From Echinostoma caproni (lineage: Eukaryota; Platyhelminthes; Trematoda; Plagiorchiida; Echinostomatidae): a stretch of 64,000 nt of DNA. Every line of letters starts with the position of its first letter. Position 1 is the first letter of the stretch. Below the pieces are notes generated by a model. It searched no databases, was not told the DNA's origin, and saw nothing but the letters and a program-made list of their open reading frames with translations. A program made the position numbers and the translations under genes. The stretch covers positions 1 to 64,000 of the forward strand of contig UZAN01040513.1 of assembly GCA_900618425.1 (NCBI GenBank), read 5' to 3'. Positions 1 through 64,000 of the stretch are shown here, piece after piece.

Positions 1-104
1 ATCAGTCCATTTGACTTATTTTCTTTCAGCCAGCATCGGTCGCGTTTACTACATATCATTTGCCGTCATTCACGTCGGAATCCCATTGAATGAATTAAAG
101 AAGC

Positions 105-1120
105 TCATTCTGAGATGTATATTATATGTACAATTTTGTATAATGACCAGTTTTACAGCCAGCGATCAGGTTCCATGGGGTTTCACTAGGCCCCATATAA
201 GCCAATATTTTTCTAGCCAAACTGGAGAAAAGAAATCTGAAAAAGAAAATTCGACATTTTGACGTATATTGCAGATACTTCGATACTGTCATTGTTTGTG
301 ATCCCCACACCAGTCACACAGCATTTCGGTGAATTCAATAAGTCTCACCCGACTGTTAGTTTCACTAATAAGTTAGAGAAAATAGGACAACTACCCTTCT
401 TAGATGTGTTAGTAACAAAGCGAGACGATAGTACTATCCAACGAAGCGCTTTTCGGCAAAACAACGTGAATTTTACTGTATACGCATTTTTTAGCTTTGC
501 CCGTCTGAAGTACAAACGCAACCTGGTTAGATGTTTATCATACCAAGCGCTTGCGATTTGCAGTGTTGAAATATTTCAGTTTGAGATAAGTTTTATTCAT
601 GAAGTGTTTCGGTCAAATGATTACCCAAAAGCATTTATTGATAAGCACAGATTTTTGAAGACGAACACTAACAAAGGCCCGACCGTTTTTCGCAAGAACG
701 TTTTCTTCATCATTTAAGTTACGGGCTATGATACCCTGAAACTTCTCAAATGAAATTTGTCTAAAGTGATCTCTAGAACGTTCCCTGCAGCTTAAACGTA
801 TATCCTCACTATCACTTGGCATTTAATGTCCCAGCGAACCAAAGATAAGTGGTCTAATCAGTCCAAATCCGTCGTTTTATATCTATTCACGTGCACTTTT
901 AGTGTGCGGTTAGTTGAACGTACAACTAACCGATTATCAAAACGTATTACTGAGAACTGTTCTGCCGCCCCTTAAAAAGGAATGATTAGGTGCATTCTCA
1001 CGTCGGTTCTCCGTTTTCTCGTCAATAGCGGACATGTTGTGAACAAACTGGATGTATTCAAAAGTATTCACAGTATAACCCGGAGATATTCGAAGGAAAT
1101 AAGATGACATATTTCACCCA
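105..1120 (+). mobile_element. Decayed Penelope-like element: reverse transcriptase plus GIY-YIG endonuclease remnant
   Basis: The reverse-transcriptase palm is visible across frames. A frame reading RYFDTVIVCDPHT at about 273-310 corresponds to the catalytic strand, with the acidic residues degraded. It is followed by GQLPFLDVLV near 386, a diagnostic PLE stretch, and then by the SF-x-x-YK and NGYP-like downstream blocks up to 717. Further on, around 860-1100, another frame reads LFTCTFSVRLVERTTNRLSKRI, which matches the GIY-YIG endonuclease of PLEs (Cys-x-Cys, then the Arg-Thr-x-x-Arg-Leu helix). Frameshifts and stops make it non-functional. It lies downstream of the arrestin gene and is read in the opposite direction. 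The assignment rests on family motif order, not on a search. Confidence 0.7.
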
Positions 1121-2312
1121 TGGCCGAGGCGATTACAATTCGAAATTTCAATTCCAAATTATAGTCCAAACTCTGTTGTTACACCGGCCGGTGTTCTGAT
1201 GTTCCAATGGGATTATTCTGGAATTCTTTTGCCTCCAGATAACATCCGTTGCTATGAATGACATATAGTTTCTAGTGCATCTTACATGAATTTATTCCAC
1301 TCTCTCGTTTGAGCTCACAAAATTTATAGTAATAAGCCCATCTCCCTACCGGTTTCTATTTGACTTTTATCCTCATAGGAATGTTACTGGTTATTTCATA
1401 GGATGATTTGGTCATGTATAGAGCAAATTGAGCCTGAACTGAAAACCTAGGAAGCACCGTACAGCTGTTCTGGCCTAGTTGGGTTCAATCAGCAGTGCGA
1501 ACCAATTGACCCAGATGGGATCGAACCCGGAACCTCAGAGGCAGAACGTAAGCATGCTATCCACTTTCCCCTCGGACAACTGATCGGACCGTTTTTCATT
1601 TTCCATTTACACTACATAGTACAATCCATTTTGGCGATCTCATTGCGAGCATCGCGATTTGCTTATTTCAGCAGTCAGGTGGTGAAAGTTTCTCACCGAA
1701 TCACAACCCCGGAGGTTAGTGCTGAGATGAGCGAAGCGCGAGGCCCTCAAAAAGCTTGCAAAGATAGTTATACTATATCGTCTAAATCTAAAAAGAAAAA
1801 CGCTCTGGTCAGCTACCCGGTTGAAATATTTTGGACTTTCAGGTGAACCAAACATGAGATCAGCTTGTCATAAATAACGTAGGCTTTGAGAATAGCGAAA
1901 TGCATCACATTAATAACAGCTTGTTTTGTGCTGCGCACTGCATCCAGGGGATTGATCCGGAGCGGTTTTTAATTTTGAACTACTCCTTATTTTGGTAGTA
2001 GTCAGAAAGAACTCTACAAAATAACACGACGTCTTCACATTCATATATTCAGCTTGAGGTGGCAACATGAATAAGCAGAATGTTTTCAGAGGCCTGTTAT
2101 TACTTGTTTAGGGAACACAGAAATAAAATGAAAATTTCGAGGGTTTACTAACCATGGGCGGTACAAATAACCCGATTTTCAGTCCGGAAATTTATATTGT
2201 TCTGTGAATGTGTAGCAAAACAAAACAATAGTTGTGAACATTCAGCGATTTAACAAGTTAGTTCATCGTAGTCAAAATACTTATGCGACGTATCTTACGA
2301 GAGTACAGATTT
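1121..2312. other. Intergenic stretch with a tRNA-like repeat, otherwise unrecognised
   Basis: Apart from the tRNA-like segment near 1478-1582, I see no coding or repeat signature here. Short ORFs near 1630-1855 overlap on both strands and have no recognisable domain. Confidence 0.5.
1478..1582 (-). repeat. tRNA-like SINE head
   Basis: On the minus strand a B-box-like block (GGGTTCGATCCCA, near 1510-1525) sits downstream of a segment with a tRNA D-arm layout. This is the layout of a tRNA-derived SINE promoter. The element has no clear 3' body, so it is probably a truncated SINE and not a tRNA gene. Confidence 0.45.
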
Positions 2313-2861
2313 CTAACATTTAATGGTCCTTCGATTATTTTCATTTATAAATTCATGTTTCTGAAAGGTTAGTGTACCACAACTTGACAGACAGAATATA
2401 TAGATCATCGACCATATACTGCTGCCTCTACAGATTGTGAACTTGTTCACAATAGGTAAATCCTGAGGCACGAAGCCTGTAGTGACGAGTCTGTTGAGAA
2501 AATTCTCTAAAGCGAAATGCTGTGTATACTTTTGTATTATTCCATAAGTAATAAAATATGACCGACTAAGAAATATTGATCCATTTGCGCTGCCGGCGAA
2601 CAGGAGAACGTGTTTAGAATTATGGTTTTCATCCATCATGTTCACCGCTTTCGAATCGATTACCCTCTTTCGGTTACTTGCAGGTCTCAAAAGGTTTTCA
2701 GGAACAACGCGTGTTGAAGTCACCGTCTGTCTTAAATGATAAGAGTGAACAACACAATTATATACACATGTCAACGTTGGTTTGGGAACAGGACAACCAG
2801 TGTAATAGGGTAAATGAAAAACAAACTGAGATACACATAACATCAAGAGGGGAAGAACCAT
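2313..2861 (-). CDS. Unrecognised 182-codon open reading frame
   Basis: This minus-strand ORF starts with ATG and runs 182 codons. The first 17 residues are hydrophobic (MVLPLLMLCVSQFVFHL), so a signal or membrane segment is possible. The rest shows no domain I recognise. It is long for background in AT-rich DNA, and smaller ORFs overlap it on both strands. It lies 3' of the arrestin gene on the same strand. It could be a lone exon, a decayed mobile-element fragment, or chance. No function is assigned. Confidence 0.2.
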   Translation of the reverse strand: MVLPLLMLCVSQFVFHLPYYTGCPVPKPTLTCVYNCVVHSYHLRQTVTSTRVVPENLLRPASNRKRVIDSKAVNMMDENHNSKHVLLFAGSANGSIFLSRSYFITYGIIQKYTQHFALENFLNRLVTTGFVPQDLPIVNKFTICRGSSIWSMIYIFCLSSCGTLTFQKHEFINENNRRTIKC

Positions 2862-4199
2862 GCAAGAAATCGTAGTGCTCGAATCTATACATGAATAAAA
2901 AAAGTAACATTGTTCGCGTATTCATCAAACTTGGATGTTCTGAACCACTGCTGCTTAAAACTAGGCAGTGGAGGAGAATGCAAGTGGAGCACGTTACAGC
3001 TGTACCCAGATGTAAAGCAGAACTTGAACGAAGGAGATTAAAACAAGAATATGTTGTTAAACACAAAAGATTCTTCTTAGCAGTTTATCATACAGGATGT
3101 TTTAAATGTATGGATACATTTTCTATGGGATTGCGAATTGAGCCAACTGAATGGAATTACCGGAAACACGATTTCGTGTAATAAAAAAGAAGTAGTAAAC
3201 ATGTCTGCCCAATTGAAATCATAAGATTTGCAAATCTAGTAGTGAAACTGCACTGCAATAAAATCTGGTATTCAGAATGAGAAAGACAAGAGCAAACCTA
3301 GCGCGCACACACACACATACCAAAATCAGAATCAATGTAGTGTTGCCTTGTTCCTGAACGCTCCCACAGAGGGGAGATATGCACAATCAACACTCTCATT
3401 TGATTCAGTCACCTTCTTCACTGTCCCAAACTTGCTCTCTCTTTCTTTCTGTATCCCCAAATGTAAATGCATAGTTTTTCGCAGTCTTATGTGAGATGGA
3501 CGAAAGAAATAGAATCGGCTTGCCCCATTGTTTTGAAAAAAATTGCTGAATGAAGAGATTTGATTGAACAACTGAAAACCCATAGGGAAGGTGACAAGAT
3601 TCGAAAAAATTATTGACATACACAAAGTTATGTCTGTAGTCATGTAGACAATAAGCAACAATTTGCGATTCTACTGGATAGCATAAGACCGTGTACAATG
3701 TTCCAAATGAGTCATTCGATCAACATCGTGACAAGCACGTCAGAATAGAGATGAGTTGCAATCGAATGAAACACACCACGGGCTATTTAATGAAGTCCCT
3801 GACCAAGGGAGATTATTTTTCCAGCTGCTTTGTTCCACTAATAATCACGTGAAAAGCGTTAGCACGTTGATTTCTGAGATTACGGTTTCATTATCGTAGA
3901 AGAGAACAAGTATTTTTGAAGCAGTTTGAGAAAAATACACTACGCTTGTATGGCAGGTCGTAATAAAGTCAACCATTGAAACGATTGGAAGTGTTTACTT
4001 TACAAAATTCGCCATTGTCAGGTGTTATACAGACAACATTTCAAAAGATTAACGGAAACTATTCACATATAGACAAGGTCGAGGTAAAATTCCGCATGCA
4101 TTCCAATATGGACAATAAAAATAAAATTAACGAGTTTAGAAACCGAATACGTTTCAAAATCATTTTTAGTCATTTTCTTGTGTGTCATAAAGAAATTGA
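2862..4199. other. Region just 3' of the arrestin gene
   Basis: This stretch should contain the 3' UTR and polyadenylation site of the minus-strand arrestin gene. No canonical AATAAA was seen on the minus strand close to the stop. An ATTAAA variant occurs on the minus strand near 3786-3791, about 410 bases past the stop, and is only a weak candidate. The 96-codon plus-strand ORF at 2891-3181 has no recognisable domain. Confidence 0.4.
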
Positions 4200-5635
4200 T
4201 CATCCTAACAAAGTGCTTCTATGATTCTTGGAAACATAACCTGACCGGCTCTCTAGTGAATAGCCACTTGTATCACCAGTTAAATCGACCTCGGTGTTTA
4301 GAGATTTTCTTTTACTAAGCGAACTATGAAGTACATCTTTTACTGGTTGAGATTTTGGTGATTTTTGTATTGTTCGCAAGGAAAATTCAACCGGTTCACA
4401 ACAATGTTGCTCGGAATCCTTCAAGACAGTCCAATATTGACCTTGCTCAACTCGACGTCCGGGTACTGGAGCTACCTTAGGGTTATTCCAGTAGGCCTGA
4501 TACAGAATTCTACCTGCTGCTCGACGTGCGCCAGTCTTTTCACATATGGAGGTCTTGGATTCCGTGTGAACCATTTTATCAGTGCTCCTAATGATGGCAG
4601 TTGACTCAAATCTCTGTCGCTGTTCCACTTGAGGATGAAGTGGAGCACTGCCGGCAAATCTCTTTAATGTGGAAGGTCCGCTGTGTGTGGAATGTTGAGG
4701 AGAATAATAATCGTCAATGGCATGATTGGAAAATCGAGTTTCATCCAATTCCTCACACGAATCAAAGTTTGCAACCTCTTCCGGGTCAGATGTGGAGCTG
4801 CTATCTGAACCGCCACGTGTGTAGTTGAGGCATATAGGATCTTCATCCGACAGATATGCATCATCTTCCACTAGACCATTAGGACTGATTGATTCACCCT
4901 CGTCACCAGAAACTGTGTGATCCGAACAGAGATCAAATGAATACTGTTTCCTTGATGATTTGGAGTGCAACCATCGGTCCGAGCGCATAGCACTGCTCAT
5001 CAGATTTCCAGAAGAAATTCGACTTTCTACAATATTACCTCGATTGGGTGATCCACTGGGTCCGGGTGTTTCAGATGAAAATTCTGGTTCCAATCCTTGA
5101 TCTTCTTCGTCATTCACAGTGATGCGGTCTCCGTTGTCAAAATATTGTTGCCTAGACAAAATGGGAAAGGATGGTGAATCACTTGAACCTTCATCTTCTG
5201 CTGATCGTATTGCTGGTTCAATTGCAGACGATGAATAACCAGTTGTTAGGATGTCATCTGCGGTTGATGGTGTCAAAAATCGCGCTGATGATCTAGAAAC
5301 CATGGCAGCCGACAAAGCACCTGATCCCTGCAATTCGTGGGTACCCCTTCTTTCAATAAGTGCGGAGCCTGATAAATCTGATGTGTCGTGCATGACAATA
5401 GAAGATTTGCTCTCAGATGGAACCCGAGAGTCTGGTCGAATTAAACTGGATCGAGAAGACTCGATCTGAGGAGGAATGACACTGGGGTTAACCGTTGCTG
5501 CAGTCGCTCGAGGTTTAAAATATCGATAAACTGGCCTCAAATGTCGGGGAACTTGATTTGGCGGACCGTGGACCGTGGGATCATACTCAGTTACCTCTCC
5601 AGAAGCGTAATTAAAAGACGCATAGCAAGGCACGA
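4200..5635 (-). CDS. Alpha-arrestin gene, last exon: end of arrestin C fold and long Ser-rich tail
   Basis: The exon follows an acceptor (CCATCCTTCAG) and starts with two bases that complete the codon begun in the previous exon. It runs 477 codons to TGA at 4200-4202. The first residues (VVPCYASFNYASG) continue the end of the arrestin C fold. The remaining roughly 450 residues look disordered, with Ser, Asp and Glu clusters such as SDSSSTSDPEE and YLSDEDPICL, and many Ser/Thr sites. Alpha-arrestin tails usually carry PPxY motifs that recruit Nedd4-family ubiquitin ligases. I find no PPxY in this tail; the nearest sequence is PVYRY. The tail is much longer than in typical animal ARRDC proteins. 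The exon assignment is firm because phase and splice sites agree with the upstream exon. The function, as an adaptor in membrane-protein trafficking or ubiquitination, is inferred from the family. Confidence 0.85.
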
Positions 5636-8600
5636 CTGAAGGATGGGATTGGAAAAATAAATATGAGAATGCTTAATTATTTAGCATCCAATTACGAATG
5701 AAATTTGAAATAAAAAGCGGATGATTCAAGGTGTGTTTTCAGTAAAATGAAATTGGAATGTAAATCGATATGCGAATATCATCTAGTCAAAATCATAGCA
5801 AATTTCCATCCGATACTTCAATTAAATGTACTATCCAAGTAATAAATGCTATTTAACTTAAACAGAGCAAAGGAAAACTAAACTAAAAAACTAAAGCTCC
5901 CTCTAAGCTGTTTGAATTAAGTTGTTTAGCAGCGACAGTGCGAAGAGTTCCAGGATTGTAATGAGCACCAAAATCGGAGTATTATAGACAAAATACAAGC
6001 ATGCTATTCAGTTGACCTACGAGTTTGCTCCTTATATCAGTAAATTCATTATGTGAACAAACGTGACTCAGAAACGCTGAGTTTCTTAGTTTTCATCGTT
6101 GGGGTCTGATGAGAAAGACGTTGTATACCTTGTTATATTTTTTGTTATAATATGCGTGAATTGTTAGGTATTGTGCATTCTTTCTTTTTTGCTTTTCGGT
6201 GATAAACAACCGATATTAGAATTGGAAAGAAACAAAAAACTCACTTAGGCTTGAGAGCCGTTTTGTCCGGAGTCGAAGAACGACATAAACAAACTGTGCG
6301 TATCCTGAGGTATATACTTATCTCGCGAGCAAACAAACAAGATAAACTAAACACAACGGACAAAAACAAATTTTAGCGAACTGCAGAAGAGAAACGAGCA
6401 CCACAAACACGTATACAATGAGGCTAGTCTACGAACCTCTGTTCAGGTCAGTAGGAGTGAAACACTTTTGTGTGTCCGTACGTGTGTGGATATGTGTGCG
6501 TATCAGTGTGTGTACTTAGGCGGAGTTGATGAAAGAAGGAAAAATAGTCAAACAAAAACACAATAATCTTATCCGTATTGATTTTCACTCAATCGCTTAT
6601 TCGCTTTGCTGGTCCAGGCATATGATACTCAGGAATAGAGAATTCCCTTTCCCATCCCTGTCACATGGACCGATTCACACGGAGGAATCGCTGAAAAACA
6701 TTGAAGATGTTTTGCAAATAATCCTCATTCATCAGTTTGATATGACACTGGCTACACAAAAATAATTTAGTGAAAGTGTCTAAAAGCCGGAATCATTGAA
6801 CTGTCGTGAATCTACAAAATTATGGGATTTGTTAAAAAAAAGTGGAATGTACACAAATATATACGGTAAAACAAAGCGAAACATGAATTGTTCGGGAAGC
6901 TAAAAACAGGCAAACATCAGTTCTTACATGATACAATAAATAAACAATCGGATAATTGTGAGATACATGAAAGAGCAATAGGAATTTAAACAATTTTTTG
7001 ATGTTTGACGGAAATCATGAATAACTGATAAAAAGTTAAACGTTTTATTCCAACAGATGTGCATTTTACTCTTCGACACTCGTCTATTTTCCACAGTTTG
7101 ACTGCATTATACCAAAGCGCAGTGCTGAAAAGTCATGACAGAGATAACAAAGCAATATCGTATTCCTTGTGAAATAGTATAAACAAGCAATATAATATGA
7201 TGTGTAGAACGGTATTTTTCCAACATAAAAAGGAATGAGGGAAGTCCCTGAAATAATAAATAATATATATATATGGACGGCGAAATAGGTTGATGGATAG
7301 AGATACACCAACATATAAATATATGAACGTTGTTATCAGCCTTTAGTTTGGTTTTCAGTTTGCCTGCTGAAGCTGTTTGCGATGAATTTAATTTTTTATT
7401 TCGGGACATCTCTCGTTCCCTTCTATGTAGCAAAAATGCCGTTATTAACATCAAATTTTATTGTTTGTTTATGTTAAACAAAGGTCTTCATCAAATGAAT
7501 TATCCATAGTAATACTTGCGTTTTTTTTGATTGGATAGGTGATCAGTACAATACAAAATACCTGAAACATATCACAAGTTTCATTTATTTTTCTCGTGTT
7601 ATGGAAGGACTGCACAGCATTCAGTAAACCCTCGTGTGGATTTATCGCTTCGATATGATTTAGATAAAATTAAGTATATTTTTTAATATGAGTACAAATA
7701 TTTAGAATTTTGGAATGTATACCACTTAAATTGTGTGACAGTTACGTACCAACTTCAGCAGCATCTTAAATATCTTGCACATGATTTTCCCAAAATTTCA
7801 ATCATTCGCTGACAGAAATCTTTCGACCTACATTAATGATCTGTCTCAGCACTATGGAATGGGAAACTGACCTTGTGCAGAAGATAGTCACTCTTTGGTT
7901 TTGATAAGAACAACTGTTGCCCAGTTGTCAAATCGTCGTCTCACGTGCGGTTTCCCAAAGCGGGCAATGAATCGCCGCTGAAAACATATGTGTGTGTCGT
8001 GCATGCCTTGACATAAGTACGTCCGTAAATCCACACATTTGTGTCCAAACGCCAAGACAATTTCGTCCGAGCATCGCTTGGGCATTTTCAGGCAACGCCA
8101 CAAACTTTGAAGATGTACAACGCACCAAGGAAGCCAAGCTGTTATCGCAAGCCCAAAGAATGTACGCACCCCGTCAGACCGGGGATGAAATTTGGGTTGG
8201 TATAGAGATGGTGATTTGCTGCATGATCATCCTGGCTTCTGCAAAGCACGTACGTTGTGCACGCGTGTGTGTGTACAACTCTGGTTCGTTTTCATCACTA
8301 CAACTCGCCCCTTCGTGTCCCGTCTCCCCCTCCCCCTAAATCGAACCAATTCCATCCTGTCTTGTCCCGGTCCTCCACGCACCTTTTCGGCACCTCAATT
8401 TACGCCCGATACTCGTGACAAGGACTGTTTTTGTCTATGCGACCAGCAACATGATCAATATTCGACAAGATGGTCGTTAGGCTTGGGACAGAACATGAAT
8501 CCCAACCGCACAAAGAGAGTGGAACAAAAAGCTCTCGTGGAACAATTATATGGCAGGTCATTCGACGAGAAATGCATACTGACAGCATAACAAACACGAA

Positions 8601-9119
8601 GGTTGGGTACGTTTATCATAGAACCGTGAAATCAGCCCACCGTCGCACTGGTATGCGTGTGGTCAATTCTCCAATCGGTTTTGTCAAACAAGCAGTGTAC
8701 CCACTATCAGCAGTATGTTCTCCGTCAGCTTACCAGATACCCTATAAACTGAAGAGCAGATAGTCGGTTGGGGGATTTGAGGGGTTTGGTCGGATCATGC
8801 AGTGAACCGTAAACCAGATTTAACCTAATTCAATACTAGAATAAAACGTACCAAATAGGGTCGATGGAACGCACTAATCAGCAAATGCTGCAATAAAGCT
8901 AACTGGCAGACACAGACTAAACCAAACTTCATTGAACATTATTGCTGCACTAGCGTAATATATATCAGGTTGAAGGACGAACGCTGTACAGTCTCAGGTA
9001 AACGGTTTTGTAATAATCAGATAGGAAAATAGCCCATTCATTTTCTTGTTATATGATATTTTGAATCTGACATTTATTTATTACGATGGTGTGTAGCTAA
9101 GATCCCTATTTTAGTTTTT

Positions 9120-9305
9120 TTTTCACTTTTACGTCCTTTCATTGAATACATTATGATACAGTTCTTGGGAAGGGGGAAGCAGTCAATCAAAGGGCTGCCA
9201 TAAAACAAGTAATGGGGAAAGTCAGGCGGTGGTGGTGGGATTCGAGCACTTGTCCTTTATGTAATAAATGACTATGTTACCACCGGGTCACTGTGTGACA
9301 AGGTG
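9120..9305 (-). repeat. SINE-B copy (tRNA-derived)
   Basis: This copy shares with those at 18362, 34715, 42408 and 59637 the blocks CCTTTCATTGAATAC, a GGGGGAAGCAG run, CAATCAAAGGGCTGCC and GGTGGTGGGATTCGA. Read on the minus strand, the last block is the B box of a tRNA-like head, and the CATTGAATA block is the 3' tail. It lies in the arrestin intron in the same orientation as the gene. Confidence 0.75.
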
Positions 9306-9689
9306 CCGAAATATTTCAACCTAAAATGCCAATTAGCATTATCGGACAGAAGAATAAACAATGTTTCAATATGACAAACATACCTGGGTGAGAAAATCTA
9401 AACAAACTGAATTACTAGTCAGTTTCCGAATGTTCTCGCCTAAGTGGTAAACCCTGAGACCAGTGATTGATAACCTTAGAAGGGCTGCAAATATTGGTTG
9501 TACCATATCGTGAGTAGACAAAGTCAAACATTGTGATTAACTGAATGGGTTTGGTCAAGTATGTAGTATGCTTGCGTTCAACCTGTAGGGTCCTGCGTTA
9601 GATCCTCATTTGGGTTGATGAATATGTGTCACTGATGGGAATCCATCTGATCCAAACAGCCAATTGAACTTGACGAACCATCCGGAAAA

Positions 9690-9880
9690 CTTCTTCTTCA
9701 TGTGTTTAGTCAACCTTGCACTCAGGAGTCACCAAAACTCCAGCTTCGCTCAAGTAAACTCATCAGCAGTACTTATTCATCTTCCTAATCGGGACTTGAT
9801 ATTCGGACCCCATCCAACGGAAGGTATGTTCTAACACTGAACCAATTACCTTACACCCAGGATGACAAGAATTGCATCTA
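9690..9880 (-). repeat. SINE with hammerhead-like core
   Basis: On the minus strand a tRNA-like head (GGTTCAGTGTTAGA, then GGGGTCCGAATAT) is followed by CTGATGA, then GTTT-ACTT-GAGC as a possible stem II, then GAAG. A potential outer helix GTACT/AGTGC encloses this. The GAAG in place of GAAA and the irregular stem III suggest a decayed ribozyme. A related copy lies at 27300-27510. Confidence 0.4.
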
Positions 9881-11418
9881 TATATATATAAAGTCAAGGT
9901 CAAGTCAAGGAATCGCGTTATGCACCCCGAGGGGTGGACATTCAGCAGTTTGTTCATTTTGGTCCGACGGCAACGAAAGGAGACAGTTAACTATCTGTCA
10001 GCCACAGAGCTCATCATTATAGCTATAATTTGGTTTCTAAGGGCAAAGCTTACTGGCCGAACTGATGAGCTCAGTCACCCCCTCATGAGTAACTGTGAGC
10101 TCATGTTTTCTTTGAGCCTTATACGATGAAAGTCATTAATTAACTGAACTATCACTTAATTAAATATTCTTGTTCTAAACTACGATCGCGCTGAGAGTAT
10201 TTTATATTAACTTACAAATCAGAGTCTATTTTTAGTAAACTTGCTAAAGCAATAGCTGCAAAATACGTGGGATAAATGACAATGGTTGAGAACGATGCCA
10301 TAGTTTGATTCCTTCCATAAAAAATCGGTTTCAGTTTTCACAACCATTAACATTGCACTATTCTGAGAAGATTTTTGGTTGCTTTTGTTCGATCAATCAT
10401 TTGGTTGAATAATGGGGAACGAGTTAATGGAAGGTTAAAAATAGAAACTTACTATCATAATAATGATACAGAAAAAGCAATTAAACATCATCGCCCAGGA
10501 AAGAGAGTAGTTACACGATAATCCCTATTTACAGCACAACTATATCACTCACGCTCTCTAATCATTGATTAGGTTGGTAACAATACTCCTGAGGCCACTA
10601 ACATGATCAGGAGTCCTGACAAATGTCCGTAATGCGACCTCCAGGGTAGCCTCAGAATCCCAAATAGCAAAAATTATCTACTTTCTGCTTTGCTTCCCTG
10701 GTTAGGGAGTTTGTGAACCAGACCTGTCCAGGCCAGCGTTGAAAGTGAAAAACGCGTGTAAGCTAATGCTTAAATTGCAACTTGTAATTTATTTGAATTG
10801 TAACTTAGTAGTACAAATTTGTCTGCATCCTCGAGATTAGCTAACTTGCCACCACTATTCATACGTGAGGAAAAAATCACTTCCAAAACTTGGAAACTCC
10901 AAACATCTGTTTCCTTCGTGTTGAGCTTCCTCGCCAATGCATAAAAATAGAGCTTGTGGAGCCTTAAGTCCTGATTTGAACAACCGCGCTTCACGAGCTA
11001 CCAACAGGTAACTCCGTCTGGCTCCAGTGATTGGTGAATAAAGAATGTCAAAGTAATAAATATCCAGTTTTCTGTTTTTTATTCACAAATTGCCAAAACT
11101 AAACTAAAATCTACCTAAATCAAACTGCAAATTGCCGAAAACAAATTAGCCTTTGCTGAAGCCAATGTTGTTTGCCATTTATTAAGTTCCGTCAGACACG
11201 TTTTCTTGAGACAATACGCCCCTAAGGCAAATCGACGGTACACCGTAATTTGTCGCTGGTGCGTGATGACTCGGAAAGTTAGACCGAAATTACTGGTGGT
11301 AAAGTAGTTTTAATCTGAACAATCCGTAATTTGGTTTTGGCAATGTCATGTTTTACTTTGTCAATTTGTCGACCAAAACAGCAAGATCATTCAGTCTACT
11401 ACCACTCAATTCAACCAT

Positions 11419-11661
11419 TTATAAGTGATTGACCCAAGCGGTTGAACGGGGATTGAAGATCATTTTGATGTACTTTATCTGCTTATTACTTTCCTCACGG
11501 ACTACCTCACTGAAAAATGGAGCATTATCATAACTGATGGCTAGTTTGAGCGTTTTGAAAATTAGAAACTGGTAATGTTCGAGTGAGTTCTTACTTGTGC
11601 GGTGAATAATTGCCTTGTTCTTAATGTGACTTTTATACAGTTGATTCAGGTACCAGATCAT
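11419..11661 (-). pseudogene. Possible decayed integrase fragment
   Basis: The minus-strand ORF contains YDNAPFFSEVV, then IKYIKMIFNPRSTAWVNHL. The spacing of Asp-Asn-x-Pro-x-Phe and the Pro-Arg-Ser-Thr block resembles the DDE-integrase segment of Ty3/gypsy or BEL retrotransposons. The expected Asn-Gly, Gln-Phe and Glu-Arg residues are altered. No flanking protease, RT or LTR is recognisable, so chance similarity is possible. Confidence 0.2.
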
Positions 11662-12206
11662 GTACTGTCAGGTTATTCACCCAATACAACATCACATCCA
11701 AATGAAACCGCTATCATTTTTGTTGAATCCGTCACGTGTGCCCATTGAAAACCCCCAACAAGAGATTCATATGTGGGTTTAATGCGAAGGTAAATAAATT
11801 AGTATTGTAGATTGCTTTCGGGATGTGCAGCTGTTTATAAAAGTATACATTAACTTCAGGATGATTTTTCTTTTTCCGAGTAAACAAAGAAAACAAACAA
11901 GTTTTTGGAAAGCTTTGAATGATTGATCACGAATTTCATTTTTACTTTTGGATGAACACTCTTCTTGTTCCTCTGCATTCTCACTCTCACCAACTCTGTT
12001 CCCTCTGATTGTGCCCTTAGACGCCAAAATGTTTGTGAAAAGTGATATTTGTTTAGTATTGGGTACCTTACAGCTGATTGACCGCAAAATAAGTACATAA
12101 CTAGAAAAGCAAACTGTTTATATATTTTCGCCCAATAGAAGGGAAATTGCTACACAAAGCAAGGTAGTCTAATTGCAGTTTGACTATGAGATTGAATAAC
12201 ACCGCG

Positions 12207-12242
12207 GGGGGGGGGGGGGGGCTTGGCTTATTTTGGCTCAAG
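12207..12242. repeat. Poly-G run with an ambiguous base nearby
   Basis: There is an uninterrupted run of about 18 G, followed about 30 bases later by a single N. The length is probably unreliable because of homopolymer sequencing error. A similar G run with an N lies near 16241-16254. Confidence 0.7.
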
Positions 12243-14174
12243 NTATCTACCCATCTTATCGGAAATTTATTTAACAGATTGAATAAAATCCAGTCCTTTA
12301 GGGTTTGTCCAATCTCTCGATTGAATCTCAGTCCATAAACTCAACGGACTTGGATTCCGGGAGGAACAAGCAACTAAACTCACAGTTCGTTCGTAATTTA
12401 CTATCACTATTTACAGCTAAAATACTCCTATCAGTCAGGTAGTAGGACAAACCCATTTCGATCGACGACGTAAGAAAACCGAAGGACCAGTCGCGATTCG
12501 AGTTTCTTCGTAGAAGGCGTGAGGCCAACTTCATTATCCCTTGAACCGCTCCAATCGGTGGTTCATTTTTTACTTTCGTTCATTTTCATCTCAAAAATCT
12601 TTGCTAATCGAAATATATCACTCACTGATTGACTTATCTCTTGGAGAAATTCTTACTTTTCTTTCAGGCAGTGGCTTCATCAGTCAAGTTTCAAAACAGT
12701 TTTTACCTGGGTCAGGGACAAATAACTTTTGCTACTCAAAGCAATACTTCGTCTGCGCGAATCACGTAGAATGTGAAGGCAAAACACAAAATTGTCGACG
12801 TCTACTAAAAACTACTACAAATTACTTAAACATTTCACTGTCAACGAATTATTTCAGATCACAAAATTAGAAGTATCAAATGCAAGAAACTCATGGTGCT
12901 CATTGCAATCACGTTCATTGACCACTTACGGACAGACAATGCAGGTTTGCTTCACAATCAATCAAGAAGAATGCATTCCATGTGTAATTTTTTCATTATT
13001 GGAAGTCTAGTAACAAATAAATATTGGAGAACACTTCTCTGTTCAAAAGCCAACAAATGCATGGTGACGAATGACCACCTACACTATTTTGCGAAAAAAA
13101 TCAATATTTCAGAACAGCCGGTAAAATAATGGTCCGGGTAATTAACATGAATCTGGCATTATTGAGGTATCCATCGAGGTGATTGACACTGCTTATAACC
13201 AGTCAGAGTGATCAATTATTATGGATGCAGAAATGCGGTGCTTGTAGGTGGGATAAGCTTCTACGATAATGAATATACATGGTCATGTTGAGGAAGGCAC
13301 AATAAAAGTGCCCAAATGATGTAGAAATTGTGTAGTAACTGTATGGAGTCATCTTCCGACCCAGTCTGCAAGTCGCTCTAGAAAATTGAATAATACATAC
13401 AATAATGTGTCATGACAAACCTCACACAAGTTTTGTTGGCTTTCTTTCAAAGATGCCTTCCTCAAAGTTTATTTGGTAAGAAGCCATCAAGAAAAAGAAT
13501 TTACACCTGTAGTGCATAAGAAAACTACACAAAGGGGATATATCAATCCCCATATCAGCGCGAATGAAAGTCTTGTTTGTGTTTGAAAGAGAAGATAATA
13601 TACTAAGAGTTCGTCTCAACTTTGATATCAGTGTCAAAAGCGTAAAAGAAAAAAGAACGGCAAAACCTCTGATCTCAAATTTGATGAACTCAAAATATGA
13701 AAGACTGGATGAAGTATTAAACAACCGAAGGAGACAAATGGTGATTTATTTACGTGCAGTTCACTATGCCATTAATGAGCGGCTTTTGAGCTGTAAATGA
13801 TTACTGTTTGCCTCCAGCCCCAATCGACAAAACTTCATTATCTCATAACTGGATTTATTGGTTGCAAATGTTTGATTTTCTTCAAAAAAACTGTAAGATT
13901 CCACCTTCGTGCGTTACTAACTTTGAGTTGAAATACTTCTTTCACAGGAAATATTAATCTACATATTTTTATTAGGTACCTATTTATACCAAACGATATA
14001 TATTGTAAAACACTGATATGTTCGAAATAGGAAATATTCATACCTAAAATGATATTTTGAATTTAGTTTGCAAATCGAACATAAGGAAATAGGTTTAGAT
14101 TTCATTCATTCAAAAACATACAATCATTGATTTCTGAAGTAGGTATAATTATCAATGAAGAATATCCTCCTCAC

Positions 14175-14289
14175 CTTCATTGGACCCGATAAAAGATGTC
14201 TCGCGAGTCGGATCTGAACCCACAGTAATGGGGATTTGCATTCGTTGTTCCTGTTTCCCTTCCGAATCACCTTCCATTCTTAATCGTAA
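14175..14289 (-). CDS. Alpha-arrestin gene, exon with last arrestin-C strands
   Basis: This 115-base exon has acceptor CATCTTTTCCAG and donor GAAG|GTGAGG. It begins in phase 0 after an exon ending ...VEYMLI and ends in phase 1, which fits the two-base start of the exon at 5635. It encodes LRLRMEGDSEGKQEQ followed by RMQIPITVGSDPTRE. The second block corresponds to the conserved final strand of the arrestin C domain, which in vertebrate ARRDC proteins reads like LxIPIVIGTxP. Without this exon the fold would be incomplete, so the assignment is strong despite its small size. Confidence 0.85.
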
Positions 14290-14834
14290 CTGGAAAAGAT
14301 GTATGCAAATAATCCAACTAAATGAAGTCGAGACAAAAACGCATTGCAAAAACAGAAAAGTCGAATAATGAGTGAGTATCGAAGCTTGGAAGTTATTCAG
14401 CCCACATGATTGCACAACATACATAGAACAGTTAAGTAACATGTGCTTCACAACCATTATCTTTATGTCATCTAGCACGTTTGCCTACTACACGAAGCAT
14501 TCAAATGATTTGGAAAAGAGTTGTCGTGAAATTCATTGATGAACTTCAAGTATGATCTCACACAAACACAAGCTATTGGAGTATGAACAAAAAGGACCAA
14601 AGGCATCAAAGAAACCGGAAAAATTCCACCAAAAAGAAACGGAATCTGATACGGCTAGCCGAAAGGCGCCATTAGAATTGGGTACAAACAACAAACAGCA
14701 AATAAGATAGTTTGGTATTTCGTTGTTGTGCATGACATCCTACTATTTATACCAAAAAGGTACTACTTTCTTCTTCTCACTTCTTAAGTATATAAATGAG
14801 CAGACCGCCATGGGAAAATACAGACATAGGGAAG

Positions 14835-14935
14835 ATGGACGGTGGTGGCAATATTCGAACTCGGGACCACCAGATAGCTACTCTGATGACCTTAACCACT
14901 TGACCACCGTCACCCATCAACCGTCATTGGACGAC
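14835..14935 (-). repeat. SINE-B tRNA-like head
   Basis: On the minus strand CGGTGGTCAAGTGGTTAAGG and GGTCCCGAGTTCGAAT form A- and B-box-like blocks of a Ser/Leu-type tRNA head. This matches the head of the SINE-B copy at 59637. The 3' body is missing. Confidence 0.6.
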
Positions 14936-15342
14936 CAAGTATAATGTATATAGCTGTTTGCTTTGGAATTCATATCAGAAGGCGTAATACTGATAACTAA
15001 AGGATAACTTATACCTGAGGAATCCTTAGACAACAGTTAACAACAATAATGTGTTTTCATCCCGATCGATTTTCGCAGAAAACCAATGGATAACTGTTGT
15101 GGTAAAAATAAAGTAATAAGCATTTGTCAAATCGGAACACACCGAAAAATTTCATTTCAAACATATACAACAAATCTTTAAACAGCCTCATGGAGCTCAT
15201 AATGAGAAAACAAATTGGCAAACAAGCTTGTTTTCAGTGTATGTTAATTATACCATCACAACACAAAAAATAGGACTAGTAACAGCTAAGAATTTACCAG
15301 AAAAAGGAAAGTAATTAAAGTATTCAACAGTTTGTTTCATAA

Positions 15343-16260
15343 TTGGTTCTCAATTATCATTTGCTGGGATGTCTCATGACAACTCACTTGTCAGCAATCC
15401 GGACATGGGAGCTTGAGTGCTTGAACGAATTGTTTCTGAGCCCACAAAATGTGGTTGCAAAGACGGATGGAAACTGCCTCTGCTGCGGCTGGAATATCGA
15501 ACAATACGTACTGTACAAACGTTACTTAGACGATATTTTGTGCATGGTCGATTCTACAACGGACTGCCAGCATAAACTAGATCAATTTATTGCTGAGCGT
15601 CGGATTTTGAAATTCACGATTAAACTGGCACATTTAGATGTTTGCCTAAGTCGTTAAGATGACGGATCCACGTAAAATGGGCAGTATATTCCTTTCCGTA
15701 GTTTTATACCACTCAGCATGAAGAAGAATTTCATTCCCTGCTTGGCCAATAGAGCTAGAAGAACTTGCAGGAAGGACATCCTAGTTGAAGAACTCCAAAA
15801 TGTGCAGAATGTCTTTATCTAGAATGGATACACGGAGCGCTTCGTGGAACTGTGATGCAACGACAAGAGGCGTTTCCCTGGAGGGTAATTGCTGAGCAGA
15901 AGTTTGTGTACATTTCTTTACCATTTAAAGGCGACATCCTGGAAGAAGTCTTGCATAGAAGGTTATAAAATGCCATCAACAAAACGTTCTACGCGCCTAA
16001 GCTCCAAAATCGCTTAACATTTAGCCCGTTGGTGTATCTATAGTTGAAGGATAGAGTACCCGATTCTGCTACCTCTTTCTGTATTGACTCTTTCACTTGC
16101 TCCTGTGGAGAAAAATGTGTTGACCACACGACCAGGCGTCTGCCCGAGCGCATCCGTGAGCATCATCCTGCGTGGTTGCACACTCGATCAACGATCATGA
16201 ACATAACGTTCCCGAGTGGAACGGGTGTGCTTTTGGGGGTGNGGGGGGGGGGGAGAACGG
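15343..16260 (+). mobile_element. Decayed Penelope-like element fragment
   Basis: YKRYLDDILCMVDS near 15515-15555 is the reverse-transcriptase catalytic strand with its Asp pair intact. It is followed by a degraded palm ending in LDVCLSR. Near 16070-16180 another frame reads DSFTCSCGEKCVDHTTRRLP and then RIREHHPAWL, the PLE GIY-YIG endonuclease signature (Cys-x-Cys, Thr-Thr-Arg-Arg-Leu, Arg-Ile-x-Glu-His). The segment in between is shifted and carries stops. A G run with an N at 16241-16254 marks a low-quality 3' boundary. The element is antisense to the arrestin gene. Confidence 0.75.
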
Positions 16261-17184
16261 TCCGCCTCACCCCACCGAAACTTTCATTCTAGCTCGGTAA
16301 CTCACTTAAAAAGTACTTTTGTTTGTTTAAGGAGAAGTTAGTTCACTCGGGCTGAACGGGGTCTAGACCGACCCGGTCCAGTCGGTGACTTTTGACGGCC
16401 GAAACACCAATAATCTTCTGGGGTTCTTAGAGGAATGTGATTGGTTGGATTCACTTGAAGTTACAACGGATTCACTTGAGATTGAAAAGGTCTAGACACG
16501 TGGAGTTTCGCATTCTGGCCAATNGGCAGTTTTCATCCGTCTTTACAACCCATGGCCGAATCGCCGATAAGTGACTTATCATGAAACATCACAGAAAGTG
16601 ATAACTGGGGGCCAGCTATGAACCAAACTGCTGAATACTTTAATTACTTTCCTTTTTCCTTGAAATTCTTCTCTTTTACTAGTCATATTTATTGTTTTGT
16701 AATGGCATGATTAACGAGCTTGTTCGCCAGTTTGTGTTCTCATTGTATATACGACAACTAAAGAGCGCTGGTGGAGAGTACTGTGGCCGTTGGTTCAATA
16801 TCGCTTGTCCTATAAACAGTCAGATTCTAGGGTATTGATAGCAGCACTCAAATCTGTGGATAATTTTTGTGAACTTATCGAATATCACAAGATAATTACT
16901 TTATCAAATTTATTCAATTTCCCGGTCCCATTTTACAAACAGTTGTAAAAGTATATGCAGAGAAATTAACCTACACCAGAAATGATCTACTGGCAACCGA
17001 TATTTGGATGATACTGTTTCCTTTCTTGTATTCCCTAGAGCTTTCTGCTTTCTATCACGGTGATGCATAATTCAACCAAGTGGTCAAAGAAAATCATATG
17101 ATGTTCCTGTATAATTCGCAGCATAAGACTGCATATTAACTTTCGATACCAATGCAATAAATTGTAGTTCAATTGGGTGCATGC

Positions 17185-17690
17185 AATCGCGGTCGTCCAC
17201 TGGAGCAAGTGGTCGACCTTCATAGATTAAGATGGTTAAGACGTGTTACGCATGTCACCAGATAGATTACCACGGCGAGCGAGGTTTGCCGAGGCAGGTA
17301 GCGGCTGAAAAAAGGTCAAGGGAGGTCAAACGAAGACCTGGCATGAGGGTATGAAAATCCTAACCAGGAGACTGGGTCAAATAGGTTCACTGAGAGAATA
17401 GGTCTCGTTAGGCTCCCTGGCTGGGGACCCCGAGATGATGGTTACCGATGGTTAGAGACACTCAGTGATATGGCTGGGTTTCGCAAACAGTGGCGCTCAT
17501 ACATCTACTCATTATTCTTTTAACACCACTCTATATGCATCTTCCATCTTCCGACTGAATTTGCTCTCAACATTCCAATCCTCATTCTGTTCTTTTATCC
17601 AAACAGGCGGCCAAAAGATAGCAACCCATACCGGATCACGAAAGTGCATGGTAGTAAGAATTGAACTGAACTGATACGCAAATTAAAATA
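17185..17690 (+). mobile_element. RTE-like LINE, 5'-truncated 3' end
   Basis: This copy encodes the C-terminal region that recurs throughout the window: LEQVVDLHRLRWL, then VRLPGWGPRDDGYRWLETLS and KQWRSYIYSLFF. The shared 3' UTR follows, with GGCCAAAAGATAGCAACC and an ACTGA-containing tail. Frameshifts are present. It is typical of a dead, 5'-truncated LINE insertion. Confidence 0.75.
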
Positions 17691-18361
17691 CTATGACTGA
17701 GGTCAGGATCTAAACGTCATATATATACATATATCTGCACTAGTAGAAATGATTGTTCCTGTTAGATTCAAAGGTAAATAGTAGAAAAATAATTATTATT
17801 ATGAGTTGCCTTTTTCGATCCCTCTCAAAATTGTTAACGTTAGCTTTGTTCGATTTCTTCCTGTAGCACTGAAACATGGCACATGGTCAAGCTTTTATTC
17901 CAGGTTTGGCTTTCAATTCACCCTGTTCTTCGATTCATGAATATAGAACGATAGTGAAAGATAAAAGCTAGAATTTTATCGATAAGAATTCCCGTCAGGA
18001 AATTCCCATATCACGGATTTGAAAGGAGGCCAAGGAGGCAAGCTGATTTGACGAAACGTGCCAGAAGTCGTTCGGTGACATCCTTACATACTTATGCCAT
18101 CAGCGTTCTAAGAGAATGTCTATATAGGCCGTAGACGAAAAAACTAGGTCATACAGAAAAGCCACCCATATAAGTTTTAAGCGTGGAGGGCGAGAGAAAA
18201 AAGCAGGCAATCTTCTGTTTCTATTAACAAAAATTTAATTTACGATATTAAGTTGTGCAACCCTCCCATTTCTTTGCTTCAGTCGTTAACTGTTTTATTG
18301 TTCACACTTCGGTAGTAAAAAACAGTCGAAAAAGCTTTGACTTAGTTGTTAATTCTTCTCT

Positions 18362-18530
18362 CTTCATTTTAATTCCTTTTATTGAATATAAAACGACACA
18401 GTTTTCAGGAAAGGAGAAGCGGCCAATCGAAGGGCTGTCATACAACAAATAATTGGTGAAGTCAAATGGGGGTGGTGGAATTTGAACACACGTCCCCTGG
18501 AGTGAGGCAACACCATAACACAAGACTGTT
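18362..18530 (-). repeat. SINE-B copy
   Basis: It carries CCTTTTATTGAATATAAAAC, a GGAGAAGCGG block, CAATCGAAGGGCTGTCAT and GGTGGTGGAATTTGAACA. It is homologous along its length to the copies at 9120 and 42408. Confidence 0.75.
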
Positions 18531-18867
18531 ACATCTTCCGATTTACCGTAGGATAAACAAAAATAGATCGTTGACTAGCGTTAGAAAATACCGTTCACGG
18601 TTGAACCGATCAAATGAATGGGCCTAGGGGAACGGGGATTCGAAAACATCATTTGTTACATTGACTTGAGTGAAATCAATCAATCATTTGTTCAAATCTA
18701 ATCAACATTATTTTGGATAGATACGTAACGTAGCATTTTATATTTAACAAAAACAAGTTCATTTTTAGGAGTAGTAAATTCAGAATAATCCATTTGGTGG
18801 TTTAAAAGCACCAGGCTCTGTTGGTGAGTGTTGGTTTCATTCCATGGGAAATAGTTAATTCCCCACT

Positions 18868-19045
18868 AGTTGAATGCGTTTATGAGCGATGGGGTAAGGA
18901 TCTGAAGTCACGACCCGAACGCTCGCGGTTCAAAACCAGACAGGGACACAACGTATGCACTGATGTCGAGCCCCAAACCGGGCGAAACAGCTGTTCAGTG
19001 CTCTTTGTTGATAATCACAAATCTTCCCATCACTTATAAATTCAA
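18868..19045 (+). repeat. SINE-A copy with hammerhead module
   Basis: A tRNA-like head with a B-box-like GCGGTTCAAAACC is followed by GACAGGGACACA, the 45-nt hammerhead module (18957-19001) and a 3' tail, CTCTTTGTTGATAATCACAAA. The same order occurs at 61860-62040 and, without the head, near 24275-24385. Confidence 0.75.
18957..19001 (+). ncRNA. Hammerhead ribozyme copy, core mutated
   Basis: The segments in order are GCACTG (stem I), ATGTCGA where CUGANGA is expected, GCCC/GGGC as stem II with a CAAACC loop, GAAAC, AGCT, the triplet GTT and CAGTGC (stem I). Stem I and stem II pair perfectly, and the GCCC/GGGC pair differs in compensating fashion from the other copies. The altered core makes activity unlikely. 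Confidence 0.7.
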
Positions 19046-20229
19046 TTTTACTTCAACCAATTTGACAAATGACGATCAACCAAATATGCGTCCGTTTCGG
19101 AAGAGTCTGTGTATATCACAATTGGGTACTAAATTCGTCCAATACCTTTAGGAGAAGCACACATTTCTCTTATTAATATTACGAATAAATTTACAAACGG
19201 TCCTTTATCAATACCTAAATTTGAACAAAATATCCTATATTGGAAATAAAACTGTCAATTAGCTCAGAAGTCGTAAACAAATAAGAATTGTTTAAAGCAT
19301 CAAACATTCTCAAGAGAGATACTGGGCATAATTTCGTCAGCAATATCCGCATGATTAGCTCTAAAACTGCTAAAACAATGTTTAAAATGTGTGCAAAAGA
19401 GTTGCGAAAATGTCGAGCTGATCAAAACCCGGAAAGTTGAAAGCCAACTCTTACAAGCAAAATAATCTGATGGTAACTTTGGTACTGCTATGATCGTATG
19501 AAATAGTTTCCACTTGCAGGTATTCTGCTCAGGTTTATTGGTCCAAATGTTCGATAGTTCGCCCCTTTTACTGACTATTTTCCACCTCCGTCCTGATTGT
19601 AGGAACACGCTTGTCATCACATGCACTGATAGAACGAAAAGAAACTAAGGCAACCTAAGGTCAGTAACTAAATTATGTTTAAAAACGATAAGAGCCTGCT
19701 GAAAAATGAGACCCACAATCCCGACAAAGGCTTAAGTTGCACCTAAGGAAGTATATTACGCTCTCACAGGAAATTTCAGAATTAGCAATATAAGTGTATG
19801 GTTCGTTGTCTAAAGAATTTATATATATATATATATATTCTAATTCCAATACCGGTTAAATTTGTTCAAACAGCTGTTGCGAAATCCGGTGTTGCAAATG
19901 ACGAAAATACAACACTCGGGTACAGATATAAGAATTCAGTGACACAGGTGTACCAGAAACACATGCCTGGTGAGCGGCAAGAATCGCGAAACCGTTCTTG
20001 TGCCTCCAAGGAAATTCCGTCGGGTCTTTGATATATGAAATTATTATTGTAAATGTATATCCAACATTTCTATATCACTCACCATTGGTAAAAAACGACA
20101 ATCAGCAATCGAGTTCCGGTGGAAAGTACCAAGTCCTTTTTTTACTAAACTTAGTTTCGAATTCTTTGACTTTTCGAGTTCGGGATAGCAAAAACGAGAG
20201 GATGCTTTCCCGCCACTGACTTCTAGTTA

Positions 20230-20895
20230 ATATTATCTTCTGAAGTGTCTTCTTCTGAATTGTCTAACAACACAAATCTTCGGGAATCCTAGAACCCGGG
20301 TACAATGACGGAAATAAGATCCGAAAATAGGTACTCCAGCGAGTTACGCCACTTCGTAGGTTATCTATGTCGCTGGTTCCTCCAATCTAATTCACTGTCT
20401 GCAACTGAAGCGCATTAGGGCTTTCGTTGTCCAAGTTTTCATATGATCTTCTTCAGTCACCTCGGATGATGCAATGAAATGATCTTGTATAACAGACGGA
20501 TTTCTATATCTGACACGTCAGACCCCGGCGTTACCCAGGTGACTCCTCACCACACGCAGATATGCTTTGCAGGCAAAAATTTTCAAAAAAATAAAGTCGC
20601 TGATCGTCAACTGTTCTGGGGTACCAGGTTTCCTAAATATAGAGCAAAACACCACGGACGTTAGGTTATGCACGTGCTCTTTAGATGAACTGGATATGAC
20701 GCGACGGCGTGAGCGATGTTACCGATTAGCAAACGCTAATCTAGCCTTAATCGCACTTTGCAAGATCTTAAGTGCAACTCTGCTGGTTAGTATACAGCAC
20801 CCCAGGTAGAAAAATCTTTCAACCTTTTCAAGTGTTACCTCTCCCAGGCTTGCAGCAGCACCTGATATTTTGAAGAGTACACGTCGATAGATAGA
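20230..20895 (-). mobile_element. RTE-like LINE reverse-transcriptase fragment
   Basis: On the minus strand a frame reads LEKVERFFYLGCCILTSRVA and then KARLAFANR. This corresponds to the thumb-proximal block (FxYLGSxI...KARLAFANLxHLW) seen intact at 53.9-54.3 kb. Further downstream the frame has decayed. It belongs to a subfamily that diverged from the copies at 17.2 and 41.0 kb. Confidence 0.55.
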
Positions 20896-22505
20896 TAAAT
20901 GTATAGTTTATTCAGTTAAGCATAAAATAGAGAAGCACTGGATTTAAGCTCTGTAAGATGCGTACAGGAAACTACACTGATTCAGTGATTATTCGCATGG
21001 TCCTAAACTATTCGTCAACCGTATCACGGTTCGGATTTTTCTTTGAAACAAACAGAATAATTCTAAATAAATAATCACAAGATACACTGATAAAATTTTA
21101 TTCAGGAATTTGGGATTTTTATAGATATATTCAATATAAATACCGAAAAAAGTCAAAAAGTTATAAGAATAGAGCGAAGCGGCTCAGAAACTGAAAAGTA
21201 ATATAGGCCGGTCTGCATATCCTAAGGTTTAATGAACCAATGTTTTCTTCTTATAATTTTACATGACTATTCTTCTTTCTAATTAGTCGCTTAAAAACGC
21301 GCATGACATCTTAAGTTGTTTGCCATACTCGTAAATGGATAAAACTATGGACATCATTCAGAGGTTTTAAGCATTGACCCATATAGAACAATGTGCGGAA
21401 GCATAGAAAGCAGTATTTATCTGCTTCTTCTGAAATTACAAATGAATATGATTGATATGTGTCGGGGGAAAATGTTTGGACGAACAAATATTTATGGGAA
21501 TACACTGGAATCTATCATAAAGAATGATAAATTCGCGAAGTCCGATTGGCAACAAAAACTGAGCATTCTTCAATGCATTGTTGCCCCGCGTTTATCATCC
21601 TACCTATTGCTACTCGGTCAATGTGAAGATGATTGAAAGAAGAATCTTATTGGTTCTGGATACGGGATTATGTTAATCACGGCTCCACTTCTACCCACAT
21701 GCTTTATTGTCAGAACGGGATCATAGATTATGTGATTTGGGTAGACAGTGAGAATGNAGAATGGTATAAAAGTGGGACTTGAGGCATTTAAACGGTACCC
21801 ATTTGTCGAACCAATAGAGACGCCTTGGGGAGATGGTTTAGGGGAAAACTAGTGCGTATAAAAACTATAACCTGAGGAATCACAGTAAAAAATAGGAAGG
21901 TTACCTGATTACCAGTAATGTGTGAAATAAATACGAATTGAATATAAAGACGCCAGGAACTGAANTGTATGAAAATCAGACAATGGACCCAAAGATTATA
22001 TATTTTTCAATAATACAAATAACGGTATACAAAACATAAGAATACGCAATGGAAAAGATTTGTTTAACGTGATCAGAAAAATTTAAAATAATTGTTGAAT
22101 AAATTAGAACCTACGTGAACTGCGTGCAATACGGGAAGCAGAAAATATAACCTAACCAACAGAAAACAAATATAAGAAGGTCCCACTTCAATCTCCCATA
22201 TCAGGCAAGCAGGTGTCACAATTACATGTTAAAGCCAGTAAAAATAAAAACACGCAAAACCACTACCTCTCTTGCTAATAATAGACCCCAAAACACCATT
22301 TTTCGGATCTTCACTTGAGCACAACTTATTGGAAAGAAAACCACCCAACTTGTGCCATTCAGCATTGCCCTTACATCACACTAATGAAAACTAAGGTTCG
22401 ATAATATCAACACAATAACTCTATCAAACTTTTTTATTTTGTTAAGCGTTTCTAATATAAATGCACCGTTACTGCTACATCAAAGATGCGACTGGACAAA
22501 CTTAC

Positions 22506-22910
22506 AATAAGCATGTATTCAACCTGAATCAGGTTTTGTCTTCCAAATAACCCCGTGGCTGGCAGTGGAGGAACATGGATAACATCTTCAAAATAGGCGG
22601 AGGCTCCGTGTGCTTCAACAGCCACCAAATTACTCGTGCCTGTTCGGCAAATTTCTCCGTTAGGCTTGCTTAGTGCACTTCCCTTGTCCGTCTGAGTTAT
22701 CGGTCGCGATCGGTCAGATTTTTCCGGTGATGTATGCGAAGAAGGAGAGATGGAAGGCGAAAACAATGAGGGATTCTCTTCTAAGCTGCGATCTCCTAAA
22801 CGGCATGACGGATTGTCCGATCCAGTGGTCTGCCGGGGTTTTAAACGCGTGGCAAACAACCGAAGGACTTCCACATGTCTTTGCTCCCGTCGACCTCGGA
22901 GCAGAATGGT
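22506..22910 (-). CDS. Alpha-arrestin gene, central arrestin-C exon
   Basis: This 405-base exon is phase 0 at both ends, with acceptor GTAACTCCAG and donor CTTATT|GTAAGT. It encodes TILLRGRREQRHVEVLRLFA, an insert of about 80 residues rich in Ser, Pro and Thr, then VIHVPPLPATGLFGR and IQVEYMLI. The last two blocks are hallmarks of arrestin C domains (compare IPPLPPS and the I-x-VEY-x-L strand of ARRDC proteins). The insert replaces a loop of roughly 20 residues in vertebrate relatives. An in-frame TAA lies just upstream of the acceptor, so the exon start is well constrained. Confidence 0.88.
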
Positions 22911-24274
22911 CTGGAGTTACAGAACAGTCAAAGGATAAAGTCGGATCAACTCTTTCGGTCAGACCACAACAGAAAGACTGCCGGGTGAATGAATAGCAAG
23001 GAAAACCCAAAATACTATCTAAAATATGAAACAGACGGATTCAAGTCAAATCAAACAAACAATTGCTATCTGCAGCACGAACGGCGAGTATTCAGCTTGA
23101 TATGAGATGTAAAAGTTCTCATTTTGTATCATAACCGAGTAATTTTACCAATCAATAACAACGGTGATTGGTTGGGGAAAAGGAATAGAAGAAAATCATT
23201 TCATAAACATTCATTTACATCAGTCTTATCACCGATCTATTTTCACACAGTGTACAAAGCAAATCCTTGTACAAAATTATTTGATGATTGAAATAGACAG
23301 TAAGGTGAAACCTGCATCAAAATTAAAAGAGGAGAATCTTCGTAGTTTCATCTAGCTGCAGGTTCATTTCTGAAGGCAAAACAAAACCGTCAAAATATCG
23401 AAATATCTAGTACTTGCTAGTGATTGTTTTACAAGACAAGTAAATCCCTCCTTGCATGGGTAAAAAAGTAGCTAGTTTGAGACAAGACGATAATGTTGTA
23501 AGGTTTACAATGTTTGTACACTAAGCCTGTTGTAAAAAAAAACAGTTGAAGGCAATCTAAGAAGCTATTCAACTTTAAAGTGATCCAAGCTCTGAACCCT
23601 GAGAGTTTTGAGATTTTACGAGCACAGATAATCAGAAATTTAACCTACTAACTCATACTTCCTTTTAAATGAGTCTCAGCCCGATTCAATAATTTTCACA
23701 ATTTCCGAAAAAATCAAGGCGGATATTTTTGCCGACTCATCAGCTCATCATCAAAATATTCGCAATGCACAACTGCGTGGATTAGAGTTCTGAGTTAAAC
23801 GGCGCTCTGCTGGTGTCCAAAAGTAGCAAATCACTTGGGTATGCCGGTTACATAATCTCAAATGAACCAGAATATTAAACAAGCAACAGTCCAAATAAAG
23901 TGGCAGTGACAAAGGGCCTCAAATTAAACCATAAACCGCGTTGAGCGTAATCTGTTGTGTGCCCCCTCTCCCCCCCACCCAACTCCTCTACGGCAGTGCG
24001 CTAACACATTAGCCGCCGCTGAGGCGACGGGCGTTGACCTATTCACACTAGAACTATGCACACAAGTGACTGGCCCAAGCTCTCCAATTACCCTGGCCCC
24101 AAAGTGATCAACAACATCACCATTACCAACACTTCAATCACAACTGACTTCATTTAAATGCAGACACATAGGACTCACCCCTCCCCTCTCCCAATTCCGA
24201 ATGACATTTCGAGCCAACGTGAAAATGTGGCTCCACCAACAAAAGCACCATATATGATCTGTACATGTAGGATT

Positions 24275-24385
24275 ATGACAGGGACACAAAAGGTACGCAC
24301 TGTTGACGAATCCCAAACAGGACGAAGCAGCTGTCCAGTGCTCTTCATTGGTTATCACAAACATTTCCATCGCATTTAAATGCAT
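24275..24385 (+). repeat. SINE-A copy, head replaced or truncated
   Basis: It begins at GACAGGGACACAAAAGGTAC and continues through the hammerhead module into CTCTTCATTGGTTATCACAAA and the terminal CATTTAAATGCATGA. No tRNA-like head precedes it, so it is probably 5'-truncated. Confidence 0.7.
24297..24341 (+). ncRNA. Hammerhead ribozyme copy, decayed
   Basis: The segments are GCACTG, TTGACGA (first core C changed), ATCC/GGAC with a CAAACA loop (one A-C mismatch), GAAGC (last A of GAAA changed), AGCT, GTC and CAGTGC. It aligns without gaps over 45 bases with the copies at 18957 and 61951. Two core changes argue against activity. Confidence 0.7.
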
Positions 24386-24436
24386 GAATGAGTGCGTGAA
24401 TGAAATTCAAGCACCGAAAATCGAAGTTAGTTCATT

Positions 24437-24775
24437 TTCCAGAGGTAATTTTTATTTGTAAGTCGATTGTGAAAATTTCAGTAGCCGCGGTGGAATTCGA
24501 GCCCTTGCAAGGACGCCGCCTAGGCTTTGTACGCGCATGCTCTACCAGCTGAGCTACGAGGCCACACCGATAGCACTGATCTTTTCACATTCGAATTTAC
24601 CCAACTTAAAGAGGCGTGAGGCATCCACCAGTTAGCATGTAAGCTGACTGCCTCGACAGGTTTCCCTTAGAATTCACCGGAGTCCACCGAATGAGCTTCT
24701 AAGACAAGGTTAATTGCTCAAATTGTTGTTTGGCAGATTTGAAGTTTGTATGTCGATTGTGTGAATTTCGCTAGT
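24437..24775 (-). repeat. SINE-C copy with extra 3'-end fragment
   Basis: On the minus strand a tRNA-like head (GGCCTCGTAGCTCAGCTGG) is followed by an altered B-box region and GGCTACTGAAATTTTCACAA. Upstream of the head lies GATGCCTCACGCCTC and CTGTCGAGGCAGTCAGC, also present at 59.3 kb. A second fragment of the SINE-C tail (GTTGTTTGGCAGATTTGAAG) sits at about 24723-24765. Confidence 0.7.
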
Positions 24776-25843
24776 ACGATAACTGAAGAGTTATCAGAAG
24801 TGGATCCTGTCGGTTTTGATCTGCACTAGGCTCAAGATATGGCTGGGGACGCTGATCCCAACAAGCCTGATAGCCAATGGACGCTATGCGACACGTTAGA
24901 ACCTGCAAAAAAACAGCATCCGAGTGTCCGTTGACCCTGGTACATTAAATGCAAAGATTCTATCCACGATGCCTCTTAATGAAAGAGTCCCTCCGTTCAA
25001 AGGCGCTACCATCCTTCGTGTGGAGCTGCAAGCACTAATGCTATCCATAAGATTGGAGCGGCATAAAACGAGGAGAATGAGGCTAGACCAAGGCATAAGC
25101 CACCGTTGGACTGCTTCTACCTTGATTCTACATTATATGGGAAGCAGAAAAACCGTTCAAGCAAAGATGGCAACCGATCAGAATCCACAAAGCAAACAAA
25201 AGAAAGAGAAAAAAATGAAAGCTCGGAACGAATGGCCAAAGCGAGACATCACGCCTGTGGTAAATGGGGTGGATGGACTCGTCGATCAAGAAGGCAAGGG
25301 GAGTTATTTAGAGAAACACCCGTAAGGTCGCCTACTCGAGGGAGCTGGTGAGCGTTGGAGGCTCCACAGCTCTAGGTGCACTCGAGTTACCTGTCAAAAC
25401 GGTTGTGGCAAGAGTAAATTGTACCATTTCCGTCTCCACTTGTTTCAATGTGCAGTGTGTGGGGTGGGTAGTAAAGAAAGCCATCCTGGCTATGGCGCGG
25501 GAGTGTTGATTCTTCTCCTCAGAATCACTGTGTTCTTTCGTCTCATTACCCACTCTATCGCTCCTTATTTGTCCCGTTGACATTCGTTTCATTCTGGTTA
25601 TCGATTTCTTACATAATCCAGTCTCTGACACGCAATGAGCATGCAGACGCACACATACCGCTCACACCTATGACTTTAAACACACGAGTTCTCTTGTGAC
25701 CTCCATTGCCCCTTACTATTGGTTGACCTATGTTCCGTCTACCCTTGTTCTGTACCGGTTCACTGCGTATCATTTATTGATTATTTAACCACCTACGCAC
25801 ATGTGACCTGTTTTGATGGCTCCTCGGGAGTCACCTGTTCATG

Positions 25844-25885
<42 letters not shown>

Positions 25886-26319
25886 TGCCACTGTTTGTTC
25901 AGAGATCTAATTGTGTGCTCCCAACTCTCTTATGATTGGCTCATTCTTTGGAAGCTTCATGTCACTGCCTTACTGGACTTATCTGTTTGACTCCGTACAC
26001 TTTGATCATATTCTCTCTTTGACACAACGGTGAGCTATCCCCTTATGAAGTACCTTGATTGTAAGGTGTATTTCGACACAGCCAAGCGCTGTCATATTCC
26101 TATTTGGTGCACTTATATCTGGAAGTGCCCTGACGACTGTCCTAACCCAGATACCTCACGAATCAAGGTTTGTATATTATTTATTGTCATTAATTAATTC
26201 GCATTAATAGTACCGTATCACGAGACGGTCTTGATTTTCATTGCATTAGAACCGGGACTTTGCGCGTCGCTTATGGCTAGGTTTAACACGGGAAGGCAGT
26301 CCTTCTAATTCCGCAAAAA
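24776..26319. other. Segment between two inverted SINE-C copies
   Basis: This 1.5-kb piece is more GC-rich than its surroundings. It contains a 133-codon plus ORF (24924-25325) and an (AC)n tract. The ORF is Lys/Arg-rich in its second half and resembles no family I know. The inverted SINE-C copies on either side could pair with each other in a transcript. Confidence 0.35.
25845..25882. repeat. (AC)n microsatellite
   Basis: There are about 19 perfect AC units. Confidence 0.95.
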
Positions 26320-26485
26320 AGGAATTAATTAATCGGTGTGGCCTCGTAGCTCAGCTGGTAGAGCATGCGTGTACAAAGCGTAGGCGGCGTCCATGGTGGG
26401 TTCGAATCCCACCGCGGCTACTGAACTCTTCACAATCGACATACAAACTTCAAATCTGCCAAACAACAATTTGAACAATTTTTTA
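26320..26485 (+). repeat. SINE-C copy, best preserved
   Basis: The head at 26340-26419 folds close to a tRNA cloverleaf: acceptor six of seven pairs, D stem GCTC/GAGC, an anticodon-like stem and T stem GTGGG/CCCAC around TTCGAAT. The region between the anticodon and T stems is about 13 bases and irregular, so it is not a functional tRNA gene. The body reads GGCTACTGAACTCTTCACAA, then CGACATACAAACTTC and CTGCCAAACAACAATTT. Confidence 0.8.
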
Positions 26486-27299
26486 TTTCACCGGACCGAT
26501 TTGGCATTTAATCCGTTGGTGCAAACAAGGGCATGATAAACCGTCACTTTTGAACAGCTCCTCTACTTTCCCTTCTCATTAAATATTTCTGCTCATAAAC
26601 CCGATAAAACAATATATTTCTCCGTCACTAGAAGAGTGCGTCTCGTTATTCTGGTTGAAACTCACAACTAATGAATTAGATTAAAGTAATCTATGAATTT
26701 TCCTTTAACGCTGACCGATTGAGGGAATTTTGACAATCCCGGCGTGGTCCTACTATAAATTAGGGTTTTTATTCCGCTGTTCTCGATTTTGGTATCTCTA
26801 AAAACATTGAGCGTCACTGGTTACTGATGAACCCTTACCAATAAAAATTCTCGGAAATTGATGTGTTTGTGTATCGTACGCGATTCACTTAATTCATGGA
26901 CGAATTCGTCATAGTTTCTTGTGTTACGCCGGTAGGCTTCATCAGCACGGATGTTTGCCGAGGCAGGCAGTATGTGGTGAAAAGCCACGATATGAGGGGG
27001 TCAACCAGTGAGCTTCGTCAGAAAAGTCACGATGGACTCATTGGGGCGTGCCGGACAACACAAACAAAGTCGCGTCAAGTAATTGCTTTATGCACCTCGA
27101 ACAGTGAATAACCCGCCATTACTTAATAATTCCCGAACAAATAAATAAGCAGATAAATGTATGAGTAATACAGTAACGGTGTTGGCGCCACACAATGCTA
27201 TTCTAGTGAATGCATTGCAGCATTCAGTTTGGATGCAATTAATCAGGAGTTGCTGAACTAAATATTCTAATAGAAGAGAGGTAGGTGTTCATGCCATTA

Positions 27300-27510
27300 T
27301 AAACAAATAACCATTGTGACAGACCATCCTTCGAACTCCATCTGTGCAAAAACCACAGTTCATCCATTCAATTATTTGCTTGAGATACACTAGAATCGAG
27401 TTATTACTTTCATTAGAGCTCATCAGCAGTCCATATCCACCGTCCCGTCTGGGATAGGAACTTTGGATCCCTCGAATAGAATGTGCGTGTGTTACCACTG
27501 TTCCAACTAG
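27300..27510 (-). repeat. SINE related to the 9.7-kb copy, hammerhead-like core decayed
   Basis: On the minus strand ACTGCTGATGAGCTC is followed within a few bases by ATGAAAG. Upstream, ATTCGAGGGATCC resembles a decayed tRNA B box, and downstream sequence (ATTCTAGTGTATCTCAAG) matches the 9.7-kb copy in layout. Stem II cannot form well. Confidence 0.35.
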
Positions 27511-29394
27511 CTTACATCCCGGCTAAACAGATTTCCCGATTAGTTTGTTCACATATCGTCCGCAAAGACAGTCAGTCAGTTTTCGGCTCTACAATATACA
27601 ACACGTTATCACTAAAAACTAGCGCCGGATTGAGTGTTGCTTCCAGATTTGCATTCGCATTCCTAAACGAACTTACAAAGCTGGATTTCATTTTTATCTC
27701 TCATTCACAATTAGTTGTAAATCGTGGTGTGAGGTACATTGATTCAGAGCCTCATCGCTATAATGCGCAGGACGCTATTCTCAGAGTAATAGGGCACTTG
27801 AATTTGATACCAGGATATCTAACATTCTAAAAGGTACTGCATACCCGCATTCTGGATCTTTATCCTATCCTTGCTTTTAATGATTCGCTACTTTCTCAAT
27901 TAACGAGCCAAATCGGTCGCGGACAGATGACGGCCAAAACCCATGCACAGACGTGTAGGAATGGTGTTCGTGAAATGGAATTCACAGAATCCAGTTTAAT
28001 GATAATAGCTGGTCTTTATTTTAGTTGAAAGTCAAACTAATGTGAAGCTCAAACGGAGGAAACTATTGTCATAGGCAACTGTTCATCGACCATGCTAAAA
28101 CGAGTACTTTCACTGAAGCAAACAATTGAGCAGACTTTTAAGCTTTTACCATGGGCATTGATTCACGAAACGATTCATGATATTTTCATCAATTAATACA
28201 ATACAATGTATCAATCTTCATGACAAGATAAGTCTTGGATTTCTTTAGAGTCTCCAGGTCAAACAGTGACTAAAATGCTCTATAAAGAGATAACCAAAAA
28301 TGCAACCTAAAGAACCCGATTCATCACGTTCATCTTGCTTGTCCATACTTTAAACATTAGATCACATATACCTATACGTCACGATTCAGTATTTCCTCAG
28401 GAACATGAAAAACAATTGATTAAATGTAAAGCGAATGGGAATATAAACTTGTTAATCAGAGAACTCCTGTCCATGTTACCAACATCTAGTTTTCCGGTGG
28501 TAGCGTCCACATGAAATGATACATTTAGGATTTTTACTTTCAAAAGTAGGGAATTCAAAGGCTTTTCCTTTGTATTAACGTCATGCGGCACTCAACTCAT
28601 CGGAGATGAAGCTTCAAAAACATATCATGATAGATATCAGTAATAACAGTCGTACCTTATCTACCGTTCCACGCATTTGCGACATGGATGACTTTAAAAT
28701 GCATGCACAGAAAGGGCCGTATCGTTTTAACAGCATGGAAGATTCAAGGAGAGTGACTAAATGTGCACGCAAAGGTGTGACTTTGAAATAAGTTGCCAAA
28801 CCCATCGGCATCAGGACTAAAAGCAAACGGTGCTATTACAGCAACAGATCGGGAAACGACAATAAAACCCGGTTCTGAAAAGACAAAGTTCAATAACGAG
28901 TTCCCAAAACATTTGTGTGATGTTTTCAGTGAGAACCTAAATTGAGGCAGTTAAAAAAGAGGATGAAGAAGGACTTCCAAGGCAAATTAATCAACAATTC
29001 TTTTACTGATCTGTTGTCGGATAGATAGCACTAGTGGGTCAAGAAACAGGCCATCGAGCCTGTGGAATGAAACTATCAAGTTGGAACGAGTGGAATATAG
29101 AGATTGGTAACAACGATTTGATAACTCAAAGTTCATACTGCATAGCGATGAGACGAAATACAACATATGGTGCTGTCGAAGCTAGGTGGGCTATAAAATG
29201 GACTGTTAAAACATTCAAAGTCGCTCGTCCTGTGAAAGAACTAACTTGAACACAATAGTATGATTATCTATCAGGTTGCTGCTCGTCAATCGCTAACGAG
29301 TAACCAAGTGTTCCATTAATTTTTATTTTTTCAATGTACCGGCTCACCTGAGGGCTTTGGATAGGTAGTTATATGATAAACACCAAATTCGATC

Positions 29395-29557
29395 GTTGGT
29401 GTTGGTGAGTTCTCCGAGCTGGAAGTGTAGTTCACAGAAGTTTCGTAGCCAAGCTAGGCAACATCATCAGTGCGACTTCGAGGAATCGCCAATCCCCAGT
29501 GGGACAGGGCTTCTATAGTTCTGTTTGAGGGTTGTGATTGGATGTTTGCGTCCCTTT
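29395..29557 (-). repeat. Left inverted arm (pseudo-LTR) of the PLE
   Basis: The reverse complement of this segment matches 30972-31134 with a few mismatches. Both contain GACGCAAACA, CCAATCACAACCCTC, CCCACTGGGGATTGGCGATT and TAGCTTGGCTACGAAACTTC. Confidence 0.88.
29429..29477 (-). ncRNA. Hammerhead-like motif in left PLE arm
   Basis: On the minus strand AGTCGCA-CTGATGA is followed by a GTTGCC/GGCTAC hairpin, GAAA, CTTC and TGTGAACT, whose TGTGA pairs with TCGCA using one G-T wobble. Compared with the right arm the change is C to T and keeps pairing. Stem III is essentially absent. Confidence 0.5.
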
Positions 29558-30971
29558 AATCTTATTGGTCAATAGCAACTGTTTGTTGTGATTTGATTGA
29601 CTGTTCCGTTGTCATGGCAATCATCCTTTTTCTCATTGGTCGACTGTCTTTGCTAGAGCAACCGCAAACCGGTTTTGAACAGGTTCCAAACTGGTTAGAA
29701 CTGGTTTTTGACCGGTTCTAGTTGGGGCACCCTCGGGTTACCAGTGTTTCCTTAGCTGGTGATAGATAGGTTCCAGTTCTATGTGCTTATTTATACTATC
29801 CGTTCTGGAGTGCCACTACCAGGAATTCTGACGTACAGCCTAACGAAAGAACTTTACAAACTACTCAGTCACTTGGTTCAAGGTTCGTAACATTCTATCA
29901 ACTCATCAGAGCAGTTTCTGAAAAATAGCAAATAAACGAGATTGGAACAAGATGAACTTATGGTCTCGTTTGACGTCACCGCTCTATTCACTCCAATAGA
30001 CATCAGATTGGCGAAACAAACCATGGCTGCTCTAATCAACATCTACAATGACAACCCAACAACTAGCCGAATCAGACAACCAAACCTTCTGGACCTTTTG
30101 GATCTGTTTCTCTACACGCATTTTCAATTCAACGACAGCCAAACAAACAAATACGAGGCACCCTGATGGAATCGCCAATTTCAGGATCATTGAAGAAGCG
30201 GTTATGCAGAGATTGGAAACCATTGTAATTCCTATCATCAACCCGAAATTGTGGGTCAGGCTAGTTGATGACACCTTTGTCAGCCTGAAATCTAGCCAAC
30301 TGGAGGAGACGCACCGTCTAATCAACAATGTGTTCACTGGAATTAAATTCACCGTGGAGAAAGAAAACGGACAGCTACCATTTTTGGATGTATTAGTCAA
30401 ACGAACCGAGGATGGGCAACTGGAAACCGACGTCTAACGAAAGCCAACCCACACGGATCAGATCCTCAGCTTTCAAAGCAACCACCCCGTGGCACACAAG
30501 AGGAGCCGCATACAAACGCTTTCCAAACGAGCAAAAACGCACTGCAGCAATTTCCAACTTGAAAAGGCAGAGGAAGCCCACCTTTTCGAGGTGCTTCGAC
30601 TTAACGGATACCCACGGAATTTCGTGCTACACTGCTTCCATTCGACGCTCAAAAAGAGGACAACAATTGAGGCCCCGGGAGAAGCCTCAAATGCACAGTC
30701 AGAAGAACGACAGACAATTAAACGAACAACATTGTCATATATAGAAGGAATCTCGGAAATAGCAGCCAGATTATTACAACCATCAGGAATTTCGGTTGCA
30801 CACAAAACAACCGCGACAATGAGGGCTATCCTGTCAAGGCCATACGATTCCCCAAAAGTCGTATATAAATTAAAGTGCTGAGACTGCGACAAATACTACG
30901 TGGGACAAACCAGAAAAAAGCTCAAGACACGACTCCACGAACACACACTGGCGGTCAAACGACACGAGGAG

Positions 30972-31134
30972 AAAGGGACGCAAACAGCCAATCACAACCC
31001 TCAAACAGAACTATAGAAGCCCTGTCCCACTGGGGATTGGCGATTCCTCGAAGTCGCACTGATGATGTTGCCTAGCTTGGCTACGAAACTTCTGCGAACT
31101 ACACTTCCAGCTCGGAGAACTCACCAATACCAAC
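30972..31134 (+). repeat. Right inverted arm (pseudo-LTR) of the PLE
   Basis: This is the partner of 29395-29557. It begins at AAAGGGACGCAAACA directly after the endonuclease reading frame and ends at CACCAATACCAAC. Confidence 0.88.
31052..31100 (+). ncRNA. Hammerhead-like motif in right PLE arm
   Basis: Strand AGTCGCA precedes CTGATGA. A single T and a GTTGCC-TAGCTT-GGCTAC hairpin (one mismatch) give stem II. GAAAC, TTC and TGCGAACT follow, and TGCGA is complementary to TCGCA. This is the layout of the minimal type I hammerheads reported in PLEs. The extra T after CTGATGA and TTC in place of GTC may weaken it. Confidence 0.55.
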
Positions 31135-31807
31135 ATCCGCATCCTGAGCTACAATCATTCCACATCATTTCAATCATCAAATTCCGTTGCTTCCATCATA
31201 CCTTACTTTCCTAAGCCGCTGCAAGAGGTGTTTGGTGAATTCAAACGGGTGATTTTTCTTCAAGTTCCTACTGCAGCATTCGATATGATTACGTGGTCAA
31301 ATGTGAAGCGTACGCTTGCCTCACGATCACATTCCTCACCAAACTATTGCAACATCAACATTTGTAATAACATTCAACATCCGTTGACCTGAGAATACTG
31401 CAATACATTTTCATCTGATTCTTGTACAGAATGACATGACTAAAGTTTGTGCGTGGAAGCTGCAGGTCGTGGTAAAATCGGCGCATTTGGCTAACGAATT
31501 GTGAGTCAAGGCTAAAGGTATGTAGGTCGAGGCCATAAAATTGTGCGTTTTGGATAAAGCTTATTGGTAAACGCATTGTTTTTCTATTCGTTGGCCTATC
31601 CACTGTTGTTTTTGTTATTTAAATGAATCAAAAAGCAATTTAGTGGCTTGAATTATTTGGACGTGTAATTCAGTTCACCGTAACCGGGTCAGTTTACGAG
31701 GCTAGGGGTGTGTTTTGAATACAGTGCTCACGATATCCGAGGAAATCATTCACGCGTATCAGCTGTAGAAGGGGAATAATGTGCGAAACAATAATCACGT
31801 TGCTTAC

Positions 31808-32041
31808 CTGTGCGAATGTTAGGTGAACGGTGTGAATTGCCCTGGGCGATCGGTTAATCACATATATCTGGGGTATTATGGACTCGCCCGGTACAAATCC
31901 TGTCTTGTTTACTGTCAGGTCACAAAGAATCAACCCATTTGGACTGGCACAGCACCCGGAGAGGACGAATTCCTTGTGCAAGGTGACCCGATCCTGAGGG
32001 ATGACGAATTCGAGTGGGAGGATTTCCAAAATAAAAGTGGT
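31808..32041 (-). CDS. Alpha-arrestin gene, first arrestin-C exon
   Basis: This exon has 78 codons, phase 0 at both ends, with acceptor CTGACTCCAG and donor GCACAG|GTAAGC. A stop precedes the acceptor in frame. It encodes HKEFVLSGCCASPNG, then LTVNKTGFVPGESIIPQIYV and INRSPRAIHTVHLTFAQ. The Gly-Phe-Val-Pro-Gly-Glu turn and the N-x-S strand are the most conserved landmarks of the arrestin C domain. The exon immediately continues from the end of the N domain (LTHFPRLR) in the upstream exon. This is the clearest single piece of evidence for the family. Confidence 0.92.
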
Positions 32042-34714
32042 CTGGAGTCAGTTCTTCAATTGAACACGCAAATTTAAAACATTCGGTAGATGTTGCCGGA
32101 CGTATGGGCATTCTTATAACGGTGTAGAGTTATATCGATCGACCAACCAGTCTCATAAATAAAATTAGCATCATCACACATTGTCTAAACCCCTGAACGG
32201 TTACGATGGTAAACATTTTTGCATAAAAACGACCCAACTGCAGACAGTAAGCTATTAGCCTCGGCAGGATATTCCCACTATTGACGAAATCACTTTTATC
32301 ATTTGATTTGTATTAAACTGGTAAACAAAATGGTGTTAGCTGCGTCAGTCTCTTGCTGATCTCTTCGTCTCCAATTCAATCCTATTTGGGTTCCACTTGA
32401 AGAAGGTTAATTTATCTCTGGTGACGTGATCTCCTTCCATCTATGATTAACGGATGCACTTCAAGTGCACTAATCCGAACGGATAAAAACGACTTTCAGA
32501 GAGAGGCAGTTCAGGCCTGTTTGTTGTTCACAATACTTTTCACCTAATGCACAATACAGCAGTATGAACAAGCTAACGAAAATGAAATTCATGAAAGAAN
32601 CTTGATTGACACATGCAACTACCAGATGCATAAGATAATTTTCTTGGCTATATGCTGCGCATCGAGTTTGTAGAAACAACGAGGTTATTAATCATCCCAC
32701 TTTCCGGTTTTCCCAAAACAACCAACGCATTTAATCCCCTGAGATTCCTTCGAACATTCAAAATTTTACACACCAGAATATTTCAGGTGTATCTTCTTCA
32801 TACCTCGACTCCACTCTCTGTCTCTCTACTTTGGACTTTCTCGGTTCGATCGAGAACCAAGACAAAAATCGATCCAATCTAATTATATGGCCTATTTCGT
32901 AAGGCTGGCCTCAAATCTGCCTACCTCCTTTCCCATTTTCTTCTTATTTGATGGAACTACTGTTCACCTGCCTACATTCTACCTATCCACTTGTTAGTGC
33001 ATGAGTGTGTCTATGTATGCTTGTGTCGTCCGACTTAGTGTGTCTATTCGAATCACTTGCTCACTCTCAAATGCTCGCTCATCCGCTAGCTCGCTCGTCT
33101 TCGAGTCTGCACGCACAGATGGATGATTCTACACTCTACCTCCTCCCCGTCCGCACTCCTATCCGGCTACTACAATCGGTGTCCCGTTGTCGCCTAGCCC
33201 CTAGTTTCCTGGTGCAGTGATCGGATCCTGAGGTGAACACTGGATGCCTGGGGAGCTTTGCAATTTGGTAATTAAGTTCCTCATGGCAGCAGGAGGAGCA
33301 TAGGTTTGAGTGTGCGTTGGCATATAGACACACGCTCACGGGCATTGCATCTGAAGAAGTAGAAATGCATCTCACTGTACACACCTAGACTGTTGGGAAA
33401 CGGTATCTGTTAAATGGTATGCAGACGAATGTGAGAAACGCACGCGCAATACAGGCATCCGCAGACTTAGATAGACATAACTGCACAGACAGACATGTAT
33501 ACACACATACACACGCGTTCGCTATGTATCAGAAACTGACGGGGGATGCAACAGGAAAGTGGTGATGGGAAGCTGAATTTCACATCAGAATGAAGGCAAA
33601 ATGTGAACACTTGACTGAATTTCGTTTAACTACACAAAAATATCTGTTGGATATACTTTCACATACTTCTATATTAAACACCTTACAATTGTACGTTTGT
33701 AATACAAAGGTAACTGAGAATTTAATTTTCTCATGCGCGCTCCCCGTTTCCATAAAATAAACGAAAACAGAATAGAAAAATATTTTTTAACGCAAGGTCT
33801 GTAAAAAGGCATTTTATCATTCAACAGAAAAACAATGCATTTGCTGAAACTATTAAAACGATAAAAGCTTTTAGTAAATACGTGAAGTACAAAATTCCAA
33901 GCTTTATATCATGACCTATTTGACCACTAAACAAACGTCTTACAATCGATCAATCATTGTTCTTCAGCATTAGTGTGATGTGAAGAAGGAACTGATATTG
34001 TACATCAATAACGAATGTCTCGAAGTGGTTACTACGATTGATGAAGCAACATCATCCCAAAGGCTGACATGGTAAACACAACCCTTATTCACCTACCCCA
34101 AACGATCTAACACCGTTTATCTAATTTTTTCGTTCAAGCCATTGTATCGCAACCTGAATCCCAAGCTTTTACCAGAAAAAGAAGCAATAAAATTACTTCA
34201 GCCAGTTTTTGGTATCCTGGTACAATCAGTCAGATTGCCTTGGGACTGATTGTTGAGCTGTTGTTTTTTATGTTTAATGTCCCACCCCACCCTCTCCCCC
34301 GCTTCCCCGACTATTGTCCATCTCACCACTGTAGTTATCTAAACTTGCTTGTGTAAATGCCAGATTGTTTTACGTTGTAGCAACTGAAGAGACTAAAATA
34401 AATGTTAACATTTGGCAGTATTTGTCTTCGCTCGGTTCTAACGAATTTTATGTTTGTGTCTATCACACCTTTGTTTCTGTGGTCGATTTTCATAATGAGT
34501 GATTTTTTGACATAAGATTGCCGTCGGTTTATTTGATTCGGTATAAAGAAATTATTAGCGGCTTTGGCTTTAATTAGCCACTACCATTAGGCCATTTATT
34601 TTGCTAGTTTTGTCTGGTCATTAAGAAAAATCAGAACTATTTATCCTATGCTTTGTCGTAACATAGTTGTGATGTAAGAAATTAAGTTTTACATATCTAT
34701 TTTGTCATCCTTTT

Positions 34715-34825
34715 GTTTTACTCCCTTTCATTGAATACACAATGAAACAATTTTCAGGAAGGGGGGAAGCAGCCAATCAAAGGGCTACCATACAATACAC
34801 AAATGGGGAAAGTCATATATGGTAA
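34715..34825 (-). repeat. SINE-B 3' part
   Basis: It carries CTCCCTTTCATTGAATACAC, GGAAGGGGGGAAGCAG and CCAATCAAAGGGCTACCAT, without the tRNA-like head. Confidence 0.75.
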
Positions 34826-35070
34826 ATGTACCAAATCGTACTTCACCTACTTCGTTCTTCACTTCTTTGTTGTCAAAGAATAATAAAGTTTCCTTCAACT
34901 TTTACAAGTACTAATCTATATTTCCACTGACAAAACTGATATGGTGAACAAACGTTTAGAAGCATTCAATTTACCACAAAATGGTTTTATTGATAATTAA
35001 CTGCATAGTTGTTGACATTATTGGATCGCAATGCCTTCATATTTGTATGGTACGAGATGTTTGATCACCT

Positions 35071-35375
35071 GTTCAGTTCCAGTTCAGTTTGTACAACCGT
35101 TAACCGTACACTCTCGTGCACTGGTTTAGGGTGCAGCCTTTTGGTTGCCCATTTTGATAAGGCAGTAACAGAAAGACATGAAAGGTAGAAGTGGAGTCGA
35201 GGAGAAAATGGAAACTTTCAGTTGACTAAGGTTGCGAGGAAGTTAAGAAGATTCACGAACTCCGTTGTTTACGATACTCAACCATATCAGTGCCTCTAAC
35301 CACCGGTTACGATCATCCTGAGGTTCCCAACCAGAGAGCCTAAGGCGACCTATGTGACCGAGATTTAAAAACGAA
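35071..35375 (-). mobile_element. RTE-like LINE 3' end
   Basis: On the minus strand it keeps a decayed LGHIGRLRLSGWEPQDDRNRWL segment, the 3' UTR and a GTACAAACTGAACTGG tail. It shares this end with the copies at 17.2, 41.0, 50.6, 54.4 and 55.1 kb. Confidence 0.7.
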
Positions 35376-35875
35376 GCTCAGCGTTTCCTCAGTGGCTGCT
35401 TTGTTATAAGAAAGTGGGACCGTTTCCAAATTATGCAGTTGCAGCAGCTGTTGTGCGGTTCCCGTGGATGTCTAAATAAAAGCAAGGTGAAAACTAAAAT
35501 AGCAGCCCAGCAATCAAATGGACTGTTTCCGATATGAATCATTCTTATAAGTAAATAAAGTGTTTTGTCTAGAAAAGAAGTGGCAACACATCCAGGATTT
35601 TTACTTGAAACCTCTTCTTTTTACTCAAAAGCAACTCAAAACGGACGATCATTTTCTCTTCTCGACTTCCTTATTGAGGAATCGATGAATGGCCTGAATT
35701 TCGCCCGAAAACGCTTGTGGTTATAAACTGGTAACTAATTTAGGTAAGTTTCCCGGGAAATTGAAAATAATAAAAATGATAACTGCTGCATAACTAGACA
35801 GTTTATCTAAAAATCTTCGCGTTCCACTCTGTTCATGTTTACAACTGCTTATATACAAACATAAGTTGAACTTAC

Positions 35876-37008
35876 TCGAAGTCGGGGAAAATGCGTCAGC
35901 TCAAGTGGTCGAAACACAATGATTTCTCTCTGTTGTGTGTGCCGAATCCGCGCCGTATAGTTCCGGATCTCAATTCGTAACCCATAGCAGAGTCGAGCTG
36001 CTGCTCCACCAGCTAAACAGCTAGTTGGAAGTTCAAATGAGCTCGGTAAGTCAGCGGGAAGCTTGAACTCAAAATCAAAAACATGCGTACCCCGTGTCAA
36101 TAGGAATGCGGTGCCTGATGCAGACTTTTTCATACTGTTTGTCTCTGTTTCAGGTGTCGCAGCGGATCCGGATTCGGGGTTTAGGTTGTTTGAATCTTCC
36201 ACCGCTAAGCCCTCAGCGTATTCGGGGTCTGTTCTTTCATCTTCTGCGTTATCTTGTGAGTTGGAGAAACTACTTTCGCTTGATGGACCCGCCTCAGCAC
36301 GAGTGTTTTGTCGAACGGGAGAGTTGTAATGTTTCAGCAGATTCACTTTCGCCCGATATATAATACGAACATCTCCGTAGCTTACTTTCCTCTTCTTTTT
36401 CTGCTTATTACTGTCAATATTTTGCATCGTTGAACACTTCTGGCTGGCTATTCTGGAAGCACATGAGTCACAAGACTGGCAAGTTAGGAATGCGAAACGA
36501 TTCGATTTCATTTGGGCTGCTAGAGCGGCTTCATTACTCATGCAGCTAATTTTGCTAGTACTGCTACTATGTCGACTGCAGCTTCCTCGTTCCAGCGAAG
36601 CAATCAGTGTGTCTGTCACGGAGTTATACGAGTTTGAACGCTCTGTATTACGCGAAACTGGATCTCGAGAGTAGCTACCACCAGTAGAACTCATCTGTCC
36701 CATAGGAGGACGCATATCCCAGGGGCAATCGAAATCCGGATAGCACGGCTTTTTACTGTGTCGTGCACACAGTCCATCTCTTTTCCAATCATGACTTACG
36801 TTGCGTATGTTTTCTGTCACTTGAGAAAAGAAGCTCACAGTACTTGTGCAAAGGTTCTCCAAGTTTCGCTTATCGCCAAGAGCATTCAAAGTAGTGGTTG
36901 ACCGAACCAAGTTCAAGCCGACCGAAAGAGAACCAGCTTCAGCAAGAGTAGCCTTTGAATCAGGTGTCCATCGCGTCTTCACAAGCCCATAAAGCCATAT
37001 TACGCAAC
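35876..37008 (-). CDS. Alpha-arrestin gene, main arrestin-N exon with large insert
   Basis: The acceptor is GCTTTCCAG and the donor CTTCGA|GTAAGT. The exon starts with two bases of a split codon and encodes 377 full codons. It opens with CVIWLYGLVKTRWT, the V-x-L-x-G-x-A-x-T-x-W-T strand pair of arrestin N domains. An insert of about 270 residues follows. It is Ser-rich and includes a Cys cluster (CQSCDSCASRIASQKC) and a basic stretch (KQKKKRKV) that resembles a nuclear localisation signal. From about residue 299 the fold resumes with LLTRGTHVFDFEFKLPADLP, LCYGLRIEI, and REIIVFRPLELTHFPRLR. In vertebrate ARRDC proteins the two halves are about 25-30 residues apart. Confidence 0.9.
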
Positions 37009-37550
37009 CTGGAAAGCGGAAAAATGGTGAGAAAAGTAAAAAGTAGTAACACTGATACGGCTGAACAAAATTTTAAAACTATATTTTTTGCAATGTCAAC
37101 ATTTGAAAGACTGAGAATAATTTACTTTATTCACTTCGTCGGTAAGGAATTCAAGTAGAAAAACCGGTTCACATGAATTCAGCCATTTCACATCACTTAA
37201 CTTCATACGCCTTCATTTCGGTCTTCTACTTAGCTATTGCACTCATACACTTTGAGCTATAATATCAGGTTTGTAAATTTTTCCGAGTCTGTACTGCTGT
37301 AAAATGCAACATATCTACCATAATAATTTATGAGGAATGAAAATAAACATATTGCTTTTCCTTTGGATCACTTGTGGTCCTATGGGATAATATTTCAAGG
37401 TCCAGGATAGTTGGGAAATGTTTCGCTAGAAGAAATTAGAGTACAGTCATTCTTTTAATAACTGATGGATTAGTAAGATATTTTGTCGTTAACAAAAGTA
37501 CAAAATGAAACTAACCGGCTTCACAACCAAATATACGTGACTGAATAAAA

Positions 37551-37554
<4 letters not shown>

Positions 37555-37587
<33 letters not shown>
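37555..37587. repeat. (TA)n microsatellite
   Basis: This is a run of about 16 TA units. Confidence 0.95.
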
Positions 37588-37589
<2 letters not shown>

Positions 37590-38231
37590 TGTTTCACACA
37601 CGTCTGAAGCCAGACTGTGTGCCAAACAAATCATGGTGCAATAAGCTTCATAAAAAAGTAAAACGTTCCATGATTTGCATGTGAGCCCAATACTGCCAGG
37701 TTACCCAGGCCAAGGCAGGTGAATTTTCTCGAGGAATCCACAACCGGAGCCTCCCACTAGCCAAAGCCGCAAGGTAGCGGTAAAAGTTAATTTATATATA
37801 TTTCTTAGAAGGATTGTATTCTGAATCTTTCAATCGTTCAGGCACCAAAGTCAGAGCGTATAAAGAGCTCTAAATGGAGAAACTTACCTTTTGATTATAT
37901 TTCAAGGAAGATTCTTGGAAGGGAGAAAGAAAAAAGGCAGTCTGTGGACTAATGCTTTGCTGCTTTCTTTTACACACAGTGGTATCACGTATTTTCGTGT
38001 ATCTCCGCCTAAGTTCCACCTAGAAAATCGGGATTCCGAAAACTTGTCACTCGTGTGTCAGAGGAAACTTGAATGGAACTCTGAATGTTAAACTAATTTC
38101 TAAAGCCGTGAGAAATGCTTCCAAGGCCATTTCTTTGATTCAACCAATCTCTTTCCTGTGATTAAATGTATGCTTTTTTAGAGCTCCTAAATTCGGCCAA
38201 AGTTCTTATTTAGGCACCTGTGATGATATCA

Positions 38232-38292
38232 AATTCAGTTTCAGTTTGTACAACCAGTGAACATGCACCTTTGTGTTCTGGTTTACCTAAGA
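38232..38292 (-). repeat. Short LINE 3' tail fragment
   Basis: TTCAGTTTCAGTTTGTACAA followed by a degraded CATGCAC segment matches the terminal 60 bases of the RTE-like LINE in reverse orientation. Confidence 0.55.
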
Positions 38293-39299
38293 CGATTGTC
38301 ATTCACTGATAAGTAATAAACTTGTTACCGGTTTTTGTGAAATTTTGTTTCCTTGAGTTGAGGAACGTCAAGTGGCATGATATTATCGACAGCAGGTAAG
38401 GAACATATTATGGCCTACCTCAATGCTAGGTCAGAGGTTTAAACACAGCCCCTGCCATCCAACTTTGGTGGTAGGCAGTTTCTCTATCATTTGATTCAAT
38501 ATAATGCCTATGTTGGTTGCACCTAATGCAGTTAGGCATTCGGAAACCGAAGGTGTGAGTTGCCGGTTCAAATAAGTAAACAGTGACCTTGGGGTTTTTT
38601 CCTGTTGTTAACTATATCTTTATATAGTTAAAGAAATGTTAAAGAAATACACGACAAGTGTCCTGAAGGTTGAATACTCCATTTATGGAGAGAAAACACA
38701 GTGGCTTTAGCGAAGAAGCTCGTTTTTGACAACTTCTTCGGGCTAATACAGTTATAAAGTCAAAGTAAAATTAAAATGTGCTTCAACATCCATATGTGAT
38801 TCGTGGTTTGTGAGTATTTTGGTGTGTGGTTGGGAGAGGGTAGGTAGGGCGAATGTGTTTGTAACAAGGTTGGGAAAACGTTTAGGATAAGGAAGTGTCA
38901 TCACGTGTTAGGGTCGCGGGGTCATGGGAAAGGTCACGTCTATCTCGGGGGTGTCACACTGTGGCCAAGGTAGTCTGAGTGATTGTACGAATCGCTTTTG
39001 AGAACAAGGCGATGGGTTTAGTAATCGAATGGCCACGGCTTCAGTTGTTGTGAGATGACGTTGACTGGCGGCTTTCGAAGGGTTCGGTGGTGCACTGTAG
39101 AGTGAAGAAGCCATAGATACTCTATCCGTTCGTCTATATAAATCTCCGTCGAATAAAAATTGGACATTAAATGTGCACTTTAATAATAGCTGTTTCAGGT
39201 TGAATACGGGAATGTCAACCATCTACAGTGTAGTGTAGTGTAATTTTCATATTTTGTGTGTTAGTATATTGTGTTTTACGGGGCATGGGATTTCAACGG

Positions 39300-40015
39300 A
39301 CAGACCGTACAGTATCCACACCACTGACTTCCACTCTGGGTCATGTCTCTTAGTGTCTCTAACCAACGACAATCCTCATCCCTTGACTTCAATCTGAAAG
39401 GCACGCTGCAACAACCGAAGCCAGAGCTGAAGGTAACTTCTTCTACGCCATGTCATGGTCTGACCTCAGTGACGTGTTTTCCAGCTCTGCCCAGCATGTG
39501 CAAAAAGAGTACGGAGATCAAGCCATCGTAAACGGTGTAGAGTGATTACTCCTTTTAGAGAACGACTATCCGCACTTAACACACGACAACGACCTGCGTC
39601 AACGCTCACCCGATGTTCTCACCAGACATGGGCAATGCTTCGGAGATATTGGTGGTCGAAAACGGAAAGTCAGTTAGCATCTTCTGTTCGGAGAGGCCAG
39701 GTCTCACAACCGTAAAGCAGAACACTACAAACAACAGTAATGTACGCCCATCCCCAAAAGGACAGTTGAATGTCACAGGTGTCACAAGTTGGCATAAGCT
39801 GTTCTAGTTTTCGCTATTCGTGATGTGATCTTCTCTCTAACACCATCACTAGATGCAATCAAGCTCCCGAGGTACATGAAGCTGTCAACTAAATCAATAT
39901 GATCAACACAGTGGGTAAGTGCAGGCACAGGCTCCTTCCAGTCTTGAACAAGCACTTTACACTTTGATGATGCGAAGCACATACCACACCTAGATGCCTC
40001 TATCGTCAAAAATTA
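39300..40015 (-). mobile_element. Decayed RTE-like LINE, divergent subfamily
   Basis: The minus strand reads GMCFASSKCKVLVQDW, then FMYLGSLIASSDGVREK and KTRTAYANL. The downstream blocks are frameshifted, and CRWLETLRDMTQSGSQW ends the coding region near 39340. The order matches the plus-strand copy at 53.9-54.7 kb. Its 3' end differs from the common tail, which suggests another subfamily. Confidence 0.7.
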
Positions 40016-40468
40016 AAGGCAAATAATTACCTCAGAAAGCTAACCAATCATATCTGCCCCATTTTCGGCTGAGACACAATCAAGAAATGCAAGTGTTAAC
40101 TAGACAGCGACGTCAGTCATACCACACGTGTTTTATTGATGTGACAACAATCCACTGATGAGTTAACCTTCCCCCAATCCTGACACTATTCAATAGAAAA
40201 TGTTTGTTTAATCATGGCAAGGCGTGCAGATGACGAACAAAAGTCTTTCCGTACAATGAGCTGTACGCCTCAAATACCGTATAGCCGGTTCAAACTTATT
40301 CCTAAATGCGCTACGTGGATAACGGTGAACGTTTTTCATCCATCCGAATTGAATGCTGAACAGAGATAAAACACCTATCTTTTCTTCTGGCTCTTTCACG
40401 CTTAACGTTGTGAGAAGTGTTCGGACTGCAAATAACTTTTATCAGAGAACTGCACGCAAGCAACTTAC

Positions 40469-40518
40469 ACGTAGCCAAGAAATGCTTAAATTCGACGATC
40501 AGCTTTGCGTTCAAAACT
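40469..40518 (-). CDS. Candidate alpha-arrestin micro-exon upstream of the main N-domain exon
   Basis: A 50-base exon is proposed with acceptor CTTTTCGATTAG and consensus donor GCTACGT|GTAAGT. It reads VLNAKLIVEFKHFLAT and ends one base into a codon, which exactly complements the two-base start of the exon at 37008. The joined protein, ...LIVEFKHFLATCCVIWLYG, reproduces the strand preceding the V-x-L-x-G strand of arrestin N domains (compare G-x-V-x-LE-V in vertebrate ARRDC3). The reading frame stays open further upstream, but that sequence does not resemble an arrestin N terminus, so the start at 40518 is a judgement. An alternative acceptor two bases later is possible. The exon carrying Tyr-x-Pro-Gly-Glu and the start codon was not found. 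Confidence 0.55.
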
Positions 40519-40854
40519 CTAATCGAAAAGCGTTTTGTGTAGTTTATTGAAGTGGCAGATGTTTGATGAAATAAAATCGGATTGAACCGCAAACCAAAGA
40601 GGGAAAAAAGAGAAAAACAGTTTTCATGGAGCTGGAAATTTATCAGCTGTCAATCAGAAAAATTCCAGACATCTTCTGTCTTCTAGGTTGTCTGAACTCA
40701 TTTCCGACAATTCAGGAAAATTAAAGGTCGCAACTTTTGGTTCAACAGCGTACAGTTAAAAGGCGACAAGCAAAACGTGACTGAGAATGATGTGATCGAT
40801 ACACGAAATATTTATTTATCATTATAGCACACAAAATAGGATCAACATCAATCA

Positions 40855-41425
40855 TGCTTGCTGGTTGTTGTCGCAAAACTATCATTAGACTGGTGGGGCA
40901 GCCGGATGAGCAATGCTGAGGTCAGGCGCAGAGTTCTAGTTTAAATTCGGTCCCCCAATGGAGCAAATGGTCGACCTTCATAGATTATGTTGGTTCGAGC
41001 ATGTGTTACGTATGTCACCAAATAGGTTACCACGGCGAGCGATGGTTGCCGAGGCAGTTAGCTGTTGGGAAAAGGTCAAGGGAGGTCAAACGAAGACCTG
41101 GCATGAGGGTATGAAAACCCTAACCAGGAGACTGGGTCACATATGTGCCATTAGGCTCCCTGGATGGGGACCTCGGGATGATCGTACCCGATGGTTAGAG
41201 ACACTCAGTGATATGTTAGAGTGTCGTAAACAGTGGCGTCGGGCATCTTATCAATTTCTTTCCAACATTAATCCGCTGAAATACCAAATTTTCTCTTTGG
41301 TCCTACTTTCAATCTGTCCTGTCCTTCTCATAATATTCGTCCAAATAGGCAGCCAAAAGACAGCAACCAAAACCGGCACACGGTAGTGCATGGTCAATAG
41401 TTGTACAAACTGAAACTGAAACCAT
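40855..41425 (+). mobile_element. RTE-like LINE, 5'-truncated 3' end, 142-codon ORF
   Basis: This is the least damaged copy of the LINE C terminus, from WWGSRMSNAEVRRRVL through LHRLCWFEHVLRMSPNRLPR, GGQTKTWHEGMKTLTRRLGH, LPGWGPRDDRTRWLETLSD and CRKQWRRA. The 3' UTR (GGCAGCCAAAAGACAGCAAC) and a tail ending GTACAAACTGAAACTGAAAC follow. The polymerase catalytic region is absent. Confidence 0.8.
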
Positions 41426-42407
41426 TGTCTTAATATTTCCTGAACTGCGTTCACGCAAGTGGATTTGATTCTAAGTGTCTATCAACATTTTGGCATTCTA
41501 AATCTGAACGGTCGAACAAGAAGAAAGGAATTAAGAAGAGCCGTTCCTTTTGTACGTTATCATTAGCCTAGCAGGGATTACTTCAGGTAAATTTAAAAAA
41601 TGAGTTAAATTTAAAAATCCAATTAGGTTTCATGAAGTATTAGACCGTGTGTTTGTGATTCAAATAAGTTGTGGTAGATGGGTAGTAAAAGGCATGTCAT
41701 ACGCATCCAAAGACCTCCAGGGATTGCTATACACGATCTTCAAGTTTCCCAGATACTGAGTCCATATCTTTCTTGATAATGTAATAAGAAAACTTTCCTT
41801 CGATTCGCCTTATGAACTGTTTTGGTTGAATGGTGTTTGATAACCACTGTAGGTCTACCTAATGCAATCAAGACGGGCGGATGAGAACCAGCCATCGGTT
41901 TACGTTCGTAATTTTAAACGTGTTCAGCCATTCTATGCGCAGTGATTCGTCGATCCTGTCATTGATTTTTTCCTTGACGATGCAATAGAAAGTTTTGACG
42001 CAGGGTGAAGTAAATCCCACCAGGTGTCAGTCTCTATGTGGCCACGAGAATACCAAAACCAACTTCATGTTCTGCGCTCGTGACCAGTGAGAGTATACGA
42101 ACGAAAGTCCTCTTGCATTGTTTGTCTTCTAAACTGCCTGTTTGTATTGCTGAAGTAGATGTCTCTTGGTCGAAAGCTGCAAACAAATGGTAAAATACAA
42201 TCCCACAATTTAGTAGTTAGTTCCAAATGAGCACATGCCTAGTGCTTTTATTTTGCTCGTTAATGTCAACGAGATGCAAATAATTTAGAAAAAGGATGTT
42301 CTTATATTTTATTTTTGAAAACCAGATTTTGCATTAGCTTTCAAATAAATTTATTTTTATTTATTTCTTTTTGTCTTTGTTTTGGATCTGATATTTTTAT
42401 TTTATTT

Positions 42408-42592
42408 TTATTTTCATTTTTACTTCCTTTTATTGAATAGACAATTTTCAGAAAGGGAGAGGCGGTCAATCAAAGGGCTGTCATTCAACATACAATGGGG
42501 GAAGTCAGATGGTGGCGATGAGATTCGAACACAGATCCCCAGGGTGATAATTTGGTGACGTTATTACTGAGCAACCACCGCCCAGGATACGA
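42408..42592 (-). repeat. SINE-B copy
   Basis: It carries ACTTCCTTTTATTGAATAGA, GAGAGGCGGTCAATCAAAGG, GGTGGCGATGAGATTCGAAC and a trailing CAACCACCGCCC. It abuts the LINE fragment starting at 42593, with an N at about 42595. Confidence 0.75.
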
Positions 42593-42925
42593 AANAAAAA
42601 CCTAACCAGGAGACTTGCCCACAGAGGCCGCATTAAGCTTGCTGGTTGAGAAACCCGGTATCATTGTAACCGGTGGTTATAGACACTGAGTGACATAACT
42701 GTGTCGCAAACAGTAGCGTTCGTGTCTCTACTCATTGTCCTTGCAACCCCAGTTTATATGAATTCTCTATCTCTTATTTGACTCCACGGGCAACATTCCA
42801 TTCTTCCATTTGCTCTTTTATCCAAATGGGCAGTAGTGAGACACTAACCAAAAGCAGCGCACGAAAGTGCTTGGATAATAGTTGCAAAACCTGAAACTGA
42901 ACTGATACGTAAATTAAAATACTGT
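42593..42925 (+). mobile_element. RTE-like LINE 3' end, heavily truncated
   Basis: It starts at CCTAACCAGGAGACTTG and retains frameshifted TLSD and the 3' UTR up to GCAAAACCTGAAACTGAACT. It is older and more diverged than the 40.9-kb copy. Confidence 0.65.
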
Positions 42926-44294
42926 GACCTTTGAGGTCTTTTGCTAGAGAGGAGTAGAAATAATCTAACTACGCAAGACATTCAATGACAGTGAGAGGGT
43001 CAATTTCTGGACCGTGAACTAAACAGACGTGGAGTTTGCTGAAAAAGTATAAACGTTGTCTGTAGTTCGTAAATCATCTGAGTTTCTATTAGCATTTACT
43101 ACGAATGACATCTCAAAGATAACTCAACATGGTTCCATCACACGTAATGCCTCTGTTACATTAACCTCAAAGGGGATACATTAACATACCTTAACACACA
43201 CTGAAACATTAACGCTTCGCTCCCACAGATGAACATGAACTAAGCAATCCCATTCCATTCGTGAAATAGGTACACTGTAATCGATTGACGGTTTCAGAAT
43301 TCAATTTGACTTTTACAGAAACCTTGAATGGAATTAGGACTTTTATTACTGACTACAAGCTTTAATTCATTTAACTCCTTTGTTCCAGACTGATATGAGT
43401 GAGTTACAATTATTTTACTTCACATTTCAACATAAAGGGAGTAAAAACACTTTCTGATGTCTTCTATGAGTCAAAAAACGTGATTATAACAGTTTTCCCC
43501 TGAACGATGTCCATTTGACAAAAATATCATCAGCCATTGAAAATAGCACAACTTCGTCAGCAACTCTTTTTCTAATACTGTGCATATTTACTGTGATAAC
43601 ACTAAGTTTACATCTAGCATGCATTTAAGCACAACTAACTATCGATAACTGACAATATTTTGGCGTAAGAATAGTTTTCTAAAAAACTAAGAGGCAAAAA
43701 AGTGCATGGAAACTATGCATCAGCTAAGGTGAAACGACTAGTTGAGTTTCAAAATGGCTAGCTTTATGTTTTAAAACTCCCAAGAGAACTAATTTCTGGG
43801 TGACATTATACTGAATAGTGTTTTTCTAAATAAACAATCAGTAGCTGGAATAAGTATTTGTACCACTGATAAAGGTGCAAGATATTCATTTGACTCAATA
43901 TGCTTCTAATTATCACAGTGATACCCTAACTGCTTCGGACCAATGAAACCGTTAACGATACAATCGCAAGGTTCTAACTACTAAAAGTCGAAAAATACTG
44001 TTTAAGGGTACATTTGTTCGAATAATCGGCGCAGAATTGTTGTAAAAATGGCACAAAGTAGCAGAAGAATAAATTATAATGCACGTGATCGTGACCCCAA
44101 ATCGAAACTACACTTCCAGATGAGGAAAGAGTTGCCAAATTATTGCGTGAACCCAACCACCACCATCTAATTTTTTCCACTTATTCGTAATCTTCCATTC
44201 TGACAGTAACGTCTTTTTCAGTATACTCTGTATCCGAACCCCCCCTCTGCGTTCTTGTTATTGTTAATATTGTTGTGGCGTTGGCACCAAGCTT

Positions 44295-44390
44295 GTTAAA
44301 TATATATATATATATATTGTCCATTGATTGGTCGCTTCCCCTTCCTGAAATATTGGTTAGAATATTGTCTACTCAATAAAAAGGAAATAA
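44295..44390 (+). repeat. SINE-B 3' end
   Basis: CATTGATTGGTCGCTTCCCC, TTCCTGAAATATTGG and ACTCAATAAAAAGGAAATAA are the plus-strand version of the SINE-B tail. Confidence 0.6.
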
Positions 44391-47300
44391 CTAATAAAAC
44401 GTCCACCAAGTTAGTGTAATTTCAGGAGTTGTAAATAGATAAATATTTTAAAACGGTCCTTGTCGTCGTCAAATCTTGTAGTTCGGCTTCAGGCACCACG
44501 AGCTCTGTCATCTGCAATGAGATCCGTTCCATCAATTAGTCACTGCAGCTTAACGTAAAGCGTATTTATTAAAAAGCGATTAAATATCGTATCCTCTTCC
44601 ATTCTGCTATTAAACCTTTTGTATTGAGAATTGTATCTATCTTGTAAGATAAATGATAGTCTACGGACTCGCGCAAGGTAGATTTTAGGATGCCAATGAA
44701 CTCAGTACTGTCAACAGATATTTTTTCAGCGCGGTTTTATCCATTTCATCAAGAACGAAACGACGGTGACCGAAACCGGTGCAAAACGTTTGCAACATTG
44801 TTGTTTGTGTAAAGTCAAATTTAACTGCATAAGCAAATGTGATAGTGTTTTACAATTCAAAGGATGCTCGTGAAATCAGGAACTTTTCGCCTAACTGGAC
44901 AGGATACTAATTAGACCATAATGAAATGGGTTTAATCAGCCCAGTGAGAAAAAGGGTATTCCACAAAAAATGATCATTGCTACAAATAATGAAATTATGG
45001 ACAAAATAGAGGTTACCATTTGAAAGGGAAACAAAACGATAACCGAAGTTCCCGCCCACGAATTTAACAGATTTCGAAAGATGAGAATACAGTCTGGTTG
45101 CTTAAGAATTATTTTGCGTTCGGTAAAAACATGTTGACTGATTAAGGTTATTCAGGTTGCGCTTGAGGCGTATTGATTGAAAGTAAATCAGGATCATGAG
45201 GTCTGTTCCCCTTTATTTGCTAAAATCCCCAGAACCTCAGTCGGAGATAGTGGTTTAAATCTTGAGGGTTGGTCAAAAGAGGGGGGTTGTTTCAGCTGAG
45301 ATAGCAGCAAAGTGATGATTCCATTAATAGCTCCAAGGAAATCGCAACGCTGAATAGAAAAATCTTCTGTATCCCGAGACCAATATGTAAACTCAAAATA
45401 ATTTAATTGTACGTAATATTTAGGTGTATGATCTATTCACATACAAGAAAAATTGCTTTCTCGAACGAGTATGCCTGAAGGAAGTGCAAGGTTTTTTCAG
45501 TTTCTCAGAATCATCAAACATTATTTTCTCATTGTAACAAAGAAGATTAAAATAAACCCTTGTGTGAAAGAGATTGCATGGAAAGACGGCCAGTAAAGCA
45601 CCGAAGAAACTTAAAACAATGAAATTTCCTAGTTTTGCAGGGTAATACCTAGTGGCATTAGCTGCTTCCAAATGACAGTTACTTATTTCAATATATACCT
45701 GAATGACCGATTTTCAACGTTGGAAAACAACTCAGTTGTCTAAAGTACTGACAGACACCGATTATTAAATACAACAAACGGTGAGATGAAGGCCAAACGC
45801 TGCTAGAGGTAAACTGCCAACACACTTTAGATATAAAGTGCAGTACATAAAATGGTTGTGGAAGAAAAAGGGCCACTTAAACAAACCTGATTCGATGAAA
45901 CAGAGTTCAATACGTGAAAAGTGAGTGTAAAACGTTTGATAATGAAAGAATAAAACAAGCTGCCAAAAACGGAACAGATTACGCAGCTTTTGTGAGAAAG
46001 ATAAGCATTGTATATTTTTGACCGGGAATACTCTCGTGCAAACCTAGGTCAATTTAATGAGACATCTCAAATAAAACAATTTCAGATTTTTGAGAAAGTA
46101 AACACAAAATACGTGTTTGTGCTAGTCATGGAAATAATTTTCAAAACAAATCCTGTGAACCTCCGAGACACTTAAACTTAAAATGAGAAAATAAAGTTGA
46201 ACTTTCCAATGTGATGGTTTCATCGGTTAAAGTGATAATACTTTGCCACAAAAAGGATAAAACGTGTTGGTACTTGCAAGGCTAGAAAATTATAAACTGA
46301 TCGCTTATTAATTTTACAGTTATTCAGAACAATAAGATTTCACAGGCTGTTTTCATTTTTGAACTGTTATAGTAAAATTAACGACAGAAATTGCATAAAC
46401 ATACTAGCAAACTATATTCCTTTTATAGTCGGAGAAAATTTGGTATTCTTTTATTGATCGTACATTCACGTTGCTCCAGTTTCTGAATTGATTATGCTTG
46501 TTTGCTTTTCAGAAATGCCTACGTTGAAATTTCGGTGAACTTGCGTTACCGAATGCGAAACTGGATTGTTTATACTTTTGTGATATATATCAAAACTCTG
46601 ACATCAAAACGAGGTACTTGTTGTGAAGTTATTCTAACAATGGACTTGAAAAACTTCTGCGCAACTAGTATTGCAAACCTTTATTTTGAATCCATGTCTT
46701 CTATGCGGAAAAATAATTCTGCCATGTGAGGACAACATAAGTGTCACTAATTGGGTCAGAAACGTTTTCATTCAATGGTATCAGGTTGTGATTTTGTCAG
46801 GCACAAAAAAGTAAGTATTTTTACATAGGAATAATCAACGCCAAGAGTTTTTTGTCGGGAAAAAGCCATTGAGCGCTATTTTTCAAAGGCCGAAACAAAC
46901 AAAATACATATAAAGTGACATATGATAACTTAAAAAAATATGAAAAATGGAAAGGCTAACGAGTTGAAGCAAATTTATTAACATAAGACTACCGATATTT
47001 AACTACAATTGGAAATTTCAAATAGAGTATCGAGTTTGTGAATCTCTCATCAGAGTTTCAACCTTTTCATGTGTGTAGAAGTCTGTTGCAAGGTTTTAAT
47101 CTTTGTGCCAATAAAAATTATACAAGTCTGGATCTTTCGAAGATATTGTGAGATAAACAGATAAAAAATTAACATTTAAAAAAATGGAATTTGGTTAAAA
47201 TAGTCACAGTGATGGCCATCAAAAGCAATTTTTAAAGAAAAGTAAAGGGATCAGGGTGAGGTGAAAATGTTTCTTTGGACAGTGTAACACAATTTGTTTT

Positions 47301-48524
47301 CTTTTTTTAAATCCAAAGTTTCCAGGTTTGTCAAATCTGTGTGATTAATGTAAGCAATTTAGCCGTGGAAGACTATGAGGTCCCGGGTTCGATTCTCAGT
47401 TGAGTAAAAGGAGTTGCACTTCCAATGAGACCCAAACTGATCAAAAGAAATGTCCGAAAATTCCTGGTCTTTTATTTTACGTATTATTTCCCCCATAAAG
47501 GACGAACTTTACTACAAAAACCAAGTCATTTGAAGAGTATTGAAATTGCGGAACATTGTAACAGAAAATATCTAAAATTTACACCAAACTAAATGGTGCT
47601 GAGAGCATCATTCACTGGCAGTATGTTTCTACAGTCTTGCTTCATTTCCGTAGTAGAAGGGAGACCAGAAAAATCAGGCAAATCTATCATTCTGGTTTTA
47701 TCCGAAAAAGACGCGTTAAAACTTCATAAAGTCCGATCCTGTTCTGCGATATGTGACATGTATATACCACCAACTTGCGAATATTTGTTTTAAATTACTT
47801 ACATTCAAATAGTTAGTTATCGGGCAAGAGATGATAAATGCAGATTTTTAATGTTTTATTTCGTTATAACAGAAATCTTTCTCGTTTATAAGCTTTGTTT
47901 TCAAATACTGGTGCTACTTTTATACGTGTAACAACTGGGTCAAGACTAAAGAGGTTTCTATATATATATACGCTTCATCGAAGTTAAATGTTAGAAAGAG
48001 TATTTTAGAAATATCTTCATTACTGTGGTTACTTGGATAAGTTTAATAAAACACATCTCCAGTGTTTGAGATAAAGCCAGTTGAGCATAGACTTAACTGG
48101 TAAGACATCTGAATAAATATCAACATCAGCTGAATTAACTGCATGTAATCACATTAACAAGACTCTTTCGAATTCATGACAACAGGAAGTAGATGGTAAA
48201 GTGTAGTGCCTCTCATGAGACTGGTTACAAATTATAGGCATGCAACTCATTTATTCAAACGATGAACGATTTTCTCCTGTGGGGAAAAGTGAATTCTCCC
48301 TAAATGATTAGTACCAAGCTTAATTTTGGCAATTTACACGCGTCTCGCACTTTTGGGGTTCCATCCGATTAGTTACACCAGAAATGTAAAACTTTATCAA
48401 GCTTAGCCCTGAGTTACTTTATGGACCCGGTTTATTCGTTGTATGTAATTTTTTTATTTGATGCTGCATCAGAAGTAAATTATTTCATCAATCATCAGAA
48501 TGTCTATTACAAATAACGGTGCAT

Positions 48525-48640
48525 CCGCAGTGAAATGGGTCTTAGTGGTTCCCTAACGCTACCATGCAGATGTGGTTGGATTCAAACAGACGACCTCTAG
48601 GGTGATAACTTATCGACATTAACCGCTTGCGCTCCAATAA
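48525..48640 (-). repeat. SINE-B head, degraded
   Basis: On the minus strand AAGCGGTTAATGTCGATAAG and GTCGTCTGTTTGAATCCAAC give A- and B-box-like blocks in the SINE-B arrangement. Confidence 0.45.
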
Positions 48641-49439
48641 ATATTTTCAATCCAGTCCCCCAAATAATGATAAAAAAGAACTAATAGTATGAATGGCAAA
48701 CCACCAGCTGCAGAAAGCGTAGTTTTTGTTCATGCACCCTGCAAACGGAATCGTCAAGCTCATAATGAACTTACCAACAAGGGCGAATAAAAGTGCGAGG
48801 TTAATATCTATGAAAACTGAAATATAATGAGTAACAATATAATCACATCGTTAGGAACAGACAACTTGGGACTAAAATCCAGAGAAGCCTTCACTGTTCG
48901 TAGGAACAGTAACCCAGAGAATATAACAAATATGAGTGGGGCAGAGAACAATGTGTTCTTGATCCGATTTCTTGTAGGAGAAACATCCGGCAAATACATC
49001 GGTGGTATTATGCTGAGATGTTTTATTTATAACTTCTGTGATGGGCCATTGCGTGCTTGGAACAACAAAAAATTGTCTCCTTATAATTAAAGTATTATTA
49101 TCATTATTATTAGCAAAACTATAAAACGAGGTTTTGGCACACATGCATCTAATCACGCCGTCATCTGCTGTTCTCTCTCGATTTTCAATGATTTGGGGAT
49201 ATTAATTCCACGGAAAACGTTTAAATTCAAAAAGCGTCTTTCTGTTTGATCGACCTGTTTTACTGGTGAACCAATTTATGCAAACATTCACAATGAACTC
49301 TTGTCAAATTTGACCGTGTCGTCCGACCAAGTCCTCCAATGCATGACCTTCACAGTTTTTGAGGTAACCGTTAGAGAAAAATAAAGTGCTTCGCTTAGAA
49401 AACCAGCAAGATTTACCGGTCTGTGTCAGAAAGAAGAGA

Positions 49440-49599
49440 GTAATGACATCTTCTCACCTTTGTTTGGCAGGTTGAATTCGTATGTTGAAGTTGTGAGAAG
49501 TTCAGTAACCTCGATGAGATCTGGACCCACGCATGGACGCCGCCCACGCTTTTGTACAGCGCAAGCTCTATCAGCTGAGCTACGAGTCCGCATCGATAG
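49440..49599 (-). repeat. SINE-C copy cut by the assembly gap
   Basis: On the minus strand it runs from GACTCGTAGCTCAGCTGATAG through GGCGGCGTCCATGCGTGGG to CCTGCCAAACAAAGG. Its 5' end is lost at the run of N. Confidence 0.75.
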
Positions 49600-50109
49600 N
49601 NNNNNNNNNNNNNNNNNNNNNNNNNNNNNNNNNNNNNNNNNNNNNNNNNNNNNNNNNNNNNNNNNNNNNNNNNNNNNNNNNNNNNNNNNNNNNNNNNNNN
49701 NNNNNNNNNNNNNNNNNNNNNNNNNNNNNNNNNNNNNNNNNNNNNNNNNNNNNNNNNNNNNNNNNNNNNNNNNNNNNNNNNNNNNNNNNNNNNNNNNNNN
49801 NNNNNNNNNNNNNNNNNNNNNNNNNNNNNNNNNNNNNNNNNNNNNNNNNNNNNNNNNNNNNNNNNNNNNNNNNNNNNNNNNNNNNNNNNNNNNNNNNNNN
49901 NNNNNNNNNNNNNNNNNNNNNNNNNNNNNNNNNNNNNNNNNNNNNNNNNNNNNNNNNNNNNNNNNNNNNNNNNNNNNNNNNNNNNNNNNNNNNNNNNNNN
50001 NNNNNNNNNNNNNNNNNNNNNNNNNNNNNNNNNNNNNNNNNNNNNNNNNNNNNNNNNNNNNNNNNNNNNNNNNNNNNNNNNNNNNNNNNNNNNNNNNNNN
50101 NNNNNNNNN
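49600..50109. other. Assembly gap (510 N)
   Basis: A run of 510 N. Apparent long ORFs across it are artefacts. The same 30 bases, ending ACGAGTCCGCATCGATAG, lie immediately before the gap (ending at 49599) and immediately after it (ending at 50140). Confidence 0.99.
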
Positions 50110-50345
50110 TATCAGCTGAGCTACGAGTCCGCATCGATAGCACTGATTTTTTCCTATTCGAATCACCCTACCGTTGCAGTCGGCTCACATGCTACCTGGT
50201 GGAAGCCATATGCCTCTGTAAGTTGAATGGGCGATTCGAATAGGGGAAGATCAGTGTCATCGGCGTGGCCTCGTAACTCAGCTGGTAAAGCTTGCGCTGT
50301 TCAAAAAGCGTAAGCGGCTTCTATGAGTGGGTTCGAACCCCACAA
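50110..50345. repeat. Head-to-head pair of SINE-C copies
   Basis: 50110-50160 is the 5' part of a minus-strand SINE-C copy. 50262-50345 is a plus-strand SINE-C head (GGCCTCGTAACTCAGCTGG, then GTGGGTTCGAACCCCAC). Between them GATAGCACTGATTTTTTCCTATTCGAAT is mirrored by ATTCGAATAGGGGAAGATCAGTGTCAT, so the two copies meet at their 5' ends as an imperfect palindrome. Confidence 0.7.
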
Positions 50346-50621
50346 ACATAGCGGTAATAATAGGGAAGTTAATGATTAAAAAGTGAGTCATTTTCATTTT
50401 CATATTCCTTATTGATGGAAGTGTGCAGTTAAAATGAATTACCTAAAACTGTCACCGCAACACGCCAAAAAGGCAGATTTTGAAAGATTGCATCTCATTA
50501 TTATTGGAAAAATATTCGAAGCATATTCATTTTCCTGTTTTATTATACTGTTATTTTGAACAACTCTGAAAATACTGCTTATTGTAATATGATGTGCATT
50601 CATGTAGCCCCAAATAAACTC

Positions 50622-50895
50622 GTTTGTCTTTCAGTCCAGTTTGTACAACCATTGACCATGCACTACCGTGTACCGGTTTTGGTTGTTGCCTTTTGGCTGC
50701 CTATTTGGACGAATATTATGAAAAAGACAGGACAGATTGAATGTAGGACCAAAGAGAAAATTTAGAACTTCATTGCACTAATGTTGCAGAGAAATTGATA
50801 AGATGCACGAACGCCACTGTTTATGACACAGCCATATCACTGAGTGTCTCTAACCATCGGGTATGATCATCCCGAGGTCCCCATCCGGGGACCAT
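50622..50895 (-). mobile_element. RTE-like LINE 3' end
   Basis: On the minus strand it reads GWGPRDDHTRWLETLSDMA and then the shared 3' UTR. It ends in TTGTACAAACTGGACTG. It is truncated just upstream of that block. Confidence 0.75.
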
Positions 50896-51555
50896 TTTTG
50901 TTGCGGTGTTTTCTAACTAGCTTGAACAAAAATCAGTGGAATTCCGAAACGCTTATCAAATGACCTCCCAGGTGCTAGGTTGCCAAACTGATTCAATGAG
51001 GGAAAACAGATTGGAATATTTCTTCATTTCTCTCCGTTCTCTGGGTTGCGCGACCTGTTTGAAAGAGTTTCATCACCAGCAGAACTGATATCTTCTTTGC
51101 TGTAACGTTCTCGACGGCTTCAGTCTCTCTCAGTCTCACTGCCTAATAGACTACTCCAGCAGATGCACAATTCAAACATGTGTTGCTTTGGGTCATAAAT
51201 TGGCGCTAGAAACTAATTGAATGGATAAGTGACGAAGGAAAAATTTATAAACCATGCGAGGACATTTCATGGAGACGTCTTGATTTTTATTTTATCTTGT
51301 TATTTAGCTTTGCTGTATGCGATAAATAAAGCCTCTTAGAGAAAACCTTGATACTTTATATCTCTTGAAAAACTATTCCTCTTAGGGTAGACTTAACTAA
51401 TATGAAAAAATAGACCAGTGTAAAGAGAAAGTGTATTCACTGATCAAAGATATCGTAACATTTGGAACTTAGACATGACGTATTCATTTTTACCGCATCA
51501 TGACCAAATCATGTTAGGAGTGTATCGTAAAATCGATGCGCCATATGTTGTTTTA

Positions 51556-51723
51556 TTGCGAATGTTATAGTGAATAACACAACGATGTCGGTAGAGAATT
51601 AAATTCGCTGACGTTTCGGTTGCCGTGGGTAACTTTTCTCAAGGCAGGTTTTACAATCAAAATATAATCAGAATATAATTCTCTACCGACATCGCTGTGT
51701 TATTAACACTATAACATTCACAA
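51556..51723. repeat. Foldback element with about 50-base inverted arms
   Basis: 51556-51606 and 51671-51723 are inverted copies with few differences. Shared blocks are GAATGTTATAGT, AATAACACA, CGATGTCGGTAGAGAATT and ATTC. The 64-base centre holds, on the minus strand, CCTTGAGAAAAGTTACCCAC, GGCAACCGAAACGTCAGCGA. The GTT-x-CC/GG-x-AAC hairpin and GAAACGTC are arranged as in PLE termini with hammerhead motifs, but CTGATGA is replaced by a CTTGAGA-like block. Confidence 0.75.
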
Positions 51724-53910
51724 TGACATATTCAGTTTGATTAAATTTTATATTTTCTCCCCAAAGTTCAGCCTGGAGTTTTAATCTTCACCGATCACCA
51801 GTCAGCCCTTTTATCAATAACGAAACAGGAAATCTTATGTCAGGTTTATTTAAAAGCTAAAAAAGATTAGTTGAATAGTCACTTGGTCTTGTTGCCTATA
51901 TTAACAAAAATTTCTTTCAGGAAACGAACGCTGATCATTCAAAGCTCAGACCAGGTATACACTTTCCATCGGTAGCCATTAGGATGATACTACATGTATC
52001 ACGTTCTAAAAGATCCCGCTGCGGCTCTACTTGAATTTACCGCAGAAAAACACTTACCAAATGAAAACAAGGCTAAAATGGTTATACATTTAGCATCAAA
52101 CTCTCAATGTGCTGTTCGTTTTCGGTACGCCAGAACTCTTATCTTTAGACAAGTTGAACTAACGCACTGCTAACTGTGTCCGTAAGAACAGCAAGAGCTT
52201 AGCTTTTTATATTGATAGTACGAGGGGACGTAATCACCTGCCGTGTAAAATATTGTGACTCTGTTCCAAAGTGAACCGATAACTAATATCATAAGTTTGA
52301 ATTGTTTCTATTTAGTTCATCTCCGTTATTTCCTGAAACTTCGGTTGTAATCAAATGAAAGTTTCAAACTAAACCAGTTAACCATCATTGGGTGGGAGCA
52401 ACACAATGAAGTTCTTCATCAAGCTGAAGCGGTAAGATTCATCAAACTCATTTCCTTAACAAATGAGAAAATTTCGATTGACTGAGGGCAAACTGCAGAT
52501 GAAATCTTGATTTCCAAATGACGTAATCAGGTTAATAACCAACAGCTTTTTATTCAACAAAACCTATTCGACCGTAATTTTTGCTTCCTTTCCTATTCAA
52601 AAACAATTTTCCGAGCGTTATCAAACAACATTCTTGACATATTTCTTACTAGCGGTAAGCTGACAGACTGGTCTTTCGACCGGATGGTATTAATTCTTCC
52701 TTCTGCTTCCTAGTATTGATTCAAACTCAGGTCATCTTTGCGAATTTCTCTTTCGGGCTGTCTCGCAACGCGAAATATTTCCGCTTGGCTTCACACACAT
52801 CCGTGTGTACTCAGTGGAAACTCTCAATTACTGGTGGCTTCTTTTATGTGACATTGACCGCATAAAAAATGATGTTCTTTGTTAAAGGGTCAATAAGTGA
52901 GGTGAGCAACTATCTCTAGGTGGGACTAGATCAGGAGGAATTCTGGGATATACTGCTGGCAAAAAAATGAGATACATATCTTGATTGAAAGAATAACCAA
53001 TCCCGCATGAACAATTATGGTCTTCGCCGGGAAAGATCTTTTATTGTTTATGGAATGGTTCTCGCCGTAAAACAAGAGATAACGAAACTGAGAAGCTAGG
53101 AAACACTGCTCAACAGCTTTACTCGTGTTGGGTGTCCTCGGTTGTGTGTATCCTTTGGATCTACGGTCTAAGGTGAGGCGAAATGGAAAGAGAACAAAAA
53201 TATATATCCAAAGCATTAACTGGTAAGAAAGATTTCGCATCAATTTGTCTCAATTCGAATTGGATGTGATGGGGTTGGCACAACTTTGGTAAAAGTAATA
53301 TACTCAGGAGATGCTTCTGTTTCTCAGAAAACTTTTCCTTATTTCACAATCATCATTATGACAAGTAGTGGGTTCGAACTTTTATAGTTCTCCTTGACAA
53401 TGACCAGTTAGGCCTCGGAACTGAGGAACAAAACTCTTGAATAAAGCAGTGCGGTAATCACAAACTGATTGAATGAATATATATATATTTATATATAGTT
53501 CCATCCCATAAAGGCTGAGGAGGTTTAAAGTATGTATCTTTCGATACTGTTTCAGAACATTCGTGCATTCAAACTCAAACGGAGATAAAGTCATTCCTTT
53601 TGCTTACGTTTCTAATAAAGTCATAAAGTGATTGGCCCGGAAGTGAATTCAGGGAACAGGCGTAGGAGAATAATAGCCATTCCCATTCGCATCACTGGAC
53701 TAAATGCACATCCTGAGGGAATTGTCAAATGGTCAAGTAGATGTTCTTCTTTTACTGAATAAAGATTACTTACGAAGCAAAACCAAATTTCAAATAGTTT
53801 GTCTTGTGTGCACTGCATATGCAGTTGAGTTTATTAGGAAATGCAGAACAATTTTAAACAATTGGGAAAGTCATCGATTTAATTATGAGAATTTTATCAT
53901 AATAACATTT
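51724..53910. other. Unrecognised AT-rich stretch
   Basis: I see no coding, RNA or repeat signature here other than short TA runs near 53477-53500. The ORFs at 52926-53243 and the 5' half of 53704-54288 lack family motifs. Confidence 0.5.
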
Positions 53911-54845
53911 AATTTGCAAGCTTTTCTGGATAGTTTGAGTGCTAGCGTAGCCATGTTCGGTATGTGTTTTGCACCTTCAAAGTGCAAAATGTTGCTACAA
54001 GATTGGGTTGGTTCAGCCCCTAACCTCACTGTGATTGAGGAAGTACTAGATAAAGTAGACAAGTTTTGCTATCTGGACAGCTATATCTCATTCGATGGAC
54101 GCATTAGAGATGAAGTCTCGGCGCACATACAGAAAGCTCGGTTGACATTCGCCCATTTGAAACATCTGTGGTGCCGTCGCGACATCCGGAAACCCGTGAA
54201 GGGTCGAGTATATGCTGCAGCAGTTCGACCAGTCCTGCTCTACGGTGCAGAGACTTGGCCACTACGGGAACAGGATAAAAATAGATAGCCGGTGCTCGAA
54301 CACCATTATCTACGTCGCAATGCACGAGTCTGGTGGGGTGACCGGACGAGCAATGTCAAGTTTTAGCATAGTGTATGAGGTGGTCTCGGTCATCCACTGG
54401 AGCAAGTGGTCGACCTCCATAGATTAAGTTGGTTGGAGCATGTGCTACGTATGTCACCAAATAGGTTACCACAGCGAACGGCAGGTAGCGGTTGGGAAAA
54501 GGTTAAGGGAGGTCAAACGAAGACATGGCATGAGGGTATGAAAATGGTAACCAGGAGACTGGGTCAAATAGGTCCCGTTAGGCTCCCTGGCTGGGGACCC
54601 CGAGATGATGGTCACCGATGGTTAGAGATACTGAGTGATATAGCTGTACGTCGCAAACAGTGGCGCTCATGCATCTACTCGTTATTCTTTTAACACCAGT
54701 CTATATGCATTTTCCATCTTCCGACTGAATTTGCTCTTAACATTCCAATCCTCATTCTGTTCTTTTATCCAAACGGGCGGCCAAAAGATAGCAACCCAAA
54801 ACCGGATCACGAATGTGCATGGTTAATGTTTTTAAAAACCGAAAC
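53911..54845 (+). mobile_element. RTE-like LINE, longest 3' fragment
   Basis: The similarity begins within an open frame at LQAFLDSLSAS. It then reads FGMCFAPSKCKMLLQDW, KFCYLDSYISFDGRIRDEV, KARLTFAHLKHLWCRRDIRK and VRPVLLYGAETWPLREQDK, up to a TAG at 54286. The frame then shifts to VVDLHRLSWLEHVLRMSPNR and LPGWGPRDDGHRWLEILSDI. The shared 3' UTR ends near 54845. This covers the connection and thumb region after the RT active site. It is the template against which the shorter copies can be read. Confidence 0.85.
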
Positions 54846-55070
54846 CGTGTCATCATAAATGAAGCATACGTTGAATCATCAACACAACTATTGAATATGG
54901 TGTAGTGTTACCCGACTTAACAATTTAGGTGGGCAAAACGGAACCTATTTTGAGTGACTCCAGGAAGTTTCAACCTGAACCATCTGGCGACGATCCAAAA
55001 GACTTGGAGCAGAAAATTACTGCCAAAATTCAGTTACTTCTGGAAGGTCATTTCATGTAAGAGAAAACAG

Positions 55071-55610
55071 CTTGTTCAGTTCAGTTTGAACAACCATTAA
55101 TCACGCATATTCGTGCGCCGGTTTTGGTTGCTGTCTTTTGGCTGCCTATTTGAATGAAGCATAGGAGAAGAAAGTAAACTTGAAAGTGGAGTCGAAAAGA
55201 AAATGAAGAAGTTCAGTGGTCTAAGGTTGCTAAGAGATTGCGAAGATGTACGAACGCCACTGGTTGTGACACCCAGTCATATCACTGAGTGTTTCTGATC
55301 ATCGGTTAAGATCATCCCGAGGTCCACAGCCAGGGAGCCTAACAGCACCTATGTGACCCAGTCTTCTGGTTAGGGTTTTTATACCCTCGTGCCATGTCTT
55401 AGCTTGACCACTCTTGGCTTTTCTCCACTCGGTGTCTGCTTCGGCGAAAATCGCTCGCCGTGGTAACCTATCTGTTGACATGCGTAACACATGTCCTAAC
55501 CAACGTAATCTATGAAGGCCGACCACTTGCTCCAGTGGGCGACCGCGGATACCCAAAACTCAGCGTCTAACCTCAGCATTGCTCATCCGGCTACCCCATC
55601 AAATCGTGAA
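55071..55610 (-). mobile_element. RTE-like LINE 3' end, inverted relative to its neighbour
   Basis: On the minus strand the copy runs from WGSRMSNAEVRR through IRGRPLEQVVGLHRLRWLGH, LPRRAIFAEADTEWRKAKSG and LPGCGPRDDLNR. It has a 3' UTR and a tail ending GTTCAAACTGAACTG. It faces the plus-strand copy at 53911-54845 tail to tail, with about 225 bases between them. Confidence 0.8.
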
Positions 55611-56330
55611 ACGAGGAAACCTCTTTCTGTAAATGTGTGGATTACTAAAATTACACAAACCTGGTGTACCGCTGTGACCTATCCTACCGATGAACTCACC
55701 ACAAAATCAATTGGCGAAGTGGCTTGTCAACGTATTGCAGTCAGTGAGAAATATGCCATGAAAGATACTTTTGACATGGTGAAACCTCAGTATGGTCGGC
55801 GTGGGTGTCTGGGGTTGTGACTGATCACCACTCACTTACATCGCGCGAAATGCTCCTATATTACCAAGTGTCTCAAATAGCCTCTGCGGAGGAAGCCCTA
55901 CTCATTGCCTTCCCGTAGTGGTGTTTTCCCACCAAAGTGAGAGGACTAAAAGCCAATATCCATGGCTATAACCAGGTTGGTGGACCACTGGTAGTTCACC
56001 TGAAGGAACTGACTAAAATCCCTGATTCCAAACCAACCAATAAGAGGTGTACAGGTGCCGCACACCTTCCTGGTTGCGGCAGTGGTCAACGGCTCAATTG
56101 AGTATCAAGGTGTATTGGGCACCTTGGACGTTTGACCCCGTCCAAAGGGCGTATGATCCAATGAACTGGACATCTGCCCCCAGTGGACTGCGGACTCTGA
56201 GCGCCGTCCAGTTGTCTTGCAGGTCCGGTTTTCTAACCAAAGGATCCGGGTGGGGACCCCGAGGTTATCCCCCTTCCTCGGCCAGGGCAACCGAGAAGTA
56301 ACATGCCCACACAACCTATAAACTCATTCT
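55611..56330. other. GC-rich unassigned segment, probably a repeat
   Basis: This 0.7-kb block is clearly more GC-rich than its neighbours, especially 56045-56300, which is rich in CCCC and GGGG. It lies between a truncated LINE and a PLE fragment. Short ORFs (55512-55820, 56047-56301) show no family I know. The composition suggests a transferred or retroelement 5' region. Confidence 0.35.
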
Positions 56331-56429
56331 TCAGATTTCTTTTTGTTCATATGTTGTGGCACATTTGCCAGTTCGCTGTAATTGGTTACGTGTGGAAATA
56401 AAATGATAATAAAACAATTAGACCAACTG

Positions 56430-57480
56430 AGGATTGTTAGGAAACACATGGTTCGGCTGGACGTGTAATCATTATTCACCAATGTACCCGTTAGTGAATT
56501 TATTCGAATAATGTGTAATCTCGTGGAAGCAGAACAAGTGAGAACCGGTCTACTGGGCTCCGTCTCTGAGAGGCTCTTGCTACTGTGTACTACAGACGTC
56601 TATTTTACATTCTAAGGAAAGGCATATAAACGAATTGATGATGTGGCCATGGGAAGCCTTTTTGGTTCAGTACTAGCGGATTTATTCATGGCACACTTGG
56701 AATCCCAAGTTCAGAATTCACTAAAAAGAGCTTTGTTTTACAAAAGATATGTTGATGATATTCCTATTATCGTGGACAAGGTAAAACAGGCCAAGAACAT
56801 CCTCAAAGGCCCTAGTCGACTATATCAGAACATACGATTTAGCTTGGCAACTAAACAGTACAATAACCTGGGTATCTTTGACATAAATATCATCCGAAAG
56901 CCAGATGGAACAATTTCACGATCGATCTATCGTAAAACAACCTGAACGGGTCAGTACATGCGCTTTGGAAGTTTTCTGCCAATTGCATATAAACATGGAA
57001 ATTCTATACAGAAATTCGGTGCTTCCTAGCTTTTCAGTTCACGCTTCATTTGCTATATACACGACGAATTCCCTTATGAAATTTAATCAAATTCTCCGTT
57101 TCTCACATGAAACATGGTTTTGTTGATACCCTATTCGATAGAGCCCGTCGAATTCGCACCGACGACACGATATCAAATGAGATCAGCTTGTTGCGTAACA
57201 CTACAAAGAAATGGTTATCCAGATGAATTTGTTGACAGGCTCTGTAGATTGAATATTGAAAAATCGGCGTCTTAAATTGGAGATCACAATTTGTCTTCCA
57301 TTCAAAGATGATGATTTAACTAATCTATTTCATCAACGATTACGAGCGGTTGTCAACCGGACTTACTACGCAGCCAAACCCAGAATTGTACACAGGACAC
57401 AGAGCCGGTAACCGGGACGGACTGTGCTTACAAAACACCAAGCTTATTGATTCCCAAGCTCTTATTGATGACGCAACACC
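56430..57480 (+). mobile_element. Decayed Penelope-like element, RT region
   Basis: Near 56460 the sequence reads SLFTNVPVSEFIRI after a stop. It continues with AMGSLFGSVLADLFMAHLES, LFYKRYVDDIPIIVDK with the catalytic Asp pair, LGIFDINIIRKPDGTIS and SIYRKTT. After a frameshift it reads YPDEFVDRL and LRAVVNRTYYAAKPRIVHRT. This is the PLE RT from finger to the region before GIY-YIG. No endonuclease is visible downstream. It differs in sequence from the copies at 0.1, 15.3 and 29.4 kb. Confidence 0.82.
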
Positions 57481-59270
57481 TCGTTGATCGCGAGAAACCA
57501 TTTTGAGTGATTTTTACCAATGATAACACCAAAATGCTCAGGATCGCCGAGGCCATAGCAATCAAGCGGTGGAAACCAATTCTATGTCAACAGGAAAACT
57601 TATTCATCACATTGGCTTTGCTTTGGTGACGCTTCCACATTTGCAATTGTTTATGGTGTAATCCATTTACAAACCCTATGTGAACATTGCATTTTTCTGC
57701 AGTAGACACCCGTTGAGCTGCAAAGACATCGTCCAGGACTGGCTTCTCTTTTCAAATTTATTACGGGAAAAGCTGGTCTCAGTTTCCAATTAGTTAATGC
57801 TGAACTTCAAGCGTGGAAACGTACCCCAAACAAAATGTACAGTACCAACTGTTACGATTACATACTATCCACATCCGCCAGATGACCTTCAGTGGATATT
57901 CAGTCTTGCCAATATCAGTTTAGCATTTATTAACACCATCCATCAGGAATCACTCAAGCTTAAACTCTCGCTATAAAGGGAACATATTGAGCATGTTCGA
58001 TAGAACGCGTCGTTCGGAATAGTCGTGAGGTGTTCAGAGCAAACGTCTAGAAGCCTAGAAAAACGAATCCTTGTGAAGATAAAACAGGATTTGAAAGGTT
58101 GAAACCGGACAGAAAAAAATCCAGAAGTCACAGCACATTAGATGTGTGAAAGATAGGCTTGATTTTCATTACTCGAATTTTCAAAAACCTAGATACGCAG
58201 CAACTATAAGAAAGGTTGGATAGATAAAACAATTTTGCTCGCTGTCGAACCTACGGTTGTAAGCCTATCCTAGAAAGCATTCATTCTGCAGTTATTGGAA
58301 CAATCGACACTTTTCAATACAATGACCTCGCCACCATATCCAATATTAGGTGATCAACTTACAAAATTTGATCTAAGGGCCAAAATACACTCGTTTAAGC
58401 GTACACATACACAGACAAAACAACTCCATCAGTGCCCCTAATAGTTTTATGGACATCTACGAGTTAAGGGTAAATGATTAACGAACTTCAGAAAAACTTT
58501 CCTAAAGGACTAAAATGTTTTCATCAATACCGTTGGTTCAGGTTAGGTAAAGCATGTTTATTCTGTCAACCCAATTGTTCTGGGGTAGGTTTTCATTTAT
58601 TTACATAATAATGTCTTTGAAAATTTGGAAAATTTTTCAATCGTTCGAATTAGCCCAGTTTATTTTCATCTAATGTATGATACAAATTAATTTTGTTTTT
58701 ACTGAAGTGAAAACAAGCTGTAACTAGACCTTTTACGGGAAACAACAAAGAATTACTGTTAAAATGCTTTTACGACCAGATTTAATGGCTTATTTACAAT
58801 TGATAACACTCAAGTGCTTTAGTCTGACATAATTAACAACTATGAGATTGGTTTTATGATGCTTAACAAGCTAAGACAAACATTTACTAAAGTCCATTAT
58901 TTGAAATTTATACGGGACTCTGCTCACTGCTTGAAGCTGCAGAAAAGAAAAGGTTTGGGGAAAACCTCAAGGTTTTCTTGGATACTTTTTATCTGTCGAA
59001 ACCATGAGACTAAAGCAAATTTTACAAATGCTTACATTTTGAGTACTTCTTCAGAGGTCTCTCATTTAAGCTATTGTAATCATTCAGTAAGTAAATTTGG
59101 GAAAGGAACTACTGCAGATCAAACCTTTCTTAAAAATATACACTGAATCCCTAAGAAAAATAAAGCACCTTGAAAAACAAGTAATTAAGAACACGTAGAA
59201 GTAAAAAACGGCTGAACCAGGAGGCTAGAACACATCAAGATTTTTGTTCAATACAATACCTGAAAGACTT
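57481..59270. other. Unrecognised stretch
   Basis: I see no supported feature. The 96-codon plus ORF at 58856-59146 has no recognisable domain. Confidence 0.5.
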
Positions 59271-59274
59271 AAGT

Positions 59275-59575
59275 CAAATAGTTGTTTGGCAGATTTGAAG
59301 TTTGTATGTCGATTGTGAAAAGTTCAGTAGCCGGTGAATTCTAAGGAAAACCTGTCGAGGCAGTCAGCTTCTTTGTACGCGCACGCTCTTCCAGCTGAGC
59401 TACGAGGCCACACCGATAGCAGTGATCTTTTTCACATTCGAATTTACCCATCCAACTTACAGAGGCATGTGGCATCCACCAGTTAGCATGTAAGCTGACT
59501 GCCTCGACAGGTTTTCCTTAGAATTCACCGGCTACTGAACTTTTCACAATCGACATACAGACTTAAGTCAATTGC
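59275..59575. repeat. Foldback SINE-C derivative with 71-base arms
   Basis: 59299-59369 and 59493-59563 are inverted copies differing at one base in 71. The centre of 123 bases carries, on the minus strand, the SINE-C A-box block (GGCCTCGTAGCTCAGCTGG) and the 5' flank found at 24.6 kb. Each arm fuses the SINE-C 3' part (TTCAGTAGCC, CGATTGTGAAAAG) with CTGTCGAGGCAGTCAGC, which belongs upstream of the SINE head in the 24.6-kb copy. The normal B-box region is therefore replaced by an inverted copy of upstream sequence. Confidence 0.9.
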
Positions 59576-59636
59576 AGTCGCTCTTATTTTTCCTGAAAAA
59601 TCTTTGATGACAAATAGTAGTGCAAGGTCCACAAAC

Positions 59637-59815
59637 AAAAAACTGGTAGTGGCCGAGAGGTTAGGTCACTAAATTATCGCTCCAAAGGATTGGTGTTCGA
59701 ATCTCACTACCGCCGCCTGAATTCCCCACCCTCTGTGTTGTAGGGCTGCTCTTTGATTGACAGCTTCTCCCTTCCAGAAAATCGTATCATTATATGTTCA
59801 ATAAAAAGAAATAAA
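59637..59815 (+). repeat. SINE-B copy, best preserved and in plus orientation
   Basis: GGTAGTGGCCGAGAGGTTAG and GGTGTTCGAATCTCACTACC give A and B boxes of a Ser/Leu-type tRNA head. A CCGCCGCCTGAATTCCCCAC linker, a GGGCTGCTCTTTGATTGA block and the tail TCAATAAAAAGAAATAAAA follow. This copy defines the orientation of the family. Confidence 0.8.
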
Positions 59816-60439
59816 ATAAAAGATAAGAGAAATTCACCAAAAGTGTCATCTGTAGGTACCCAATGCACCATATTAGATTACTCTTGCAAGATGCGAGCCA
59901 TCACTTCCAGGACAAAACTTGCTCTTGAAAACTTCTTATCAATGAGAGTGGAAAAGCGACACCCTTCATTCCAAATTTTAACTGTTTTCTCTCATCCGAA
60001 AAATATGCGGATTAATATTTTCGTGTAATCAGAAAAGTCGCTAAAGCATAATTAAAGCCTATTCATTATAATCTTTCATAGAAGCTTATTTTACCCTAAC
60101 CCTACGTGAGTAATATGTGTATAAAATCTGATAAAGGGTTTAACAGTTCCGAACTGAGTATTATTGATGGTGGTTTTGTATATAGACATAAACATATATA
60201 CGTGGGTGAATATTCTTTTTCATTCGATTCCTCTCCTTTTTTTCTTACAAAGCACGAAACTCTTTGTGCACTTACAATCACTCCAAGAAGCAAGGTTTTG
60301 TAGACGTTAGGTAGAATAAACAAAGGATTGTTTCAGTAAACGGTTTATTCCAAAGACATGTTTCTACTCTCAGCATTGCCAGCAATTAATATCATTTGAA
60401 TCATCTAAGAATACCTAAAATTTCAAAATGACGCAGATC

Positions 60440-60650
60440 GGTTTCAGTTTGCAGTTTACTCAACAGTGAATCTTGCTCCTTCTTGTACCTGGTTTGGCAA
60501 CTATCTTTTGGAGGCATTTTTGTTCTACCAATAATAAAAGGTCATGTATGAAGTAAAATATTGAGGGCCGCTTCAAAGTAAGAAATTGAAAATAAAATGA
60601 AGTGTATTTGTCCATGAATTTAGTAGATAGATCAGTGGGAATGCTGAAAA
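60440..60650 (-). mobile_element. Degraded RTE-like LINE 3' end
   Basis: The plus strand shows GATCGGTTTCAGTTTGCAGT, then ACCTGGTTTGGCAACTATC and CTTTTGG, in the order of the reversed LINE tail at 55.1 kb. Coding sequence is no longer recognisable. Confidence 0.5.
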
Positions 60651-60659
60651 GATTATCCA

Positions 60660-61660
60660 TAATACCCAGAACGCTTATCACTTACTTAGGTCACTAAATC
60701 CACAACCATCAAGCTTAATGCAACCCGTAGTACTTACACTCGTTCAAGAACCAGTGGCCGTCATTTAAGAGCCCGCGGCGATCATGTGGGATCCATAGAC
60801 GTTGCTTTGACTTTGACAACTAGATATTAAACGTTGGACTTAGGGTCTTCTAACATCACCACATGCTCTTAAATTTCTGTCATTAGCATCTAAAAGACAA
60901 TAAATACTGTTCATTTTAGAACCCTCTGACCAGGATTGTTACAATTTACTCTGACCAACATTGGGCTTTATTCAACCACTCCCTTCCCCAGCAAATATCA
61001 TATTTGGTAAGTAAAATTTACCAATCACACACACATATAAAAAAGAACAATTACCTTTTAAAACTTCAACCAAATAGTGGAATCGAAGTTAAAACCGAAA
61101 ATGGCCAATGGATTGAATGTGTCTATAACTGTAGTGATGGAACAGATAAATGCCAGGGTTTTGAACACCTAGCCTCTTTCCTTTGGAGATTGCAACAAAT
61201 TACTCATGTTTGATTGATGCTACTAAACCATGATGAAGATAAAAAAATGAAGACATCTCTATAAATACTCTAATTCTGAAGGAAAACGCTTGCAAAATAC
61301 GGTAATAGGTCCGTTGGAACTCAACTGTGTGAAAATCTTATCGATATCCTGGCTAGACCACACGTCCAAGAGCCTGGGTTTACTAAATATGAATTGATGA
61401 GAAAATTGAAAAACAAACTACATGATAATGTATTAGCATTTTATGAGATACACCAATCGATTTTTGGCCAATGTTTTTAACTTGCCAGTGTATTTATATA
61501 AAAAGACTACATGCAACGCAGCCATCTTGATTCAACCACGAATTAAGTAGGCTCCTAGGGCAAAAGCAAGGCACAGCTAAGATATCGACGAACAAGGAGT
61601 ATAAAGTATTTCGAAACCAGTGTACCCTGCTCAAGAAGAGTAAGAAGGCCTTCTTTGCGC
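60660..61660. other. Unrecognised stretch
   Basis: No supported feature. The 69-codon ORF at 61004-61213 has no family signature. Confidence 0.5.
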
Positions 61661-61664
61661 AGCA

Positions 61665-61725
61665 CCTTGCAGAGCTCTTTGTTGGTTATCGTAAACATTA
61701 TTATGGCGTGTATATGCATGAAATT
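61665..61725 (+). repeat. SINE-A tail fragment
   Basis: TGCAGAGCTCTTTGTTGGTTATCG, AACATTATTATGGCG and TATGCATGAA match the 3' end of SINE-A at 24.3 and 62.0 kb. The hammerhead module upstream is not recognisable. Confidence 0.5.
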
Positions 61726-61859
61726 GTGGGGAATTAACGATCTCCCAAGAAGTGAAACCCATACCCAAGAACATCAAGAGTACCCGGTGCCTCTGAATAA
61801 TCGAATGAGCTAATCCAAGCTTGCTACTCTAAATTAATTGAGCCATTTGCACAAGGTGA

Positions 61860-62040
61860 TGACCGTCGACCGTGTAGCTCAGTGGTAAGGGTTTTGAAGT
61901 CCCAAACTGAACGTTCGCGGTTCGAGTCGTGACAGGGACACAAAAAGTACGCACTGCTGACGAGTCCGAAACAGGTCGAAACAGTTGTCCAGTGCTCTTG
62001 GGTGGTTATCACAAGCATTACTATCGCATGTGAATGCACA
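61860..62040 (+). repeat. SINE-A, most complete copy with intact hammerhead core
   Basis: The head has an A box (TAGCTCAGTGGTAAGG) and a B box (GCGGTTCGAGTCGTG), so RNA polymerase III transcription is plausible. GACAGGGACACA, the hammerhead module (61951-61995) and the tail CTCTTGGGTGGTTATCACAA follow. The layout, a pol III head followed by a hammerhead, is that of the schistosome Sm-alpha family. Confidence 0.82.
61951..61995 (+). ncRNA. Hammerhead ribozyme with intact catalytic core
   Basis: The segments in order are GCACTG (stem I), CTGACGA (core), GTCC-GAAACA-GGTC (stem II with one U-U mismatch), GAAA, CAGTTG as a very short stem III with a two-base loop, the cleavage triplet GTC and CAGTGC (stem I). 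Every core base required by the CUGANGA...GAAA...NUH consensus is present. The tiny stem III is like that of Sm-alpha, whose hammerheads are thought to act best as dimers. Cleavage would fall after 61989. Confidence 0.85.
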
Positions 62041-62539
62041 GGAGCGACTTTATTTCTACCTTAGTTACCGAATCAGGGGGACTCAGCAGCTATCGATTCT
62101 CGTGCAAGACGGGGTTGTCGCAGAAAATTCCGAAAACGGCGCCATGATGTTCACATCGCGATGTGCTTCTGTATTCTCTCTGCATTTCACACAACCATCA
62201 TCTTTACAGGGCACCTAAAGTAAACCTACATTTCCATCGAGGATGTAGCGACAAAGCTGCATCCGTTACAGGTTCACCAGTAACCTGTACCTGATGCGGT
62301 ATAGCCGCTTATTCTGAGGAAGTTGACAAATAGACTTTCGCCGTCGTTTTGCGTCTGTTTATTGTCTTTTACACAATATATTTCTTAATGGCAATGAAAG
62401 GATGCTGTCACCGTACATATATCTGAAGGCAGGAATAAGAATGGATCTAGTTACCAACCTCCGACCAGTGTGGCTAGTATAGCGGGCAAGGAGATGAAAC
62501 GGCTGGTTACTTCAAGACTTTGACTGACGTTAGTTTGAC

Positions 62540-62965
62540 TATTGACGCTTGTTATACCAGTAACATTTTCAGTCCGAATAGTTCATTCTGTCGAATCTGC
62601 TTTGTACCCGAGAATAATGGAATGTGTCAAGGCCAAAAGTTACAAAACAGTCATTAAATGCATAGACTTTAGCAAGGATATTGAAAAGGTTCAGCACACC
62701 CGCCTCCAGAGGAAGTTGGAAATACTTGAAGTAGGTGAAGTTATACTAAAACAGCTGTAATATTTCTTTGCACATACGAAATTATGCACCTGTGTAGCCA
62801 GGGCGCTAACCACCGGGTATTCTGCCACCAGTGGGGTGTCCCCGAGGCTCTACATTCGGTTTACTGTTTCTCCCGGTATACGCCAACGATCTTCCGGGAT
62901 ATCTGAACTGCTCATTTGTATGTATCCAAATGATATCAAAATCTGAAGTAGAATTTAGGGTCCTG
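62540..62965 (+). mobile_element. CR1/Jockey-like LINE reverse-transcriptase fragment
   Basis: CIDFSKDIEKVQHTRLQRKL corresponds to the DFSKAFDKVxHxRLL block of the RT. After a frameshift near 62760-62800, GCPRGSTFGLLFLPVYANDL corresponds to the SGVPQGSVLGPLLFxxYxNDL block. The expected catalytic YADD appears only as a degraded trace. It ends where the oppositely oriented LINE begins. Confidence 0.65.
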
Positions 62966-62979
62966 AGGATTGCAGGATT

Positions 62980-64000
62980 CTACAGATAGAGATAGAGAAG
63001 GCGTTTTTATTACACCCGAGGTGATTTAGAGCAAAACGGGTAAACCCCATAATCAATGATATACTGCAAGGGGGAGGTCTGTGGGGGAACATTCAAGTAA
63101 GAACCGATTTGCTAATCCCGCTTTTTAAAAGGATAAGGTTATAGGAGCTGGGAAACACGGAAATGGGAAGAGTGTTCCACAATTTCGCAGTCGTTGGGAA
63201 AAAAGAAGATTGAAAGATAGAAGTCCGACATCTGAAGACAGAAACTTGATAAGGGTGACTGGTCACCAGAGAACGAGATAGACGAGAGAAGGTTAACGGA
63301 AGGGGAACCGCTGAAGCGACTTTGGAAGAGCAGAAACTAAAACAGTAACGATAGAAAAGACATAACGAAGCGACTGCCCGGCGATGGGAAAGCGACTGCA
63401 AGATGGAAGTTAAAGACGGTTCGTCGATCAGCCGGATAGCTTTACGTTGAACACGGTCGAGGAGAGAAAGAGCGGAATACGGAGCTCCACCACATACGTG
63501 ACTGCAATATTCAGTCATCGGGCGGATTTGAGCTTTGTATAAAAGAAAAAGGTGCTTGGATGTAGAGAAAGGCCTTGTGCGGAATGGAAAACCAACTTTG
63601 AGCGCAGCACGAGAGGCAAGTGTACAGATAAAAGGGGACCAACAGAGAGAAGGATTTATGAATAAACCCTGGAGGAAGAGAGAATTTGTGAAACGAAGGG
63701 GCAGAGAACCAAAATTCAATTGAGGAGAAAAGGAGACATGTTTAAGAGAGACTGAAAGGAGAGAAATTTTGGAAACATTTAAACACACATCGCTGATAGA
63801 ACCACATGCGGAGATTAGTTCGAGATCGGAGGCAAGGGAAGCCCTAATGACACCACGATCGTGATTGATGATGGTATTAGCTTGACGAATTATGGGCTAA
63901 GAAAGAGAACAACCGGGAGTGGTATCATCGGCAAAGCAGTAGACAGGACTAGATGTTTGGGATAAAAGATCGTGGATAAATAAGAGAAAGAGGGTGGGCG
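62980..64000 (-). mobile_element. CR1/Jockey-like LINE, 3' part, continuing past the window edge
   Basis: On the minus strand the frame enters from the right edge with LFIHDLLSQTSSPVYCFADD; the FADD catalytic box lies at about 63924-63935. A single TAG at 63897-63899 interrupts it. Then 231 codons (63788-63093) include LLYKAQIRPMTEYCSHV, LLDRVQRKAIRLID, LSHRRAVASLCLFYRY and KLWNTLPISVFPSSYNL, the standard RT C terminus of this LINE class. The 3' UTR ends in a CTCTATCTCTATC simple tail near 62985-63000. It is well preserved compared with the other LINEs here, so it is probably younger. Confidence 0.88.

Follow-up and report, generated by a model that had tools for sequence, protein, structure and literature searches.

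The closest described counterparts of the element reported here are Sm-alpha of Schistosoma mansoni and Sj-alpha of S. japonicum, which are SINE-like elements with type I hammerheads (PMC2770079). According to the same source, blastn yielded about 38,500 candidates in S. mansoni, as against 5,000 in S. japonicum; of the 2,368 tRNA-Gln-TTG-like genes of S. mansoni, 2,342 are classed as Sm-alpha-like SINEs. Schistosome repeats have been reported to contain a full tRNA-Gln (PMC4918200), and in S. mansoni, hammerheads whose core is intact and whose stem III is very short are described as cutting in vitro (PMC8490949). Four sources place most animal type I hammerheads in non-LTR retrozymes and name platyhelminths generally (PMC7229834, PMC7761336, PMC4918200, PMC6155905). 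One Penelope-like element could do without its ribozyme in vitro, and reads beginning or ending at the cut site were not found (PMC11167929). Among the open-licence literature matches listed, we found no report of a ribozyme SINE in a non-schistosome fluke.

Here, we describe a ribozyme-bearing repeat that is dispersed across a 64-kb stretch of fluke DNA (64,000 nucleotides; hereafter 'the window') as four copies (A, B, C, and E) and two fragments (D and F). We put at roughly 85 per cent the probability that positions 61951-61995, in copy C, form the ribozyme part of an old SINE-like family, of the Sm-alpha kind, that belongs to a digenean fluke, copy C itself being decayed and probably having no role in the host. 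The motif, the copies, their relation to each other, and the states of their cores are as follows:

61951..61995, + strand: type I hammerhead of copy C; RF00163 42.3 bits; intact core; predicted cleavage after 61989
61875..61928, + strand: head of copy C; A box 61875-61885, B box 61919-61928, TTTT at 61892-61895 in between
61877..62038, + strand: copy C repeat (head, linker, ribozyme, tail), common to copies A and B; nhmmer 2.1e-52, copy C being one of the profile's own training copies
18890..19044, + strand: copy A; head degenerate, hammerhead at 18957-19001 (core ATGTCGA), tail; RF00163 35.3 bits; nhmmer
24274..24384, + strand: copy B; without the shared head; hammerhead at 24297-24341 (core TTGACGA, GAAG), tail; RF00163 45.4 bits; nhmmer
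1445..1533, - strand: copy E, from a diverged subfamily; B box present, hammerhead at 1454-1498 degenerate, tail unlike that of copies A-C; nhmmer 8.2e-6
61670..61718, + strand: fragment D; tail only, in the same orientation as copy C; nhmmer 4e-6, local alignment 61658-61718; anchored extension
57017..57082, + strand: fragment F; E-subfamily tail without a head; blastn E 1e-13, 83.6% over 67 columns

Copy C was matched by RF00163 (Rfam Hammerhead_1; gathering threshold 34 bits) at 42.3 bits, with an E-value of 2e-7 over the 64-kb window. The first-pass annotation of this DNA had proposed a check with the Rfam hammerhead models over the genome; within the window, both the coordinates and the cleavage after 61989 that it had predicted agree with the Rfam match. 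The core, claimed to be intact (CTGACGA, GAAA, and GTC), indeed has no consensus base mutated: copy C conforms to CUGANGA and GAAA, with NUH at the cut site, and three stems ring the junction. Stem I (GCACTG/CAGTGC) pairs at 6/6 positions, as had been stated, and stem II (GUCC/GGUC) contains the one mismatch noted there, a U.U; stem III consists of two pairs enclosing four bases. A strict hammerhead descriptor has 61951-61995 as its sole match in the window, and it yielded a mean of 0.083 matches per shuffled window (n=60, both strands). Covariation was rejected as support for the hammerhead, as 151 of 500 shuffles were equally good with three sequences only.

The repeat that contains the hammerhead opens with a head in which the pol III boxes lie. 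A short linker leads from there to the type I hammerhead, whose stem III is very short and self-complementary, and a tail specific to the subfamily follows. By blastn, copy C is 78-86% identical to copies A and B. Its A box is TAGCTCAGTGG at 61875 and its B box is GTTCGAGTC, starting at about 61919-61920, and the two are normally spaced. Since pairs of A and B boxes arise by chance 0.57 times per strand (30 shuffles), the boxes of copy C are weak evidence when taken alone. With the box patterns used, such a pair was not found in the other copies in the window, and a B box is readable in copies A and E. The element had been called a tRNA-headed SINE with A and B boxes; the promoter boxes at 61875 and 61919 are there, and no tRNA model matched the head of copy C even at E 10, so that 'tRNA-headed' is a fair term for the boxes and not for a recognisable tRNA. 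Four Ts can terminate pol III, and the TTTT at 61892-61895, between the two boxes, could stop the polymerase ahead of the ribozyme.

Other tRNA-like sequences occur in the window. A further repeat family, present in both orientations (24455-24690, 26332-26480, 49476-50343, and 59274-59564), is probably a second SINE, without a hammerhead at the Rfam threshold; ARAGORN takes one of its copies for a tRNA-Cys whose anticodon is odd. A separate stretch at 59648-59715 is tRNA-like, with A and B boxes and, by eye, an apparent 7-bp acceptor stem; neither ARAGORN nor Rfam at threshold makes a call there.

Besides copy C, the hammerheads at 18957 and 24297 (copies A and B) score above the Rfam threshold, each with a mutated core. 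The reading as a SINE family is supported by these three above-threshold matches in 64 kb and by the common element around them. An nhmmer profile built from copies A, B, and C found D and E. Copy E has no Rfam hammerhead match, and its core, placed in register, reads CTGATTG with AGAA. In one ungapped register, E agrees with A-C at 30-32 of the 45 positions of the ribozyme; the corresponding counts are 7-8 of 19 in the linker and 13-15 of 43 in the tail. The gapped profile alignment additionally spans the B-box stretch. These alignments suggest that there are two subfamilies whose clearest common part seems to be the stretch from the B box to the ribozyme. On the other side stand the missing match of the head to a tRNA model and the outcome of a search for target-site duplications, which found no clear one at A, C, D, E, or F; copy B is flanked by a possible 7-bp duplication, AAGCACC, at 24243 and 24409. 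A 48-bp stretch that recurs in opposite orientation, 79% alike (18819-18866, just upstream of A, and 61726-61773, between D and C), is perhaps a separate small repeat.

The Sm-alpha architecture to which the first-pass annotation pointed is borne out by the published descriptions, in which a repeat with pol III boxes contains a hammerhead of type I (PMC8490949, PMC2770079). As described there, Sm-alpha (W36.2 in PMC8490949) and Sj-alpha resemble the element in the window in having, within a short, pol III-type fluke repeat, a hammerhead of type I whose stem III is very short. In both cases, the ribozyme lies downstream of the promoter boxes, and the spacing of 320 nt between D and C is near the 332-335 bp of their units. 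The differences are that the stem I sequence of the window element departs from the Rfam consensus and that, setting our data beside the published descriptions, Sm-alpha relates to tRNA-Gln whereas the head here is unrecognisable as a tRNA. Because the head has no tRNA match, we file the element as the same kind as Sm-alpha and Sj-alpha and not as a member of their family. Scans with hammerhead or SINE patterns returned no loci in viral contigs; in genome contigs, a pattern scan returned three bacterial loci, none with an Rfam match and, by estimate, about the number expected by chance.

Penelope-like elements with minimal hammerheads are another comparison; they too hold a type I hammerhead within a retroelement. 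The candidate of that sort in the window (31059, + strand; 29470, - strand) differs in that it lacks stem III, is of unrelated sequence to the copy C motif, and is located in repeat arms next to a protein-coding element. The arms form an inverted repeat (29395-29557 and 30972-31134, 98% alike) that flanks two open reading frames (ORFs), and each carries one copy of the minimal hammerhead-like motif. A descriptor written after the motif had been seen gives 0.0125 matches per shuffled window, and the two arms count as one independent case; the best Rfam hammerhead score at the arms is 15.4 bits, to type III, far under the cut-off of 48.5. Judging by motifs, we take the two ORFs to resemble a Penelope-like reverse transcriptase. 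The other support for that label is an 11/19 match between two ORFs of the window; the ORFs have no PDB match, no Pfam match above cut-off, and no database relative.

If the element is a SINE-like family of the Sm-alpha kind, an active copy would have been transcribed by pol III or by read-through, and the hammerhead would have cut the RNA just before the 3' strand of stem I, either as a monomer or as a dimer formed through the self-complementary stem III. The reverse transcriptase of a retrotransposon would then have copied the RNA into new sites. Copy C would be one such insertion, now decayed and presumably inactive, which has kept its core by accident and probably does nothing for the host.

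A different account would make the element a metazoan non-LTR retrozyme, with tandem units of about 320 bp whose transcripts are cut at two hammerheads and circularised before reverse transcription; one unit would then extend from D to C (61670-61989), its cleavage sites 320 nt apart. Retrozymes, too, are short repeats with type I hammerheads, and D and C lie in the same orientation at that distance. Because the 320-nt spacing is close to the Sm-alpha unit, given as 332 and 335 bp in PMC8490949, D-C may be one retrozyme-like unit instead, and PMC7229834 assigns most animal type I hammerheads to retrozymes, with lengths of about 170-400 nt. However, the tandem arrangement is seen at most once: nhmmer and blastn within the window placed no tail at the 320-nt spacing upstream of A, B, or E, gapped local alignments detected no ribozyme at D, and the stretch from the D tail to the C head has one other match only, the inverted 48 bp beside A. 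Retrozymes are also described as promoterless (PMC7761336), whereas the element here carries pol III boxes. We therefore regard a retrozyme as rather unlikely.

Fragments D and F bear on how the element may have moved. Both are headless, they belong to different subfamilies, and their matches to the other copies appear to start at the predicted cut when scoring is stricter, and 9-13 nt upstream of it when scoring is permissive. Anchored at the first base of the 3' cleavage product, extension downstream scores 27-46 for D (against A-C) and 70 for F (against E), and extension upstream scores 0-2 and 0, respectively. An ungapped start-point model gives the cut base as the likeliest start of both fragments at an assumed identity of 80 and 90%, and positions -2 (D) and -9 (F) at 70%; the cut base was picked as the anchor after F had been seen, and these start-point tests are thus post hoc. 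The blastn starts for D (14 rows) fall six times at 0, once at -2, five times at -12/-13, once at +4, and once at +12, and those for F (5 rows) three times at 0 and twice at -9. Likewise, nhmmer and one blastn row begin the D match at 61658, 12 nt upstream of the cut base. A degenerate ribozyme upstream of D or F was not found: in all eight gapped local alignments, between 4 and 35 of 40 shuffles scored as high, and all four control pairs exceeded the maximum of their 40 shuffles. The 3' strand of stem I seems to be part of both D and F, so that a reverse transcriptase that simply stalled at the entry to stem I would be expected to have ended later. Copy B, the third copy without the shared head, does not start at the cut base.

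The start points of D and F, which are two fragments chosen post hoc, are a lead and not a result. They raise the possibility, which we hold to be unlikely at present, that germ-line activity of the hammerhead fixed the 5' ends of new insertions, linear self-cleaved 3' products having been reverse-transcribed and inserted besides full-length or circular RNA.

Returning to the SINE-like family, its state is one of decay. Copies A-C diverge from each other by 14-22% (blastn), and the core is intact in one of the four ribozyme-bearing copies (C; not A, B, or E); stem I is identical in A, B, and C and has one wobble in E. Most probably, copy C has survived by chance in an old family that is decaying, and at such an age a single intact core among four can be explained without selection on copy C. 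Selection on copy C as a working ribozyme in the host, e.g. one acting on a transcript that contains it, would account for a core that is intact whereas those of A, B, and E are broken; yet B and C agree at 39/45 positions of the ribozyme, not above the 18/19 of the linker and little above the 35/43 of the tail, and the TTTT between the boxes of copy C likewise speaks against it, so that we think such selection highly improbable. A chance assembly of hammerhead-like bases at 61951-61995, in favour of which nothing was found, is all but excluded by the E-value of 2e-7 for the RF00163 match, the presence of three Rfam-level copies in the window, and the yield of 0.083 strict matches per shuffled window.

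Self-cleavage of the copy C motif is possible on its sequence, provided that it is transcribed. The broken cores in three of the four copies, the TTTT between the boxes, and the mismatch in stem II may tell against such activity in present-day copy C. The Rfam score is no measure of activity because the best score belongs to copy B, the core of which is mutated. Stem III is self-complementary, and in A, B, and C 8/8 of its positions can pair between molecules; the predicted homodimers of A and B form the stem III helix, and that of copy C does not (i.e. no dimeric hammerhead is predicted). Folding energy proved unusable as evidence for or against activity: the minimum free energy of copy C is -12.3 kcal/mol and that of its hammerhead fold -6.5 kcal/mol (a gap of 5.8), and for the Rfam consensus the gap is much the same, at 5.0 (-12.8 and -7.8 kcal/mol).

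The kind of fluke can be judged from one gene. The ORF at 35849-37072 (- strand) contains an arrestin N-terminal domain (Pfam E 2.4e-8) and is fast-evolving among flukes. Among 7993 candidates scored, it has five relatives at E <= 0.001, all of them flukes: Paragonimus kellicotti (32% identity, 287 bits), P. westermani (41%, 243 bits), Opisthorchis viverrini (42%, 231 bits), Schistosoma mattheei (32%, 135 bits), and S. margrebowiei (33%, 135 bits). The two Schistosoma rows stand apart in an unrooted tree of the six rows, and the ORF, as one gene with five relatives, is probably nearer to Paragonimus and Opisthorchis than to Schistosoma. A protein search with another ORF, at 4200-5672, gave one match.

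The window thus probably holds a decayed ribozyme SINE of a fluke outside Schistosoma, the genus in which the kind was described, and the schistosome-type ribozyme SINE is thereby extended to a fluke that, as judged from a single gene, is unlikely to be a schistosome. That a second subfamily is alike mainly in the stretch from the B box to the ribozyme hints that the ribozyme matters to the element. If cleavage in the germ line did set the 5' ends of insertions, genomes would hold a countable fossil record of ribozyme cleavage in vivo; and if the 5' ends of SINEs pile up at the cut site, the role of the ribozyme could be counted from genome sequence alone.
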